NCBI GenBank assembly: GCA_026985075.1
Contig: JALSQX010000053.1
Location: 218,773-282,772 of the forward strand
Source: Blastocatellia bacterium
GTDB taxonomy: Bacteria > Acidobacteriota > Blastocatellia > HR10 > J050
Length of the DNA: 64,000 nucleotides
Direction: 5' to 3'
This document shows, one piece after another, positions 1 through 64,000 of this stretch. The notes under the pieces were generated by a model. It saw nothing but the letters and a program-made list of their open reading frames with translations. It searched no databases and was not told where the DNA came from. A program made the translations under genes and the position numbers. Each line of letters begins with the position of its first letter. The first letter of the stretch is position 1.

Positions 1-375
1 GATCCGGAGCATCCTCGCCGATTGGTGCATCCGCGCGCTTACGGGACCTATCCGCGCATCCTGGGGAAATATGTCCGTCAAGAGCGGGTGATGCCGCTTG
101 AGGAAGCGATTCGCAAGATGACGTCGGCGGTGGCGCAACGACTCTCCATTCGCGACCGCGGGTTGCTCCGCGAAAGATTCTATGCCGATGTCGTCATCTT
201 CGATCCCCAGACGATCATCGATCGAGCGACCTACGAGCGGCCACATCAACTTTCCGTCGGCATTCGTTACGTATTCGTCAACGGAGTGGCCGTCGTCAAG
301 GAAGGCCGGCATACGGGAGCGAAGCCGGGACGGATCGTTCGTGGACCGGGATACGTTGAGAGATCAACTCGGTGA
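1..375 (+). CDS. N-acyl-D-amino-acid deacylase, C-terminal part (5' truncated by window)
   Basis: The reading frame is open from base 1 and ends at TGA 373-375, so only the last 124 residues are present. They carry the C-terminal signature of D-aminoacylase amidohydrolases: HPRAYGTYPRILG, then FYADVVIFDP and YVFVNGVAVVKEG, where the chain returns to the small beta-sandwich domain. The segment aligns along its whole length with the C-terminus of the complete homologue at 2659-4407 (YGTFPRKI, FYADLVVLD, YVFINGRLVVDRG), so the two are paralogues. The family hydrolyses N-acyl-D-amino acids using a metal-dependent TIM barrel, which here lies outside the window. A TTG at 22 is only an internal codon. 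Identity to the family is firm; the substrate is unknown. Confidence 0.85.
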   Translation, partial: DPEHPRRLVHPRAYGTYPRILGKYVRQERVMPLEEAIRKMTSAVAQRLSIRDRGLLRERFYADVVIFDPQTIIDRATYERPHQLSVGIRYVFVNGVAVVKEGRHTGAKPGRIVRGPGYVERSTR

Positions 376-652
376 TCGACGATCGACTCCGGGAGGCCAA
401 CCGCAACCGCGCCGGACTGAGCCCTCAGGGAGCATCGCCTCGGGGCCGGGGGCACGGCTCCTGGTCCCTGATCTATTCATTACAATCGGCTCGGAAGCGG
501 TGTCACTATCCCCCGATCTCATCGTACGGGACTCCAGGGATACAGCCATCTTAGCCTCCAGATTTCGCCCATGGTTTCCTAATCTCGTTCATCGCTTCCC
601 TGAGTTTTTTCTCACCTGTCCCGGCGCCTATAGCAACGAGTTATCAGCGCTC

Positions 653-1045
653 TTAGGAAGACCACTCCATTGCGCGCTCGCGTCTTTTACCGAATGACCA
701 GTAGTGGATGCCGCTGGACCGCACTCGCACGACCTTACCCATCCGTTGGGCCCGGGGGCGAAACGCCGGATGACGAAGGAATCGACGAATGTACTCGGCG
801 ACCTCATCAGGGGCTACATCCAAGTGCACGAGACAGTGACTAGGATGGCGTAATTGAGGATGATAGAAGTCATGATCGCGAGTGAAAAAAGTCGGTCGGT
901 GGAGTGCACGGAGAAGAGGAAGGATGTCATTCCGATCTTTCATTCCCGAGCGACCGATCTCCACGCCGATCTGCCGAAAGCGGATCTTTGCGGCTTGAAG
1001 ACGCTGGCGTTGATAGGCGTCGATGTTCTCATCCAAGATGTTCAC
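653..1045 (-). CDS. DUF5615 PIN-like protein, putative toxin partner
   Basis: This is a 130-residue protein. The N-terminus NILDENID carries the Asp-Glu pair of PIN-like nucleases of the DUF5615 type. KDRNDILPLL and TRDHDF match the later acidic positions of that fold. The start is GTG at 1043-1045, preceded by a weak AGCAGGCGG ribosome site. It lies 14 bases downstream of the DUF433 gene, in the usual order antitoxin then toxin. In other genomes DUF433-DUF5615 pairs are regarded as VapBC-like toxin-antitoxin modules that cut RNA, but activity here is inference. The C-terminal tail after about residue 95 is basic and not recognisable. Alternative: a non-toxic PIN-like nuclease remnant. Confidence 0.75.
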   Translation of the reverse strand: MNILDENIDAYQRQRLQAAKIRFRQIGVEIGRSGMKDRNDILPLLRALHRPTFFTRDHDFYHPQLRHPSHCLVHLDVAPDEVAEYIRRFLRHPAFRPRAQRMGKVVRVRSSGIHYWSFGKRRERAMEWSS

Positions 1046-1059
1046 GCCGCCTGCTCTTG

Positions 1060-1296
1060 CTACTTCTCCTTTTCGAGCAATGCTTGACGAGCCGACTCTA
1101 CAGCCTCAGCGATGGCCGCGCGACTGACTTTGTTGAAATACGCCTTCGATATTCGATCCCAGTCCCACCCTTGGGCCACATAGTAGAGCACATCCTTGCC
1201 CATGATGCGGGTGCCTTTAAACGTCAGTTGGCCGTGACCGATCTCGGGATCAGCGACGATATGTTGACCATATTCCTTTCGCTTGCGCGCTCCCAT
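1060..1296 (-). CDS. DUF433 domain protein, putative antitoxin
   Basis: This is a 78-residue protein with the DUF433 core: HIVADPEIGHGQLTFKGTRI, then VLYYVAQGWDWDRISKAYFNKVSRAAIAEAV. That is the winged-helix-like fold typical of antitoxins paired with DUF5615 toxins. I place the start at the ATG 1294-1296, not at the in-frame ATG 33 bases upstream. A GGGGAGG ribosome site stands the right distance before the inner ATG, and homology begins only after it. The stop is followed 14 bases later by the DUF5615 gene, so the two are co-transcribed. It is likely to bind its own operator, as antitoxins do, but no clear operator was seen. Confidence 0.75.
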   Translation of the reverse strand: MGARKRKEYGQHIVADPEIGHGQLTFKGTRIMGKDVLYYVAQGWDWDRISKAYFNKVSRAAIAEAVESARQALLEKEK

Positions 1297-1424
1297 GCCA
1301 TCCTCCCCTCGGTGGGTGGGTTTTACCACGTTGATCTTATTGAAACAATCACCCCACCAGAGGCTTCGTCAGGAACTTCCTCGACCGGATGAGCGGTCAC
1401 CATCAGTTCCTCGACCACGATCAA

Positions 1425-2555
1425 TCATCGCCGCTCTCTGGACGCATGTTTTCTCGAGGTCTCGATGGCCAGATCGGCGAGATTCTGCGCCAGCCGAGTG
1501 ACGCTGCGACCAGCCCCTTGAAGGTTCGTCATGACCGCCACGGCGATGCCCACATCGGGATAGATGAACAGTCGCGAACTGAAACCGGTTGACCCTCCGG
1601 CGTGGCCGAACACGCGGCCTTTCTTCTCATCGTGACCGAGAGCGAAGCCGAGACCGTAGTTCGTTCGCTTGCCGTTTTTCAGTTCGTAGGGCGTGAGCAT
1701 CTGTCGCAACGTTGAGGCCCTGATCAATGTCCCATCAAGGATGGATCGAGCGAACCGAAGTAAATCTTCCACCGTCGAGATCATGCCCCCACCGGCCCAT
1801 TTGAGGCTCACATCGGTGAACGGCGCATTGCGAAAGTCTCCGTTTTTTCCGCGAACGTATCCTCTGGCCCGATGAGGAACCAGTTCCCCTTGCTTCTCCA
1901 AACGGGTTGCCGTCATGCCCGCTGGTCCCCAGACATTGCTCTTCAGGTAAGCCTCGAACGAGAGTCCGGTGACCTCCTCAACCACGGCGGCGAGGATGTT
2001 GTAGCCAAATGTCGAGTAAGAGAAACGCGTCCCGGGTTCGAAGAGGAGAGGATCATTCATGAATACGGCCAGCGCTTCCTTCACTGTGTCGTAATGCTCC
2101 TTGGTCCCGAATTCGCCCGGCTTGTAATGACGAATTCCCGACGTATGCGTCATCAGATGTCGCAGGCTCACCGGCCAGCGCTTCTGAGGGAAATACGGCA
2201 CGATCGCGCGAATATCCTCATCGAGATTGATCTTCCCGCGCTCGACCAACTGCATGATGGCCACCGCAGAGATGGGCTTAGAGATGGAAGCAATGCGGTA
2301 CACGGTCTTCTCCGTGGCTGGAACCAGATTTTCCAGATCGGCATATCCGCTGCCGCCCGACCAGACGATCTTTCCATCGACGGAAAGAGCCGCCGAGACG
2401 CCCGGCAGATGGTCTTCCGTTCGAACTCTCTCGGTGAGAGCCCGAGCGCGCTCGGCGAGCCGTCGCGCCGCTCCCGATGACGCCGGCGCAACGCTCACCA
2501 GAGCGACGACGATGAACAACAAGATGAAGCATCGAGAAGTGTTCGGTCTCCTCAT
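1425..2555 (-). CDS. Secreted serine hydrolase, class C beta-lactamase family
   Basis: This is a 376-residue protein with a signal peptide (basic MRRPNTSR, hydrophobic ILLFIVVALVSV, then APASSGA). The catalytic SxxK is S90-I-S-K93. The Tyr of the YxN motif is Y180 (FSYSTFGYN), and the third motif is H318-A-G (GHAGGSTGF). Length and motif spacing fit the beta-lactamase/D-alanyl-D-alanine carboxypeptidase/esterase family. Such proteins may cleave D-Ala peptides, beta-lactams or esters, and the sequence does not say which. Start ATG 2553-2555 has a strong GGAGGAGG site. It lies just downstream of, and on the same strand as, the D-aminoacylase gene, suggesting a link to D-amino-acid or peptidoglycan-fragment turnover (inference). 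Confidence 0.9.
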   Translation of the reverse strand: MRRPNTSRCFILLFIVVALVSVAPASSGAARRLAERARALTERVRTEDHLPGVSAALSVDGKIVWSGGSGYADLENLVPATEKTVYRIASISKPISAVAIMQLVERGKINLDEDIRAIVPYFPQKRWPVSLRHLMTHTSGIRHYKPGEFGTKEHYDTVKEALAVFMNDPLLFEPGTRFSYSTFGYNILAAVVEEVTGLSFEAYLKSNVWGPAGMTATRLEKQGELVPHRARGYVRGKNGDFRNAPFTDVSLKWAGGGMISTVEDLLRFARSILDGTLIRASTLRQMLTPYELKNGKRTNYGLGFALGHDEKKGRVFGHAGGSTGFSSRLFIYPDVGIAVAVMTNLQGAGRSVTRLAQNLADLAIETSRKHASRERR

Positions 2556-2658
2556 CGGTCATCCTCCTCCGCCTGGAAAGAGCCGACTCCGCATTCAACG
2601 AGAGTGAGCGATTCATCCAATGAACGTTTGTGCCCGCGGTCTATCGATGATGAATCGA

Positions 2659-4407
2659 TCACCGTCGATGCGGCGTCAACACTCTGCCCGGGAGCGCCCA
2701 GGTCAGCTTCCCTCGATCCACGACCAACCGACCATTGATGAAGACATAGTCAACGCCCTCGGCGTACTGATGCGGCTGGAAGAACGTCGCCCGATCGCGC
2801 ACGCGATCCACGTCCAGGACGACGAGATCGGCATAGAAACCCTGGCGCACCAGACCGCGCTCCCAGAGACGCAAGATCTGAGCGGGCAACGAGGTGGCCG
2901 AGCGGATCACCTGCTCGATCGAGATCACTCTCTTCTCCAGGGCATAGCGTCGAATTTTGCGAGGGAACGTGCCGTAAAATCGCGCATGGACGGGCCCATC
3001 TTCGGGGAGCGCGATGCCTCCATCGGTCGCCGTGGCCGTCCAGGGCTGGGCCGCGTAGGCTTCGACGTCGCCCTCCCAGAGGGAGAAACCGCGAAGCCGC
3101 GCGCCTCCCGGACGATGGCGGAATCCTTCCCGTTGCAGGATTAACGCCATCTCCACCGCCGACGTGTGGCGCGCTGCAGCCAGCTCGGCGAGCGTCTTAC
3201 CGATGAAGTGATGATCCGGATATTCGAAAACGACGATATGCTCGGGTCCACCTCGCCGGGCGATTTCATGAGCGATGTCTCGCCTGAGCTTCTCCGCTTG
3301 CGCTGGATCGGCGAGCACTTCATCGAGCCGAGCAGCATAATCGGGCGGCGTCGATGATGGTTGGGTAGCGGGACGAGCCATCGCCTGACCAAACGCCCAG
3401 CGAGGAATCAAGACCGTATTCCCGTCGCTTCCAGTGGTCGTATACGGATACTGATCGGCCCAGATCTCGATGCCCCGCGCTCGCGCCTCGGTGATCAATC
3501 GGATGGCCGCATGACTGGATCCCCAATAATGCGCGCCCTTCGCCTTGATGTGCGAGGCGACGACGGGAACGCCGGTTCGCCGACCAATCTCGATCGTCTC
3601 GCGCACAGCATCCAATAATGTGGGCGGGCGCATCTGGTGTTGGCTCGGCCAATACCACATCGGATCGCCCCCCTCGCTCCGTTGATGCGAGATGAACACG
3701 CCGCCAAAGGGCGCCAGGACGTTCACGAGCGCCACCAGCTCCTCAGTCGTACTCCAGCGTCCAGGTACGTATTCGAGCCCGGCCGATAACCCATAGGCTC
3801 CTTCCTCCATTCCCTGTCGCACGAGTTGACGCATCTTCTCGATCTCGTCTGGCGTGGCCGGTCGACGAAAATCGTCCCCCATGACCTGACGGCGCACGGT
3901 ACCATGACCGACGAGGAGGATGACGTTGGGGCCTGTTCCCTTTTGCTCTAATTCGGCGCGTTGCTCGGCAATCGGCCACGGCGATCGGCCATCTTGATTG
4001 ACCACCACCGTGGTGATGCCTTGACTCACCAGGTTGGGCGCGGCCCGGCGACGCGCGTCTTCCGAGCGTAATCCGCGCCGTCGACCTCCAGGACCATCGG
4101 CATGGGAGTGGAGATCGATGAAGCCCGGTACGACGACCTTTCCCCGCACGCCGATGACGCGCTTGGCCGGGAAGCCATCCAACTGTCCGATGGCGGCAAT
4201 TCGATCGCCGCGAATCCCCACATCGGCGCGAAACCAGGGATTCCCGCTCCCGTCGAGGACGCGACCACCGAGCAAGATCACATCGAACGATGATTCCTCA
4301 CTCTTTTGACCGGCGGCGCCGACCAAGGGCCCAGCCACGAGGAGAATTGCCGCCAACGTGATGAACCATCGAGGAAACAGCGTCTTCTGAATCCTCCTCT
4401 CCATCAT
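2659..4407 (-). CDS. Exported N-acyl-D-amino-acid deacylase (D-aminoacylase)
   Basis: This is a 582-residue amidohydrolase. The N-terminus has a signal-like segment (FPRWFITLAAILLVAGPLVGAAG). The small beta domain begins with FDVILLGGRVLDGSGNPWF. The metal-binding HxH is H100-S-H102 in PGFIDLHSHADG, followed by VVVNQDGRSPWP, GLSAGLEYVPG, and VVASHIKAKG, a metal-ligand histidine region. The C-terminus is YVFINGRLVVDRG. Together these are the D-aminoacylase/dihydroorotase-like pattern. It removes the acyl group from N-acyl-D-amino acids, probably outside the cytoplasm because of the signal. It is paralogous to the truncated gene at 1-375. The next ATG, one codon in, would also serve as start. 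Confidence 0.9.
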   Translation of the reverse strand: MMERRIQKTLFPRWFITLAAILLVAGPLVGAAGQKSEESSFDVILLGGRVLDGSGNPWFRADVGIRGDRIAAIGQLDGFPAKRVIGVRGKVVVPGFIDLHSHADGPGGRRRGLRSEDARRRAAPNLVSQGITTVVVNQDGRSPWPIAEQRAELEQKGTGPNVILLVGHGTVRRQVMGDDFRRPATPDEIEKMRQLVRQGMEEGAYGLSAGLEYVPGRWSTTEELVALVNVLAPFGGVFISHQRSEGGDPMWYWPSQHQMRPPTLLDAVRETIEIGRRTGVPVVASHIKAKGAHYWGSSHAAIRLITEARARGIEIWADQYPYTTTGSDGNTVLIPRWAFGQAMARPATQPSSTPPDYAARLDEVLADPAQAEKLRRDIAHEIARRGGPEHIVVFEYPDHHFIGKTLAELAAARHTSAVEMALILQREGFRHRPGGARLRGFSLWEGDVEAYAAQPWTATATDGGIALPEDGPVHARFYGTFPRKIRRYALEKRVISIEQVIRSATSLPAQILRLWERGLVRQGFYADLVVLDVDRVRDRATFFQPHQYAEGVDYVFINGRLVVDRGKLTWALPGRVLTPHRR

Positions 4408-4424
4408 CGCCCTCCTTCAAGAAT

Positions 4425-4485
4425 CAGTGGCGCAAGATGTCATCTTGTGCTTCATCACTTTTGTTCCTCGCAGTGGCTCGTACCC
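4425..4485 (+). repeat. Dispersed palindromic repeat, family II, copy 1
   Basis: The segment GTGGCGCAAGATG...CATCTTGTGC forms a hairpin at about 4430-4450. It is followed by CACTTTTGTTCCTCGCAGTGGCTCG. The same order (GCGCAAG palindrome, TTTT with C/T-rich stretch, GTGGCTCG) recurs near 8385, near 35,140 on the other strand and near 62,625. It lies in the gap upstream of the D-aminoacylase gene. Function unknown. Confidence 0.6.
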
Positions 4486-4646
4486 GATTCTTTCAAACGA
4501 TCAGTGGCGCACGCGTCCGCCTCGCACCATGCCACTTTCACCGTCGGTGGCGAGCCCGAACACGCGGGCGATCCATCTCCTCATAACTGCCCGGGGAGAT
4601 CGAGGTCTCGAAAGCAACCGGCCTCTCCGTCCCCCGATCTCTCCAT

Positions 4647-5792
4647 TCACCCACCCTCGTGTTCACCGAGTCCACCCGCCCCTTCGCCATAGCGAGCGCC
4701 CATCAGGTCCGAGGATGCGCGCTCAGATCCTCCGGAATGAAACAGAAAGTCGTCATAGAGCGCGCGTGCGATATGAGCGATAGCCCGTTCACGTTCGACG
4801 ATCTCCTCGGTCGATTCTTTCACAAACACGGCCAGCGCCAGGTGACCGGCTCCGTACGGTAACGTGATAATTCCCACATCGTTGGTCGTCCCGCCAATTG
4901 TTCCGGTCTTATGAGCCACCACGGTGCCCGGAGGCAAAAACCCTTTAATGCGCTGCGCTCCCGTCTCACAGCGCCGCATGATATCAAGAAGCAGCTCGGT
5001 ACTCTCCCGACTGAGTGCTCGTCCTCGCCATACCTTCTCCAATAATTGAACCATGGCGGTGGGTGTGGCCGTATCGCGTGGATCGGCATCGAAGGCGGAG
5101 GCCGCCGCCCGACGCTTCTCCTCGGGAATGGATTCATAGAAGCGACGGAAGTCGATCGGCGTCATCCCCAGTAACGAGGAGGCTTTGACGCCCATCCAAT
5201 CGGCGATGATTTCCACTGTCGGTCGATCGACGCGAATACCTTCGATGCCCAATTCTCGAAGTCGCTCTGTCACGGCATTTGGTCCACCGGCGAGTCGAAG
5301 GAGCACATCGGTGGCCGTGTTATCACTGATGATGAGCATGAGTTCAAGGAGCGTGCGAACCGAGAGAGCACCGCCGGACGCATCGAGCCACCGGGCGAGC
5401 AGTCCGCTGCCCGGATGGAGATCTCGTCGCCGGAGCGTCACCAGGCGGCTGAGCGCCAACTCTTTTTGATCCACGCGGGTCAGCACCTGAATGGCGATGG
5501 GGATTTTGTAGGTGCTGGCCATGGGGAAGCGCTCGTCTCCATGGAGGGATATGGCGCGCCCGGTCTCCAGATGAAGAGCGCCCACGCCCACGCGACCGCC
5601 GGCCAGTTCGGCCAATCGCTCTATTTCACTCTTCAGGCGAGAGGGCTCAACATCTCCGGTGGCGCGCCAACTGGCCCCGGCCGGACGTCCTCCCACCAAC
5701 ACCGTGATGGCGAGCAAGAACGCAATGACGGCGAGGTGGACCCACTTCAAAAACGATGCCGAGGAACGAGTATGTAGAGTGGCAATGTGCAT
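4647..5792 (-). CDS. Class A beta-lactamase homologue with enlarged omega-loop region
   Basis: This is a 381-residue protein from the ATG 5790-5792. An in-frame ATG at 5885 is excluded because the promoter lies between them. A membrane or signal segment (LKWVHLAVIAFLLAITVLVGG) comes first. Catalytic motifs are S93-T-Y-K96, S156-D-N158 and K295-T-G297, exactly the class A set. DPRDTATP, normally just after the omega-loop Glu-Leu-Asn, is present. However, the nearest candidate for the general-base Glu is E194 (DRPTVE), more than 40 residues before it, so the loop seems enlarged by roughly 30-35 residues. A beta-lactamase is most likely; a penicillin-binding peptidase-like role is possible. An AAGGAGG ribosome site lies 10 bases before the ATG. 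Confidence 0.88.
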   Translation of the reverse strand: MHIATLHTRSSASFLKWVHLAVIAFLLAITVLVGGRPAGASWRATGDVEPSRLKSEIERLAELAGGRVGVGALHLETGRAISLHGDERFPMASTYKIPIAIQVLTRVDQKELALSRLVTLRRRDLHPGSGLLARWLDASGGALSVRTLLELMLIISDNTATDVLLRLAGGPNAVTERLRELGIEGIRVDRPTVEIIADWMGVKASSLLGMTPIDFRRFYESIPEEKRRAAASAFDADPRDTATPTAMVQLLEKVWRGRALSRESTELLLDIMRRCETGAQRIKGFLPPGTVVAHKTGTIGGTTNDVGIITLPYGAGHLALAVFVKESTEEIVERERAIAHIARALYDDFLFHSGGSERASSDLMGARYGEGAGGLGEHEGG

Positions 5793-5846
5793 GACCCGAT
5801 CTCCTCCTTGGTTTAAACACTCGGCGTCTGGCCGATGCACACCGGT

Positions 5847-5875
5847 CATATAGCATAGCGCGAAGCGACAGTCAA
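5847..5875 (-). promoter_or_regulatory. Sigma-70 promoter of the beta-lactamase gene
   Basis: On the minus strand TTGACT (5870-5875), a 17-base spacer and TATATG (5847-5852) form a good -35/-10 pair. Transcription would begin near 5840, which leaves the ATG at 5792 as the first usable start. Confidence 0.7.
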
Positions 5876-6025
5876 GGATGTGCAACAGTCATTGCACAGC
5901 GACTTCGTACAACAACCGATGGGCGCGGCGCTCGTCGATGAGGGCTCCTGCCTGGCTGACGACTCGCCGCGCGTTCAAGGCAGAGGCTGATGCCCAGGGT
6001 GGATCTGAGGATATTTCGCGCTCGC

Positions 6026-6054
6026 TTGACAATTCGCAACATTTGGTGTATACG
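6026..6054 (+). promoter_or_regulatory. Sigma-70 promoter of the GNAT gene
   Basis: A perfect TTGACA (6026-6031), a 17-base spacer and TATACG (6049-6054). The start of transcription near 6061 excludes the longer reading frame beginning at 5990 and points to the ATG codons at 6092 or 6104. Confidence 0.75.
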
Positions 6055-6091
6055 GTACCCCTCCGGTCGAAGGGATGATGCATTAGAGATT

Positions 6092-6988
6092 ATGGAAAGA
6101 TCCATGACGCCACCGAAGAGCGAAGAACGTTCGATCATCCTCAGGGACATCGAGCGCATCGCGGAGATGCAGGAGGTCGAAGAGTTGCAGAAAGAGGTAT
6201 GGGGGATGAGCGATCGCGATATTGTGCCCATTACCCAGCTCGTGGCGGCCAAAGCGGCGGGAGGCGTCCTCATCGGGGCGTTCGAAGGAGATCAGATGGT
6301 CGGTTTCGTGTATGGTTTCGTCGGTTATGAGCGTGGCTCTCTGTCTCTTCACTCCCACATGCTGGCCGTCCGCCCCGCCTATCAAAATCGCCATCTGGGA
6401 TATCGACTCAAACTGGCGCAACGCGATCGCGCCCTCGAGCAAGGGATCACGCGCATCACCTGGACGTACGATCCGCTGCAGAGCCTCAATGCCCATTTCA
6501 ATTTCGGCAAGCTCGGCGTCCTCGCCGATGAATACAAGATCAACTTTTACGGAGAAGAGACCTCCAGCTTTCTCCACCGCAACATCGGTGGGACGGATCG
6601 GCTCTGGGTGACTTGGTTGCTGGAGAGCCCCCGCGTCAAAGAGCGACTGGAACATCCCATCACGGAGAAAGGGCTCCCCAGGGAGTGGGAAACGCTCTCG
6701 CCGCTCGTGCGGGTCGGATCCGACGATGCGCCGGTGAGAGGTGATCTGGCCGAGAGCCTCGCGCGCGACGCCGCGCTCATCGAGATTCCCGGTTACATCC
6801 GCCAGCTTCAGCAGGATCGACCGCAGTTAGCCGCCGAGTGGCGCCAGGCGACGCGCTGGGCGTTCACCGAGGCGCTGGCCGCCGGCTATCTGGTTCAGGA
6901 ATTCTACCGATCGGCTGGAGATGATCGGCCACGAGGAGTATATCTCCTGGTGGCGGGAAAGACGCTGGAAGATTTCTTGGAGCATTGA
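6092..6988 (+). CDS. Predicted GNAT-superfamily acetyltransferase (COG3375-like)
   Basis: This is a 298-residue protein from ATG 6092; ATG 6104 is equally possible. The N-terminal half is a GNAT domain: ERIAEMQEVEELQKEVWG, then GVLIGAFEGDQMVGFVYGF (beta4), LHSHMLAVRPAYQNRHLGYRLKLAQRDRAL (acetyl-CoA loop region Q-N-R-H-L-G-Y) and WTYDPLQSLNAHFNFGKLG, a hallmark of this subfamily. The C-terminal third (PREWETLSPLV onward) is specific to the subfamily and lacks a known role. The acceptor substrate is unknown. The stop codon is followed after four bases by the serine hydrolase start, so the two form an operon. In other bacteria members of this family sit beside menaquinone genes, but none are visible here. 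Confidence 0.8.
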   Translation: MERSMTPPKSEERSIILRDIERIAEMQEVEELQKEVWGMSDRDIVPITQLVAAKAAGGVLIGAFEGDQMVGFVYGFVGYERGSLSLHSHMLAVRPAYQNRHLGYRLKLAQRDRALEQGITRITWTYDPLQSLNAHFNFGKLGVLADEYKINFYGEETSSFLHRNIGGTDRLWVTWLLESPRVKERLEHPITEKGLPREWETLSPLVRVGSDDAPVRGDLAESLARDAALIEIPGYIRQLQQDRPQLAAEWRQATRWAFTEALAAGYLVQEFYRSAGDDRPRGVYLLVAGKTLEDFLEH

Positions 6989-6992
6989 ACCA

Positions 6993-8240
6993 ATGAATGA
7001 TCTTGGAGCCGACGGTCGGCGATCCCCTCAGAGATGGCTCGCCGGGGTGTGCGTCTTTCTCCTGTTAGGTATTCTCCTCGCCATCGATGGGCCCGCCGAC
7101 GCGTTCTCCATTCACGGGCAACAGTCGGCCGCCTCTTATTTCCCGGATCGCTGGCACTGGGAGTGGAAACAACCCGAAGAGGTCGGCCTCGATTCGCGGG
7201 CTCTCCAACGGGCGATCGCCTTCGCCCAGGCTCACGAGGGCACCGGTGGTTCCAAAAACATTCGCCAATACATCACGCGAAGCTTCGCCCGGGAACCACT
7301 CAACGACATTATCGGTCCGGTCAAGGATCGCGGTGAGCCAAATGGTCTGGTGGTCCGTCACGGATACATCGTAGCTGAATGGGGAGACACGGAGCGAGCA
7401 GATATGACGTTCAGTGTGACCAAGAGCTATCTGTCCACCGTGGCGGGACTGGCACTCGATCGCGGATTGATCGACAATGTCCACGATCGGGTCCAGAAAT
7501 ACGTGCCAGATGAGACCTTCGATTCCGCCCACAATCGCCAGATCACCTGGCATCACCTCCTCACCCAGACGAGCGAGTGGGAGGGGACGCTATGGGGCAA
7601 GCCGGACTGGGCTGATCGTTGGCGAGGTCAGATGCGCCAATTACACGAGCCGGGTACGCATTGGCAATATAATGACGTGCGCGTCAACGTTCTCGCCTAT
7701 GCCCTGCTGCAGGTATGGCGAAAGCCTCTCCCTCAAGTGCTGAAAGCGCAGGTCATGGATCCCATCGAAGCGTCCAACACCTGGCGCTGGTATGGCTACC
7801 GGAATTCGTTTGTCACCATCGATGGCCTTCGCATACAGTCGGTCAGTGGCGGCGGACACTGGGGCGGAGGGATGTGGATTCACTCGCGAGACCAGGCGCG
7901 ATTCGGATACTTGTATCTCCGTCGAGGAAAATGGAGAGATCGCCAAATTCTCTCCGAGAGATGGATCGACATGGCGACCACTCCCACTCCTGTCAAACCG
8001 ATCTACGGGTACATGTGGTGGTTGAACACGAACCGGAAGCTTTTCCCCAGCGCCCCCGCCTCCAACTTCTTTGCTCTCGGGGCGGGAACGAACATGATCT
8101 GGGTTGATCCGGAACACGATCTGGTCGTGGTCGTGCGCTGGATCGATCGAAGAGAAATCGATGGATTCATTCAACGCCTGTTGGCCGCTGTCAAGTCGCC
8201 GGTCACAAACAGGAGTAATATGAGACGCCCATCTGGATGA
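6993..8240 (+). CDS. Membrane-anchored or secreted serine hydrolase, beta-lactamase family
   Basis: This is a 415-residue protein from ATG 6993, four bases after the GNAT stop. An N-terminal hydrophobic stretch (WLAGVCVFLLLGILLAI) acts as signal or anchor. The catalytic SxxK is S141-V-T-K144 (MTFSVTKSYLS). The second motif is Y226-N-D (HWQYNDVRVN), and the glycine-rich SGGGHWGGGMW and FFALGAGTNMIWVD form the rest of the active-site wall. The architecture matches the class C beta-lactamase/6-aminohexanoate-dimer-hydrolase-like group, whose substrates range from amides to esters. It is distinct from the hydrolase at 1425-2555, with no close similarity beyond the motifs. The substrate cannot be named. 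Confidence 0.87.
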   Translation: MNDLGADGRRSPQRWLAGVCVFLLLGILLAIDGPADAFSIHGQQSAASYFPDRWHWEWKQPEEVGLDSRALQRAIAFAQAHEGTGGSKNIRQYITRSFAREPLNDIIGPVKDRGEPNGLVVRHGYIVAEWGDTERADMTFSVTKSYLSTVAGLALDRGLIDNVHDRVQKYVPDETFDSAHNRQITWHHLLTQTSEWEGTLWGKPDWADRWRGQMRQLHEPGTHWQYNDVRVNVLAYALLQVWRKPLPQVLKAQVMDPIEASNTWRWYGYRNSFVTIDGLRIQSVSGGGHWGGGMWIHSRDQARFGYLYLRRGKWRDRQILSERWIDMATTPTPVKPIYGYMWWLNTNRKLFPSAPASNFFALGAGTNMIWVDPEHDLVVVVRWIDRREIDGFIQRLLAAVKSPVTNRSNMRRPSG

Positions 8241-8274
8241 CCGCCAAGCGACGAGCGCAAGTCGAAGACACCCT

Positions 8275-8470
8275 CCTTGGAAAATCACCGCAGAGGCGCA
8301 GAGAGCGCAGAGATCCTCCAACAGGCTCTTTTCACCCCCTCGGTGTGCTCAGGCGCGCCATGGACAGCTCCTTGGAAAATAGTGGCGCAAGCTGCCGGCT
8401 TGCGCTCCTCCCCCAACGAGCCCATTTTCATCCCCTCGGTGTGGCTCGGAGGCCGCGGATGACTCCCTGG
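8275..8470 (+). repeat. Dispersed palindromic repeat, family II, copy 2 (tandem partial duplication)
   Basis: This fills the gap between two convergent genes. A perfect 8-bp stem GCGCAAGC/GCTTGCGC lies at 8385-8405, followed by CATTTTCATCCCCTCGG and GTGGCTCGG. A second CACCCCCTCGGTGTGCTC unit precedes it at about 8330-8375, so roughly 60 bases are imperfectly duplicated. The whole 8374-8470 block aligns with the reverse complement of 35,085-35,185. Confidence 0.65.
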
Positions 8471-8505
8471 GAAACAACCGGTATAAGATATCATCTCGGG
8501 GAATA

Positions 8506-9642
8506 TCACTGTTGTCCTTCGTGGGGGGGTGATTGCCCATGAGCAGATCCCTCCACTGAAACAGTCACCACGCCGAATCCGAATCGTCGTTCCCGCGCGT
8601 AACGGGCGTCGCGAAGGATGACGCGATATCCGCTCCCCTCAGGCTCGACGTCGGCATAAAGGTAGCGGGAAAACTCGATCATCGTCGCCCCTGCACACGT
8701 CCGCAGAGCTTGACGGATGATGGGCTCATCCAGACGCTTGGGATAGCGTTTCATGGGAGCGACCATCGATGGATTGGAGAGTACCGAGACCACGGTGTAG
8801 TAAATCGCCTCTGAGGTTTCGAAAAGCCCGTCCCAGCGAATGGGCGTGGCCAGCCGGGGCAAGGCCGCTTGATGGGTGGCGGCGGCGAACGCTCGACTCC
8901 TCGTTCGAACGCGCTTCAAAGCAACATGATGAACCACGGCCAGGCCGCTCCAATAGATGAGCGTAGCCATGAGCGCTCCCGCAGCCAGTTTTCTTCCCCA
9001 GCGATGCCCCCCTCGCCATCGCGCATACCAGAGCAGTCCGACCCCGAGGAACCACAACCAGGCGAATCCCATCGGTTCCTGATGCTGCAGCGTGAGGGCG
9101 ATCTCCGCTCCCAAGACGATGGCGGCCAGCAACCCCCACAGTCCACCCCAGGCGATCAACCGCCGCCGCGTCGGCGATGTCAGCAGAAATACGGCACCTC
9201 CTTGAATCAACCACAACCAGGGATCGACGATGAACACGAGATCGCCGAAATACCGATGGTCGCTCCAGGGAAGAAATGGCCGAATACCATAGGAGTTGGT
9301 ATAATCCAGCACCACGTGACTCCCCACGCCGATGAACGCTACGACGATCAATCCGATCAGGCGCGCCGGTTCTCGGTCTTTCCACCAGCGGCGCCGCACC
9401 CACCGGTCGTAGAGAAAGACGGTGAGGGCCAGCAGAAGCGAGAGAACGAACACGCCCACCACCGAGTGGGTGATCCCACGATGATGCCGCAAATAGGCGA
9501 CCGGCCCATGAAAGATGGACACGGCATCAATATCGGGCAGGTTCGCCCCGATCAACAGCGTCGGCATGGCCAGCGGCGTCAGACGCTCGAGCCCCGCTTT
9601 GGCCAATGCTGCACCGGTGAACGTGTGACAGATATTCTCCAT
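8506..9642 (-). CDS. YdjM/DUF457-type membrane-bound metal-dependent hydrolase homologue
   Basis: This is a 378-residue multi-pass membrane protein. The N-terminus has H6 in ENICHTFTGAAL, D37-x-D39 in GANLPDID, the HHRGITHS signature at 53-60 and GSHVVLDYTNSYG. These are the conserved histidine and aspartate positions of the family, thought to bind a metal. Several hydrophobic helices follow (VGVFVLSLLLALTVFL, LIGLIVVAFIGVGSHVVL and others), then a soluble C-terminal region. The family includes E. coli YdjM, an SOS-regulated protein of unknown activity. It is the last gene of the minus-strand polysaccharide cluster, eight bases after the glycosyltransferase, so probably co-transcribed with it. 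Confidence 0.8.
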   Translation of the reverse strand: MENICHTFTGAALAKAGLERLTPLAMPTLLIGANLPDIDAVSIFHGPVAYLRHHRGITHSVVGVFVLSLLLALTVFLYDRWVRRRWWKDREPARLIGLIVVAFIGVGSHVVLDYTNSYGIRPFLPWSDHRYFGDLVFIVDPWLWLIQGGAVFLLTSPTRRRLIAWGGLWGLLAAIVLGAEIALTLQHQEPMGFAWLWFLGVGLLWYARWRGGHRWGRKLAAGALMATLIYWSGLAVVHHVALKRVRTRSRAFAAATHQAALPRLATPIRWDGLFETSEAIYYTVVSVLSNPSMVAPMKRYPKRLDEPIIRQALRTCAGATMIEFSRYLYADVEPEGSGYRVILRDARYARERRFGFGVVTVSVEGSAHGQSPPHEGQQ

Positions 9643-9650
9643 AGACCTCC

Positions 9651-10847
9651 TCAGCGCGCGAATCGAGCGAGCACGGCCTCGTATGTTCGCTCCAACCGCT
9701 TCACCTCGAGCGCGATATTATGACGCTCGGTGACGAATCGCCGTCCCACGCGCCCCATCTCCTCCCACCGCTCCGGATGCTCGATCACAGCATTCAACGC
9801 TTCGGCCAGCGCCGTTTCATCGCGCTCGGGCACGAGAAGAGCGCTCCCTCCCTCGACGACGACGTGAGGGATGTCGGCGTGACGGGTGGCGACAATGGGC
9901 ATCCCGGCGGCTTGCATCTCCAGCAAGACGGTCGGAGCCCCGCCCTCGGTATCCCCGTCAGATGCTGTGACGCTGGGTTGAACCAGGACATGACAACGTT
10001 CAGCAATGGTCATATAGGCTGCGCGGGATGTGAAGCCGAGAAAATGAACCACCCGATCGAGCCCCAATTCACTCACCAGCGCTTGCAACGATGGGCGCAG
10101 GGGACCATCGCCGATGAACAGGAGTCGCGTATGGGGATGAGCGCGGTGAACCTCGGCGAATGCCCGCACCGTATGCACAAATCCCTTCTTCTCGACCATC
10201 CGTCCGACTTGTAGAATCTGAATGCACTCCCCTGGCCGAGCCACGCGTCGAGGACGAAACGGGATGCGCTCGACATCGATGGCGATTCGCTGAATGGTCA
10301 CTCTCTCTGGCGGAGCGCCGAGCGCGATGAGTCGTCGGCGGAGACACGGTCCCTCCACCAGGAAGAGATCACCGACTTCGAAGAGCGGACGATAGAGATC
10401 GCGCCAGGCTGACGCCTTCTCTTGAACCGGCGCATCATACCCGTAGAACGACGTGATCAGAGGAAGTCCCAACTTTCGTCGTAGGGGAACGGCCATGACT
10501 CCCGTGGGACCAAAATGAGCATGAACGAAGGCTGGTCCGAGCGCCTTGACGGCTCGATAATATTTATAGGCGAAGATCGTATCTATGCCTGCCATGCGAC
10601 GGCGCACAGCATGGTAGAGACGTTCTCCCCACCACGCGGACGTCATCCGGAGATGGATGATGTGCGATAGGGGAAAGTGCTCCCGGTTCATCAGTTCCTG
10701 ACACAAGACGACCGGCGTGAAGGTGGTGAGCGCCCGAAGAATCTCGTACACGAACGTCTCCGAGAGAGGAAGATAGTCGGGCTTGAGATGAGCGACGATG
10801 CGCCGCGATGCGTCACCTTCCCGTTTCATCGGACATCCATCCGGCAT
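9651..10847 (-). CDS. GT4-family glycosyltransferase
   Basis: This is a 398-residue protein with a GT-B fold. The N-terminal acceptor domain includes YLPLSETFVYEIL, typical of colanic-acid-type WcaL-like transferases, and FVHAHFGPTGVMA. The donor domain has ILQVGRMVEKKGF, LLFIGDGPLR and the EX7E-type motif EGGAPTVLLEMQAAGMPIVAT. It transfers a sugar from a nucleotide donor to a growing surface polysaccharide at the cytoplasmic face. The start is ATG 10,845-10,847; an ATG six codons further in is possible because no clear ribosome site favours either. It lies 24 bases after the flippase gene on the same strand, in keeping with an exopolysaccharide operon. Confidence 0.9.
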   Translation of the reverse strand: MPDGCPMKREGDASRRIVAHLKPDYLPLSETFVYEILRALTTFTPVVLCQELMNREHFPLSHIIHLRMTSAWWGERLYHAVRRRMAGIDTIFAYKYYRAVKALGPAFVHAHFGPTGVMAVPLRRKLGLPLITSFYGYDAPVQEKASAWRDLYRPLFEVGDLFLVEGPCLRRRLIALGAPPERVTIQRIAIDVERIPFRPRRVARPGECIQILQVGRMVEKKGFVHTVRAFAEVHRAHPHTRLLFIGDGPLRPSLQALVSELGLDRVVHFLGFTSRAAYMTIAERCHVLVQPSVTASDGDTEGGAPTVLLEMQAAGMPIVATRHADIPHVVVEGGSALLVPERDETALAEALNAVIEHPERWEEMGRVGRRFVTERHNIALEVKRLERTYEAVLARFAR

Positions 10848-10871
10848 GGCGAGCCGAACAATGCGTGCGCT

Positions 10872-12347
10872 TCACGCCACGATCTCTTCGGCCCGGCGAC
10901 TTTCGAGCCATCGGCGGAAGAGGTCGGCCATTTCCATGAACACGCCCCGCCGCATGATCCACAGTAGCCCGAAATACACGCCAGCGCCCAATACGACCTG
11001 CACGGCCAACGAGGCGCCCGCCCCCAGCGCGAACAGGCGGGTCTGCCACCATCGCCAGATGATGAGCAGGAGCGCCATGAGAGCCGCTGCCGCGCCCGTG
11101 GGCACCAGCGCCCGCAAGAAGATCGTCATGTCGAGGCCGATGAGCCGATTGGCGATGAAGTGCGGCACGTACCAGAACACGATGCCCACCGTCGCATAAG
11201 CCACCGCCACGCCTTCGACATCCCACCGCAATCCCACGAGAATGGCCGAACAGACGATGGGCACGAAAAAGAGATTCCACTTGAACATGATGTCAGATCG
11301 CCCTTGCGAGAGATAGATCGTTCCTACCGTCGTGCCGACCGACTGGAGCAATCCGACCAGGCAGAGGACGCGCACCAGAAAGACGGCCCGCTCCCACTGG
11401 CTCCCATAGAGGACGCGAATGAGCTCGGGCGCAACCACTGCCATCCCCGCCATCATGGGGAACGTCAAGAACGAAATATAACGAATGAGCCGAATGTAAT
11501 TCTGACGCACCCGGGCCAGCTCGGTTTGAATGCGCGCGAACGCCGGAAACAGCACCCGACCCAATACCCAGGACACATTCTGCAGCGGAAGCATCATCAA
11601 TCGATACGCCAGCGTATAGTAACCCAACGCCGTCGCTCCCAGAAATTTCCCGATGAGGAGGTTGTCCAGGTTTCGCGCCGCGTAATGCAGCACGTTGAAT
11701 CCGAGCAGGTGAGAACCGAATCCCCAGAGCTCTCGCAAACACGAGCGCTGGAACAACCAACGTGGCCGCCAACCACTCAAACTCCACGCCAGACTCACGG
11801 TCAACGACACCGAAACGACGCTCTGCCCGACCAGACTCCACACGCCCCATCCGCGCCAGGCCAGGAATATCGCCGCCAGACCCGATCCCAACAATGCTCC
11901 GTTCTCGATGAGAGCGAGTCGACCAAATTCCATGTTCCGCTGGAGGAGAGCCTGGGGCACCGCTCCGGCAGCACCAATGAGGAAATTCACCGAGATGACG
12001 AGGACAATTGGAACGAGCTGGTCCTCCCGATAGAACCAGGCCACGAGTGGGCTACTGGCCATGGTCACTATCATCAATATGGCGCCGGCCGAGAGCGTCA
12101 TCCAGAAGGCCGTCGACAGATGGGCTTCGGTCACCTCCTTCCTCTGCACTAACGCCGCTCCCAATCCCAGTTCGCTGAATAGGGCGATGAAGCTGGTGAA
12201 CACCGTGACCATGGCTAACACGCCGAAATCGGCCGGAGTGAGCAGCCGCGCCAGGATGGCCGTTATGCCAATCTGCAGGATCTGTCGCGCCGCCTGCGAT
12301 GACCCTGACCACAGGATGCCCTTCGTTGTCTGAACGGCCAGCGACAT
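10872..12347 (-). CDS. Polysaccharide flippase (Wzx/MATE-like, oligosaccharide flippase family)
   Basis: This is a 491-residue polytopic membrane protein with about 12-14 helices. The N-terminus SLAVQTTKGILWSGSSQAARQILQIGITAILARLLTPADFG is the family signature of Wzx-type polysaccharide transporters. Further on are LLIGKFLGATALGYYTLAYRLMMLP and YISFLTFPMMAGMAVVAPELIRVLYG. It would flip lipid-linked oligosaccharide repeat units across the inner membrane. Its neighbours (GT4 downstream, sulfotransferase, methyltransferase and O-antigen ligase upstream) support this. The start ATG at 12,345-12,347 lacks a strong ribosome site. Confidence 0.92.
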   Translation of the reverse strand: MSLAVQTTKGILWSGSSQAARQILQIGITAILARLLTPADFGVLAMVTVFTSFIALFSELGLGAALVQRKEVTEAHLSTAFWMTLSAGAILMIVTMASSPLVAWFYREDQLVPIVLVISVNFLIGAAGAVPQALLQRNMEFGRLALIENGALLGSGLAAIFLAWRGWGVWSLVGQSVVSVSLTVSLAWSLSGWRPRWLFQRSCLRELWGFGSHLLGFNVLHYAARNLDNLLIGKFLGATALGYYTLAYRLMMLPLQNVSWVLGRVLFPAFARIQTELARVRQNYIRLIRYISFLTFPMMAGMAVVAPELIRVLYGSQWERAVFLVRVLCLVGLLQSVGTTVGTIYLSQGRSDIMFKWNLFFVPIVCSAILVGLRWDVEGVAVAYATVGIVFWYVPHFIANRLIGLDMTIFLRALVPTGAAAALMALLLIIWRWWQTRLFALGAGASLAVQVVLGAGVYFGLLWIMRRGVFMEMADLFRRWLESRRAEEIVA

Positions 12348-12622
12348 TTTATTGCTCGGTCATCATACATCCCGGACTCGGCGAGCGGGAAGGCCTTTCC
12401 GTCATCGGCGGGCGCTCATCAGACGTTGGAAGTTCCGCAGGCCGGGATGGTTGATCTTCTCTACCCCGCTCTCATGCGCCCACCGAACGCCGCGACTCAC
12501 GATGAGGCGACCCGGGGACACATGCCCGAGGAAGCCAGTCTCCCCGTCGTCATGAGCCCGGAGAGGATGATCTATTGGAGCAGATGGGCCTCCCCCACCG
12601 TTGGATGGCCGTACCGTCCTCA

Positions 12623-13465
12623 TCAGATCGAATATCCGAGCGCTTCCATGCGCTCCCCACACCACCGCTCGATACGCGCCAGATTCTCCCGACCGAAGAA
12701 TGCTTCCCAGGACACATCGCGCTCTCCCCGCGGCTGGTATGGGATATCGAGACGATCGGTGATATCATCCACCCGCGGCAATCCCAACGCCTCGGCCAGA
12801 CGCTCGATGGTCCCCATTTTATCGGCGATGAACTCTTCATATCGCACGAGCACCATTTCGCCGGCGTGCTCTCGGTACACATCGACAGCCCGATTCCACC
12901 GAATGGCCAATACGTCGATGTAATGCCGCACCTCACCCCATCCCCACAGGGGCGCGTCGAAGATGACGGCCCAGGTCGGTTCGAGAGACTGCTCGGCGAT
13001 GGGCCATGCCGTCAAATTTCCCGGTAATGACAGCCGATTGAGCAAGCTTCGAATATTGTCTCGCGGATCGCGAACGACGAAGATGAAAGAGGCCATGGGA
13101 TGAACCGCCTTCACCTCATCGTAGAAGAACGTCAAGTTCGGCTCTTTGATCAGTTGCGCGGCGAACCGATGGGGACATCGGCGAGCGAGGTCGGACAGAT
13201 GCATCTCACCGCGAAGCAATCGGGCGAGCGTCGGCCACCAGAGTTCGGGAATATCGATCGTTTTGCTGAGTCCGGCGTAATCAGCCAGCAGATGAGCGAT
13301 GGCCGATGTGCCCGATTTTTGATTGCCCAACACGATCAGCGGAGCGGGATTGATCTTCGGTCTCCCCCTCACGACGGAAAAGACTCTTCTCATCATCCCG
13401 ACGAGCGATTGCCCCCGAGAGCGTTCACCGAGCATGCGTTCGTTCTCCCTCGTCGACCTTCTCAT
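12623..13465 (-). CDS. Sulfotransferase family protein
   Basis: This is a 280-residue protein. The PAPS-binding 5'-phosphosulfate loop is LIVLGNQKSGTSAIAHLLAD near residues 44-63. The 3'-phosphate motif is FIFVVRDPRDNIRSLLNRL near 129-147. The rest is a typical single-domain sulfotransferase. It would move sulfate from PAPS to a sugar or lipid acceptor, so the polysaccharide made by this cluster may be sulfated (inference). The start is ATG 13,463-13,465. The methyltransferase stop and this start overlap as TGATG, so translation is coupled; the TTG one codon upstream is an unlikely start. The C-terminal REDVSWEAFFGRENLARIE is normal for the family. Confidence 0.88.
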   Translation of the reverse strand: MRRSTRENERMLGERSRGQSLVGMMRRVFSVVRGRPKINPAPLIVLGNQKSGTSAIAHLLADYAGLSKTIDIPELWWPTLARLLRGEMHLSDLARRCPHRFAAQLIKEPNLTFFYDEVKAVHPMASFIFVVRDPRDNIRSLLNRLSLPGNLTAWPIAEQSLEPTWAVIFDAPLWGWGEVRHYIDVLAIRWNRAVDVYREHAGEMVLVRYEEFIADKMGTIERLAEALGLPRVDDITDRLDIPYQPRGERDVSWEAFFGRENLARIERWCGERMEALGYSI

Positions 13466-14289
13466 CAACCGCGCTTATCGATCACATAGATTTTGAAGTA
13501 CCCCCATCGACCGACGTTGGGAAGCCATCGGAAGAGTGAGCTCCCTCTCTCAATGAGCCGCGTCAAAAACATATATGTACTGGCATAATGATCAATGTGA
13601 ACCGACCGAATCGCGGGCAGGAGGGCCGGAAGGTTCAACAGGCGATCGTCTTCGAAGAAGAGATTATGCCAGGGCATGGCGTCGGTGAGTTCTTTCTTCC
13701 CCAACCATCGGCGCCAGCGGTTCAATCGTCGCAAGCCGGTCAACGAGCATTCGGCCATGATCAATCGGCCTCCGGGCTTGAGAACGCGCAACAACTCTTC
13801 GATGGCCGCCCGTTGCAGCTCCCAGGACGGCAGATTTTGCAAGCATCGCTCAGTGATCACGACATCGTAGGTGGTGGCTGCGAGCCCCAGCGTCAAGACG
13901 TCTCCGACGAAAAAATGAACGCGCCCTCGCAGCGCGGCCCTTGGCGTCTGTCGCAGGTTCTCTCGCGCATATTGGATCATCTTCGGCGCATAATCGATCC
14001 CATGAAATTCGGCTCGCCGCGCACGAGCGAAGGCGAGCGTCGAATACCCATTGCCACAGCCGGCATCGAGCACTCGCACGCCATCCCTCACATAACGGAG
14101 GATCGCGGCGATCTCCAACTCCCGCAACGGCATCTCCCATAATGTCGCCTGCGGACTCGTTTTGAACTGCTCGGCTCGCTGTTGCCAGAATGCCCGAATC
14201 TCCTGGAGCGCCCACGTCTCGTGCCTCCGCCGTTCGGCTCTCGCGACGCGTTCGGATTCTCCCGATCGCGGTGGCCGAGGAGCATTCAC
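13465..14289 (-). CDS. Class I SAM-dependent methyltransferase
   Basis: This is a 274-residue protein. Motif I is VRVLDAGCGNGYSTLAFA. The acidic residue after beta2 is in EFHGIDYAPKMIQYAREN. Then come VHFFVGDVLTL, YDVVITERCLQNLPSWELQRAAIEELLRVLKPGGRLIMAE and a family-specific C-terminal region (MPWHNLFFEDDRLL). It belongs to the Methyltransf_11/25 group, acting on small molecules or glycans. The start is GTG 14,287-14,289, overlapping the O-antigen ligase stop by four bases (GTGA). Its own stop overlaps the sulfotransferase start. The three genes therefore form a translationally coupled block, suggesting modification of the exported polysaccharide. The acceptor is unknown. Confidence 0.88.
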   Translation of the reverse strand: MNAPRPPRSGESERVARAERRRHETWALQEIRAFWQQRAEQFKTSPQATLWEMPLRELEIAAILRYVRDGVRVLDAGCGNGYSTLAFARARRAEFHGIDYAPKMIQYARENLRQTPRAALRGRVHFFVGDVLTLGLAATTYDVVITERCLQNLPSWELQRAAIEELLRVLKPGGRLIMAECSLTGLRRLNRWRRWLGKKELTDAMPWHNLFFEDDRLLNLPALLPAIRSVHIDHYASTYMFLTRLIERGSSLFRWLPNVGRWGYFKIYVIDKRG

Positions 14290-15737
14290 GCTGACCTCAC
14301 CTCCTCACTGGGTAATGAGCGATGGCGACCTGTTCGCCTCACGCGCCAATCGGACGTACACGCGAGAGCGACGATGACGAGAAACAGCAACGCATTGGCC
14401 GTGATCTGGAGATTGAAATCGACGAAGCTGTGCACGGCCAATCCAATGCTCCCCACGGCACATCCCAGTGCTGTCGATCGCTCCAAAGGGATGGGGAACG
14501 ACAGGGCGCGCCGGACTATGCGGAAAAGAGTGATGAGGAAGAGAAAACCCAACGCGCCACCCACGAGGCCGAGATCGGCGAGCACTTGAAGATAATCGTT
14601 GTGGGCGGCGCCGACCGAGAAGTATCCCGTGGAATCGTCATAATAGGGGTAGATCCTCGGATAGGCGCCCAACCCGACGCCCACAAGAGGATGCGCCCGG
14701 ATCATCTTCAACGTATTCCGCCAGGTGGCCGGACGGAGTTGCTGCTCGATGGGCCGCGGGTGAGCCGATGACCGAGGGAGCGAGAGACGGTTGATGACCG
14801 GTTCAGCCCCAATCCACATGACGCTCACCAGGATGCCCCCGGCGAGGACCAGCGAGGCCGCCAAGACTCGCCCGAAATGCCCGGAATCGGGTGATGGCCG
14901 AGCTCCAGATGATGAGTTCGCCGGAGCCCGCGATGGGGACGTGAGCGCCCCCACCCCTTCCCGGGACCAGGCCTTCAGTTGCCGCCAGCGACGCCACTCG
15001 CGTCCGGCAAGGATGGGCAACACGAGGAATTCAACGCCCAACGAGACGAGTCCTCCCCGCGAAGTGGATAACACCAGGGCTGCGCCCATGACCACGGCCA
15101 TGAATCCATACACGATCCACTGATCGCGCCTCACCCCGCGGCCAACGATCAACGCCATGGGCAGTGGGATGAGTAGTTCCATGAATCCGGCGAAATGATT
15201 GCGGTTGACGAATGGCCCGAAGGCATTGGCGGCGTATGGCGATGGGCGGAACCAGAGGATGCGCCCATTGAACGTGAGTTTATTCAGTATCCCGACGATG
15301 GCGACGGCGAATCCCAGGATGATGAGGATGTTCAGCATCTGGCGGAGGCGACCCGGCGTATGCATCAACTGGGTGAGGAGAAAGAAATACCCGATCAACA
15401 TGCTCAATTTGAGGATGGCGCGTCGAGTGGCCGGCGGATCGAGGCTGATGTGATTCCATCGGAATACGCCGTGATGAACGTCAAAGGGGAACGGCACCAG
15501 TTGGATGAGGCTCCAGGCGAGGACGGCGAGCACCACGGCGTGAACAGGCGTGAGGAAGAGAGTGACGTTCTGCTCGACGAGCGCCTTGATGGCCCAAAGA
15601 CCCCAGAGCAGGACGACCCAGATGGCGAGCAAGTCAATAGCGTAAAACTCTACTGATCCGAACAACCACGGCGCGACGACGATGGCCATGATCGTGCCAA
15701 TCCATATCATCCGATCGAGAATTCGCGCTGTCTTCAT
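14286..15737 (-). CDS. O-antigen ligase family protein (WaaL/Wzy_C)
   Basis: This is a 483-residue polytopic membrane protein. It has about ten or more helices, a large loop near the middle and the family motif region FGPFVNRNHFAGFMELLIPLPM. STSRGGLVSLGVEFLVLP precedes the large periplasmic segment, and HPLVGVGLGAYPRIYPYYDD, GAAHNDYLQVLADLGLVGG follows. The H-N-D-Y-L pattern is characteristic of Wzy_C ligases/polymerases. The start is ATG 15,735-15,737, directly behind an excellent GGGGAGGACG ribosome site. The reading frame is open 65 codons further upstream, but that part has no family similarity. It either ligates or polymerises glycan chains in the periplasm. Confidence 0.88.
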   Translation of the reverse strand: MKTARILDRMIWIGTIMAIVVAPWLFGSVEFYAIDLLAIWVVLLWGLWAIKALVEQNVTLFLTPVHAVVLAVLAWSLIQLVPFPFDVHHGVFRWNHISLDPPATRRAILKLSMLIGYFFLLTQLMHTPGRLRQMLNILIILGFAVAIVGILNKLTFNGRILWFRPSPYAANAFGPFVNRNHFAGFMELLIPLPMALIVGRGVRRDQWIVYGFMAVVMGAALVLSTSRGGLVSLGVEFLVLPILAGREWRRWRQLKAWSREGVGALTSPSRAPANSSSGARPSPDSGHFGRVLAASLVLAGGILVSVMWIGAEPVINRLSLPRSSAHPRPIEQQLRPATWRNTLKMIRAHPLVGVGLGAYPRIYPYYDDSTGYFSVGAAHNDYLQVLADLGLVGGALGFLFLITLFRIVRRALSFPIPLERSTALGCAVGSIGLAVHSFVDFNLQITANALLFLVIVALACTSDWRVRRTGRHRSLPSEEVRSA

Positions 15738-16038
15738 CGTCCTCCCCTCTGGTCTCACCGTCGTCTGCGCCATGAGAGCGCCATTCACCGATGGGAACGC
15801 CGGTGATCCTCTCGGCGATGACTCCACGCCCGGCGCATATTCTATATCACCTCCCACTCGATTGGCTACGTCAGGCGACCAGCCGGCAACGTTCATTGAC
15901 ATCCGCTTCGCGCGCCCATGCCCGAAGACCACCGATTCTCGACATCCTCAATGCTGTCCGCCCGTGGCGAAGGATGTCCCAATGGCATCCACGGCCGATG
16001 CTGTGAGGCTCCATCTGCTGGTCCGTCTCCAACGAGGA
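15738..16038. other. Intergenic gap within the polysaccharide cluster
   Basis: About 300 bases lie between the TPR gene end and the O-antigen ligase start. A TATAGAAT-like -10 candidate lies near 15,838-15,848 on the minus strand, but no matching -35 was found. No gene, repeat or RNA was recognised. Confidence 0.4.
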
Positions 16039-17352
16039 TCATCGGGCGATTGCGGACGCTGGCTCCAGAGAGAAGGCATCGAACCAGATCTCTCCAGCCA
16101 CGTAATCATGCAGGATATCCATGGGACGGCGAACGATGCGCAATCGAAGGATGTGCGTCTCCGGCGGCGGGCGAAACGAAAGCGTCTCTTCGGTCCACTC
16201 GGTGGGATTCCCGAGTGGTGGCGTCCGCGCTCGCCATCGCCCGGGGTGCACAGCGTCGGTGATCTCCACCACCACGCCATTTCGGGCGAGCATCCCTTTC
16301 GTCTTATAGCGAAATCGAAGGATGGTGTCGCGGGCTGGTTCGATCAAGACATCGTGATACACGCCTTCGAAGTGCAGACCATTGTGCTGCCGAAATCGAA
16401 GTCGCAATGAGCGCTCACCATCCCAACTCGTCGTGTCATCAATACGGACGTCCACCCCTTGACTGCTCTCTATACGCCAATCGAATCCCTCTCCCCATCG
16501 CTCTCGCTCGAAATTCCGATTCCAGAATCTCAAATCATCGATGGACAGGCGCTCGTCATGATCGAGCAGCACCTCCTGCCAAACGCGCGCTGCCCGATCC
16601 CATTGATGCGCGCTCATCAGCACTGAAACAAGATGCAGGCCGCTCTCCAATTTGAATCTCGTCTGGCGCCCCATCGCCCTCCACACGATCAAGGCGCCTT
16701 CGTATCCCTGTCGATCGGCGAGAAACCGGATGAGCTCGGCCCGGACACGATCTGATGTCGATCGCCGCCCCCACGCCACCAGTACCCGGCCCTCTTCGCC
16801 CGTCGCCTGCCAGACGAGATCGAAGATGTGCCGCATGGCATCGGGATCCGCCTCGATCAAGTGTTCCAGTTCGGTCACCCCCTCTGCCAATCGACCATGG
16901 CGCAGCAAGAAATTGGCGTAAATCCAGCGAGGACGGAAATAGCGCGGTGCCAGAGTCACAGCGCGGCGATACGCGCGCTCGGCTTCTTCGCTCCGATCAC
17001 GTTGCTCATAAGCCCGACCCACATCGATCCACAACGTGTGATCGAACGGTGAAGCCTCGACGGCGCGTTGAAAATGCATCAGTGCCCGTGAGGGATCGAG
17101 TGCGAGAGGATCGAGCAGGTAGAGCCGCCCTAATCGACGATGAATCTCCGGATCATCGGGCAAGAGGGAGACGGCCTGACGCAGGCTCTCCAGATCTTGA
17201 TCGAGCGTCCCGACCGCTCGACCGTCCAGATCTCGGAAGAGACTCATCATCGCCCAGAGGATGCAACTTCCCACTCCCACGATCCAGGCCAGTTTGGAGA
17301 GGCGAGAGGGAAGTCTGAAATGATGAGAACGAGATCGACCGAGCGCTCGCAT
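16039..17352 (-). CDS. Membrane-anchored TPR protein with C-terminal carbohydrate-binding-like domain
   Basis: This is a 437-residue protein. A hydrophobic N-terminal segment (LAWIVGVGSCILWAMMSLF) anchors or exports it. Residues about 50-200 hold TPR units (DPEIHRRLGRLYLL, HTLWIDVGRAYEQRDRSEEAERAYRRAV, PRWIYANFLLRHGRLAEGVTELEHLI). From about residue 300 the sequence GFDWRIESSQGVDVRID...GERSLRLRFRQHNG...DTILRFRYKTKG resembles a jelly-roll carbohydrate-binding domain. TPR proteins of this kind occur in exopolysaccharide clusters where they assist assembly or export. It is the second gene of the cluster, 48 bases after the FecR-like gene. Its exact role is unknown. Confidence 0.75.
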   Translation of the reverse strand: MRALGRSRSHHFRLPSRLSKLAWIVGVGSCILWAMMSLFRDLDGRAVGTLDQDLESLRQAVSLLPDDPEIHRRLGRLYLLDPLALDPSRALMHFQRAVEASPFDHTLWIDVGRAYEQRDRSEEAERAYRRAVTLAPRYFRPRWIYANFLLRHGRLAEGVTELEHLIEADPDAMRHIFDLVWQATGEEGRVLVAWGRRSTSDRVRAELIRFLADRQGYEGALIVWRAMGRQTRFKLESGLHLVSVLMSAHQWDRAARVWQEVLLDHDERLSIDDLRFWNRNFERERWGEGFDWRIESSQGVDVRIDDTTSWDGERSLRLRFRQHNGLHFEGVYHDVLIEPARDTILRFRYKTKGMLARNGVVVEITDAVHPGRWRARTPPLGNPTEWTEETLSFRPPPETHILRLRIVRRPMDILHDYVAGEIWFDAFSLEPASAIAR

Positions 17353-17400
17353 GGATCTCGACCGACAGGGCCCTGAAGGGACAGGCTCCCGATGACGCCA

Positions 17401-18081
17401 TCAGGGTCTCGGCGTCGTGGGGCTGACCGGCGGCGACGATTCCCCTTCGGCCACCTGTAAAGCGAGAGGGATAGCGACGGCTCCGGCGATGAGCGGAATC
17501 ACGATACCCAGGATTCGGCGGCGACGCTTTTGTCGCTCCTCCTCCTTCTGTTGCTCCTGACCGCCGGCGGTCGCTCCCGTTTGGCTGAGGTATCGCTCGC
17601 CCGGATTCACGACCACGACTTCGGTCCCGGTGAGGACGCGGACCGGATGAGTGAGAGCGGCGACCTCTGTCCCGTCAGAAGAAACGATGATCGCGCAGGC
17701 GCCGTCAACAGGCGACTCCACGGAAAGATGAGGCGTGATGAGTGTAGCCGGTGACGTGGTGCGCCAGGTGATCTTGCCTTGAGAGACGCGAGCCATCAGA
17801 TGATCGGTCGTCCCTCCCAACTGCAATCGCGCGTTCGACGCCATAGCCAACACGCCGCGCCCCTGGCGAAAAGTGACCACCGCCGCCCCTCGAGGGCGCG
17901 TCTCGATCTCGCTGCCGGAAAAGACCGTGCTCCCAGACGTGGCCCGAATGTGATTGACGATGACCTCGCCAGTGATGACGAGCTCTCCCAGTGCCGGTCG
18001 CTGAGCCAGAATCCTCAATGGCAGTACCATGGTGAGGAGACTGAGTGTCAGGATGAGTGAGGTGCTGGCTTTGATGCTCAT
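17401..18081 (-). CDS. FecR-domain secreted or anchored protein
   Basis: This is a 226-residue protein from ATG 18,079-18,081, which has a GGAG site and begins the signal peptide (MSIKASTSLILTLSLLTMVLPLRILAQ). The frame is open 32 codons further upstream but the promoter and signal peptide argue against use of that part. The middle has a FecR-like pattern: VNHIRATSGSTVFSGSEIETRPRGAAVVTFRQGRGVLAMASNARLQL. The C-terminus has a charged stretch (EQQKEEERQKRRRR) and a hydrophobic helix (ILGIVIPLIAGAVAIPLAL), so it may be held in the membrane at its C-terminus. FecR-fold proteins often occur with polysaccharide export genes. It is first in the minus-strand cluster. Confidence 0.75.
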   Translation of the reverse strand: MSIKASTSLILTLSLLTMVLPLRILAQRPALGELVITGEVIVNHIRATSGSTVFSGSEIETRPRGAAVVTFRQGRGVLAMASNARLQLGGTTDHLMARVSQGKITWRTTSPATLITPHLSVESPVDGACAIIVSSDGTEVAALTHPVRVLTGTEVVVVNPGERYLSQTGATAGGQEQQKEEERQKRRRRILGIVIPLIAGAVAIPLALQVAEGESSPPVSPTTPRP

Positions 18082-18154
18082 GGGCACTGTCTCCGCCGTT
18101 TCTTCCCCTCTTTGAATCGGATTCCCATATCCCGTCTCCCCATCGTCGCCCTTC

Positions 18155-18184
18155 ATACTATTATCAGGCTCAAACAAAAGTCAA
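18155..18184 (-). promoter_or_regulatory. Sigma-70 promoter of the FecR-polysaccharide cluster
   Basis: On the minus strand TTGACT (18,179-18,184), an 18-base spacer and TAGTAT (18,155-18,160). It lies 74 bases upstream of the FecR start. The -35 abuts the hairpin repeat region. Confidence 0.55.
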
Positions 18185-18480
18185 GCCCCGGACTCGCCTC
18201 CGGGGAGCGTCGCGCTCCTCACTGCGCGAGCCCTCAACTGAGTCCTCCCCGCCGCCCAGCCGCAGGGCCTCCCGGAAGAGATGGAACCTCTCCACGCAGG
18301 CTCCGGCGCTCGTCTCCGGGGTCCTTGATATTGTCAGCTAGTTGACGCGACCGTCACCCACCCCTGAAAGCCCCGGCGCTCGCCTCCGGGGTCCTTGACA
18401 CTCGCCAGCGAGTCACCACCGCTCAGCTCACCCTCGAAGGCTCCGGCGCTCGTCTCCGGGGTCCGTTGCGCTCCTCGCCA
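18184..18480 (+). repeat. Composite hairpin repeat block 1
   Basis: This block holds at least four type-B hairpins (CCCCGG-x-GCTCGCCTCCGGGG and close variants, near 18,186, 18,300, 18,370 and 18,438) and one type-A hairpin (CTCCCCGCCGCCCAGCCGCAGGG near 18,248). A 31-base segment at 18,325-18,355 is identical to 32,709-32,739 and to the reverse complement of 24,082-24,112. The block sits between two divergent genes. No gene is present; 18,480-18,790 shows nothing recognisable. Confidence 0.8.
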
Positions 18481-18818
18481 TGAGAGGGAACCAACGCCCC
18501 GGACCGAGCCTCTTTCAGATCCCATCTCATCGGCCATCGCCAAAGCTGGAGAAAGTTGATAACAAAATGTGATCCCGATCCGTATGATCAATGGTGAGAC
18601 ATCATCGAGCATCAAAGGACATTATGGCTCCAGGCCTGCCCGGGCAGCTTGCTGAACGGGCATCCCGGAGGGTAGTGCACTGGGTGAGCCGGTTGATTGA
18701 CGTCATTTCCATAAGCTGGTATAAGTGTAGCGGCATGCTCGGCAGGAGCCAGATGAGCATCATCGATCCAACGCTGCGCCCGGTCAGCCTGAGTCGAATT
18801 TCTCAGTGAGGAGGATGT

Positions 18819-20567
18819 ATGTGGAGGAATCGAACGATCACCAAATCTGTTTCTGCGACCATTGCGCTTTTGAGCATCGCGTTGTGTTCCAGTTTCCCCT
18901 CGCCAGCACAGCAGAATGGCCGTCTCGTCGATCTGGCCACTCAAGCGGCCACGGCGATCATCGGCGGAGAGGCCGGAGAGGCCGTCAATGTCACAGCGCC
19001 GGGCCGCCTGAGCGGTCGCATGGAAGCGCTCTCGGCCGATCTCAATAATGATGGCCTGAGCGATGTGATCGTCGGCCTGCCGCTGGCCACGGCTCCGAAT
19101 GGCAAAACCCGGGCGGGCCGCGTCTATATCATTTTTGGTCGGCGAGACCTCTCGCCAGAAACCGTTCGGGATTTGCGAGATGCCCCGGCAGATGTCGTCG
19201 TCCACGGCGCCAATGCCGGCGATCAACTGGGTTCGGCGCTGGCGGCCGGCGATATCAATGGTGATGGCATCCAAGATCTGATCATCGGTGCTCCCTTTGC
19301 CGACGAACCGAATCGACCGGATGTGGGCAACGTGTATGTTCTCTTCGGCGGGTCTCAACTGGCTGCCCGCTCGGTGCGTGACATGGCCAGCAGTTCGCCG
19401 ACAGGACCGGACATCAAACTCATCGGATGGGGAGGCCCCCCGAACGATGACGGCGTGAGCGAGGCTATGGATAACGCGGGGGCCGCCGTGGCCGCCGGAG
19501 ACATTAACGGTGATGGCGTCGATGATGTGCTGGTCGGAGCTCCCGGTCAACAGGGTCCTGACGGAACCAGTCGCGCCGGGTTGCAGGGATTTGGCGCTGA
19601 TGGAGGAGCCGTCTTCGTATTCTTCGGTGGTCCATCCATGCCGCGGGTGCGGGACGCCTCGCAGCCGCTCCCGGCGGGCGTCAACATGGTCCTCTACGGG
19701 CGCGTGGCCCGGATTCGCGTGCTTCCTCGTCCGCTGCCGGCGACCGAAGTCGGCGACGCCGTGGGAAGCGCGGTGGCCGCCGCCGACATCAATGGAGACG
19801 GTCTGGCCGACATCATCGCCGGGGCGCCGAGCGCTTCGACGGACAATGACGAACGATTCGCCAGTGGCGCCGTCTATATTGTCTTCGGGCGGCGACGCTC
19901 GACGAGCGATAGTCCTCTCGTCTTCGACGTCGAGCAGAATCGGCGGCGTGGGGCATCCGGACAACCTCCTCCGGACGCCGTCATCGCTGGAGCGAACATC
20001 GGAGAGAGTTTGGGATCACCCCTGGCCGTCGGCGACGTGAACGGAGACCGTCTGGCCGATATCATCACCAGCGCATTGGCCACGGGCATTCCCGGAACGA
20101 CGGGATCGACGAGTGGCGGCGTCCGCGTCATCTTCGGCGCGCGATCGTTCAGAAATCGCGACCTGGCCAATGGCGCTGACGTGAGCATCGCTTCGGCGGA
20201 TGTTGCGGACGAACTCGGTTTCTCGGTCGCCGCGGGAGATATCAACGGCGATGGGACGGCCGATCTCATTCTCGGCGCGCCCCTGGCCGACGGAATCAAC
20301 GACGCTCGAAGCGCGGCTGGTGAAGTCTATGTTCTGTTTGGCGGGGCCGGGCTGCGCGGTTCTATCACTCTCGGCGATCGACCTGCCGATGTGAGAATCA
20401 TCGGCGCCCGGTTCGCCGATCAGTTCGGTTTCTCGCTGGCGGCCGGCGATGTCAATGGTGACGGGACCGATGATATTATCGCCACCAGTCCGCTGGCTGA
20501 CAGTCCTTCGGACCCCGAGAGGCCCAAGATCGGCATCACCTATGTTGTGTTCGGCGGAACGCCTTAA
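18819..20567 (+). CDS. Secreted FG-GAP repeat (integrin-alpha-like beta-propeller) protein
   Basis: This is a 582-residue protein with a signal peptide (ISVSATIALLSIALCSSFPSPAQQ-like region after a basic start). It contains seven FG-GAP/calcium-loop units of the form DxNxDGxxD: DLNNDGLSD, DINGDGIQD, DINGDGVDD, DINGDGLAD, DVNGDRLAD, DINGDGTAD and DVNGDGTDD. Each is followed by DVIVGxPxA and a VYVxFGG strand. This builds a seven-bladed propeller that binds calcium and probably mediates adhesion or ligand binding outside the cell. The start ATG 18,819 has a GAGGAGG site. In the fifth unit Arg replaces Gly (NGDR), so that loop may bind calcium weakly. It stands alone on the plus strand. Confidence 0.88.
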   Translation: MWRNRTITKSVSATIALLSIALCSSFPSPAQQNGRLVDLATQAATAIIGGEAGEAVNVTAPGRLSGRMEALSADLNNDGLSDVIVGLPLATAPNGKTRAGRVYIIFGRRDLSPETVRDLRDAPADVVVHGANAGDQLGSALAAGDINGDGIQDLIIGAPFADEPNRPDVGNVYVLFGGSQLAARSVRDMASSSPTGPDIKLIGWGGPPNDDGVSEAMDNAGAAVAAGDINGDGVDDVLVGAPGQQGPDGTSRAGLQGFGADGGAVFVFFGGPSMPRVRDASQPLPAGVNMVLYGRVARIRVLPRPLPATEVGDAVGSAVAAADINGDGLADIIAGAPSASTDNDERFASGAVYIVFGRRRSTSDSPLVFDVEQNRRRGASGQPPPDAVIAGANIGESLGSPLAVGDVNGDRLADIITSALATGIPGTTGSTSGGVRVIFGARSFRNRDLANGADVSIASADVADELGFSVAAGDINGDGTADLILGAPLADGINDARSAAGEVYVLFGGAGLRGSITLGDRPADVRIIGARFADQFGFSLAAGDVNGDGTDDIIATSPLADSPSDPERPKIGITYVVFGGTP

Positions 20568-20713
20568 ACGGCTCTTACGGCCGGTTGCTCGTCGCTGGCC
20601 CTCCCGCTGGTCCCGACCGGTGACCGGCCGAGTCTTCCCACCAATGGGCGCCGAGGGAGAATTCTCCGACCGGCGAAGTCCGGGCGAGGAACCCGTCGGC
20701 GCTGATGAGGGCA

Positions 20714-23518
20714 TCATTTTGTCTTCACTTCTTCGATGGTGCAGAGCACGTCGTAGTTGGCGCAGAGCTTGACGGCTTTGGGGCGAGTGGGGAGGGGAAT
20801 ATCGCTCCCCGTCGAGCTATTGCCCGTGATCGTGGCCACGCCCAGTCGAGCGATCCTGTCTTTCCCGAAATCCAGATAGATGGGCACGAGCATTTTGAAA
20901 TTCGGCGAGACGCCGCTCTGCGTGATGTTCAGTCTGAGGAGCGTCTTGCCGCCCGAAGCCGTCCCGAAACTGTATTCCAATCGGTAATGAGGCAGGTCTG
21001 TCCCATAGACCCACTCGTCGAAGAACCAATCCATGCGCCCATTCCCATCCAAATCCATCTCCGGCGTCATATACTTCTCGACGATGCGCTTGAAATCTTC
21101 GGTGCTGGCACTCCCATGGATGTGGCTCTGAACGAAATCCCGCATCATCTGGATGAACCGATCGTCTTGATGGCCGGGTTTGGCCTGATAATCCCGCATC
21201 ATCATGCGCAGCATGTGCAAGATGAATGCGCCCTTGCGATAGATGAGATAGAAATACGCGCCAGCCGTCGGGGCGCTATTCAGCCGCGAGCCCAACCAGA
21301 TGGGCCCAATGTCATTGGGCCGCCGGACGCGTCGCCCTATACCCAAGGGCACTTTTTCCAGAATGCGCCGTCGCTCCTCTTCCCAGAATTTCAGCCAGCG
21401 CTTATATCGCTTCCTCCGGTCTTTGTGATAGGCGAATTCCAGATAGAGCGAGGCGGAGAATTCGGCGAACCCTTCGGAGAGCCACTGATCGTGATACGTT
21501 TTCCAACCGACCAGATGTCCCCACCACTGATGGGCGATCTCATGCGGTCCCACCACATCGGTGAATTTGGAAAACTGCATGGGAAGCCCGAGCGCCAATC
21601 GCTGGGTGGCATCGAGGAACGCCGTGTACGGCATGTAGACGAGCATCGGCCAACTCTGCCCGAAGAAACCGGCGGGCTGTTGTGACATGACGAGCCGACC
21701 ATAGGGATCGGGACTGAAATAATGGTTGAAGATGCGTACCGAACTGATCGCTTCGGCCAACGCGCGGCGAGCCAGCCCGGCCGTCGAGAGATTGCCCAGG
21801 GGAACGTCGATGGAGATTCCCTGCTGCTCGGCCTGCTCGGCCAGATGGCGCACGCGTTTCAACTCGTCCGGTTCTTGTTTATTGGTGAACACCTCGATGA
21901 GGAAATCCTTATCCTTCTCGGTGAGCACGCGGAAATCGCCATAATTGAATCCGGCGACGGCCAGAGGGGAATCGCTGATCCACTGGGAGACGGCGTACTT
22001 GCCCTCTTCCCACTGGCGGACCTGGCGACCGGTGGCCACCAGGCGCAAATTGCGCGGAATGCGAAACGTCATGTCGAACGTGGCCCGATCGCCGAAACTG
22101 GTCTGCCAGTTGTTGGGATACCACGTGGAGCGCGGAATGAGAATGTAGTTGCCGCCGCCGCTGTCGCGCACGGCCTCAGGCCCCCGGTACTCGATGGTCA
22201 TCGTCGTGGGGCGCTCATCGAGCGGTTGCGGGGTGATCACGGCGAACGCGCCCCCCTCTTCCCAATCGGCCTGAATGAATGGCAGGACGGCGCCCGTCTC
22301 ATCCAGAACGCGGCTCACGCGGAGTCGGGGGAATAACGCGAACTGGATGACGCGCAGTCCGGGCATGCGCGGTCGGAAGGTCACCTGGGCCGAAGCCGTC
22401 AAATGCTCCCCGCGATCGATGACCGCCTCGATCCGATAGTGAAGGATATCGTACTCGCGATGGTCTTCGCTGGACGAGGCCGTGCCCCTCACATATTCCT
22501 GCTCGTAGTGGAAGAGCGACCAGATGCCCCGCGTGCTTCGTTCGTAACTGAACAAGCCAACTTCCTCGGGGCTCGGTAAGCTGGGAGCGAAGCCCAAGGG
22601 ATCGGTCCCGAAAATGAGCTTTTTATGCTTGCGCCCTTTGATGAATGCCGTGAACTGGCCGGGATAATCCGAATGATTGTCGGCGGGCGAGCGCACCGGA
22701 TTATAGAGATCGGCCAACAGGCGCAGTTCGATCGTCTGGCGCAACTCGCGCCGAAGTTCTCGCTGGTGATTCTTGAACGCGGCCCGCACCGCCTCGGGGA
22801 CCGTCTTTTTCTCCACCGCGCCTTTGGCCTTCAATTCCCGGTAGGTGTCGTCGGTGAAATAGAGGATGAGCTGGTCAAACGGCTCGCTCACCTGCGTCGG
22901 ATCTTCGGTTTCGCCGAGGAAATGGCGGAGATGACGTCGTTCGATCTCCGTGGGCGGTCGCATGAGGAATCGCCCCTCCCCGACGAAGATGGCGCCGGTC
23001 ACACGATCCAAGACCGGGGTGAAGAAATAGAATGTGCCCCGATGGAACTGGAATTGCCCGGCATCGCGCTTGAGCTCCTCGTTCTCCACCACCAGGGCTT
23101 CGCCGCTCGGCTCCATGTCTCGGAGCTGAGCGTACACGGGGTCAATGGGTGGTGATTCGCTCACCTCCACGCGCTCAATAGTCGGCGCCACCTGGAGCTT
23201 CACCTCGATCTGCAGGCGCTGTCCTTGATTGAGGCGAAGGCCTCGACGCACCTCGGTCCGGAATCCACTCCGAGCGACGCTCAATTGATATCGGCCGGGA
23301 GCCACATCGGTGAAGGCGAATTCGCCTTTGGCATCGGTCAATACGGTTCTCACGCGACCCGAGGCTTCATCGATCAACGTCACCGTCGCGCCTTCGACGA
23401 CGGCGCCCTGGGGGTCGATGACCAGGCCACGAATCTCGCTCGTCGTGGTCGAGGCCATGGGAGGCCGAACCAGAGCGAGAAAGAGAAGACCCATCATGAG
23501 TGAAGCGGCTCGTTTCAT
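20714..23518 (-). CDS. M1-family-like zinc metallopeptidase with carboxypeptidase-regulatory domain
   Basis: This is a 934-residue exported protein from ATG 23,516-23,518 (GGAGGAGC site, signal peptide MKRAASLMMGLLFLALVRPPMAS). Residues about 25-105 are a carboxypeptidase-regulatory-like Ig fold (EIRGLVIDPQGAVVEGATVTLIDEASGRVRTVLTDAKGEFAFTDVAPGRYQLSV). A long middle region leads to the gluzincin centre HEIAH near residue 659, with the third ligand Glu 19 residues after the second His (WLSEGFAEF), the M1 aminopeptidase pattern. The usual GxMEN exopeptidase motif is not evident, so the cleavage mode is uncertain. The frame upstream to 23,626 is open but lies before the promoter. Confidence 0.85.
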   Translation of the reverse strand: MKRAASLMMGLLFLALVRPPMASTTTSEIRGLVIDPQGAVVEGATVTLIDEASGRVRTVLTDAKGEFAFTDVAPGRYQLSVARSGFRTEVRRGLRLNQGQRLQIEVKLQVAPTIERVEVSESPPIDPVYAQLRDMEPSGEALVVENEELKRDAGQFQFHRGTFYFFTPVLDRVTGAIFVGEGRFLMRPPTEIERRHLRHFLGETEDPTQVSEPFDQLILYFTDDTYRELKAKGAVEKKTVPEAVRAAFKNHQRELRRELRQTIELRLLADLYNPVRSPADNHSDYPGQFTAFIKGRKHKKLIFGTDPLGFAPSLPSPEEVGLFSYERSTRGIWSLFHYEQEYVRGTASSSEDHREYDILHYRIEAVIDRGEHLTASAQVTFRPRMPGLRVIQFALFPRLRVSRVLDETGAVLPFIQADWEEGGAFAVITPQPLDERPTTMTIEYRGPEAVRDSGGGNYILIPRSTWYPNNWQTSFGDRATFDMTFRIPRNLRLVATGRQVRQWEEGKYAVSQWISDSPLAVAGFNYGDFRVLTEKDKDFLIEVFTNKQEPDELKRVRHLAEQAEQQGISIDVPLGNLSTAGLARRALAEAISSVRIFNHYFSPDPYGRLVMSQQPAGFFGQSWPMLVYMPYTAFLDATQRLALGLPMQFSKFTDVVGPHEIAHQWWGHLVGWKTYHDQWLSEGFAEFSASLYLEFAYHKDRRKRYKRWLKFWEEERRRILEKVPLGIGRRVRRPNDIGPIWLGSRLNSAPTAGAYFYLIYRKGAFILHMLRMMMRDYQAKPGHQDDRFIQMMRDFVQSHIHGSASTEDFKRIVEKYMTPEMDLDGNGRMDWFFDEWVYGTDLPHYRLEYSFGTASGGKTLLRLNITQSGVSPNFKMLVPIYLDFGKDRIARLGVATITGNSSTGSDIPLPTRPKAVKLCANYDVLCTIEEVKTK

Positions 23519-23549
23519 TCCACGCTCCTCCATTCGATGTTCTGGCGCC

Positions 23550-23578
23550 AGTATAGCATACGCCGATGAGGGGAACAA
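23550..23578 (-). promoter_or_regulatory. Extended -10 promoter of the metallopeptidase gene
   Basis: On the minus strand TTGTTC (23,573-23,578), 17 bases and TATACT (23,550-23,555), preceded by TGC (extended -10). Transcription near 23,543 makes ATG 23,518 the start. Confidence 0.7.
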
Positions 23579-23729
23579 ATCACGACGCAAGATGCGCTCC
23601 GCCCTGGCGCCTCCTCGACTGAACACGCGCTGACCGCTTCTCGCATACGATTACGATGGGCTCGAGGTGGAGAGATGCCGTAGCCTGAAGCCATGGTCGA
23701 GAATGGTCGATCCTCTTAGCAATGAACGT

Positions 23730-24450
23730 CACCATCCCCGGAGGCCGGCTCCGGGGCTTTCAGGGAGTGGCAGAGGCGGATTGACTGGCTGGCGAACTCA
23801 AAGACCCTGGAGACGAGCTCCAGGGCCTGGAATAGGAGGCCCCGCTGGCCAGCAGGGAGGGGTCAATAGTCGGCTCGTCGAGAGGCTTATTCCCTCCACC
23901 CACCGGTGAAGCCCCGTGGCTCGCCCGCGGGGAGAGTTCATGGAGTCGGCTAGTCCGGGGAGGTTCATGACTCTCCCGGGAAGCCTCGCTGCTGGTCAGC
24001 GGGGAGGAGTCAGTTGGGAGCTGGTGTAGCGGGGAAGTAACCATCCCCGGAGTCAAGCTCCGGGGCTTTCAGGGGTGGGGTGACGGTCGCGTCAACTAGC
24101 TGACAATATCAAAGACCCCGGAGACCAGCTCCGGGGCCTGGCGTCAGAGGCCCTGCTGCTGGTCAGCAGGAAGGGAGTAGTTGGCTAGTCCAAGGGCTCT
24201 TTTCTCAATTCGAAGAAACAGCTCTCGTCGCAGGATGGCGATGACCTCGTAGTACATCTCTTGGTCCAGGGGCTTCTTCTCCCAATTTGAAGAAGCCCCG
24301 CGGCTCGCCCGCGGGGAGACGTCACACCGTCAGCTAGTGGCGCAGCCTATCCCTCTACCAGGGGAAGCCCCGTGGCTCGCCCGCGGGGAGACGTCAGTTG
24401 GGCGTTCGTTTGGCGAGGGACGTTACCATCCGGAACTCAGCTCCAGGCCA
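23730..24450 (-). repeat. Composite hairpin repeat block 2 (reverse orientation)
   Basis: This block has about ten hairpins of the two types, inverted relative to blocks 1, 3 and 4. Stems co-vary: CCCCGGAG/CTCCGGGG near 24,050 and 24,117, but CCCTGGAG/CTCCAGGG near 23,808. Others are CCCCGCTGGCCAGCAGGG-like near 23,842 and CCCGCGGGG-type near 23,911, 24,295 and 24,365. Inter-hairpin spacers often contain CTAG. A 31-base piece at 24,082-24,112 matches blocks 1 and 3 exactly. No gene is visible from 23,519 to 24,607. Confidence 0.8.
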
Positions 24451-24607
24451 CTATACCGCTCGAACGAATGCCTCGACCGACTCCTGATGGCCACAAGACG
24501 AGTCGCCTCGATGGCAGAGCGATCTCGTCCGCCCTTTGATAGTCACGCCGCCCCTCAACGCCCCTCTTCCCGCCCTGTCCCATTTGCGCTATCATTACTC
24601 CCTGGCT

Positions 24608-24808
24608 ATGAGAGTGAGATGTCCGCGTTGCGGTCGACAGGTCGAATGGGAAGGAAATCCCTATCGACCGTTTTGCTCCGAACGCTGCCAGCTCATCGAT
24701 CTGGGGAAATGGGCTGCGGAAGAATACCGCATTGAGGGCGACGGAGCGAGCTCATCGGACATCGCAAGAGAGAAAGACAGCGGGATTGAGCCCCGATCGC
24801 TCGATTGA
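24608..24808 (+). CDS. yacG: DNA gyrase inhibitor YacG-like zinc protein
   Basis: This is a 66-residue protein. The four zinc-binding cysteines C5-x2-C8 and C23-x3-C27 and the segment [21 protein letters not shown] match YacG, which in E. coli binds GyrB and blocks gyrase from DNA. Length is normal for the family. The reading frame continues 24 codons upstream, but family similarity begins at ATG 24,608. The ribosome site is poor, and the message may be nearly leaderless. The stop overlaps or abuts the start of the TlpA-like gene, so the two are probably co-transcribed. The C-terminal tail after residue 45 is acidic and variable, as in relatives. Confidence 0.85.
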
Positions 24809-24819
24809 ACGCTGAAGAT

Positions 24820-25431
24820 ATGGTCGATCATGCCCCACAAAACCGCCATGGAGGAACGTCGAGCATCTGGCTCGCCGCCGGAATTGTATTCGGCACGATC
24901 GTCATTTCCGGCTATCTCCTCTATTCCTACTACGCCCATGGTCCCTCCTTTGGCACGCCCACGGCGGCCATTGATGGCCTCCCGGGAGCGGAAGGCGTCA
25001 GTCGCCCGGCTCCCGATCTTCTTACCCGCACGATCGACGGGAAGGTGCTCCGACTGGCCGACTTGAAAGGGAAGGTCGTCGTCGTTGATTTCTGGGCCAC
25101 ATGGTGCCCCCCTTGCCGTCAGGAGATTCCTCATCTCGTCCGACTGATGAAAAAGTATCACCATCGCGGACTGGAAATCGTCGGCTTGAGCATCGAAGAT
25201 CCGGAGGCCGACGCTGAGAAGATTCGCCGGTTCATCAAGCGATATGGCATCAACTACACGGTGGGCTTCGCCACCGATCGCATCTTCACCAGCTACATTG
25301 GCTCGGGCGATCAACCCATTCCCCAGACGCTCGTATTTGATCGCCAGGGGCGATTGCAAGCCCATCTCACTGGCTTCGATCCCAGACGCGATCCTCCGAA
25401 GCTGGAGAGCCTCATCGCCCGCCTGTTGTGA
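24820..25431 (+). CDS. Membrane-anchored TlpA/ResA-type thioredoxin
   Basis: This is a 203-residue protein. An N-terminal helix ([24 protein letters not shown], residues about 14-38) anchors it with the thioredoxin domain outside. [25 protein letters not shown] carries the redox centre C96-P-P-C99. The cis-proline region is [15 protein letters not shown]. These are features of periplasmic reductants for cytochrome c maturation or other cysteine proteins. The start could be ATG 24,820 or TTG 24,805, the latter overlapping the yacG stop as TTGA. A chain close to 200 residues is usual. No cytochrome-maturation genes are seen beside it, so the partner is unknown. Confidence 0.88.
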
Positions 25432-25497
25432 ACCCTTTTTCGGAAAGGTGAACTCCTGTATCGGCGTCCTTGACGTTTTTCTGGCCCGCGCCCCTGC

Positions 25498-25526
25498 TTG
25501 ACAGCCCTCGGAACCTGTGGTAGTGT
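25498..25526 (+). promoter_or_regulatory. Probable promoter of the KaiC/GAF hybrid kinase gene
   Basis: A perfect TTGACA (25,498-25,503), 17 bases and TAGTGT (25,521-25,526) with an upstream TGG giving an extended -10. The -10 itself is weak. It leaves a leader of about 215 bases before the kinase, in which I see no gene. Confidence 0.5.
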
Positions 25527-25748
25527 AAAGCTGACCTCCGCTGAGGGGAATCGATCGGCGATGATCCAGGGGCTTGTGGAGGACGTCGAACAGATTTTGG
25601 AACACTCCACTTGTGAGAGCATCAGGGAGCGTTATGCCCTCTCACCGAGACGCTTTTCCCGCGGAGACACATCCTCCCGAGTCCGTAGAAGGCCGCCGAG
25701 ACCCTCAACACATGTGGGAACCCGCATGAAAGGGGGACATTGGGGGAG

Positions 25749-28700
25749 ATGTCAACAGTCAGACTCTCTACCGGCATTCCCGATCTGGATGACCTTTTGG
25801 GGGGCGTTCAGTCCGGCGACACCCTCGTCTTTCACGCCGCCCGCGTAGAGCTGTATCGCCCATTTGCGAAGGCAGTCTCTGCCTGGTGCCGGCAGCACAA
25901 CCGCCGCCTCATCTGCATCCGCACCGATGACCGATTGAACGACATTTTTGATGAATGGCCCGAGGAGGACGTCTTCAACCTGACCGCTCGTCGGCCCTCC
26001 ATGGAGCAATTCCTCAACGAGTTCGAAACCTACGCTCAACAGCGGAGCGGTGCTTTCTTCATCTGCGATAACCTGACGGCCCTGCACGCCCTGCTCGGCG
26101 ACGAGACTGATTTTCGTCGGTGTTTCCAACGGATGTGCGCGGCGCTGACGCGCCTGGAGGCGGTGAGCTACTGGTTGCTGCTGAAAGGCGCTCACCCTCC
26201 TGAGACCGTCGCTGTCGTACGTCACATGGCGCGCGTGTTCATCGATCTCATAGAGAGCGATGGAGAGACGCTCCTCTGGCCACTCAAGCTCTCCGGTCGG
26301 TATTCCTCTCGCATGCTCATGCCCCACCGAATCGTCGAGGATTCGGGGATGCTGCGGCTCTCTCTCTCTCATAAAGAGAGGACTCCCTTCACAACACTCC
26401 TCCAGGAGAAAGGGGCTGAACTGGCCGAGACGCTCGAGCACTTAGCCGCGACACAGGATGAGCTCACCCACCAAACTCGCATGCTGAGCGCGCTACTCAA
26501 GACTCTGCAGACGGTGAGCACCACACTGGGGCAAGTGCTGGATGAAGAAACACTGTTGACGGAAACGCTCCGCCTGTGCGACGAACAACTCGAACTGGGA
26601 TGCGGTTGGGTTTATCGACTCGATTCAGAAGATCGTTTTTCGCTGGTAGCGGCACACGGGCTCCCTCCGGCACTGGAAGCCGATGATCGAGCCGCTCTGC
26701 GTTGGACTCCCTGCCGATGCCAGCGCATGTTGCTCGATGGCGAGCTGACCGAAGCCATCAACATCGTCGAGTGCGAGCGATTAGAGCGCGCTCAAGGAGA
26801 TAAACGCGGTTATCAGTATCACGCTAGCATCCCCATTCGCACCGGCGAGCGCATCTGGGGCCTTCTCAATCTGGCCTACCGACCGGGACGACAACTCGGT
26901 CCCGAGGAACTGCGATCCCTCACCTCTCTGGGGAGTCTCTTGGGTGCGGCCCTGGAACGCGCCCACGCCTACCGACGAACGCAGCAGCAGGCGACGGAAC
27001 TGGCCGCTCGCCAGCGGGTGACGCAGAGCATCCTTCAAGCCGTCGATCTTGAAGATCGGCTCGGCATCGCCCTCAGAGAGATTCTCGCCCTCATCGATGA
27101 ACGGAGCCGTCGAGGAATTGAACGTCAGGCGGCGGGAGAGCCGAAGGCCGAATCGGCCACTGTTCGAGGCGCCATCTATCTCGTCGAAGGAGATCGTCTG
27201 GTCCTTCGCATTCAGGAAGGATTCTCGGAGAATTTCCTCGCTCTGGCCCGGGATCTGCCGCTCGAAGCATGCTCCTGGGTGCACACCACGACCACGGCTC
27301 ACGTTCCCTGGGAAGGCTCTGATCCCATCACCCAAGCTCTACGGCGCGAGGCGGTGACCGATTGGATCAGTCTTCCCTTGACCGTCGAAGAGCGGCTGGA
27401 GGGCATCATTCTGCTGGCCGACCGCCGCGCCGTGACGCTGGACCCGGATGCCTTGCGGGCGATGAAGGCGCTGGCCAATCAGGTGGCCGTCGTGTTACAC
27501 AATGCGCGACTCTATGCTCAAAGCCAGGAGCGGTTGGCGCGACTGACGACTCTGAGAGAGATCGATCGGGCCATCGCCGCCCAACTCTCTCTGGAAGAGG
27601 TCATCAGCGTGCTCCTGGAGCGCGTGCATCCTCACGTGCGCGCCGATGCGGTGGGGTTGAGTCTGATCGATTGGGAGCGGAGACGCACCACCCTGACGCG
27701 CCTTCACCTTCCCGAAGGGGTGAGCATCGAAGGAGAAGCCTTCGCGCTCAGCGACAGCCTGCTCGAGTGGCTGGCCGTGCGCCGTCAGCCGGTATTGATC
27801 TACGATCTGCTGGCCGATCCGCGAGTGCGCGGGCATCGGGAGATCATCCGACGGCATAACCTCAAATCGTATCTGGGGGTCCCCCTCGTCGTTCGCGATC
27901 AAGCGATCGGCGTGCTCCACGTGTTCACCGTCGAACCCCACGTGTTCACCAGCGAAGAGATCGACTTCTTCACCACGCTGGCCGGGCAAGCGGCCATCTC
28001 CATTCAGAATGCGCGCATGTACGAAGCCGCCGTGCGGCGGGGAGAAGCCCTGGAAGCCCTGGCCCAGAGCACGCTCTCTTTGGCCCAGGCGAAACCCGAT
28101 CTCCAGGTGATTCGCCGTCTTCTGGAGAATCTCTGTCGAACCATCAGGGCGCCGTGGGGTATCTGGCTCACTTATAGCCCACATCAACGCCGTCTGGAAC
28201 CAGAGGCGTTGATTGGCTTTTCACCGGAGACGCATCCTCTCCTCAGATCGAGATTGCGCATGCACCTGAGCGATCCCTGGGCCCCGGCCGTTTCGGCGAC
28301 GGAAGGACGAGCCGTCTATTTGAGACAAGTGCGAGGAAGCCCACTTTGGATGGAGTTCGATCCGCGGTTTCGCTGCGCATACTGCACTCCTCTCACCTAC
28401 AGCAGCCGGTTGTATGGCGTTTTTGTGTTATTGGCCGATAAAGAAGACGCCTTCGACGCCGAACAGCGCTCATTAGCCGATATGTTCGCCACCTATGCCG
28501 CCACCGGTCTGGACAATGCTCGCCTGCTCCAAGAGATTCGCCACCAGGCCATCCAGATGGAGGCTCTGAACGCCATCATCGCGGCGGCGGTCACGGCTCA
28601 GGACCTTCCTCATCTGTTGAAGACGGCGCTCGATCACACTCTGCAAGCCCTCGACCTGGATATGGGAGCCATCTGGATCGGCAACGAGTCGGTAATTCAG

Positions 28701-30767
28701 GGACTCCCGCAGGAGATGGGCCGACTGAGCGCTCAGCTCGCCCGGTCGGCCGGCTTGGACGTCGCTCAGCCTATCGTAGTGGAAAACTGGTCGGAGATGG
28801 GCGCGGAGGACTCTCTGTCGGCCATGGCTGAGGTCATGGGTCGATACGGCATCCGGGCTTCGATCACGGTGCCCATCCTGGTGGAGAACCAACGCATCGG
28901 CGGGCTCAGCGTCGCCGCGCCAGAACCGCGAAGATGGCATTCCGAAGAGACGACGCTGGTGGAAGCCGTCGGTCGCGAATTGGGGAATGCGGTGGAACGC
29001 ACTCGCCTGTTCGCCAAAACTCGAGAACATGCCACTCTCATGGCTCGATTGCAAGGCATCACCGAGGCGATGACGCAGTTGCACAGCGTCTCGGAAGTCG
29101 TGGAAATCATTGGCCGAGGAGCGATGCGCCTCATCGGCGCCGATCGCGCCGCCGTCTACATTCGGCACTCTGATGACTCCGTCTCCTGCGCCTGGTCTCA
29201 TGGTCTCTCACCGGAATATGTGAAACACGCAATAGCGCGAACGCGCCAGATGCCCGGAAGGCGATTTCTGGAGAGTGCGCCTTCCAATGCTGGACCCGGA
29301 CCCATTCTCATTTCCGACATCGAGCAACTCCCGGCCGAGTCGCCAGTCTACAAATTAGCTTCATCGGAAGGATACAGGGCGGTGAGCCTCTGGCCTCTCG
29401 TTTATGAGCGGCGCGTCATAGCGGCGGTGACGTGCTACTACGACGCGCCGCGCACCTGGTCTGAGGTAGAACGGGAAGTCATGAACGCGTTCTGCCGTCA
29501 GGCGGCGGTGGCTATGGAAAATGCGCGCCTCTTCCAGGAAACGCAACAAGCTTACGAAGAACTGAGGCGCACGCAACAACAACTCCTTCAGGCGCAGAAG
29601 ATGGAAGCTATCGGTCAATTGGCCGCCGGCGTCGCTCATGACTTCAACAACCAATTGACGGCCATCCAAGGGTATGCCGAGTTGATGCTTCTCGCCGTAC
29701 CGGAAGATTCTCCCCTGCGCCGCTACATTCACCAACTGTGTCAGGCGACCTCCCGAGCGGCCAGCCTGACGCGTCAACTGCTCTTGTTCAGTCGCCGGGA
29801 ACCGATGAACATGGTCCCCGTGGATCTGAATTATCAGATCAGGGAGCTCCAAAAGATGCTGGGGCGGCTCATCGGTGAGGACATCGAGATTGAGCTGGCG
29901 CTGGCCGATGATCTCTGGACGGTGAAGGCCGATCCGGGCAACATTGATCAAGTGATCACCAATCTGGTCGTCAACGCCCGCGATGCTATGCCCCGAGGCG
30001 GGCTGTTGAGGATAGGGACGGAAAACGTCATCATCGATGAAGCCTATTGCCGTCACAATCCGGAAGCCCGCTCCGGTCAATACGTTTGCTTGACTGTGGC
30101 TGATACGGGCGTGGGTATGGACCAGCGAACGATGGCCCGAATATTCGAGCCCTTCTTCACTACCAAGGAGGTCGGGAAAGGGACGGGCCTTGGCCTCTCG
30201 GTCGTTTACGGGATTGTCAAGGCTCACGACGGATGGATTACCGTGGAGAGTCAGCCCGGTCAGGGAAGTCAATTTCGCGTCTACTTGCCGGCGGTGACTC
30301 ATGAAGCCAAAATCGAAGCGGCCGAAGAGCGGATTTCCATTCCAGATCACTACCGGGGCCATGGGGAACGGATTCTGCTCGTCGAAGATGCATCCGACGT
30401 CAGAGAAATCACCGAGAGCATCCTGCGGGAATCCAACTACACGGTCTATGCGTGCGGTACGGTAGCCGAAGCGATCGAGATTTTCCAACGCGAGCGGCCG
30501 GATTTGGTGTTGAGCGACGTCGTCCTGCCGGATGGCCGGGGCGTGGATCTGGTGTGTCACCTCAAGGAGCGAGAGCCCGCTCTCTCGGTGATGCTGATGA
30601 GCGGCTATACCGATGATCGCAGCGAGTGGGAGCGCATCCGTGAAAGGAAGCTCCCTTTTCTTCGCAAGCCTTACAAGATCGGCGACCTGCTGAAGATCAT
30701 CCATGACGTCCTCACTCCCAAGGCTCACCCAGAAACCTCCGGAGGAGATTCTCGGCAGGAGCAGTAG
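25749..30767 (+). CDS. Giant hybrid histidine kinase: degenerate KaiC-like domain, six GAF domains, kinase, receiver
   Basis: This is a 1672-residue protein from ATG 25,749; a TTG three codons earlier is an alternative. Residues 1-215 resemble a KaiC/RecA domain (STGIPDLDDLLGGVQSGDTLVF). The Walker A glycine-lysine loop is absent: FHAARVELYR stands at residues 28-37. Six GAF domains follow at about 245-420, 430-590, 595-765, 770-930, 935-1095 and 1100-1265. Then come HisKA with phospho-acceptor H1297 (GVAHDFNN), HATPase_c (NLVVNARDAM, DTGVGM, GKGTGLGLS) and a receiver with D1590 (DLVLSDVVLPDG). There is no transmembrane helix, so it is cytosolic. It likely senses small ligands or redox. GAF3 and GAF5 are close to two GAF domains of the kinase at 35,292-39,920. 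Confidence 0.9.
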   Translation: MSTVRLSTGIPDLDDLLGGVQSGDTLVFHAARVELYRPFAKAVSAWCRQHNRRLICIRTDDRLNDIFDEWPEEDVFNLTARRPSMEQFLNEFETYAQQRSGAFFICDNLTALHALLGDETDFRRCFQRMCAALTRLEAVSYWLLLKGAHPPETVAVVRHMARVFIDLIESDGETLLWPLKLSGRYSSRMLMPHRIVEDSGMLRLSLSHKERTPFTTLLQEKGAELAETLEHLAATQDELTHQTRMLSALLKTLQTVSTTLGQVLDEETLLTETLRLCDEQLELGCGWVYRLDSEDRFSLVAAHGLPPALEADDRAALRWTPCRCQRMLLDGELTEAINIVECERLERAQGDKRGYQYHASIPIRTGERIWGLLNLAYRPGRQLGPEELRSLTSLGSLLGAALERAHAYRRTQQQATELAARQRVTQSILQAVDLEDRLGIALREILALIDERSRRGIERQAAGEPKAESATVRGAIYLVEGDRLVLRIQEGFSENFLALARDLPLEACSWVHTTTTAHVPWEGSDPITQALRREAVTDWISLPLTVEERLEGIILLADRRAVTLDPDALRAMKALANQVAVVLHNARLYAQSQERLARLTTLREIDRAIAAQLSLEEVISVLLERVHPHVRADAVGLSLIDWERRRTTLTRLHLPEGVSIEGEAFALSDSLLEWLAVRRQPVLIYDLLADPRVRGHREIIRRHNLKSYLGVPLVVRDQAIGVLHVFTVEPHVFTSEEIDFFTTLAGQAAISIQNARMYEAAVRRGEALEALAQSTLSLAQAKPDLQVIRRLLENLCRTIRAPWGIWLTYSPHQRRLEPEALIGFSPETHPLLRSRLRMHLSDPWAPAVSATEGRAVYLRQVRGSPLWMEFDPRFRCAYCTPLTYSSRLYGVFVLLADKEDAFDAEQRSLADMFATYAATGLDNARLLQEIRHQAIQMEALNAIIAAAVTAQDLPHLLKTALDHTLQALDLDMGAIWIGNESVIQGLPQEMGRLSAQLARSAGLDVAQPIVVENWSEMGAEDSLSAMAEVMGRYGIRASITVPILVENQRIGGLSVAAPEPRRWHSEETTLVEAVGRELGNAVERTRLFAKTREHATLMARLQGITEAMTQLHSVSEVVEIIGRGAMRLIGADRAAVYIRHSDDSVSCAWSHGLSPEYVKHAIARTRQMPGRRFLESAPSNAGPGPILISDIEQLPAESPVYKLASSEGYRAVSLWPLVYERRVIAAVTCYYDAPRTWSEVEREVMNAFCRQAAVAMENARLFQETQQAYEELRRTQQQLLQAQKMEAIGQLAAGVAHDFNNQLTAIQGYAELMLLAVPEDSPLRRYIHQLCQATSRAASLTRQLLLFSRREPMNMVPVDLNYQIRELQKMLGRLIGEDIEIELALADDLWTVKADPGNIDQVITNLVVNARDAMPRGGLLRIGTENVIIDEAYCRHNPEARSGQYVCLTVADTGVGMDQRTMARIFEPFFTTKEVGKGTGLGLSVVYGIVKAHDGWITVESQPGQGSQFRVYLPAVTHEAKIEAAEERISIPDHYRGHGERILLVEDASDVREITESILRESNYTVYACGTVAEAIEIFQRERPDLVLSDVVLPDGRGVDLVCHLKEREPALSVMLMSGYTDDRSEWERIRERKLPFLRKPYKIGDLLKIIHDVLTPKAHPETSGGDSRQEQ

Positions 30768-30943
30768 ATGGCCTGGAGTCGCTGGCTCCTTTCAAGAACG
30801 CTCCTCACCAGAAAAGAGGTCACGCGACCGATCGCTCGCTCACGCGAGGACTGTGAGGATGACCCGGCGTCGCCATGAGCGTGGTATCGGGTTATAGCTC
30901 GATGCGCTTTTGAGACTTTCGCCTCTCGGCTACGTGGCCACCC

Positions 30944-30972
30944 TTGTCGTTCACGTTTGACTGATGTATAGT
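30944..30972 (+). promoter_or_regulatory. Probable promoter of the PEGA gene
   Basis: TTGTCG (30,944-30,949), 17 bases and TATAGT (30,967-30,972). The -10 is good and the -35 moderate. Confidence 0.5.
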
Positions 30973-30998
30973 TGTAGGAGGAATTGGCCAGGAGATGG

Positions 30999-31580
30999 AT
31001 GATGCAGCGTCACCGATGGCGTCAACTCAGCTATAGGCGACTCACCCGGGTGAGTATGATCCTGGGCGGCACTCTTCTGTTGATCGCGGGCGGCATCATC
31101 ACGCTCACGCTTCATCGACAGCATGTGGTCATTGTGGACATTGCCACCGATCCTCCCGATGCCGTGGTGGAGATTGATGGGCTCACGATTGGTCGAACGC
31201 CCCTGCGTATGCTGCTCCCCGAAGGACCACACCAGTTGGTCATCTCCCGGGAAGGATTCAAGGTCATCGATCGAAAGATCTACGCCGACCCATCGGCCCC
31301 ACCGAAGAATAATCGGTACGCCTTCGGTCTCATCCCGACGGGAGAGACGCTCTCGGCGGCAGAGAAATCGCGGCGCATTGAATCACTCCAGCGGCGCGCC
31401 GAGGAAGCCTTCAAGCGAGGCGATTACGTGGCCCCGGAGCACGACAATGCCTGGTATTACCTGAACAAACTCCAGGAACTCGATCCAACCAATCCTTTCA
31501 TCATGGAGATGCGTCAGCGCATTCGTCGCGTCCTCAAACAGCAGGCCGAAATGACCCGCCCGCACAACGATCTAGCCTAG
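30999..31580 (+). CDS. PEGA-domain membrane protein
   Basis: This is a 193-residue protein from ATG 30,999 (AGGAG just upstream); TTG 30,984 is less likely. One transmembrane helix (VSMILGGTLLLIAGGIITLTL) is followed by a PEGA beta-domain (VVIVDIATDPPDAVVEIDGLTIGRTPLRMLLPEGPHQLVISREGFKVIDRKI). The C-terminal part is helical and TPR-like (RIESLQRRAEEAFKRGDYV...NAWYYLNKLQELDPTNPFIMEMRQRIRRVL). PEGA domains are thought to bind cell-surface components or act in S-layer and signalling proteins. The function here is unknown. It lies 231 bases after the giant kinase and has its own promoter. Confidence 0.78.
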   Translation: MMQRHRWRQLSYRRLTRVSMILGGTLLLIAGGIITLTLHRQHVVIVDIATDPPDAVVEIDGLTIGRTPLRMLLPEGPHQLVISREGFKVIDRKIYADPSAPPKNNRYAFGLIPTGETLSAAEKSRRIESLQRRAEEAFKRGDYVAPEHDNAWYYLNKLQELDPTNPFIMEMRQRIRRVLKQQAEMTRPHNDLA

Positions 31581-31779
31581 AGAAGAGCGCGCGCTCCGTC
31601 GGATCGACGAAAGCTTCCAGAGCATCGTCTCCATCCTCATGACGAAAAGAGGTTCGCCCCGAGGTGACTCATTGCTCCCATTCCGCGCCACCGGTAGCGC
31701 TTTGGATTCAAAGCATAATCGATACCTGCGAAAAGTGTGGCGCCAACGTGCACACCCGGTGTAGATCGCGCGCCACGGG

Positions 31780-32800
31780 CGACTCCGGGGATCATTACGC
31801 TCCTCGCTGTGAGCGTGAACTCTGACTCCTCCCCGCCGACCGAACCAGGGAGCATCTCCGGGAAAGGGATAAGCCGCGCCACTAGCTGACCATGCGAACC
31901 CTCCCCGCAGCCCAGCCCCGGGGCTTCCTCGAAGTGGAAGAAGAGGCCTCCGGACTAGCCAACTACTGACCCCTCCCCGCAGCCCAGCCCCGGGGCTTCC
32001 CTTCAAGCCCCGACGCTCGCCTCCGGGGATCGTTACTTCCCTGCTACTTAAGCTCACAATTGACTCCTCCCCGCGGTCCAGCCGCGGGGCTTCCCTCGTG
32101 GGGGAAGAGGCGTCGTGAACTAGCTCACAATTGACTCCTCCCCGCAGACGAGCTGCGGGGCTTCCCCAGGGGAGTGAAAAACGTCGTGAACTAGCTCGCA
32201 ACATGAACCTCCCCGCAGACGAGCTGCGGGGCTTCCCCAGGGGAGTGAAAAACGCCCTGAACTAGCTCCCAATTGACTCCTCCCCGCAGCCTAGCCCCGG
32301 GGCTTCCCCAGGAGGAGGGGGGCTGTCGTGAACTAGCTCGCAACATGAACCTCCCCGCAGCCCAGCCCCGGGGCTTCCCTTCAAGCCCCGAAGCTCGCCT
32401 CCGGGGTCCCTGACTTGCCCGCTAGTCAATGCCGCATCCCCCTCTCCTTGAATGCCCCGAAGCTCGCCTCCGGGGATCGTTACTTCCCTGCTACTTAAGC
32501 TCGCCACTGACCCCTCCCCGCAGCCCAGCCCCGGGGCTTCCCTCGTGGGGGAAGAGGCGTCGTGAACTAGCTCACAATTGACTCCTCCCCGCGGACAAGC
32601 CGCGGGGCTTCTCCAGGGGAGCTGTCGTGAACTAGCTCGCAACATGAACCTCCCCGCAGCCCAGCCCCGGGGCTTCCCTTCAAGCCCCGACGCTCGCCTC
32701 CGGGGTCTTTGATATTGTCAGCTAGTTGACGCGACCGTCGCCCCACTCGTGAAACCCCCGGAGCTCGCCTCCGGGGATCGTTATGTTTCTCGCTATGAGA
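31780..32800 (+). repeat. Composite hairpin repeat block 3 (largest array)
   Basis: About 1 kb carries some 15-20 hairpins. Type A is CCCCGC-xx-5-base loop-xx-GCGGGG (for example CCCCGCGGTCCAGCCGCGGGG near 32,070 and CCCCGCAGACGAGCTGCGGGG near 32,145 and 32,213). It is followed by CTTCCC and preceded by TGAACTAGCTCxCAA. Type B is CCCCGA-x-GCTCGCCTCCGGGG near 32,007, 32,385, 32,456 and 32,687. Units of roughly 65-75 bases recur but never identically, unlike CRISPR. It lies between convergent genes; nothing else is visible from 31,581 to 32,999. Confidence 0.82.
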
Positions 32801-32999
32801 AGAGAACCGGCACTCTCGACCATAGGCCCTCAGGCGATGACATTGCTCCACTTCCCGCTCGCTCCCCTCGGCAAACAGTGGTCGCATGAGAATGACCGGC
32901 GTCCGGCATGATCCCACCCCGATCGATCTTCATCCCAGAGCGAGGATAGCGACAATCACCGTGATCACGACCGAGGAAGCCTTCCACCCGCGAAGATGA

Positions 33000-34064
33000 T
33001 CACCGGGGTGACTGTTCGGCGACCCGGGCTTTGAGTCGTTGCAGATGTTGCCGAACCTGTTCGGCATTCTCCGCATTGGGCGCCTCCTTGAGATAAGCTT
33101 CGGCCTGCGCCACCGCCCGTTCCAGTTGGCCGCGACGAATGTAAAGGTTGGCCAAGTAGAGCCGTGCCATCGTCGCCTGAGGAGGATGACTCATCCGCAA
33201 CGCTTTCTCCAGCTCTTGTTCGGCCAAGGCCTCATTCTGGTTTGCCTTGACCAGACCCACGCCCAGCCAGAGATGACCTCGCCAATCGGAAGGATCAAGC
33301 GTGACGGCTCGCTTCAACGTCTCGACGGCGCGCTCATACGCTCCCTGCTGAATCTGCACGTAGCCCAAGCTCAGATGGGGGTGAAACACCCGAGGGGCGA
33401 TCTGAATGGCCTTCTGAAATGATTCTTCGGCGTCGGCCCACTGCTTCAACATGAGGTAGGTGAGACCCAATTGTTGGTGAGCCTGAAAGTAATCCTCGTA
33501 TCGCTCGACGGCTTGCTGAAGATATTCGATGGCCTGCTGGTAGTGTTTCTTCTTGAAGGCCTTCATCCCGCGCCGGTACGCTCGCCGCGCCGTCCGGGGA
33601 ACATCTCGATCGAGTTCGGCGACCGAGACGACGCCCGGGCGCGGTTGACCGACGTTCTGCTCCTTCTTGGGATGAAGGACGATCATGCGAAAAACGACAA
33701 AGGAAGCCCCGCCAAAAAGGACCGGCACCACGGTGGTCTCGTACTCATCGCTCTCCCACACCACCAGTTCGTAATCCTCGTTGGGCGGAACCCGGAAGAC
33801 GAAGTTTCCCGCCGAATCGGTATATACATCCCGAACCACGCCACCCCTGGTGAGGCGCAGCGTGACGCGAATGCGCCGATCCACCGGTCGTCCATCGGGA
33901 TAATAGACCTTCCCCCGAATGGTCAGGAGCGTCGAGGTCTTCGGCGGACCGGGTAGAGGGATCGATTCGCGCGGCGGACGCCGTGGCGGCCTCTGTGGCT
34001 GCTGGGCCATGATGGTATGACTCATGGCCAGCGAGAAGACAAAAAGCCAACCCCAAACTCTCAT
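33000..34064 (-). CDS. Secreted TPR protein with carboxypeptidase-regulatory-like domain
   Basis: This is a 354-residue protein. The signal peptide is MRVWGWLFVFSLAMSHTIMAQ, and the start ATG has a GAGGAGG site. A proline-rich linker precedes a CarboxypepD_reg-like fold (TLLTIRGKVYYPDGRPVDRRIRVTLRL...TDSAGNFVFRVPPNEDYELVV). Residues about 165-345 hold five TPR units (AIEYLQQAVERYEDYFQAHQQLGLTYL, EESFQKAIQIAPRVFHPHLSLGYV and so on). It presumably acts as a periplasmic or outer-membrane scaffold for protein interaction. It is the last gene of an HU-HIT-TPR operon, 48 bases after the HIT gene. The partner is unknown. Confidence 0.82.
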   Translation of the reverse strand: MRVWGWLFVFSLAMSHTIMAQQPQRPPRRPPRESIPLPGPPKTSTLLTIRGKVYYPDGRPVDRRIRVTLRLTRGGVVRDVYTDSAGNFVFRVPPNEDYELVVWESDEYETTVVPVLFGGASFVVFRMIVLHPKKEQNVGQPRPGVVSVAELDRDVPRTARRAYRRGMKAFKKKHYQQAIEYLQQAVERYEDYFQAHQQLGLTYLMLKQWADAEESFQKAIQIAPRVFHPHLSLGYVQIQQGAYERAVETLKRAVTLDPSDWRGHLWLGVGLVKANQNEALAEQELEKALRMSHPPQATMARLYLANLYIRRGQLERAVAQAEAYLKEAPNAENAEQVRQHLQRLKARVAEQSPR

Positions 34065-34112
34065 GTTCGCCTCCTCTCCCTCACCGGGGGATGAATGGGG
34101 CGAGCGGTTCCA

Positions 34113-34616
34113 TCAGGACGTTGTTTCGTCTGGGTGCGCCCGATCGAATTCTTTCTTGAGCTTGCGATACGTCGTGTGGAGATCTTCGGGCAAAACGCGC
34201 GTTTCGCCGATCACGGTGGTGAAATTGGCATCGCCGAACCAGCGAGGGACCACATGCAGATGGAAGTGCTCCTCCACGCCCGCCCCGGCGGCTCGTCCCA
34301 GATTCATCCCCACATTAAATCCATGAGGGCGATACACTCGGTCCAACACTTTCACGCTCCACTTGGCCAGATCCATCATCTGGTCAGTGATCGCCTTGGG
34401 AGCGTCGGCCAAGGAAGCGAGATGCTCATAAGGGGCGATCATCAAGTGACCGGCCGTATAGGGGAATAAATTCATGATGATGAAATTGTTCTCTCCTCGA
34501 TAGAGGATGAGGGCCTCTTCATCCGAGCGCCGTGGGGCAACGCAGAAGATACATTCGCCCGCCGCGTCCGCCGTTGAGACATACCGATACCGCCAAGGGC
34601 TCCAGACAAAATCCAT
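34113..34616 (-). CDS. HIT-family nucleotide hydrolase or phosphorylase
   Basis: This is a 167-residue protein. The histidine triad is H117-F-H119-L-H121-V-V (EEHFHLHVVPRW), and a CxxC (C22-I-F-C25) near the N-terminus is the zinc site of this branch. FPYTAGHLMIAPYEHLASL is the nucleotide-binding region. Length and the opening SPWRYRYV match the Ap4A phosphorylase-like/HIT group that acts on dinucleoside polyphosphates. The start ATG 34,614-34,616 lies four bases after the HU stop, so translation is coupled. The exact substrate is not evident. Confidence 0.9.
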   Translation of the reverse strand: MDFVWSPWRYRYVSTADAAGECIFCVAPRRSDEEALILYRGENNFIIMNLFPYTAGHLMIAPYEHLASLADAPKAITDQMMDLAKWSVKVLDRVYRPHGFNVGMNLGRAAGAGVEEHFHLHVVPRWFGDANFTTVIGETRVLPEDLHTTYRKLKKEFDRAHPDETTS

Positions 34617-34620
34617 CGCG

Positions 34621-35010
34621 TTATTGATTGATGATCTCCCTCAGCGCCTTACCGGGCTTGAAGTAGGGCGTCCGCTTGGCCGGGATGTCCACCGGCTCTC
34701 CCGTCTTGGGATTCCGCCCCCGCCGCGGGCCACGCTCGCGGAATCGAAACGATCCGAAGCCACGCAATTCAATGGCCTCGCCCCGCTTCAGCGCATCGAC
34801 GATATTCTGAAACACTGTCTCCACAATGACTTGCGCATCTTTCTTGGCCAGATCGGCGGCACGGGCGACCTCCTCGATCAAATCCGCTTTGGTCATTGTC
34901 CGGCGCTTCTTGGCCGCTGGTTCGGATTCCGGCCGAGGCGCTGATTCCGACGTCGTCTCCGGCTCGTTAATGGGCCCACCCATTCCCGGCGTGTGTGCTT
35001 CAAAGTCCAT
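34621..35010 (-). CDS. HU/IHF-family DNA-binding protein with N-terminal acidic extension
   Basis: This is a 129-residue protein. Residues 39-129 are a complete HU domain (MTKADLIEEVARAADLAKKDAQVIVETVFQNIVDALKRGEAIELRGFGSF...GRNPKTGEPVDIPAKRTPYFKPGKALRE). The RNP beta-arm carries the conserved GRNPxTGE. Residues 1-38 are a Glu/Pro/Ser-rich extension ending in KKRRT. I choose ATG 35,008-35,010 because of its GGGAGAAG ribosome site. Starting at the inner ATG (residue 39) would give a normal-length HU, but no ribosome site stands there. The frame is open much further upstream without similarity. HU proteins bend and compact DNA. Confidence 0.88.
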   Translation of the reverse strand: MDFEAHTPGMGGPINEPETTSESAPRPESEPAAKKRRTMTKADLIEEVARAADLAKKDAQVIVETVFQNIVDALKRGEAIELRGFGSFRFRERGPRRGRNPKTGEPVDIPAKRTPYFKPGKALREIINQ

Positions 35011-35084
35011 ATTTTCTTCTCCCTGCAACAGATGGACGTAAGGTACCAAAAATTCCCCACAAAGGCAAGAGGTAAAACGAAGGG

Positions 35085-35185
35085 AGCCAGCCATGTCCCG
35101 GCGAGCCATACCGCAAGGATGAAAATGGACCCGCTGGAGGACGTAGCGCAAGATGTCAGCTCGCGCTCCATTTTCGAGGGAGTGC
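35085..35185 (-). repeat. Dispersed palindromic repeat, family II, copy 3
   Basis: Read on the minus strand, this block runs TCGAAAATGGAGCGCGAGC, TGACATCTTGCGCT, CATTTTCATCC and GTATGGCTCGCC. It aligns over about 100 bases with 8374-8470 on the plus strand. The GCGCxAGCTG/CATCTTGCGC palindrome is imperfect here. It lies between the HU promoter region and the end of the kinase gene. Confidence 0.65.
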
Positions 35186-35291
35186 GGCACAGGCCACCAG
35201 CTCAAATTCCACACGATCCACCCGTCATGGCAGGCACAGGTCCACAGGGCACTCCTGAGAGAAAGCCTGGCGAACGCTCTCCCGGCGCGCT

Positions 35292-38200
35292 TTACTCTGA
35301 CCCGATGAGCCGCCTCATCACCGCCGCTAATTGTGGAAGAGCTACGGGCTTCTGAATCCATTCCACGATCCCTTCCAGCGTTCCCCTCTCCCGTTCTGCC
35401 TTCAGTGGATAACCGCTCATGACGATGATTTTCACCCGAGGATCACGAGCGCGCAGCGCCTTGATCAAGGCCACGCCATCCATCTCCGGCATGACCAGAT
35501 CGGTGATCACGAGGTCGATGTCCGCGTGCCGCCGTTCGTAGACGTTCAACGCTTCTCGCCCGTTCACAGCAGGAAGAACCCGATAGCCGAGATGGGTCAG
35601 GATAGCTTGAATCGCCTCGCGGACTTCCGGCTCATCTTCCACCAGCAGGATCGTCTCTCCTCGACCATGAGGAACGCCCTCGACACGGCTCTCCTCATCC
35701 ACTTCGGCCTCGGCCAGGAGCGCCGGCAGGTAAATGGTGAACGTCGTTCCCCTCCCGACCTGACTGCTCACATCGATGAAGCCTCCATGCTGCGCCACGA
35801 TACCATAGACCTGCGCCAATCCGAGACCGGTCCCCTGGCCGGGTTTCTTGGTGGTGAAGAACGGTTCGAAAATGCGCTCCCGCACATGGTGGGGAATGCC
35901 CATGCCGGTATCCGAGACGCTCAACGCCACCCATCGGCCGGGATGCATCCCCGCGCAGGGCGGCGGCTGATCGGGCTCTACCGCCAGGGTCGTCAATCGA
36001 ACGGTCAATTCTCCTCCTTCGGGCATGGCGTCGCGGGCATTGACGGCCAGATTGGTGATGACTTGCTGCATCTGCGTGGGATCGGCGTTGACCACGTGCT
36101 CGCCAGCCCCGATCTCCAGAGTGAGGCGAACATGCTCTGGAATGGTGCGTTCCAGGAATTTGGTCGTCTCTTTGAGGAAAGGAACCAGATCCAGCGGCCG
36201 CGGTTGACTCACCGATTGGCGACTGAAGTCCAGGATCTGACGGATGAGTTGGGACGCTCGCTGTCCCTGCTTGGTGATGCGGATGAGATGCCCCCGCACG
36301 ACGTCGGGTACGTCGTCTCGCATCTGAATCAACTCGGCAAACCCGATGATTCCCGTCAGCAGGTTATTGAAGTCGTGAGCGATTCCGGCGGCCAATTGAC
36401 CGATGGCGGCCAGCCGCTCCTGCGTCTCGACCCGTTTCTGGACCTCGCGTTCGGCGGTCACCTCCCGGATGAATAAGACCCATCCTGCCAACCGGGCGCC
36501 AGCAGTCATCGGTCGCGCCTCCAGTTCGAAGACGCGAGGCTGCGGTTTCTGCACGCTGATCTCGTGATAGAATCGGCCTTCCGGCGGCGGCTCCAGGAAT
36601 TCTTCGATGGGGCGTCCCACCAGGTGACTGAGCACCATCCCTACGCGCGCGCCGGCCAGAACATCCAAGAACTCCTCGGCCGCCGGATTGGCCTGGAGAA
36701 TGCGACGTTCATCATCGAGCAATACCATTCCCGCCGGCACAGTGTTGAGCACCTGTTGCATCTGTTCGGCCTGTCGTTGCGTTCTGGTCAGCAAGCGCAG
36801 ACGTTCAGCGGCCTCCCCCAACTGCTGACCGATAGAGTCGATCAGGGCGATCTCTTCGGTCGTCCACGCCCGCGGATGGGGAGAGGCGACGCTCAATCCG
36901 CCGATGCGATGTCCCTCGGCCTGAATGGGGACGGTGAGCGAAGCGCGAATGCCGAAGCGCTTCATCAACGGGGCGAGCTGGAGATAGGGAGGGGGCACGC
37001 GCTCAGCCTGCCAATCCTCAATGGCGATGCACTCGGGGATCTCAACGCCAGCCTCCACGGCAGCGTTCAAGCATGCTCCCCCCACTTCCGCGGAGAGCCC
37101 CCGCATCACCCGATGACCGGCCACCCAGATGGCGCCCTGATCGACCTCCAGAACCTGCAACATCCGATCCAAAGAGGTCTCCAGCAACTGCTGCAGATCA
37201 GTCGCTCCGGCGGCCGTGGCAATGATGGCGTTCAACGTCTCCAACTGCGTCGCCCGGGTCTGCAAGGCGTGGAGCAAGCGAGCGCTCTCCAGCGTGGCCC
37301 CGACATAATCGGCGAATACATCGGCCAGCGCGCGTCGCGCCTTGGGGAAGCCCTGCACCTCTTCGGTCAACAAAGCGACCACGCCGAACACGCGCGCGCC
37401 GAATTTCAGCGGCAGGAGATAAGCCGACCGAACGCGAGGAATGATGGTCAGCCAATCGGGCTGATTGTGCGTCTCGGGCACATAGAACGGTTGGCGCTGC
37501 TCGGCCACCCATCCGATCAACCCCCGCCGCTCTCCGAGAGCGAACCTCCACTGTGATCGCATCTCGGCTAGGAGTTCTGGGGGGATCCCGCGGGCCTCGG
37601 CCAGAGTGAGCGTGCGGGTCTTTTCATCATGATGAAAGTAGAGGAGCGACGTGACGCCAGTGCAACGTTCGAGCGTCTCCAACAACAGCGCTCCGGCGTG
37701 CTCGGGGGGACGGAGGGCGATCTCCGGCTGCGCTTCCAGTACGGTCTCCACAGCTTTCGCTCGCTCGATCGCCTCGGCGAAGGCTCGAGCGTTAGCAATG
37801 GCAATGGCGGCCTGGCCGGCGAGCGTGCGGAAGAACTCGATATCCTCATCGGCGAAGACGCGCGGTTGCGTGGTCAGAATGTGAAGAAGGCCAATCGTCT
37901 CATCGTGAACGACCAGTGGCACGCCCAGATACGAGGCCAGACGATTGCGACGAATCAACCGATGATGCGTCTGCACGCGCGGATCTTGCGAGACGTCGTA
38001 GATGATGACCGGCTCCCTCCGTTCCACAAACCAGTGCAACAAGCTCTCGGCCAACGTGAACGCTTCCTCCTCGATGAGCGTCCCATTGGGTAACCGCATG
38101 ATGAACACGCTCGGACGCATGGACTCCTCATCGAGGAGACTGATGGCCACGGCCTCGGCGCCCAGCTCCCGAGGCACCCGCTCCAGGGTGATGCGCAAAA

Positions 38201-39920
38201 TGTGTTCGAGATCCAGATGCTGAATGATGGCTCGATCGATCTCTCGTAACGTTTGCAACCGCACGAGCCGCTCGCGCGCCCGTCGATAGCCCCGGGCATG
38301 GTCGATGGCCAATGCCAGTTGAGCTCTGGTGTGCTGGAGCATGGCCACCCGATGTTCCTCGAGCGCCTCGTAGCGCCGACTTCCCAGAATGAGACTCCCC
38401 AGCCATTCGGGCTCCCCGCCCTCCTCCCGGGGAAGGTGCAAAGGGACGCACGCCCAGGCCTGAATACCTTCGCGCTTGACCACTTCCGGTGTGACCCCTT
38501 GTTCGCTCAATCGCTCGTGAACGACGACTGGTTCCAGAAGTTCCTCCGGCAGCGCATCAAGGGGAAAACTGCGCACCGCCGCCAGGAAGTTATCCGAGAG
38601 GCCTCGCCAACAGGCCAATACGACATCCTGACCGCGTACCAGATAGATGCCGCCGAATTCCACGTTCAAAAACGACATCACCTCGTCCAGAATGCGATGA
38701 AGGCGCTCATCCAGATCCCAGGTGTTGAGAATCGCGCCGAGGATGCGCGCTCGGACGGCTAATTCCCCTTGCTGGCGATGAATCTCTGCCATCTTCTCCT
38801 TCACCTCGGTGATATCGCGCGCGCCCGTGTACATGTAGGGCACTCCGGCGATGATGATCCGCCGATTATGAAACTGGACGTCGACCTTTCGTCCATCTTT
38901 CCGTCGCATTCTGGCTTCGCTCACGATATCTTCACCGGCCATGATGCGCTGATGAAACTGCCGATACGCGGAGAGATCCTCAGGATCATGGAGGTCGGGG
39001 ATGCGCATGGAGAGCAACTCCTCTCGGGAGTATCCGGTCAACTCGCACGCGGCGCGATTGACGGCGATGAATCGGCCCTGGGCATCGCTGATGAATATGG
39101 CTTGAAGCGATCCCTCGAAGATCGTCTCGTACCACTGGAGAGCTTGTTGCAATTCTTCTTTCGTCCGCGTCCGCTCGGTCAGGATGCCGAGGACCAATCG
39201 CACCGAGCCCCGCATCTGTAAGGACGGATTGAACGTCACTGGAACGGTACGTCCATCCTTGGCCGTCAAGGCGATGTCCCGCAAATCGGCGAACCGCGTC
39301 GCTCTCAACTCCTGGAGTGCGGCCTCGGCCGCCGCTCGAGTGGGCGTCGCCACGAGCTCGAGGAAGGTCTTCCTGGTGAGCTCGGTCTTCTCATAGCCTA
39401 ACACCCGTTCGGCCACCGGATTGGCGTCGAGAATCGTTCCACTCTCCAGATCGAAGAGGAGCACGAGATCGGTCGTCTGGCTCATGTACGACTGGAGATG
39501 CTCGCCCGCTCGCGTCATGAGGTGCTCGGACTGACCGATGAGCTTCACATCGAAGTCCAACAGGCATTGATCGATGGCCTGGGAGACGGCCTCTTTCCAG
39601 GCCGTCGCATCGCCTTCGGGATGCTCCTCGATCAGGGCAGCAATGGAGCGTCTCAGGCCGATGAGCAAACAGATGACGTCTCCCGCTCGACCGGAAGCGA
39701 ACGTCTCTCGGGCCAGTTCGTTCAAGGCGACGTCTTCCTCCTCTACAGGGACTCGCAATCGAGCGCGCACGATATCCCACACCCTGGTCGCCAGCGGCCA
39801 GAGCGCTTCGGGCGATCTCGTCTCGGCGAGGGCGACCAAAGTCGCCGCCGCGCGATCGACCATATCGGTGAGAAGACGCTCTCTGTGACGCTCAACAAAT
39901 TCGCTCAACGATTCATTCAT
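35292..39920 (-). CDS. Giant hybrid histidine kinase: three PAS, four GAF, kinase, receiver
   Basis: This is a 1542-residue cytosolic protein. Residues 1-148 are helical, resembling an RsbR-type N-terminal sensor. PAS domains lie at about 150-257 and 258-380 ([27 protein letters not shown]). Four GAF domains lie at about 385-550, 555-725, 730-895 and 900-1060, and a third PAS at about 1065-1180. HisKA with H1182 (GIAHDFNN) and HATPase_c ([25 protein letters not shown]) follow. The C-terminal receiver has D1474 ([14 protein letters not shown]) and lysine in WIQKPV. Start ATG 39,918-39,920 is preceded by GGGAGGGGAGGGG. It is a paralogue of the kinase at 25,749-30,767, sharing two GAF types and the kinase core. 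The signal is unknown. Confidence 0.92.
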
Positions 39921-40448
39921 AGACCCCTCCCCTCCCGATCATCATCGATATCGACGAGGTATCGATCTCGCCGATTCACGTTGATCGGCATTCACCGACC
40001 TCAGGACTCGCTCATGGACGGCGCATCCACGAGGATGCCCGAACCTCAGCGGCTCGCCGCTCAGGTCCTCACTGGCCGATGATGACGGTGATGAACCCCT
40101 CATGACGTGCTCATCTCAGGAGAATCGCTCATCAGCGCGATGCCTACTACAAATGTAAGAAATACACACGGCCAGCTTGTACCCCACGCTCTACTTTGAG
40201 GACTCGCTCACCAACGAGCGCCCACCACGAACGATGAACGTCGTCGCCTCGCCCTCGCTCCATGCATGGTGCAGAGCGATGGCCAGGAATCGTCCCCCGC
40301 CCCCTCTCTTTCCAGCAGAGTGACGGTGAGGAAAACCTCTCACGCTGTCGGCTGTTATTCCCTCTTCCATCTGATGGCCTTCTCAGGAAACATCACGCCA
40401 TAGGCATAGCCCGGACGGGAGTGTTCGCTTCCGACACCCGTCAGCGAC
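39921..40448. other. Intergenic region upstream of the PAS/GAF kinase
   Basis: About 530 bases hold no gene I can support. Near the kinase start are overlapping ATCGAT-rich palindromic sequences (about 39,940-39,970). No clear promoter pair, hairpin repeat or RNA was recognised. Confidence 0.4.
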
Positions 40449-40790
40449 TCACTCGGGTGACTCATTCTTGGTCGTCGAAGCGGTGACCCACTCCAGGTAG
40501 GATTGTGATCCGACTTCGATGGGGAGAGCGATGATTTCAGGAACTTCGTAGCTGTGCAATTCCTTGACAGTCCGTTCCAACTCGGCATAACACCGGGCTT
40601 CCGTCTTGACGATCAATAAGACTTCAGGCTCACGACACAATTCTCCTTTCCAACGATAAATGGAAATGACCCGAGGGACGATATTGACGCAGGCGGCCAA
40701 CCGACGTTCCACGAGTTCTCGGGCGATCGCTTCGCCCTCATCGATTCCATTGGCTGTGATGAGAACGACTCGATAGGCGTCCATCGTCAT
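40449..40790 (-). CDS. cutA: CutA1-like divalent cation tolerance protein
   Basis: This is a 113-residue protein. The sequence follows the CutA1 pattern: VVLITANGIDEGEAIARELVERRLAACVNIVPRVISIYRWKGELCREPEVLLIVKTEARCYAELERTVKELHSYEVPEIIALPI...YLEWV. CutA forms very stable trimers and has been linked to copper tolerance, though its molecular role is unsettled. The ATG one codon pair further in (third residue) is an alternative start. It is the third gene of the GT2-bshB1-cutA operon, 22 bases after the bshB1-like gene. Confidence 0.92.
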   Translation of the reverse strand: MTMDAYRVVLITANGIDEGEAIARELVERRLAACVNIVPRVISIYRWKGELCREPEVLLIVKTEARCYAELERTVKELHSYEVPEIIALPIEVGSQSYLEWVTASTTKNESPE

Positions 40791-40812
40791 GGCTCATTAT
40801 ACTCCTCTAACG

Positions 40813-41571
40813 TCAACTATACAAACTCATCGGGCGGGTGAGCAGAGCGACGGGATCGTCCACGTTCAGCGCCTGCCGAACATAAAATGCCTCGCCATGC
40901 TCAACGTCGATCAATGCTCCGTAGTAACGCTGCCGCGCTTCAACGCGTCGGAGAAAGCTCTCGGTGCTGATGAGCGTCTCCGGTTCGGGACTCCCTGGAT
41001 TGTGAAGTTGCGAGGCATACGATTGAATCACGGCCAGTTTCTCCTCGGCGAAAGCGCTGATATCGACGATGAAGCTGGGCACGAGCTTGTGAGGGAGCAA
41101 AAAGTAGGCGACGACGTGGGGGCGATGCCGGCCCAATCCAGCTTGCGCATCGAATTTGATGAGCCCGGCCAGATGAGCCGCCTCGGTGACGATGCGGCTG
41201 GTGTGCGCGTGATCGGGATGGGGATCGTCCCAGTAGTGGGTGAAGATCACCCGGGGGCGATGACGACGAATCGCCCGAACGACGGCAGTACGGGCGGCAT
41301 CGCTCAGGAGAATGTGACCGTCGGGCAGTTCCAGATTCTCGCGCACGATGACTTTCAATCGCCGGGCGGCTTCGGCGGCTTCGCGCGCTCGAATTTCGGG
41401 CGTCCCGCGCGTGCCCAATTCTCCTCGGGACATATCGACGATGCCCGTTCGATAGCCTTTGGCCGCCAGCTTCAACAGTGTGCCGCCCACGCAGAGCTCG
41501 ACGTCATCGGGATGAGCGCCAATGGCTAAGACGTCCAGAGGAGCTTCGTTCATCGCTGACTTCTCGGTCAT
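40813..41571 (-). CDS. bshB1: Bacillithiol biosynthesis deacetylase BshB1-like (PIG-L family)
   Basis: This is a 252-residue protein. H20-P-D-D23 in [46 protein letters not shown] and H118-P-D-H-A-H123 are the zinc ligands and catalytic Asp of LmbE/PIG-L deacetylases. The opening stretch is the characteristic wording of BshB1, which removes acetyl from GlcNAc-malate in bacillithiol synthesis. The start is ATG 41,569-41,571, overlapping the GT2 stop as TGATG, so the two are translationally coupled. bshA and bshC are not in the window, so bacillithiol production is inferred only. Confidence 0.87.
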
Positions 41572-42572
41572 CACGAATGATTCCATGAGGTGATCGCGCG
41601 TTCATCAGCGACCGGCTGATCGGAGAAATTGAGCCGGGTCTTCACGATGTAAATCGGCTTATTCTGCGATTCGTGATACGTGCGCACCAGAATCTCGGCG
41701 ATGAGTCCGAGCAGGAAGAGCTGAATGCCCAACACGAACATGATCATCGCCAGCATGGTCAGCGGCGTCCGTATGAAACTGGTGCCTAATACCAGCTTCT
41801 GATAGATGGCTCCCACGCTGGCCAGGAAGGCCACGCCAAAGGCCAGCATCCCGGCCGTACCGAAGATATAGAGCGGTTTGGTCATGTAACTCATCATGAA
41901 CTTGATGGTGATCAAATCATAGATGACTTTGATCGTTCGCTTCAATCCGTACTTGGACTGGCCGGCGTGGCGTCGATGATGCTGCACCGGGAGTTCCACC
42001 ACGCGCCCCCCCATCCACGACGCGTAGATGGGGATGAAGCGATGCATCTCACCGTACAGGCGCACCGTCTTGAGCACATCCCGGCGATAGGCCTTGAGGG
42101 TGCAGCCATAATCGTGGAGCTTGACGCCGCTGATGAGCGAGATGAGCTTATTGGCGATTATTGAAGGCAAGCGACGAGTCAACCACTTATCTTTTCGCTG
42201 TTGACGCCAACCGCTCACCACGTCATATCCCTGCTCCAGTTTTTCGATCAATCGGGGGATATCGGCCGGGTCATTCTGCAGATCGGCATCCAAGGAAACC
42301 AGCACGTCTCCTCGGGCGGCATCGATGCCCGCCGCCATGGCCGCCGTCTGTCCATAGTTGCGACTCAATTGCAGAACCTTCACGCGGGGATCTCGCTCGG
42401 CGAGTTGCCGCATGATGTGAAAACTCCCATCGGTGCTCCCATCGTCGATCAAGATGATTTCATAGCTCACGGCCAACTGCTCGAGCGCTTGACACAACTT
42501 TTCGTAAAGGGGTTGCAGATTCTCCTCTTCGTTGAACACGGGAATGAAGACCGAGACATACGGACGTTCCAT
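41571..42572 (-). CDS. GT2-family glycosyltransferase with two C-terminal membrane helices (GtrB/ArnC-like)
   Basis: This is a 333-residue protein. The catalytic domain has [26 protein letters not shown], and the DxD-type [45 protein letters not shown] leads into two helices ([24 protein letters not shown] and [22 protein letters not shown]). This is the layout of polyprenyl-phosphate glycosyltransferases such as dolichyl-phosphate-mannose synthase homologues, GtrB and ArnC. It moves a sugar onto a lipid carrier at the inner membrane. It is first in a coupled operon with bshB1 and cutA. The promoter lies almost on the start codon. Confidence 0.9.
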
Positions 42573-42584
42573 AACGCTGAAGCC

Positions 42585-42612
42585 GTTATAGTACCACAGG
42601 TCTTCAACTCAA
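42585..42612 (-). promoter_or_regulatory. Promoter of GT2-bshB1-cutA
   Basis: On the minus strand TTGAGT (42,607-42,612), 16 bases and TATAAC (42,585-42,590). Transcription would begin only about six bases before the ATG, implying a leaderless or near-leaderless message. Confidence 0.55.
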
Positions 42613-42689
42613 TCAAAGACGAGATGGACGGCGCCGATCGGCGCCGAATCGATCATCGCCCTGCTCGCCCAAACAGATATATTACCGCG

Positions 42690-42985
42690 CTCGTCTCCGG
42701 AGTCCCTGGCGCTCCTCACTTCGCAACTCCCACCTGACCCCTCCCCGCGGGCCAGCCGCGGGGCCTCCCGAAGGTGGAAAAGCCCCCAAACTCGCTGCTC
42801 ACCTGACCCCTCCCCGCGGGCCAGCCGCGGGGCCTCCAGGGTGGGGTGGAACCTCTCCGCTCAGGCCCCGGAACTCGCCTCCGGGGTCCTTGACGCTTGT
42901 CAGCTACCTGACCGTCGCTCACCTCCTCCTCTGAAAGCCCCGGAGCTCGCCTCCGGGGTCCCTGACGCTCCTCGCTATGAGACTC
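42690..42985 (+). repeat. Composite hairpin repeat block 4
   Basis: Two nearly identical type-A hairpins (CCCCGCGGGCCAGCCGCGGGG near 42,744 and 42,809) and two type-B hairpins (GCCCCGGAACTCGCCTCCGGGG near 42,863, GCCCCGGAGCTCGCCTCCGGGG near 42,937). The tail CGCTCCTCGCTATGAG at about 42,965-42,981 recurs in blocks 1 and 3. It lies between divergent genes. Confidence 0.8.
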
Positions 42986-43058
42986 GGTGAGACGAGGACT
43001 CTCTCGACGACGACCCGTCCAAGCACGCGCCCTCCAGTCAGCGCATCAGGACACCATA

Positions 43059-43088
43059 TTGACGACGAGCATGCTTCGTCCGTAAAAT
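43059..43088 (+). promoter_or_regulatory. Sigma-70 promoter of the selenoprotein gene
   Basis: TTGACG (43,059-43,064), an 18-base spacer and TAAAAT (43,083-43,088), each one base off consensus. The predicted start of transcription is near 43,095, about 44 bases before ATG 43,139, which also has an AAGGAGGGG ribosome site at 43,128-43,135. Confidence 0.7.
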
Positions 43089-43138
43089 TCTCTTCTCCAT
43101 GATGGATCACGCTGGCCATATCTGTTGAAGGAGGGGTG

Positions 43139-43885
43139 ATGAAACCACGGCTTTTCTATCGCCCGGGCTGAACGTCCTGCGCCAAAACGAAAGAGTTACT
43201 TTCGTCATGGAACATCGACTACGAAGCGATCAACGTGGAGGCCGATGAGCGTGCGCGCGAAGAGCTTCGACGACTGGGAGTCGCTCTGGCCCCAGCCGTG
43301 GTCATCGGCCATCGAGTCGTTCAAGGCTGGCAACCGGAGATGCTGGCCGACCTGTTGGGCATCTCTTACCACGATGAGCCACGACTCAGTCCAGAGACGC
43401 TGATCGCGCGATTGGATCGCATCCTCATCGCCGCCGAGCGAGCTATCGGCCAGATTCCCGATGCGCAACTGGACACGAAACCGCCGGAAGGCAATCGAAC
43501 GGTTCGCCATCTGGCGCACCACCTCTTCCGACTGGTCGCCGCTTTTGTGGACAGCATCCGAGAGAATGCCTTCCCCGAAGACTGGCTGCTGGAAGAAGCG
43601 CCGCCACAGATGCACACGACGGCGCAACTGGTGGCGTATGGAGCCGAGGTTCGCCGGCAACTGGCCGAGTGGGTGGACACCGCTCCCGCCGACGCCTACG
43701 AGCGAACCGTGATGACCTATTACGGCGAGCAGTCGGGCCATGCCCTGCTGGAACGCACCACCTGGCACGCCGCTCAGCACCTGCGTCAACTGTATGCGCT
43801 GATGGAGAGGATGGGTATCCGCCCCGAGCACCTCCTCGACCCGGCCGACCTGGAAGGACTCCCCCTCCCTCGCTCCATCTGGTAG
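43139..43885 (+). CDS. Selenocysteine-containing glutaredoxin-DinB fusion (in-frame TGA at codon 11)
   Basis: Translation from ATG 43,139 (AAGGAGGGG site) reads MKPRLFYRPG, then TGA at 43,169-43,171, then TSCAKTKELLSSWNIDYEAIN and a long open frame to TAG 43,885: 248 residues if TGA is read as Sec. Residues 1-75 follow the glutaredoxin pattern: F-Y-R-P-G, U11-T-S-C14 in place of CxxC, YEAINVEADERAREEL, LAPAVVIGHRVVQGW and LADLLG. Residues about 85-240 are DinB-like, helical with TVRHLAHHLFRLVAAFVD and ERTTWHAAQHLRQLYALMERMG histidines. A hairpin of bacterial SECIS geometry follows the TGA. Without readthrough an open frame from GTG 43,235 would lack the redox centre and any ribosome site. Selenocysteine genes themselves are not in the window. 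Alternative: a nonsense mutation of Cys. Confidence 0.83.
43169..43210 (+). promoter_or_regulatory. UGA codon and candidate bacterial SECIS hairpin
   Basis: After UGA (43,169-43,171) come 16 bases, then stem ACGAAAG (43,187-43,193), loop AGTTA (43,194-43,198) and CTTTCGT (43,199-43,205), seven perfect pairs. After a 2x2 internal loop, CCA (43,182-43,184) pairs with TGG (43,208-43,210). The loop starts 22 bases after UGA and has G as its second base, meeting the published constraints for bacterial SECIS elements bound by SelB. Confidence 0.75.
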
Positions 43886-44000
43886 CTCCATGCGCCTCGC
43901 ATTATGAATGGGACGCGCGCCGCCAGGAAGTGGTCTTCCCCCGAACCAGCTCACAATGTCCTCATCCGGCTCATCCGCGGGCTCCGATGCTCTGGCCAGG

Positions 44001-45326
44001 TCAGGGAGCGACGAAGACGGCGGCGAAGAATCCATCCATGCCATGGCGGTGCGGAAAGGTTTGAAGAAACCCTCGATCACTCAACAAGGTGGCCTCAAGG
44101 GCAGGTCGTCGAACGGTAAACGAGGGCATTTCGGCGAGGAATCGCTCGACGACGGCCTCATTCTCCTCCCACTCCAGCGAGCAGGTCGAATAGATGAGGA
44201 ATCCCCCGGAGGCGACCAGCGGCGCGGCAGACCGCAACAAGCGCAGTTGCACATTGGCCAGCGCTCGAAGGTCGTCCGGCCGCAATCGCCATTTGATTTC
44301 CGGATGTCGCCGCAACGTCCCCGTGCCCGAGCATGGGGCATCCACCAAGACGCGATCAAATCGCACTTCAGGAAGAAAGGGCAACGGCTTGGTACCATCC
44401 AACGCCACCGGGTACACGATGGTCGCGCCTAATCGTTGACACGTCCGCTGGAGCAGTCGCAACCGATGCAGGTGAACGTCTCCGGCCACGATGCGTCCGC
44501 GATTGTCCATCTCCATAGCCAGGTGCGACGATTTCCCTCCCGGCGCGGCGCACACGTCGAGAACCAAGGCTCCGGGTCGAGGCTCCACAATACGGACGAC
44601 GAGCTGTGAAGCCTCGTCCTGAAGGTAAACCCATCCCCGGCGAACCACCATCGAGGCGTTCGATAACACCCCTTGCTTGACCAGATAGGCGCCGGGGACG
44701 AACGCCGATGGCTCGATGACGATGCCATCGCGCTCCAGTGCGGCCCGCACGGCTTCCGCCGAGCAGCGCCATGGATTCGTGCGAAACGCCGTTCGCGGAG
44801 GCGTATTGTTGGCTCCCATCAGAGCGATGGTCTCCTCCCGGCCAAACCGGGCGATCCATTTTTCGACCAACCAGCGCGGATGAGAGAACCGGATACTCAA
44901 TCGCTCCCCTTCATCAGCGATGCCCTGGCCGGGAACGTCCTTCTTGCGGCGACAGGCCCGGCGCAATACAGCATTGACCAGTGAGGCCGCCCATTTGGCC
45001 CCGTGCGCCTTCACCAACTCCACCGACTCGTTGACCGCCGCCCACTCGGGGATGCGCTCCAGGAACCGAATCTGATAGAGCCCGAGGCGGAGGGCGATGA
45101 TCACCGGCAGCTCCAGTTTATCCAGCCGTCGTCGCGCATACCGTTCGATGAAATAATCCAGTTGAAGCCGCCAGCGCAACACGCCGAGTACCAACTCGTA
45201 GGTCAATCGGCGATCTTCGAGCGAGAGCCTATCCAGTCGCCGAGAGGTGAGCAGATAGGTAGCGTAGGCGCCGCTCGTCTCCACGCGATGAAGGATACGA
45301 AAGGCTTCGCGACGTGCTGGACTCAT
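44001..45326 (-). CDS. rsmB: 16S rRNA (cytosine-967-C5)-methyltransferase RsmB
   Basis: This is a 441-residue protein from ATG 45,324-45,326. The frame is open 33 codons upstream from a GTG, but that part is not family-like. The N-terminal NusB-like domain is MSPARREAFRILHRVETSGAYATYLL...YELVLGVLRWRLQLDYFIERY...WAAVNESVELVKAHGAKWAASLVNAVLRR. The SAM site is ALVLDVCAAPGGKSSHLAMEM. The two catalytic cysteines are in VDAPCSGTGTLRRHPEIKWR and YSTCSLEWEENEAVVERFL. It methylates C967 of 16S rRNA. It is the third gene of the def-fmt-rsmB operon, a common arrangement. Confidence 0.93.
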   Translation of the reverse strand: MSPARREAFRILHRVETSGAYATYLLTSRRLDRLSLEDRRLTYELVLGVLRWRLQLDYFIERYARRRLDKLELPVIIALRLGLYQIRFLERIPEWAAVNESVELVKAHGAKWAASLVNAVLRRACRRKKDVPGQGIADEGERLSIRFSHPRWLVEKWIARFGREETIALMGANNTPPRTAFRTNPWRCSAEAVRAALERDGIVIEPSAFVPGAYLVKQGVLSNASMVVRRGWVYLQDEASQLVVRIVEPRPGALVLDVCAAPGGKSSHLAMEMDNRGRIVAGDVHLHRLRLLQRTCQRLGATIVYPVALDGTKPLPFLPEVRFDRVLVDAPCSGTGTLRRHPEIKWRLRPDDLRALANVQLRLLRSAAPLVASGGFLIYSTCSLEWEENEAVVERFLAEMPSFTVRRPALEATLLSDRGFLQTFPHRHGMDGFFAAVFVAP

Positions 45327-45455
45327 GATGTCAGGCTCGCCGAGAAGGCGCTTTGCTCCAGAGGCGCTCGCTGGCGCGTTCTTTGGCGTCGGGGAGCATC
45401 CGCCGAAAGCCTCCTCTGCGGCCACTCCTGGTTTGAAGGCCCAGAGAGTTCCGCG

Positions 45456-46406
45456 TCACGATTCACCGTCTCCCAACCGCAGCCCCACTTCCAATCGCGT
45501 CCCGTTCAAAAAATCGCGCGCGCTCAGGCGGCGTTTCCCTTCCAATTGCAATTCCTCTACGCGCAATCGCGTGCGTTCTCCGCAGGTGACGACGAGAGCG
45601 TCTTTGGCGAGCTCGCTGATCGTTCCGGGGAGTGCCGCTCCGTCGGCGTGAGGAGGTAACGGATGCGCTCGCCAGAGGATGAGGCGCGCGCCCTGCAATG
45701 TCGTCCACGCCCCGGGCCAGGGTTGAAATCCACGAATGCGATTGGAGATCTCGACGGCTCGAAGAGACCAGTCAATGCAGCCATCCTCCCGCGTGAGTCG
45801 GGGCGCATAACTGGCCTGCGTCTCATCCTGCGGCTGTGGCGTGAGTTCGCCGCGCTCCCATCGCTCCAACGTCTCGATCAACAGCTCGGCGCCCAGTCGC
45901 GCCAGTCGTTCGGCCAATTCGGGAGCCGTTTCCTCAGCACCGATCCAGCAGCGTCGTTGAAGAAGGATGGGCCCGGTGTCCAGCCCCTCATCCATCAACA
46001 TGGTGGTGACGCCGGTTTCCGTCTCGCCACGAGCAATCGCCCAATTGACCGGGGCCGCCCCTCGATATTTGGGGAGCAAAGAGAAGTGCACGTTGATGCA
46101 TCCTCGCCGGGGAATGCGCAATAACCAGGGAGGGAGAATCTTCCCATAAGCGACGACGACGACGGTGTCGGGAGCGACCGTTTCGAACAGGGCGCGCACC
46201 TCATCGGTATTGATCTTTTCCGGCTGAATCACGCGCAGGCCGTGTTGAGCAGCGGCGCGCTTGACGGGAGGAGGCGTCCACTTTCGCCCCCGCCCTACAG
46301 GGCGATCCGGTTGGGTGATGACGGCTTCAATCCGATGGTCCGCCTGAAGAAGTCGTTCTAACGTGGGTACGGCCGTCTCCGGCGTGCCCATGAAGATGAT
46401 GCGCAT
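45456..46406 (-). CDS. fmt: Methionyl-tRNA formyltransferase
   Basis: This is a 316-residue protein of normal length. MRIIFMGTPETAVPTLERLL opens the formyl-transferase fold. The folate-site signature is INVHFSLLPKYRGAAPVNWAIARGETETGVTTMLMDEGLDTGPIL, with Asn, His and Asp of the catalytic triad (N in INVH, H, and D in LDTG). The C-terminal OB-like domain has TQASYAPRLTREDGCIDWSLRAVEISNRIRGFQPWPGAWTTLQGARL. It formylates Met-tRNAfMet for initiation. It stands 21 bases after def on the same strand and 129 bases before rsmB. Confidence 0.96.
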   Translation of the reverse strand: MRIIFMGTPETAVPTLERLLQADHRIEAVITQPDRPVGRGRKWTPPPVKRAAAQHGLRVIQPEKINTDEVRALFETVAPDTVVVVAYGKILPPWLLRIPRRGCINVHFSLLPKYRGAAPVNWAIARGETETGVTTMLMDEGLDTGPILLQRRCWIGAEETAPELAERLARLGAELLIETLERWERGELTPQPQDETQASYAPRLTREDGCIDWSLRAVEISNRIRGFQPWPGAWTTLQGARLILWRAHPLPPHADGAALPGTISELAKDALVVTCGERTRLRVEELQLEGKRRLSARDFLNGTRLEVGLRLGDGES

Positions 46407-46427
46407 GATCGAGCCATGGAGGAGATT

Positions 46428-46937
46428 TCACCACTGCCCGGCTTTGACGAGCTTGCGGATTTTGCGTTGCGCGAAATCCCTTTTGATGGGGCTCACGCGA
46501 TTGAGCATCAACTGACCATCCAGATGATCGATCTCATGAGCGACGCATCGCGCCGCCAGATCGGTCACTTCCACGGTGAATTCACGGCCCTCCATATCGA
46601 GCGCCGCGGCGACGATGCGCTGGGGCCGGGCCACCTTGAGATAAATACCCGGCAGACTCAGACATCCTTCCTCACCCACAACCTCACCCTCAGTGGTGAT
46701 GATACGAGGATTAATGAAGACATAGCGATCCTCGGGGTCCTTTCCTCCACTGCAATCCATGATGAACAGGCGCTTCAGGACGCCCACCTGAGTGGCGGCC
46801 AATCCGATCCCTTGAGCCGCATACATCGTCTCGAACATATTCTCCACCAATTCCTTCAACTGCCCATTGATGTCGGCCACGGGATCGGCCTTCTGCTCGA
46901 GCCGAGGATCACCATACTTGAGAATATCCAGGATCAT
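46428..46937 (-). CDS. def: Peptide deformylase
   Basis: This is a 169-residue protein. The three family motifs are present: GIGLAATQVG (residues 43-52), E90-G-C92-L-S and H134-E-I-D-H138, where Cys92 and the two His bind the metal and Glu135 is catalytic. It removes the formyl group from nascent proteins, working with the neighbouring fmt gene product. It is first in the def-fmt-rsmB operon. The start ATG lies only a couple of bases after the predicted transcription start, with no ribosome site, so the message is probably leaderless. Confidence 0.96.
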   Translation of the reverse strand: MILDILKYGDPRLEQKADPVADINGQLKELVENMFETMYAAQGIGLAATQVGVLKRLFIMDCSGGKDPEDRYVFINPRIITTEGEVVGEEGCLSLPGIYLKVARPQRIVAAALDMEGREFTVEVTDLAARCVAHEIDHLDGQLMLNRVSPIKRDFAQRKIRKLVKAGQW

Positions 46938-46945
46938 GAGATCAA

Positions 46946-46975
46946 TTTGTAGCCCATGCTCGCGCGCGCTGTCAA
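46946..46975 (-). promoter_or_regulatory. Promoter of def-fmt-rsmB
   Basis: On the minus strand TTGACA (46,970-46,975, perfect), 18 bases and TACAAA (46,946-46,951). Initiation near 46,939 almost coincides with the def ATG at 46,937. Confidence 0.6.
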
Positions 46976-47184
46976 GACGCTGTCAGGGAACGGGAGCCTT
47001 GACGAGCACCCATCGCGTCCCTCCAGGAGATCCACTCCCCTCGGGCCAATGAAGAGGGCGGGAGAACGGGGCCTCATTCTCTCCCGTCGGGGTCCAGCCC
47101 AGTATCGCGATCGATGAAAAGGTGAGGAAAATTCCAATTCTTCGCCGTCAATGGTCACTTTATGACGCTGCGATGGGGCGTTAT

Positions 47185-47220
47185 TTCCGAAAATTTGGAA
47201 TCTTTTCCGAAAATTTGGAA
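47185..47220 (+). promoter_or_regulatory. Tandem dyads upstream of the first TonB gene (putative enhancer site)
   Basis: TTCCGAAAATTTGGAA occurs twice, at 47,185-47,200 and 47,205-47,220, with exactly 20-base spacing. It lies about 138 to 104 bases before the predicted sigma-54 transcription start. A related pair stands at the same distance before the second TonB gene. Confidence 0.7.
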
Positions 47221-47297
47221 ATCGAGGAACTCCCCTGATGCCCGGCCATCTCATACAACCGATTGATCCGGCGCATCTTACCGGGAAGCCCGGTCAA

Positions 47298-47313
47298 TGG
47301 CATGGAATTTGCA
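47298..47313 (+). promoter_or_regulatory. Sigma-54 promoter of the first TonB-dependent gene
   Basis: TGGCATGGAATTTGCA has GG (47,299-47,300) and GC (47,311-47,312) separated by exactly ten bases, the invariant spacing of RpoN promoters. Transcription would start near 47,324, about 43 bases before the ATG. Confidence 0.78.
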
Positions 47314-47366
47314 GCAACTAACCGTAAGGCGAGTGACAGCAACTTCGCTCGTAGAAGGAGGTCATT

Positions 47367-50300
47367 ATGATTCAGGACAGAAGATGGTTCATCGTTTCAC
47401 TGAAGGCGTTCATAGGGCTTGTCCTGAGTCTCGGGTTCGTTCTCCTCAGTGACGGCACGGCATGGGGACAAGCCTACACCTCATTGAAAGGAACAGTGAC
47501 CGATCCTACGGGCGCCGTCGTGTCCGGGGCTACGGTCACGCTCACCAATGTCAATACGGGAGTCAGTCGATCGACGACGACCGACGCGACTGGCACCTAT
47601 CAGTTCACCCAGGTTCCACCGGGGACGTATTCCGTTCGCGTGGAAGCCCCGGGGTTCAAGACCACGGTGCGAGAGCAGGTGGAACTGCTCGTGGCCACGC
47701 CGACCACGCTGAACATCGAACTGGAGGTCGGCGAAGTCACGGAAATCATCACCATTGAAGCGCCAGAGGCTCCGACCATCAACACCGTCGATGCCACTAT
47801 CGGGAATCCTTTCCGGGAAGAGGAGGTCAAGAGCCTGCCTTTCCTGGCGCGCAATCCGGTGAACATGCTCACGTTGCAACCGGGCGTGGTGTTCACCGGC
47901 GAATCGGACACCGATCTGCTGTTCATGGGGTCGGTCCAACAACTGGATGACCGCGAGGGCGTGGTCAACGGTGTGTTGGGCAATCAAACGAACATCACCG
48001 TGGATGGAGTGGACGCCAATGATTGGCAGAATCAGGCGGCGTTCACCAGCGCCCTGCCGGTGACGCTCGATTCGTTGCAGGAATTCCGCGTGATCACCAC
48101 CAATGCCAATGCCACCGAGGGGGTGGCCGCCGGAGCGCAGGTGGCGCTGGTCACCAAGAGTGGCTCGAACGAGTTCCACGGCAACCTGCGCTGGTATCAC
48201 CGGAATGATGCCACGGCGGCCAATGCCTTCTTCAACAATCAAGCCGGCTTGCCGGTTCCCAAACTCATTCGCAATATCGCCGGTGGGTCGTTGGGTGGTC
48301 GCATCATCAGAGATCGCGTCTTCTTCTTCGGCGATTACGAGACGCGGCGCGATCGCAGCGAGGATCTGGTGTTGCGCATTGTGCCCACCGAGCCGCTCAA
48401 ACGGGGCATTCTCACCTACGAGACGGTCACCGGCGAAATCGCCCAGCTCACGCCGGAACAGATTCGAGCGCTCGATCCCGCCGGCCTGGGCGTCAATCCG
48501 GCCATGCTCCAGTATATGAGCAACTTCCCTGTGGGAAATGATCCCTCACAGGGATTGGACGCCGGCTTGAACTTCATCGGCTTCCGGTTCAACGGTCCGA
48601 TCAACACCGACAACAATATCTGGACGGCACGATTCGATTTCAATCTCACCAAGGATGGTCGTCACACGGCCTTCTGGCGGGGCACGCTCGGCGACATCAA
48701 GCGCGACCTGTTGCCGGCGCAGTTCCCCGGTTTGCCCACCGCGGCGGTGTTGTTGAACAACAGCAAGGGGTTTGTGGCCGGATACACGGCGCAGTTCAGT
48801 CCCACGCTCATCAACACCTTCCGCTGGGGATTCACCCGTCTGGGAATCGCACAGAGTGGTCGTGATGGCGCCGAATTCGCCGTGCGCAGTTTCTCCACGC
48901 ACATCAACTACAATCGCGCGTTCGGGCGAAAGGTGCCCACGCACGAATTCAAGGATGATCTGACCTGGGTGCGCGGCGCGCACACCTTCCAGTTCGGCGC
49001 CACGGTGCGCATCATTCGCAACGATCGGTTCACCAAGGCCATTTCCTTCCCCGAATACTTCGTCAACAACGGGTTCTGCCTGGATCTCTGTCGCGATGCC
49101 GTCAGAGCGCTTCGCGCCGACGACGACCCGAACAATGATCCCGCCGATCCCACGGCCTTCACGCGCGCCTTCATGATGTTGACCGGATCGATCACCCAGG
49201 TGGATGCCAGCTTCTTCGTCGATCCCAAGACGCTCAGCTTCCTGCCCGCTGGAAGTCCGCAGGCGCGCGAATTCGCCTCGAACCACTTCGAGGGATACGC
49301 CCAGGACTCCTGGCGCATTCGACCGAACGTGACGCTGACGTTCGGCGTCCGCTACAGCTACTTCTCGCCCATCTGGGAGACGAGCGGCGCTCAGGTCCGT
49401 CCGACGTTCGATCTCCGCGAGTGGTGGAATCTCCGACAACAAGACATGCTGGCTGGCATTCCATCGGATGCTTCGCCGCTGCTCCGATTCGAGCTGGCTG
49501 GCAAGGAGAACGGCAAGCCCGCCTGGTGGAGACCGGACAAGAACAACGTCGCTCCGCGCATCGCCATCGCCTGGAGTCCGGGATTTGATCGGGGCATTGG
49601 CAAGATCCTGTTCGGCGGTCCGGGTCGGAGCTCCATCCGCGCCGGATTCGGCGTGTTCTACTATCGGATGGGCGGCGCTATTGCCGTGGATACGGACGTG
49701 AACGGGTCGCCAGGACTGGCCAACAGTCTGATCAACTCGGCGGGCACGTTCAGTCTGGCCACGGCGCCGCGCTTCTCGGGCACCTGTGGGCCGAACGGAT
49801 GCTCGGGCTTGCCACCGCTGGATCAATTCTTGCCCATTCCCACGACGGCCAGCTTCCCGCACACGCCGGTGCCCAACTTCAGCAACGTGGGATTCATCGT
49901 GGACACCAACCTCGTTCATCCTTACTCGATGAACGTCAATTTCTCGATTCAGCGGGAACTGCCCGGGTCCATCACCGTGGATGTGGCTTACGTGGGGACG
50001 TTCGGTCGGAAGCTCCTCACCAAGACCGATTTCTCCCAGTACTACGGATTCTTCACCGATCCCACTTCGGGCATGAACCTGTGGCAGGCCTACAATCAGA
50101 TTGTCGATCTCATCGGGCCCGATCCGTTCAATCCGGCCATCGATCCCTTCGATCCGCAAGCGCTGGCGGCCATTCCGCCCATTCCGTTCTTCGAGAACCT
50201 GATGCCCAATCTGCCCAACTACATGGCTCAGGTGTTCGGGCTGGACTTCCTGGCCAATTTGACGCCCACGCAAGCCTTCTACACCACGGTGGCGTTGTTC

Positions 50301-51245
50301 GCGCCGTCCTGGTCCGATCCGTTGTTCTTCGCCATCGACACGCCGCCGCGCGATGTGGGCATCAGCCCGTGGAGCACGGCCATCGATCCCGAGCAGGATG
50401 GGGGCGTGCTCTTCCAACCGCAGTTCCAGGCGCTCCCCGGATGGATCAACTGGGGTTCATCGACGTTCCACAGCCTGCAGATCTCCATCCGACGCAATAT
50501 TGGCAGCAGCCTGTTCGGCATCAACTACGTCCTGTCCAAATCGATTGACAATGGTTCGGTGCCCGAAAACGGCGATCTGTTCACCGGACTGGGTTCGTTC
50601 AATGGTCAGATCCCCAATCCCTTCCTGCCCGGCGCGCATCGAGCCGTTTCCGACTTCGACATCCGCCACAACTTCAACGCGCACTGGGTGGTGGATCTGC
50701 CGTTTGGCCACGGCCACAGGCTGGGCGGACAGGTTCGTCGAGCGCTGGATTATCTCATCGGCGGATGGCAGATCGTCGGCGCCTGGCGGTGGCGTTCGGG
50801 ATTCCCGCTGAGCCCGGGCAATGGATTCAACTTCCCCACCAACTTCTTCCTCACCGGTCCATCGACGGTGACCGGGAAGATCGCATCCAAAGTCACCCGG
50901 AACGATCCCAACGGCGTTCCCAATCTGTTCAGCAATCCCGACGCCGTCCGCTCGCGGCTCCAGTTCACCCGACCGGGCGAAGTGGGATCGCGAAACATCG
51001 TGCGCTCGGACGACTTCGTCACCGTCGATCTGGGCATCAACAAGAGCTTCCGCATGCCGTGGAACGAGAACCATCGGTTGCAGTTCCGCTGGACGGCATT
51101 CAACGTGTTCAACAATGTGAATTTCGACACCACCAACATCGACTTCGATATCGAATCGCAAGCGACGTTCGGACGCATCTTCTCGACGGCCGGCCCACGC
51201 GGTGGCGCTCGTGAGATGCAGTTTGTGTTGCGCTACGAGTTCTAG
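47367..51245 (+). CDS. TonB-dependent outer-membrane protein with carboxypeptidase-regulatory domain (Oar-like), paralogue 1
   Basis: This is a 1292-residue protein. The start ATG has a perfect AAGGAGG site. The signal peptide is FIGLVLSLGFVLLSDGTAWGQA. Residues about 36-115 are a carboxypeptidase-regulatory-like Ig domain (SLKGTVTDPTGAVVSGATVTLTNVNTGVSRSTTTDATGTYQFTQVPPGTYSVRVEAPGFKT). A plug-like region follows (VKSLPFLARNPVNMLTLQPGV; NITVDGVDANDWQN; TLDSLQEFRVITTNANATEG; SGSNEFHGNLRWYHRN), then a large beta-barrel ending in FVLRYEF with the C-terminal Phe used for outer-membrane insertion. It probably takes up or binds large polymers. The substrate is unknown. It is transcribed alone from a sigma-54 promoter and ends in a strong hairpin. 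Confidence 0.9.
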   Translation: MIQDRRWFIVSLKAFIGLVLSLGFVLLSDGTAWGQAYTSLKGTVTDPTGAVVSGATVTLTNVNTGVSRSTTTDATGTYQFTQVPPGTYSVRVEAPGFKTTVREQVELLVATPTTLNIELEVGEVTEIITIEAPEAPTINTVDATIGNPFREEEVKSLPFLARNPVNMLTLQPGVVFTGESDTDLLFMGSVQQLDDREGVVNGVLGNQTNITVDGVDANDWQNQAAFTSALPVTLDSLQEFRVITTNANATEGVAAGAQVALVTKSGSNEFHGNLRWYHRNDATAANAFFNNQAGLPVPKLIRNIAGGSLGGRIIRDRVFFFGDYETRRDRSEDLVLRIVPTEPLKRGILTYETVTGEIAQLTPEQIRALDPAGLGVNPAMLQYMSNFPVGNDPSQGLDAGLNFIGFRFNGPINTDNNIWTARFDFNLTKDGRHTAFWRGTLGDIKRDLLPAQFPGLPTAAVLLNNSKGFVAGYTAQFSPTLINTFRWGFTRLGIAQSGRDGAEFAVRSFSTHINYNRAFGRKVPTHEFKDDLTWVRGAHTFQFGATVRIIRNDRFTKAISFPEYFVNNGFCLDLCRDAVRALRADDDPNNDPADPTAFTRAFMMLTGSITQVDASFFVDPKTLSFLPAGSPQAREFASNHFEGYAQDSWRIRPNVTLTFGVRYSYFSPIWETSGAQVRPTFDLREWWNLRQQDMLAGIPSDASPLLRFELAGKENGKPAWWRPDKNNVAPRIAIAWSPGFDRGIGKILFGGPGRSSIRAGFGVFYYRMGGAIAVDTDVNGSPGLANSLINSAGTFSLATAPRFSGTCGPNGCSGLPPLDQFLPIPTTASFPHTPVPNFSNVGFIVDTNLVHPYSMNVNFSIQRELPGSITVDVAYVGTFGRKLLTKTDFSQYYGFFTDPTSGMNLWQAYNQIVDLIGPDPFNPAIDPFDPQALAAIPPIPFFENLMPNLPNYMAQVFGLDFLANLTPTQAFYTTVALFAPSWSDPLFFAIDTPPRDVGISPWSTAIDPEQDGGVLFQPQFQALPGWINWGSSTFHSLQISIRRNIGSSLFGINYVLSKSIDNGSVPENGDLFTGLGSFNGQIPNPFLPGAHRAVSDFDIRHNFNAHWVVDLPFGHGHRLGGQVRRALDYLIGGWQIVGAWRWRSGFPLSPGNGFNFPTNFFLTGPSTVTGKIASKVTRNDPNGVPNLFSNPDAVRSRLQFTRPGEVGSRNIVRSDDFVTVDLGINKSFRMPWNENHRLQFRWTAFNVFNNVNFDTTNIDFDIESQATFGRIFSTAGPRGGAREMQFVLRYEF

Positions 51246-51267
51246 GCCGGTTTCATCATCTGAGACG

Positions 51268-51310
51268 ACGCGCGTTCCCGAACGACGAGTTCGCTCGGGA
51301 GCGCGCGTCG
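51268..51310 (+). terminator. Hairpin after the first TonB gene
   Basis: GACGCGCGTTCCCGA (51,268-51,282) pairs with TCGGGAGCGCGCGTC (51,296-51,310) almost perfectly, a 15-bp stem. No U-run follows. It may terminate or stabilise the mRNA end. Confidence 0.6.
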
Positions 51311-51358
51311 CTCACCGCCATTGGCCGCCTCCAGTGGCTCCCGCTGCCTCTTGCTCCA

Positions 51359-51393
51359 TCCAAATTTTTGGACACTTATCCGAAAAAATGGAA
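51359..51393 (+). promoter_or_regulatory. Tandem dyads upstream of the second TonB gene (putative enhancer site)
   Basis: TCCAAATTTTTGGA (51,359-51,372) and TCCGAAAAAATGGAA (51,379-51,393) begin 20 bases apart. They align base for base in register with 47,186-47,220. The distance from the first TCC to the promoter GG is 114 bases here and 113 in the first locus. Confidence 0.68.
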
Positions 51394-51471
51394 GCCTCCC
51401 CCTACCGATGAATGAGGACGTCGGGATTTAACTCCTTTGGCCTACGGTTGTTAAGCGTTTTTTGAATACTC

Positions 51472-51487
51472 TGGTACGGGATTTGCG
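51472..51487 (+). promoter_or_regulatory. Sigma-54 promoter of the second TonB-dependent gene
   Basis: TGGTACGGGATTTGCG with GG at 51,473-51,474 and GC at 51,485-51,486, ten bases apart. Transcription would start near 51,498, 37 bases before the ATG. Confidence 0.74.
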
Positions 51488-51534
51488 TGAGCCACACTTC
51501 ACAACTCATCAACCCAATAGGAGGATCATAATAT

Positions 51535-54500
51535 ATGACTCAGCATCAGCGAGGCTGTTTTTTCTCTCGGCTCGTCCTCGGCGTCATGCTGCTCCTGATG
51601 AGCAGTGGTGTGGTCTGGGGACAAGCGCACACGTCGCTCTCGGGCGTGGTGACCGACCCAACGGGGAGCGTCGTGGTGGGAGCGACGGTCATTTTGACCG
51701 ATGTACGAACGGGAGCGACGCGGACGGCGACCACCAATCAGGATGGCGCGTTCGAGTTCCCCCAACTCCGGCCAGGCATCTATCGCGTGCGCGTGGAGAT
51801 GCAGGGATTCAAGAGCATCGTCCAGGATAACCTCCAACTCCTGGTCAATACGCCGACCAAACTCGATCTGCAGTTTGAGGAAGTCGGCGAGATCGTGGAA
51901 ACAGTGGAAGTCACCGGAGAGGTCATCGTGAACACTTCGGACGCCTCGGTGGGCAACAGTTTCAGCGAAGTGCAGGTTCGCGAACTTCCTTTGCTGACCC
52001 GCAATGTCGTGCAATTGCTGAGCCTGCAGCCGGGCGTCAACCAATCGGGTCAGGTTCTGGGCGCCCGCGAAGACCAGAATAACGTCACCCTGGACGGCGT
52101 AGACGTCAATGATCAGCAGAATCCCGGAGCATTCGAGAGCGTGCTTCCCATTCCGCTCGACTCGGTGCAAGAGTTCCGGGTGACCACCGTGGGGGTGAAC
52201 GCCGATCAAGGGCGCTCCAGCGGCGGACAGGTGGCCCTGGTCACCAAGAGCGGCACTAACGAGTTTCACGGGGCCGTCTATTGGTTTCATCGGAACACGG
52301 TCACGGCGGCCAATCGCTGGTTCAACAATGCCAACGGAATCGAGCGCGAGGCCCTCATCCGCAATCAGTTCGGCGTGGCCGTCGGCGGCCCCATCGTGAA
52401 GGATCGCGCCTTCTTCTTCGTCAACTTCGAGGGACGCCGCGACGCCAGCGGCGCAGCGCAGACGCGCGCCGTCCCCACCGAAGCCATGAAGCGGGGGATT
52501 CTGACCTTCAGGACCAATGACGGAGCCATTCGCACGTTGACGCCGGAGGAGCTGGCCATGGTCGATCCGCTGGGCATTGGAGCGAGTCCGGCGATGTTGC
52601 AACTCTTCGGGCGGTATCCGGTGGGCAACGATCCCGATCTGGGTCTGGATCGCGGTTTGAATTTCACCGGCTTTCGCTTCAACGCGCCCTTCTCCATCGA
52701 CCGCAAAGCCTATGTGGCGCGCTTCGACTTCAATCTCACCCGGGATGGTCGCCACAGCGTGTACTGGCGAGGGACGCTCGCCGACAACAATGATGACAAC
52801 AAACTGGCTCCCTTCCCCGGGCAGCCGGCGGAATCCAATGTGCTGAACAACAGCCGCGGCTTCTCCACCACCTACACGGCGGCGTTTCGGCCCACGCTGG
52901 TCAACACGTTCACCTGGGGCTTCACGCGCCAGGGGATCGAGAGCACGGGGCGCGGCGGCAACGTCCTGTTCGTGCGCAGTCTGGATCAACCCGATTACTC
53001 GGGGGTGAGTCCGGCACGGCCATTCGGTCGCAAGGTGCCGGTCCACAACATCATCGACAACCTGACTTACATCCGCGGAAACCATACCATTCAAACGGGC
53101 ATCAATTTCCGGTTCATCCGGAATGACCGGTTCTCTTTCCAGGATTCGTTTGCGCGATTCATCATCAACAACGGCGCGTTGTTCGGATTGGGCAGCGAGA
53201 TCGTGGACCGCATCAATGCCTTCATTCAGGAGAAGGAAGGAAATCCCGATCTGGCCATTGAAGGCACGTCCAATCAGACGCCGGTGATCCGCGCCAGCAT
53301 GGCTCTGCTGGGGACGATCAGCGATGTGGATTTCACCGTGCAGTTCGATAAGAATGGGAATCCCTTGCCACTGGGGGCCTCGCAGGATCGCGAATTCGCC
53401 GCCAACGAGTACGAATTCTACGTCCAGGATTCCTGGCGCGTGCGGCCCAATCTCACCATCAACTGGGGAATCCGTTACGGGTACTTCGAGCCGCCTTACG
53501 AGACGACGGGATTTCAGGTTTCGCCCACTCGCGACCTGGATGACTTCTTCTTCGAGCGATACAGTAACGGACTGCAAGGCATTCCCAGCAACCGGAATAC
53601 CATGCTCACCTACGATCTGAACGGGAAAGTGAACGGCAAGGATAGCTGGTACCGGCCCGACTGGAACGATCTGGCGCCGCGATTCTCGTTCGCCTGGAGT
53701 CCCAACTTCAAGAACGGCGTGCTGGCGCGACTCCTGGGCAGCGAGGGGAAATCCGTGTTTCGCGGTGGGTTCGCCATCGTCTATGATCGCCTCGCCGGTC
53801 AATTGATCGTTCAGTTCGACCGCATCGGATCGATTGGCGTGGCCACCGATGTGGGCTTCCCCGACACGTTCGATTTCGAGACGGCGCCGCGATTCAACGG
53901 GAGCTTCCCGGCGCTGCCGGAAGCGCCGCCCGGTGGCTTCCCCAACACGCCGCCGGTGAACTTCGCCGTGATCAACAGCACGCTGGGCATCAATCAGAAT
54001 CTGCGCTCGCCCTACTCGTACACGGTCAATTTCTCTTACGCTCGCGAAGTCGCCCGCGACATCACGGTGGAGATCGGCTATGCGGGACGCTTTGGCCGAA
54101 AACTGCCCGCGCAGCTGGATATCTCGTCGCCGCTCATTCATCTGGTCGATCCGGCGTCCGGTCAGACCTGGGTTGACGCTGCCGGCATCATTCGCGACCT
54201 GTGGAACTCCGGCGTGCGGCAACCGGACATCGAGGCCAATCCCGGGATTGTGCCGACCATCCCCTATGCCGAGAACATGTTTCCCGATCTGAAAGATTTC
54301 TTCATTCCCGGATCGGCCTCGGCCAATCTCGCCTGGGTGATGCAGTTCATCCCCGAGAGCGAGGGCGACATCCTCCACTTCCTGGATCGCACCCTGTGCA
54401 TCGCCAAGTTCGGGTGCCATACGTTCTTCGCCCTGCAGAACAGCAGCATGCCCACCTGGTTCAATGCCGGCTTCTCCACGTACCACTCCATGCTGCTCAC

Positions 54501-55233
54501 GGTGCGCAAGCGGTTCAGCCAGGGGCTTCAGTTCGATTTCAACTATACTTGGGCTCACTCGACGGATAATGAATCGACGGCGGTCACCAACGTCGCTCAA
54601 TTCGGCGGCGTCATCCTGGACGCCTTCAATACCAAGGCGTCGCGGGCGCCGTCGGATTTTGACATTCGGCAGCAGTTCAACGCCAACTTCCTCTGGGAAC
54701 TCCCCATCGGACATAATCGCTCGTTCTTGAGCGACATTCCGTCCTGGGCTAATTATGTTCTCGGCGGTTGGCAACTCTCTGGCATCGTCCGTTACCAGAC
54801 GGGCCTGCCGAGCGACGTGGGCACCGGATTCAACTTCGCCACCAACTACTTCCTGACCGGAAACGGCGTGCCCCTGGGTCCGGTCAAGACGAAGGTGGGC
54901 ATCAATAACGATGGGAATCCGGGCATCTTCCCCGACAAGGATGCGGCGCGACGCAACTTCCGCACTCAGCGGGCGGGCGAAACGGGGCCGCGCAATATCC
55001 TTCGGTTGGATGATTTCTTCAACGTCGATCTGGGTATCCTGAAGAACATCCCCATGCCCTGGGAAGGCCATCGATTGCAGTTCCGGTTCGAGATGTTCAA
55101 CGCCTTCAACAACGTGAACTTCGACGGGAACAGCGTCAGTCTCCAACCCTTCGATGTGCCGGCCCGGTTCGGCGAATTCAGCGATACCTTCGATCCACGG
55201 GTCATTCAATTCGCGCTGCGGTACGAATTTTGA
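51535..55233 (+). CDS. TonB-dependent outer-membrane protein with carboxypeptidase-regulatory domain (Oar-like), paralogue 2
   Basis: This is a 1232-residue protein with the same layout as the preceding gene. The signal peptide is SRLVLGVMLLLMSSGVVWGQA. The regulatory-like domain is SLSGVVTDPTGSVVVGATVILTDVRTGATRTATTNQDGAFEFPQLRPGIYRVRVEMQGFKS. The plug region is VRELPLLTRNVVQLLSLQPGV; NVTLDGVDVNDQQN; PLDSVQEFRVTTVGVNADQGRSSGGQVALVTKSGTNEFHG. The barrel ends QFALRYEF. Shared phrases throughout (FDFNLTRDGRHSVYWRGTLAD; GRKVPVHNIIDNLTYIRGNHTIQ) show recent common ancestry with paralogue 1. It has a GGAGG site before ATG 51,535. The pair shares promoter type and upstream dyads, so they are probably induced together for uptake of an unknown large substrate. 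Confidence 0.9.
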   Translation: MTQHQRGCFFSRLVLGVMLLLMSSGVVWGQAHTSLSGVVTDPTGSVVVGATVILTDVRTGATRTATTNQDGAFEFPQLRPGIYRVRVEMQGFKSIVQDNLQLLVNTPTKLDLQFEEVGEIVETVEVTGEVIVNTSDASVGNSFSEVQVRELPLLTRNVVQLLSLQPGVNQSGQVLGAREDQNNVTLDGVDVNDQQNPGAFESVLPIPLDSVQEFRVTTVGVNADQGRSSGGQVALVTKSGTNEFHGAVYWFHRNTVTAANRWFNNANGIEREALIRNQFGVAVGGPIVKDRAFFFVNFEGRRDASGAAQTRAVPTEAMKRGILTFRTNDGAIRTLTPEELAMVDPLGIGASPAMLQLFGRYPVGNDPDLGLDRGLNFTGFRFNAPFSIDRKAYVARFDFNLTRDGRHSVYWRGTLADNNDDNKLAPFPGQPAESNVLNNSRGFSTTYTAAFRPTLVNTFTWGFTRQGIESTGRGGNVLFVRSLDQPDYSGVSPARPFGRKVPVHNIIDNLTYIRGNHTIQTGINFRFIRNDRFSFQDSFARFIINNGALFGLGSEIVDRINAFIQEKEGNPDLAIEGTSNQTPVIRASMALLGTISDVDFTVQFDKNGNPLPLGASQDREFAANEYEFYVQDSWRVRPNLTINWGIRYGYFEPPYETTGFQVSPTRDLDDFFFERYSNGLQGIPSNRNTMLTYDLNGKVNGKDSWYRPDWNDLAPRFSFAWSPNFKNGVLARLLGSEGKSVFRGGFAIVYDRLAGQLIVQFDRIGSIGVATDVGFPDTFDFETAPRFNGSFPALPEAPPGGFPNTPPVNFAVINSTLGINQNLRSPYSYTVNFSYAREVARDITVEIGYAGRFGRKLPAQLDISSPLIHLVDPASGQTWVDAAGIIRDLWNSGVRQPDIEANPGIVPTIPYAENMFPDLKDFFIPGSASANLAWVMQFIPESEGDILHFLDRTLCIAKFGCHTFFALQNSSMPTWFNAGFSTYHSMLLTVRKRFSQGLQFDFNYTWAHSTDNESTAVTNVAQFGGVILDAFNTKASRAPSDFDIRQQFNANFLWELPIGHNRSFLSDIPSWANYVLGGWQLSGIVRYQTGLPSDVGTGFNFATNYFLTGNGVPLGPVKTKVGINNDGNPGIFPDKDAARRNFRTQRAGETGPRNILRLDDFFNVDLGILKNIPMPWEGHRLQFRFEMFNAFNNVNFDGNSVSLQPFDVPARFGEFSDTFDPRVIQFALRYEF

Positions 55234-55254
55234 TCGTTCGAGCGCATGAACCGT

Positions 55255-55286
55255 TCGGCGCTCCCGGTTCCGGTCGGGAGCGCCGA
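55255..55286 (+). terminator. Strong hairpin after the second TonB gene
   Basis: TCGGCGCTCCCG (55,255-55,266) pairs perfectly with CGGGAGCGCCGA (55,275-55,286) around an eight-base loop. A CTCCTTT run follows shortly. This is a likely transcription terminator. Confidence 0.72.
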
Positions 55287-55381
55287 CGCTCCTTTCCACA
55301 GCGTCCATCTCCCGCAACCCAATAACCCAGCGGCTCGCTCTCGACAGGAGGTTTCGGTTCTTCTCACTCGCCTCATTCCAT

Positions 55382-55410
55382 TTGACAGCCCAAACGATCA
55401 ATGCTACAAG
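55382..55410 (+). promoter_or_regulatory. Promoter of the hydantoinase-A-like gene
   Basis: TTGACA (55,382-55,387), 17 bases and TACAAG (55,405-55,410). Transcription near 55,417 leaves a leader of about six bases before ATG 55,423. Confidence 0.6.
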
Positions 55411-55422
55411 CTAGGGCCAACG

Positions 55423-57549
55423 ATGAGCAGCGGTCGTATACGGCGCATCAGAGTGGGCGTGGACACCGGGGGAACATTCACCGATTTCGTGATCATCGCC
55501 CAGGGGCGGCTTCACCATTTCAAAATCCCTTCTACACCGCGCGATCCCGCCGAAGCCGTACTCGCCGGATTGGAACGTGTCAGTCAGATGTGGCCTGGCG
55601 CGGAGATGGAAATCGTTCATGGCTCCACGGTCGCCACCAATGCCCTTCTCGAACGAAAAGGGGCGCGCACGGCGCTCATCACCACGGCCGGCTTCGAGGA
55701 CATTCTGGAGATCGGTCGCCAGGCCCGACCGCGACTCTACGATGTGATGGTGGAACGACCGCAGCCGCTCGTTCCCGCTCGCTTTCGTTTCGGCGCGCGC
55801 GAGCGCATCGGGCCCAAAGGCGAGGTCATCGTGGCCCTCGATGATGAGGAGGTGAACCGGCTCGCGGCGACCGTCAAGCGATCGCGCGCCGAGAGTGTGG
55901 CCATCTGCCTGTTATTCTCCTTCGTCAATCCCGAGCATGAGCGTCGGCTGGAACGAGCGATCGGGCGTCTCGGCGTGGCCGTGTCGGCCTCTCATCGCAT
56001 CCTGCCCGAATATCGCGAGTACGAGCGCACGTCGACGGTGGTCATCAATGCGTATGTCATGCCTCTGGTCAGTCGCTACGTGAAGAGACTCCTTGCCGGG
56101 ATCGCCCGATTGCAGCGACACGGGGCCAACGCCCGGACGAGGCGCACCGCCCGCCAATTGCGGATCATGCAATCGAGTGGCGGGTCGATCTCGGCGCGAC
56201 GAGCGGCCACCGAGCCAGTGCGCACCATCCTGTCGGGGCCGGCTGGCGGCGTGGTCGGCGCGCTGGCCACGGCTGAGAAGCGGGCGACGCGCCGCATTAT
56301 GACGTTCGATATGGGCGGGACGTCCACCGATGTGGCCCTGTGTGTCGGGCAGGTGCACACGACGCACGAAGCCCTGATCGCCGATCTGCCGATAGCCATT
56401 CCGGTGATCGACATTCACACGGTGGGCGCCGGCGGAGGGTCCATCGCTTATATCGATGCCGGCGGCGCATTACGCGTCGGGCCGGAGAGCGCGGGCGCCG
56501 ACCCCGGTCCGGTCTGTTACGGGCGTGGGGAGCGGGTCACGGTCACTGACGCAAATCTGATTCTCGGACGCTTCGGCGGACGCGCGTTGCTGGGAGGAGA
56601 GATGCCGCTCGATGTCGATCGGGCGACGTTCTACATGGATCGGTTCGCCGAACAGCTCTCCCGGGTCTCGGACCGACCGGTGCGCCGCGAGCAAGCGGCT
56701 CTGGGGATCATCAACGTGGCCAATGCCAACATGGAACGAGCGCTGCGCAAAATCTCCATCGAGCGCGGCTATGATCCACGCGACTTCACGCTCGTCTGTT
56801 TCGGTGGCGCCGGAGGTCTCCACGTATGTGCGCTCGCCGAAGCGCTTGGAATCAACCGGATCATCGTGCCGGTGAGTCCGGGAACGCTCTCGGCATTGGG
56901 CATGCTGTTGGCCGACGTGCACAAGGATTATTCTCAAACGGTCATGCTCCCCGGCAATCAAATGAACAGCGATCGATTGGAGCGCGTGTTTCGACGACTC
57001 GAAGCGCGAGGCCGCAGAGAACTGGCAGCCGAAGGGTTCAATCCCCGGAGAGTGAAAGTGGAGCGCTCCTGCACCGTGCGCTATCAGGGTCAGTCGTTCG
57101 AGCTGGAGGTGCCCTGGAGTCGTCGTCTGCTCGACGATTTTCATCGGGCCCACCAGTTCCGCTACGGGTATGCCGATCCACGCCGACCAACCGAGATCGT
57201 CTCGGCGCGCGTCCGGTGCACCGGGCGCGTGATCAAGCCTCGGTTCACCGCTGCGCCCACAACCATCGACCGAGCGCCCGCGCCTCGCCATGCCTCGGTG
57301 TTTCTCGCTGGAGGATTTCGACGCCTGCCCGTCTATGATCGCGACCGCTTGCCGATCGGCTCTCGATGGAAAGGACCGGCCATCATCGCCGAATACAGCT
57401 CGACGACCTTCATTCCCCCGGGATTTCACCTGGAGATCGATTCGCTCGGGAACATGATCATTCGCCGAGGAGGGGAAGCCTCCCGAAAGCAAGCGCGCGA
57501 CGGTCAACGTTCCGTTCTCCACGGGGAAAGCAAGCGAACCAGAGACTGA
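55423..57549 (+). CDS. Hydantoinase/oxoprolinase A-subunit-like ATPase
   Basis: This is a 708-residue protein. The actin-like ATPase core shows RVGVDTGGTFTDFVI, VHGSTVATNALLERKGARTALITTAGFEDILEIGRQ, LPEYREYERTSTVVINAYVMP, MQSSGGSISARRA, TILSGPAGGVVGA, MTFDMGGTSTDVAL and GAGGGSIAYIDAGGALRVGPESAGADPGP. All are marks of HyuA/oxoprolinase/acetone-carboxylase beta-type proteins, which hydrolyse ATP to open cyclic amides such as hydantoins or 5-oxoproline. ATG 55,423 lies just after the promoter; the frame upstream to 55,246 is not used. No HyuB partner follows, which is unusual. The C-terminus is ordinary for the family. Confidence 0.9.
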   Translation: MSSGRIRRIRVGVDTGGTFTDFVIIAQGRLHHFKIPSTPRDPAEAVLAGLERVSQMWPGAEMEIVHGSTVATNALLERKGARTALITTAGFEDILEIGRQARPRLYDVMVERPQPLVPARFRFGARERIGPKGEVIVALDDEEVNRLAATVKRSRAESVAICLLFSFVNPEHERRLERAIGRLGVAVSASHRILPEYREYERTSTVVINAYVMPLVSRYVKRLLAGIARLQRHGANARTRRTARQLRIMQSSGGSISARRAATEPVRTILSGPAGGVVGALATAEKRATRRIMTFDMGGTSTDVALCVGQVHTTHEALIADLPIAIPVIDIHTVGAGGGSIAYIDAGGALRVGPESAGADPGPVCYGRGERVTVTDANLILGRFGGRALLGGEMPLDVDRATFYMDRFAEQLSRVSDRPVRREQAALGIINVANANMERALRKISIERGYDPRDFTLVCFGGAGGLHVCALAEALGINRIIVPVSPGTLSALGMLLADVHKDYSQTVMLPGNQMNSDRLERVFRRLEARGRRELAAEGFNPRRVKVERSCTVRYQGQSFELEVPWSRRLLDDFHRAHQFRYGYADPRRPTEIVSARVRCTGRVIKPRFTAAPTTIDRAPAPRHASVFLAGGFRRLPVYDRDRLPIGSRWKGPAIIAEYSSTTFIPPGFHLEIDSLGNMIIRRGGEASRKQARDGQRSVLHGESKRTRD

Positions 57550-57633
57550 AAGCCCGAGGGCGCGTCGGCGCCTTCGCCCGGCCCTGATCCTGGCATCGCC
57601 AAAGGGCGTTCGACCGAGAGTTCGGAAATCGAA

Positions 57634-57662
57634 TTGACCCGACTACAAGATTTTGATATATA
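57634..57662 (+). promoter_or_regulatory. Promoter of dnaE
   Basis: TTGACC (57,634-57,639), 17 bases and TATATA (57,657-57,662). Transcription would start near 57,669, about 33 bases before the GTG start. Confidence 0.65.
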
Positions 57663-57701
57663 TGAGGCCTGGTACGCGAGAACTTGTTGTGGAGGGTCGT
57701 G

Positions 57702-60700
57702 GTGAAACAGTTCGTCCATCTCCATCTGCACACCGACTACAGCCTTCTCGACGGGGCTATTCGCATTCCCCTGTTAGCCAAGCGGGCCGCCGAACTGAAC
57801 ATGCCGGCGGTGGCCATCACCGACCACGGGAACCTGTTCGGCGTGATTTCATTCTACGAAGCCATGCGCGCCGTGGGGGTGAAGCCCATCCTGGGCATGG
57901 AAGGATATATCACGCTGGGCCACCGCAAGGAGAAAGGCGGCATGGGCGCGGCCTACAAAGGGACCGAACACGGTATCCATCACATCGTCATCCTGGCGCG
58001 AGATGAGACCGGCTATCGCAACCTGATCAAGCTCAGCTCGTTCGCTTATCTGGAGGGATTTCATTACAAGCCGCGCATCGATAAAGACCTCCTGGCGCAA
58101 TACAGTAAGGGCCTGGTCGTCCTCTCCGGATGTCTGTCTGGCATCCCCAATGCGCTCGCCCGGCAAGGACGCATCGAGGAGGCGGCGCGGGAGGCGATGG
58201 AGTTCCAGGACATCGTGGGGAAGGGAAACTATTTCCTGGAAATTCAACGGCACGGGATCGAGGGACAAGCCGAAGTCGCTCGCGCGTTCGTCGAGGTCTC
58301 GAAGAAGACGGGCATTCCACTGGTAGTGACCAACGATTGTCACTACCTGAACTGCGACGACCATAAGGCCCATGATGTGCTGCTCTCCATTCAAACCGGC
58401 GATCACATTAACGTTCCCAATCGTTTCCATTTCAAATCGGATCAACTCTATTTCAAATCGGCCGAAGAGATGTGGCAGGTGTTCGGCAACGACTTCCCCG
58501 ACGCGCTCACCAGGACGCTGGAGATCGCCGAGATGTGCCAGGTCGAACTTCCCCGGCCTCCCGGCGTCGGATATCTCCCCGTCTTCCCCGTCCCCGAGGG
58601 AGAAACCATCGACGGCTATTTCGAGAAAGTGGCCCGTCAAGGACTCCAGGAGCGATGGCGAGAAATTCAGAAGCGACCCAACCGGAAGTGCGACTACGAC
58701 CAATATGCGGCCCGTCTGGACCATGAGATCAACATCATCAAACAGATGGGATTCGCCGGGTACTTTCTCATCGTCTGGGATCTGGTTCGTTATGCCCGGG
58801 AGCAACGCATTCCGGTCGGCCCGGGACGAGGCTCGGCGGCCGGCTCGCTGGTGGCCTATTGTCTGCGCATCACGGACATCGATCCCCTGCAATACGATCT
58901 CCTGTTTGAGCGATTCTTGAATCCCGAGCGCGTGACGATGCCAGATATTGATATCGATTTCTGCGTTCGCGGGCGGGGACGAGTCATCGATTACGTCAAG
59001 CGCGTATACGGTCAGGACAATGTCTCGCAAATCATCACCTTTGGTACCATGGCGTCTCGGGCGGTGATCAAGGACGTCGGGCGCGCGCTGGACATGAAGT
59101 ACTCGGAGGTGGAAAAGATCGCCAATCTCATTCCCCCGCCGGTTCGGGGACGAAACGTGAGCATCGATGAAGCCATCAAACACGTGCCGGAACTCCAGCG
59201 GGCCATCGAGACCAATCCTCAGGTCGCCGAACTCATCAATCTGGCCAGGCGACTGGAGGGTTGTGCTCGCCATGCGTCCATTCACGCCGCCGGCGTGGTC
59301 ATCTCTCCCAAGCCCCTTCACGATTTGATCCCCGTTTACAAGAGCCCCAAGGGCGAGGTCACCACGCAGTTCGCTCTGACCGACCTGGAGAAGACGGGGA
59401 TGCTGAAGATGGACTTCCTGGCCTTGACCACGCTGACCATCATCGACGATTGCCTGAAGATGATCGAGGCCGAAACGGGCCAACGCCTGGATCTCTCAGA
59501 GATCCCCCTTGACGATCCAGAGACCTACCGGCTCTTCGCCGAAGGCGACACCGATGCTATCTTCCAATTCGAGAGTCAGGGGATGGTGGATATCTGTCGC
59601 CGGCTCAAGCCCACGAATCTGGAAGACCTGGCGGCGTTGAACGCTCTCTATCGCCCGGGGCCCATCGATAGTGGCATGATCGATGAATTCATCGAGCGTC
59701 GTCACGGTCGTCGTCGCGTCACCTACGACTTCCCGGAATTGAAAGAGATCATGGGCAGCACGCTGGGCATCTGCGTCTTCCAGGAACAGTTGATGGCCAT
59801 CTTCCAACGGTTGGCCGACTACTCGCTGGGAGAAGCGGACCTGGTGCGTCGGGCCATGGGCAAGAAGAAACGGGAAGAACTGGAGAAGCACAAGAAGCGG
59901 TTCCTGGAACGGGCGACGGCCAAGGGATACGATCGCAAGAAGCTGGAAAAACTGTGGACCCGCTTCGAAGGATTCGCCGACTACGCGTTCAATAAATCGC
60001 ACTCGGTGGCCTACTCCTATCTGGCCTATCAGACCGCCTATCTCAAAGCGCACTATCCCACACATTTCTACGCTGCGGTGATGTCCAACGAACTCAACAA
60101 TCGGGACAAGATCGTCAAATACATCAACCGGGTTCGGGCCATGGGTATCCAGATCCTCCCGCCGGATGTCAATATCAGCATGGAAGGATTCACTCCTCGA
60201 GGTCGCAGCATCCGGTTCGGACTCGCCGCCATCAAAGGCGTCGGCCTGTCAACCGTTCAACAGATTATCGCTGCTCGGAACGAAGGCGGTCCTTTCCGTT
60301 CGCTGTTCGATTTTGCGGCCCGCGTGGATCATCACGTGTTGAACAAACGCGTCTTAGAGAGCCTCATCAAAGCCGGGGCGTTCGATTCGTTGGGATTCCA
60401 TCGCAGTCAACTCTATGCGGTTATCGATCAAGCCATCGAGTTCGGGGCGCGCCTGCAGCGCATGCGCCAGAGTGGGCAATTCGGTCTGTTCGGCGATGGG
60501 TCGGGCCTGGCCAAAGAGCTGGAACCCTCGCTTCCTCCGCTGGATGAATGGCCGCTGGAGAAGCGATTGGCGGGAGAGAAAGAGACGGTGGGCTTTTACA
60601 TCACCAGTCATCCTCTGGAACGGTATGCTGCCGACATCGCCGCCTACACCGACGCGACGACAGAAACGATCGATCAGCATCGTCAAGGGGATCGCTTGAC

Positions 60701-61184
60701 CATCGCTGGCGTGATCATGGGACTCTCGCACAAGACGACCCGGCGTGGCGATCACTTCGCCATCTTTCGTCTGGAGGATCAATACGGATCATTGCGCGTC
60801 ATCGCCTGGCCCGACGTATATGATACGGCGGCCCCCGCTCTGGCTCTCGAGGCGCTGGTGGCCGTCAAAGGGAAGCTGGAAATCCAGGATAATGCAGCGA
60901 CGCTCGTGGCCGAAGAGATCATCGACATCGAGCGGTTGCGCGAACGGATGGCCCGCACGATGATCGTCCACATGAAATCGGCGGCGATGACGCCCACGAA
61001 GGTGGATCAACTCTACGGCCTCATGGATCGGCATCGGGGCGAGTGCGCGGTCGTGTTCGAGGTGGAGATCGCCGACCGCCTTCTGGCCACGGTGAAGCCG
61101 AATCCGTTTGTCAAGGTGCGTCCCTCTCCGGAATTCGTCTCCGAAGTTCAGCGGCTGTGCGGGGGGCCGATCGAATTCATCTGA
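57702..61184 (+). CDS. dnaE: DNA polymerase III alpha subunit
   Basis: This is a 1160-residue protein starting at GTG 57,702, six bases after a GGAGG site; the GTG just before it is an alternative. The PHP domain opens with FVHLHLHTDYSLLDGAIRI. The polymerase core has GPGRGSAAGSLVAYCLRITDIDPLQYDLLFERFLNPERVTMPDIDIDFC, with catalytic D415 and D417, and later LKMDFLALTTLTIIDDC, where the third Asp lies. GFADYAFNKSHSVAYSYLAYQTAYLKAHYP precedes helix-hairpin-helix and OB domains (LTIAGVIMGLSHKTTRRGDHFAIFRLEDQYGSLRVI). It is the replicative polymerase of the C family, DnaE1 type, full length. It is transcribed on its own. Confidence 0.97.
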   Translation: MKQFVHLHLHTDYSLLDGAIRIPLLAKRAAELNMPAVAITDHGNLFGVISFYEAMRAVGVKPILGMEGYITLGHRKEKGGMGAAYKGTEHGIHHIVILARDETGYRNLIKLSSFAYLEGFHYKPRIDKDLLAQYSKGLVVLSGCLSGIPNALARQGRIEEAAREAMEFQDIVGKGNYFLEIQRHGIEGQAEVARAFVEVSKKTGIPLVVTNDCHYLNCDDHKAHDVLLSIQTGDHINVPNRFHFKSDQLYFKSAEEMWQVFGNDFPDALTRTLEIAEMCQVELPRPPGVGYLPVFPVPEGETIDGYFEKVARQGLQERWREIQKRPNRKCDYDQYAARLDHEINIIKQMGFAGYFLIVWDLVRYAREQRIPVGPGRGSAAGSLVAYCLRITDIDPLQYDLLFERFLNPERVTMPDIDIDFCVRGRGRVIDYVKRVYGQDNVSQIITFGTMASRAVIKDVGRALDMKYSEVEKIANLIPPPVRGRNVSIDEAIKHVPELQRAIETNPQVAELINLARRLEGCARHASIHAAGVVISPKPLHDLIPVYKSPKGEVTTQFALTDLEKTGMLKMDFLALTTLTIIDDCLKMIEAETGQRLDLSEIPLDDPETYRLFAEGDTDAIFQFESQGMVDICRRLKPTNLEDLAALNALYRPGPIDSGMIDEFIERRHGRRRVTYDFPELKEIMGSTLGICVFQEQLMAIFQRLADYSLGEADLVRRAMGKKKREELEKHKKRFLERATAKGYDRKKLEKLWTRFEGFADYAFNKSHSVAYSYLAYQTAYLKAHYPTHFYAAVMSNELNNRDKIVKYINRVRAMGIQILPPDVNISMEGFTPRGRSIRFGLAAIKGVGLSTVQQIIAARNEGGPFRSLFDFAARVDHHVLNKRVLESLIKAGAFDSLGFHRSQLYAVIDQAIEFGARLQRMRQSGQFGLFGDGSGLAKELEPSLPPLDEWPLEKRLAGEKETVGFYITSHPLERYAADIAAYTDATTETIDQHRQGDRLTIAGVIMGLSHKTTRRGDHFAIFRLEDQYGSLRVIAWPDVYDTAAPALALEALVAVKGKLEIQDNAATLVAEEIIDIERLRERMARTMIVHMKSAAMTPTKVDQLYGLMDRHRGECAVVFEVEIADRLLATVKPNPFVKVRPSPEFVSEVQRLCGGPIEFI

Positions 61185-61260
61185 TCGGTGTGTTCCCAGC
61201 AATGGAACTCTGGGGTATCTCTCATCGGCGTGAACGGATGTCGCCTCCGGATCGCCGATC

Positions 61261-62301
61261 TCACGCCCGAGCCCGGACGCGACTGTAATCGGTGACCACC
61301 GATTTATCGCCGAGGACAGCGCCGTCCAGGACAGACAATCGCCCGACATGACAGCCACGACCAATGACGCACCGGGAGACGCGCGCTTCCGCGCCAATGC
61401 GCGTCGCCGACCAGATGACCGAATCACGAATTTCCGCTTTCTCTTCGACGAAGCAATTGGGGCCGATGACCGAATTCACGATACGGGCCTGAGCTTTGAT
61501 GATGCAGGAGGGGTCAATGAAAGAACGATCGTCGAGACGAGCCTGAGGATCGAACTTCTCGCCTCGGGAAGGACGTTGAGGGATATGCGATTTGAGCTTT
61601 CCATTCAACACATCCAGATTGCCCTTCAAATATCCCTCTGGCGTACCGATATCTATCCAGTACCCATCGTGTCTGTAGGCATAGAACGCTTCCCCCTTCT
61701 CCCACAAGCTGGGGAAAAAGTCATATTCGAAAGAGAACGGACGTCCCTCCGGGATGTGTTCCAAAACCGAGGGCTCGAGCACGTAGATGCCCGCGTTCAC
61801 CATGTGACTGTGGACCTCTTCTCGTCGAGGTTTCTCCACAAACCGCGTGACGCGCCCATCGTCGGCCATTTCGACGACACCATATCCGATGGGATTATCG
61901 ACGGGCGTGACGACGATGGTCGCGACGGCGCCCGTGGACCGATGCTGATCGATGACCCGGTTGAGATCAACATCGGTGAGGATGTCCCCGTTGAACACCA
62001 CGGTCGTGCCCTCGATCATCTCTTCCGCATTCTTGAACGCGCCAGCGGTGCCGAGCGGCGACGCTTCCACCAGATAGGAGATGCGAATGCCAAATCGACT
62101 CCCATCGCTGAGCAGCTCTTCGATTTTTCGCGGTTGATACGAGAGGCAAAGAATGAGATTTTTAATCTGCGGCTGGTTGAGCAAATCGATCTGATAGAGC
62201 AAGAATGGCCGATTGACGACCGGAACGATGGGCTTGGGCGTGTGGATGGTGAGAGGGCGCAATCGCGTCCCTTTCCCCCCGGCTAGAATCACTGCTTGCA
62301 T
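61261..62301 (-). CDS. NDP-sugar pyrophosphorylase (mannose-1-phosphate guanylyltransferase-like)
   Basis: This is a 346-residue protein from ATG 62,299-62,301; the frame is open further upstream but homology starts here. The nucleotidyl-transferase signature is MQAVILAGGKGTRLRPLTIHTPKPIVPVVNRPFL. FNGDILTDVDL supplies the metal-binding Asp, and FVEKPRREEVHSHMVNAGIYVLEPSVLEHIP and GYWIDIGTPEGYLKGNLDVL the sugar site. The C-terminus is a left-handed beta-helix of hexapeptide type (IDPSCIIKAQARIVNSVIGPNCFVEEKAEIRDSVIW). It makes an activated sugar from NTP and sugar-1-phosphate, GDP-mannose or dTDP/UDP-glucose. The exact sugar is uncertain. It could feed the polysaccharide cluster. Confidence 0.9.
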   Translation of the reverse strand: MQAVILAGGKGTRLRPLTIHTPKPIVPVVNRPFLLYQIDLLNQPQIKNLILCLSYQPRKIEELLSDGSRFGIRISYLVEASPLGTAGAFKNAEEMIEGTTVVFNGDILTDVDLNRVIDQHRSTGAVATIVVTPVDNPIGYGVVEMADDGRVTRFVEKPRREEVHSHMVNAGIYVLEPSVLEHIPEGRPFSFEYDFFPSLWEKGEAFYAYRHDGYWIDIGTPEGYLKGNLDVLNGKLKSHIPQRPSRGEKFDPQARLDDRSFIDPSCIIKAQARIVNSVIGPNCFVEEKAEIRDSVIWSATRIGAEARVSRCVIGRGCHVGRLSVLDGAVLGDKSVVTDYSRVRARA

Positions 62302-62831
62302 CGATGCACGCTCCTCAGTACTGGAAATCCATCCGATCTCCCGCCGGTTCAGTCTTTGAATGGCTGACGAGAACGCCAACATCACCAGCGGTGTCGCTCC
62401 ATCCCAACGCTCGGCGCGCCGTCATGGGCGATGGACCTCCTGGCCCTGTGAGATATCTCTGACCCTCCTAGATAAAATCACGCAAACGGTACTTTATCAC
62501 CCCCATCTTATTTTTTCAACCGGAGAGCTCGACAAAGCTCGACTCGCCGCGCGGTATGGGTGCCCAGAGCGAGCGTCTCTCTTTTGTGACGAGCATCGTC
62601 TTCGGAAAACGAGCGATGTCGTAAGCGGGCAGCTTGCACTCGACCACTTTCGTTCCTCGCGGCGGGCTACCATGAGCGATCCCCTCGACCTCATCGCGAA
62701 GAGCAGGATCCGAGCTTGGCCGAGCCACCTCGTTACTCCCATGGCGGAGAGAATCGCGCGTCCACCTCATCGAGGTCGCTTCTCTTTCGCCATGAAAGCG
62801 ACTATACTCAGTGAGCTTCATGGAGGTCGCT
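62302..62831. other. Divergent intergenic region with a family II repeat remnant
   Basis: About 530 bases separate the nucleotidyltransferase and the receiver gene. At 62,625-62,671 GGGCAGCTTGCACTC, CACTTTCGTTCCTCGC and GGCGGGCTACC match the second half of the family II repeat at 4425-4485. TATACT at 62,803-62,808 is a -10 candidate for the receiver gene, without a good -35. Nothing else recognised. Confidence 0.5.
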
Positions 62832-63194
62832 ATGAACCAGAAAATCATCATCGCTGTCCGTGATATGTTCTTCGCGGCGCGCATCCGGGGGACAGCCGAG
62901 CGCTTCGGCCTCTCGCTGACGTTCGCGTCCAGCGCCGATCAGCTTCTGGAATTGGTGCGCACGGAGAAGCCGACACTCATCATCTTCGACCTGAATGATG
63001 CTCGCTATCGACCGCTGGAAACCATCCGTCAACTCAAAGCCGACGCTGACCTGGCCGATATCCGGATCATCGGCTATCTGTCGCACGTTCAGGTCGATCT
63101 TCAACGAAAAGCGCGCGAGGCCGGATGCGACCAGGTGCTGGCCAAGTCGGCCTTCACCCAGCGGCTCCCTCAACTCCTCTCCCCACCGACATGA
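62832..63194 (+). CDS. Degenerate response-regulator receiver-like protein
   Basis: This is a 120-residue protein from ATG 62,832 (GGAGGTCGCT ribosome site). The fold pattern is that of a single CheY-like receiver: IIIAVRDMFFAARIRGTAERFGL, then PTLIIFDLNDARYRPLETIRQLKADADLADIRIIGYLSHVQVDLQRKAREAGCDQVLAKSAFTQRLPQLL. The phosphorylation-site Asp (FDLN) and the lysine (LAKS) are kept. The acidic pair that normally binds magnesium after beta1 is replaced by AVRD. It may therefore be a pseudo-receiver that works without phosphorylation. No kinase or output domain is adjacent. Confidence 0.7.
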   Translation: MNQKIIIAVRDMFFAARIRGTAERFGLSLTFASSADQLLELVRTEKPTLIIFDLNDARYRPLETIRQLKADADLADIRIIGYLSHVQVDLQRKAREAGCDQVLAKSAFTQRLPQLLSPPT

Positions 63195-63255
63195 AAAGGA
63201 TCCCCATAGCGTCATGATCATCGCCGCCCGAACGCGTGCTCGGATGCCGCCGACG

Positions 63256-63264
63256 TGCTATAAT
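63256..63264 (+). promoter_or_regulatory. Extended -10 promoter of the last TPR gene
   Basis: TGCTATAAT is a perfect extended -10. No -35 is recognisable, as is usual for this type. Transcription near 63,271 would begin eight bases before ATG 63,279. Confidence 0.6.
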
Positions 63265-63278
63265 GACCGGGAACAGCT

Positions 63279-64000
63279 ATGAAAATGAGGAAACAAAGTC
63301 TCTATCTGGGCCTGATTGGGTTACTGCTCGGTTTGTTCAGCGGATACTTCTACGCCGATTATTATAACCGGGCAGGGGTCCCGGCCCGCCGTTCCCCGAC
63401 ATCAGCGCCGAGCGGGGAATTACCGCCGAACCACCCACCGATTTCGTCTGTCACTCCGGAACAGATCGCCGCCGCCACGAAAGCGGCAGAGGATCAACCC
63501 AACGACTTTCAGGCCCAGATGATGGCCGCCCGATTGCTCTATCAGGCTGATCGATTGAATGAGGCGGCGACGTTCTATGAACGCGCTCATCGCTTGCAGC
63601 CGGATGATTATGAGGCGATCGTTCAATTGGGTAACGTACACTTCGACATCGGTCTCAACGAGTTCCAACGGCAACAATTCGATCATTCGACGCAGCATTT
63701 CCTGGAAGCGGCAAAGTGGTACGAACGCGCCCTCAAGAAGAATCCCAACGACGTTAACGTGCGCACCGACTATGGCTTGACCTACTACTATCGCCGGCCA
63801 CAGGATCTCGATCGAGCGATTGCCGAGTATCGGCGCTCGCTACAGATCCAACCGCAACATCCTCCGACATTGGCCAATCTGACGATTGCCCTTCTCGAAC
63901 GCGGAGACCTGAACGGAGCGCGTCAGACGATGGCCAAACTGGAGCAGGCCGCTCCGAGAAGCGAATTGGTGGCGCGCGCCACCTACAGCTTCGCGCTCAC
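63279..64000 (+). CDS. Membrane-anchored TPR protein, N-terminal part (3' cut by window)
   Basis: The frame is open from ATG 63,279 to the window end, about 240 residues without a stop. MKMRKQSLYLGLIGLLLGLFSGYFYADYY is a signal-anchor. A proline-rich linker follows (RRSPTSAPSGELPPNHPPISS). From about residue 75 there are TPR units: FQAQMMAARLLYQADRLNEAATFYERAHRLQPDDYEAIVQLGNVHFDIG, AKWYERALKKNPNDVNVRTDYGLTYYYRRPQDLDRAIAEYRRSLQIQPQHPPTLANLTIALLERGDLNGARQTMAKLEQ. The repeat pattern resembles NrfG/CcmH-type and general TPR scaffolds. The role is not determinable. ATG 63,285 is an alternative start. Confidence 0.82.
   Translation, partial: MKMRKQSLYLGLIGLLLGLFSGYFYADYYNRAGVPARRSPTSAPSGELPPNHPPISSVTPEQIAAATKAAEDQPNDFQAQMMAARLLYQADRLNEAATFYERAHRLQPDDYEAIVQLGNVHFDIGLNEFQRQQFDHSTQHFLEAAKWYERALKKNPNDVNVRTDYGLTYYYRRPQDLDRAIAEYRRSLQIQPQHPPTLANLTIALLERGDLNGARQTMAKLEQAAPRSELVARATYSFAL

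Follow-up and report, generated by a model that had tools for sequence, protein, structure and literature searches.

Gene organization and expression signals at the locus

The DNA analyzed here, referred to as the window, is a stretch of 64,000 nucleotides from a Blastocatellia bacterium (contig JALSQX010000053.1). It contains a gene of 248 codons whose product is made up of an N-terminal glutaredoxin domain and a C-terminal DinB/YfiT domain, and whose reading frame is interrupted by a single TGA. The features of the locus, numbered from the first base of the window, are as follows:

40813-41586, minus strand: bshB1, bacillithiol biosynthesis deacetylase, a nearby gene that is not an operon partner (TIGR04001, 255.4 bits against a cut-off of 182.5)
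43059-43088, plus strand: sigma70-like promoter TTGACG-18-TAAAAT (consensus match only)
43128-43136, plus strand: ribosome-binding site AAGGAGGGG (read from the sequence)
43139-43885, plus strand: predicted selenoprotein gene, 248 codons, one in-frame TGA, stop codon TAG at 43883-43885 (full-length homologues, residues 1-248)
43148-43366, plus strand: glutaredoxin (NrdH/YruB-like) domain, residues 4-76, with U11, C14 and the conserved P52
43169-43171, plus strand: UGA codon for the predicted Sec11, which opens the UxxC redox motif (all full-length homologues inspected have TGA or a Cys codon here)
43182-43210, plus strand: SECIS-like hairpin, core stem 43187-43193/43199-43205, loop 43194-43198, G at 43195
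43235-43885, plus strand: truncated ORF of the standard ORF list, with an internal GTG start and the redox centre lost
43382-43846, plus strand: DinB/YfiT (S-transferase-like) four-helix domain, residues 82-236
43520-43522, plus strand: His128, equivalent to YfiT His67 (alignment to 1rxq)
43766-43780, plus strand: His210 and His214 (HxxxH), equivalent to YfiT His160 and His164 (alignment to 1rxq)

The ribosome-binding site precedes the start codon ATG at 43139, and the sigma70-like site upstream of it shows 10 of 12 matches, compared with 0.1 expected in shuffles. Both signals had been proposed in a preliminary description of this DNA and are present. Codon 11 (context FYRPG-U-TSC) is the sole stop codon inside the frame, which is otherwise open to the TAG, and it occupies the first catalytic position of the glutaredoxin motif, as that description had claimed. 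It had also anticipated that an automatic caller would choose an internal GTG. Because the standard ORF list starts the gene at precisely such a codon, GTG 43235, the Sec form of the fusion is likely cut off by annotation pipelines.

Conservation of codon 11 across homologues

A scan of genome contigs yielded 41 relatives of the fusion. Codon 11 was compared in 40 copies that are full-length or nearly so, the window gene among them, from Acidobacteriota, Rokubacteria, SAR324 and Pseudomonadota. It reads TGA in 28 copies, TGC in 10 and TGT in 2, with no other codon present. The closest comparison is provided by a copy from the same genus, which is 93% identical to the window gene over all 248 residues. 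The two genes differ synonymously at 49 codons and non-synonymously at 17, and both have the TGA.

A second search, covering the phylum of the Rokubacteria matches, detected the fusion family in 51 of 95 genomes. A single in-frame TGA is present in each full-length copy, an additional TAG occurs in one incomplete copy, and the matches without a TGA span the DinB part alone. All 30 loci inspected from this search have TGA at codon 11, many of them from the same species as in the first contig scan and others new. In both sets, homologues therefore carry only Sec or Cys codons at this position, which is the outcome that the preliminary description had proposed to look for. The in-frame UGA thus aligns with the Sec or Cys of its homologues, as would be expected of a candidate selenoprotein gene. 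The observation holds well beyond chance, and sequencing error, raised earlier as an objection, is excluded by the independent genomes bearing the same TGA.

The carriers of the selenoprotein fusion are soil and groundwater bacteria belonging to several phyla. In a tree of 35 proteins, the arrangement of Sec and Cys forms needs three changes. The copies from Acidobacteriota, Rokubacteria and SAR324 in this tree are all Sec forms, and Pseudomonadota include both forms in a region of weak branch support. Homologues of the C-terminal domain alone (model positions about 75-245) were found in five genomes of the Rokubacteria phylum (G487:C6, G488:C21, G438:C96, G489:C109 and G486:C182), four of which also carry the fusion.

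A true stop or a sequencing error at the UGA would reduce the gene to a shorter DinB protein from GTG 43235, left over from a decayed fusion. Standard ORF calling yields exactly this gene and some Rokubacteria have DinB-only relatives, but the idea is hardly credible: independent genomes of four major groups preserve the UGA together with the codons ahead of it and the glutaredoxin residues around it, codon 11 is never anything but TGA or a Cys codon, and the Sec/Cys motif, invariant in the family, is missing from the truncated ORF.

A SECIS-like hairpin follows the in-frame UGA

Bacterial SECIS-like features consist of a hairpin right after the UGA with a G in a small apical loop (PMC1088965). 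The window gene has such a structure. More specifically, the core hairpin ACGAAAG-AGTTA-CTTTCGT at 43187-43205 consists of a seven-pair stem, which begins 15 bases past the UGA, and a five-base loop with G in second position, located 22 nt from the TGA. Three outer pairs lengthen the hairpin to 43182-43210. Every element of the hairpin described previously is present, and the structure is kept in the TGA copies.

Across 23 TGA copies, 93.7% of the pair cells hold standard pairs, compared with 39-56% when the partners are slid and with 30.0% for the same structure in 12 Cys copies. Furthermore, two pairs show compensatory changes (22-34 from A-U to C-G, and 23-33 from A-U to G-C). The change at 22-34 alters two amino acids jointly, Lys to Arg together with Ser to Ala, a pattern that selection for RNA pairing would be expected to produce. 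In three Pseudomonadota TGA copies, the core stem has 7, 6 and 4 of its 7 pairs. At the register of the window, no more than 4 of 7 pairs form in the TGA copy L074.

Taken alone, the window hairpin is only moderately unusual. Seven Watson-Crick pairs at the hairpin register arose in 36 of 20,000 synonymous recodings of the window gene, and its folding energy, matched by 17% of such recodings, is not distinguishing on its own. No Rfam model matched the window at gathering thresholds, and Rfam hence lends no support to a SECIS element. What decides the case is conservation, with codon 11 restricted to TGA or Cys codons and the hairpin found in TGA copies only.

Selenocysteine-decoding machinery

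The preliminary description had suggested a search for the Sec machinery in the same genome, and all four components were found there: selA (577 bits), selB (371 bits), selD (369 bits) and a tRNA-Sec with the anticodon UCA (72.8 bits), the set that a bacterial selenoprotein calls for. The selD gene (L099, G000:C33:250191-251117) has an in-frame UGA of its own in an N-terminal GAG-U-ACK motif and represents a second selenoprotein of the genome. By our own count, 25 of the 27 genomes carrying the TGA form have SelB above the cut-off, versus 4 of the 12 carrying the Cys form. SelB was not matched within the E-value limit applied in two TGA-bearing genomes (G421 and G437), perhaps because these MAGs are incomplete.

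Decoding of the UGA as Cys or Trp, or its readthrough, without selenium would fit the fact that Cys is the sole alternative residue at codon 11; it is nevertheless highly improbable given the complete Sec machinery of the window genome and a SECIS-like hairpin that follows TGA and not Cys codons. In addition, 13 of 20 homologous genes terminate in TGA, so UGA is not a general sense codon and still works as a stop. From the combined sequence evidence, SelB and tRNA-Sec almost certainly insert selenocysteine at the UGA at 43169, assisted by the hairpin just downstream.

Domain architecture and predicted fold

Both domains named in the preliminary description were correctly recognized, each scoring above its Pfam cut-off: Glutaredoxin (PF00462) over residues 5-61 with 48.7 bits (cut-off 22.9) and DinB_2 over residues 99-218 with 41.4 bits (cut-off 24.8). 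The more specific models stay below their cut-offs, namely NrdH-redoxin TIGR02194 (47.2 bits against 85.75), YruB glutaredoxin TIGR02196 (56.3 against 88.55) and the bacillithiol S-transferase (YfiT/BstA) model NF009807 (18.2 against 160). No NCBIfam model, those for DinB included, reaches its cut-off with the window protein.

An AlphaFold2 model built with 35 homologues as input has a mean pLDDT of 93.6 and a pTM of 0.91. Residues 1-76 of the model resemble NrdH-like redoxins and the Bacillus BC3987 redoxin (3zit, Z 14.2, rmsd 1.3 over 76 residues). For residues 81-234, the resemblance is to DinB/YfiT proteins, the best solved match being 6iz2 (Z 16.7, rmsd 2.2 over 144 residues). Structural matches of the DinB part also include the mycothiol S-transferase 8f5v and mycothiol-dependent maleylpyruvate isomerase. 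By sequence, the closest solved structure is 7c10, a glutaredoxin. The C-terminal domain is thus confidently modeled as a DinB/YfiT fold.

In the family alignment, C/U11, C14, P52, H128, H210 and H214 are invariant. Across the four major groups, 16 residues are invariant, including some in an LPLPxxLW-like tail at the C-terminus. The C/UxxC motif and conserved proline, together with the score above the curated cut-off, place the N-terminal domain among the predicted PF00462 glutaredoxins. Likewise, the fold and the three putative metal-binding histidines of the C-terminal domain agree with membership in the DinB/YfiT (STL) superfamily. The histidines of the YfiT triad presumably bind the metal in bacillithiol transferases, enzymes that EDTA inactivates (PMC5815605).

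Relation to known selenoproteins and DinB proteins

As a whole, the fusion gene very probably encodes a selenoprotein that combines a Sec11 redoxin with a DinB/YfiT domain. The selenocysteine-glutaredoxin-DinB reading of the preliminary description is therefore supported, and each of the objections that it named was tested and failed to overturn it.

Glutaredoxins with Sec were already known from the Sargasso Sea survey (PMC1088965). Like these proteins (PF00462; the Sargasso Sea and Clostridium oremlandii glutaredoxins), the window protein has Sec as the first residue of UxxC, a glutaredoxin fold and a hairpin just past the UGA. Unlike them, described as small, it continues into a C-terminal DinB/YfiT domain. 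With the DinB/YfiT (STL) proteins BstA/YfiT, mycothiol S-transferase and mycothiol-dependent maleylpyruvate isomerase it shares the fold and the His triad, whereas the N-terminal selenol redoxin sets it apart from these members. The Cys-form fusion of Pseudomonadota is a full-length homologue with 31-41% identity, but it has TGC or TGT in place of the Sec codon and lacks the hairpin. One natural Cys orthologue is that of Ramlibacter monticola.

No family with a DinB domain appears among the 119 prokaryotic selenoprotein families and subfamilies compiled in 2026 (PMC13188914), and the open-licence literature gave no relevant hit that pairs DinB with selenoprotein or selenocysteine. Plasmid-borne relatives are annotated as 'DinB family protein' or 'glutaredoxin domain-containing protein', so the fusion as such has already been met by annotation pipelines. 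The new part is the DinB fusion of a known kind of Sec-glutaredoxin, absent from the one published catalogue checked.

With this gene, selenoproteins gain a well-supported architecture, one that standard gene callers shorten and that roughly half of the genomes searched in one phylum contain. The fusion ties selenium to the DinB thiol-transferase superfamily, few of whose natural substrates are known, and its Sec and Cys orthologues form a natural set for asking what selenium contributes.

Small free-standing glutaredoxins with an in-frame TGA at the UxxC position (e.g., FTQPGUPPC and YTGDAUMAC) were also observed in the phylum of the window organism (L020, L022, L025, L027, L028, L029, L030 and L034, also L019 and L031), where Sec-glutaredoxins look common.

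Proposed mechanism

In the N-terminal NrdH/YruB-type glutaredoxin, Sec11 and Cys14 would form the catalytic pair. By analogy with YfiT/BstA, His128, His210 and His214 of the DinB domain may hold a divalent metal and activate a low-molecular-weight thiol, allowing this domain to attach the thiol of the cell to an electrophile or protein, or to strip it off. In this scheme, the reductant of the mixed disulfide or of the oxidised thiol would be the Sec-redoxin domain of the same molecule. The selenylsulfide would be resolved by Cys14, and recharging of the redoxin would fall to a thioredoxin reductase or to the thiol pool. Provided that Sec is inserted in the living cell as predicted, we tentatively regard this joint action, in which the DinB domain handles a metal-activated thiol and the redoxin reduces mixed disulfides or oxidised thiol, as the most likely function. 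It is the fusion of the two domains that suggests their cooperation.

The main rival holds that the domains do not cooperate, one being a general NrdH-like disulfide reductase and the other an independent DinB S-transferase or a mere binding scaffold. We consider this a real, if somewhat doubtful, option. The resemblance of the glutaredoxin domain to NrdH/YruB and BC3987 speaks for it, as do the existence of DinB-only homologues and the different thiols found among carriers. On the other hand, the fusion has been preserved over four major groups with its 16 invariant residues and C-terminal tail, and the overall confidence of the model is high, both of which speak against it. A more intimate version of the joint mechanism appears unlikely: a previously unrecognised selenoprotein family in which the selenol redoxin and the metal-thiolate transferase form one catalytic unit, the Sec passes its thiol adduct straight to the metal site of the DinB domain or takes it from there, and the Rokubacteria protein serves another low-molecular-weight thiol.

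Low-molecular-weight thiols of the carriers

DinB transferases serve producers of glutathione, bacillithiol and mycothiol (PMC4360819). The preliminary description had linked the fusion to bacillithiol-type chemistry, and the genomes bear this out in part. BshC is encoded in the window genome, in its same-genus relative and in a Terriglobia genome, and BshB1 is encoded within the window. No GshB match was found in these three genomes, which makes a dependence of the window protein on glutathione doubtful. Bacillithiol is therefore probably the thiol partner in the window organism.

The link does not extend to the whole family. All 14 Pseudomonadota genomes matched in the GshB search are fusion carriers with GshB above the cut-off. 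The Rokubacteria and SAR324 carriers (G402-G422, G437 and G438, without G405) have no BshC and, where tested, no GshB or MshC above the cut-off. A specifically bacillithiol-linked enzyme, as suggested by these Bsh proteins and by the role of YfiT/BstA as a bacillithiol transferase, is thus a fair conjecture short of a probable one, applicable to the window organism; because of the Pseudomonadota and Rokubacteria/SAR324 carriers, the family is not tied to bacillithiol, and the link cannot hold across all of it. These findings turn attention to the low-molecular-weight thiol of Rokubacteria.

Mycothiol was considered as well. The MshC model has matches in all genomes, probably cysteinyl-tRNA synthetases, and as all of them lie below the cut-off, mycothiol is not supported as the thiol.

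Gene neighbourhood

Gene neighbourhoods compared across the lineages differ and revealed no common partner and no clear substrate. In some Rokubacteria, an enoyl-CoA hydratase gene lies just upstream of the fusion gene and a methyltransferase gene downstream. In part of this group (L056, L057, L059, L060, L062, L068 and others), genes for a GAF-domain histidine kinase and an enoyl-CoA hydratase are located directly upstream.

In the window, the intergenic region at 42731-42960 contains repeated GC-rich palindromic units, with CCCCTCCCCGCGGGCCAGCCGCGGGG occurring twice and a CCCCGGA.CTCGCCTCCGGGGTC-like unit twice. These units look like REP-type elements, and a similar unit is found upstream of the same-genus copy.
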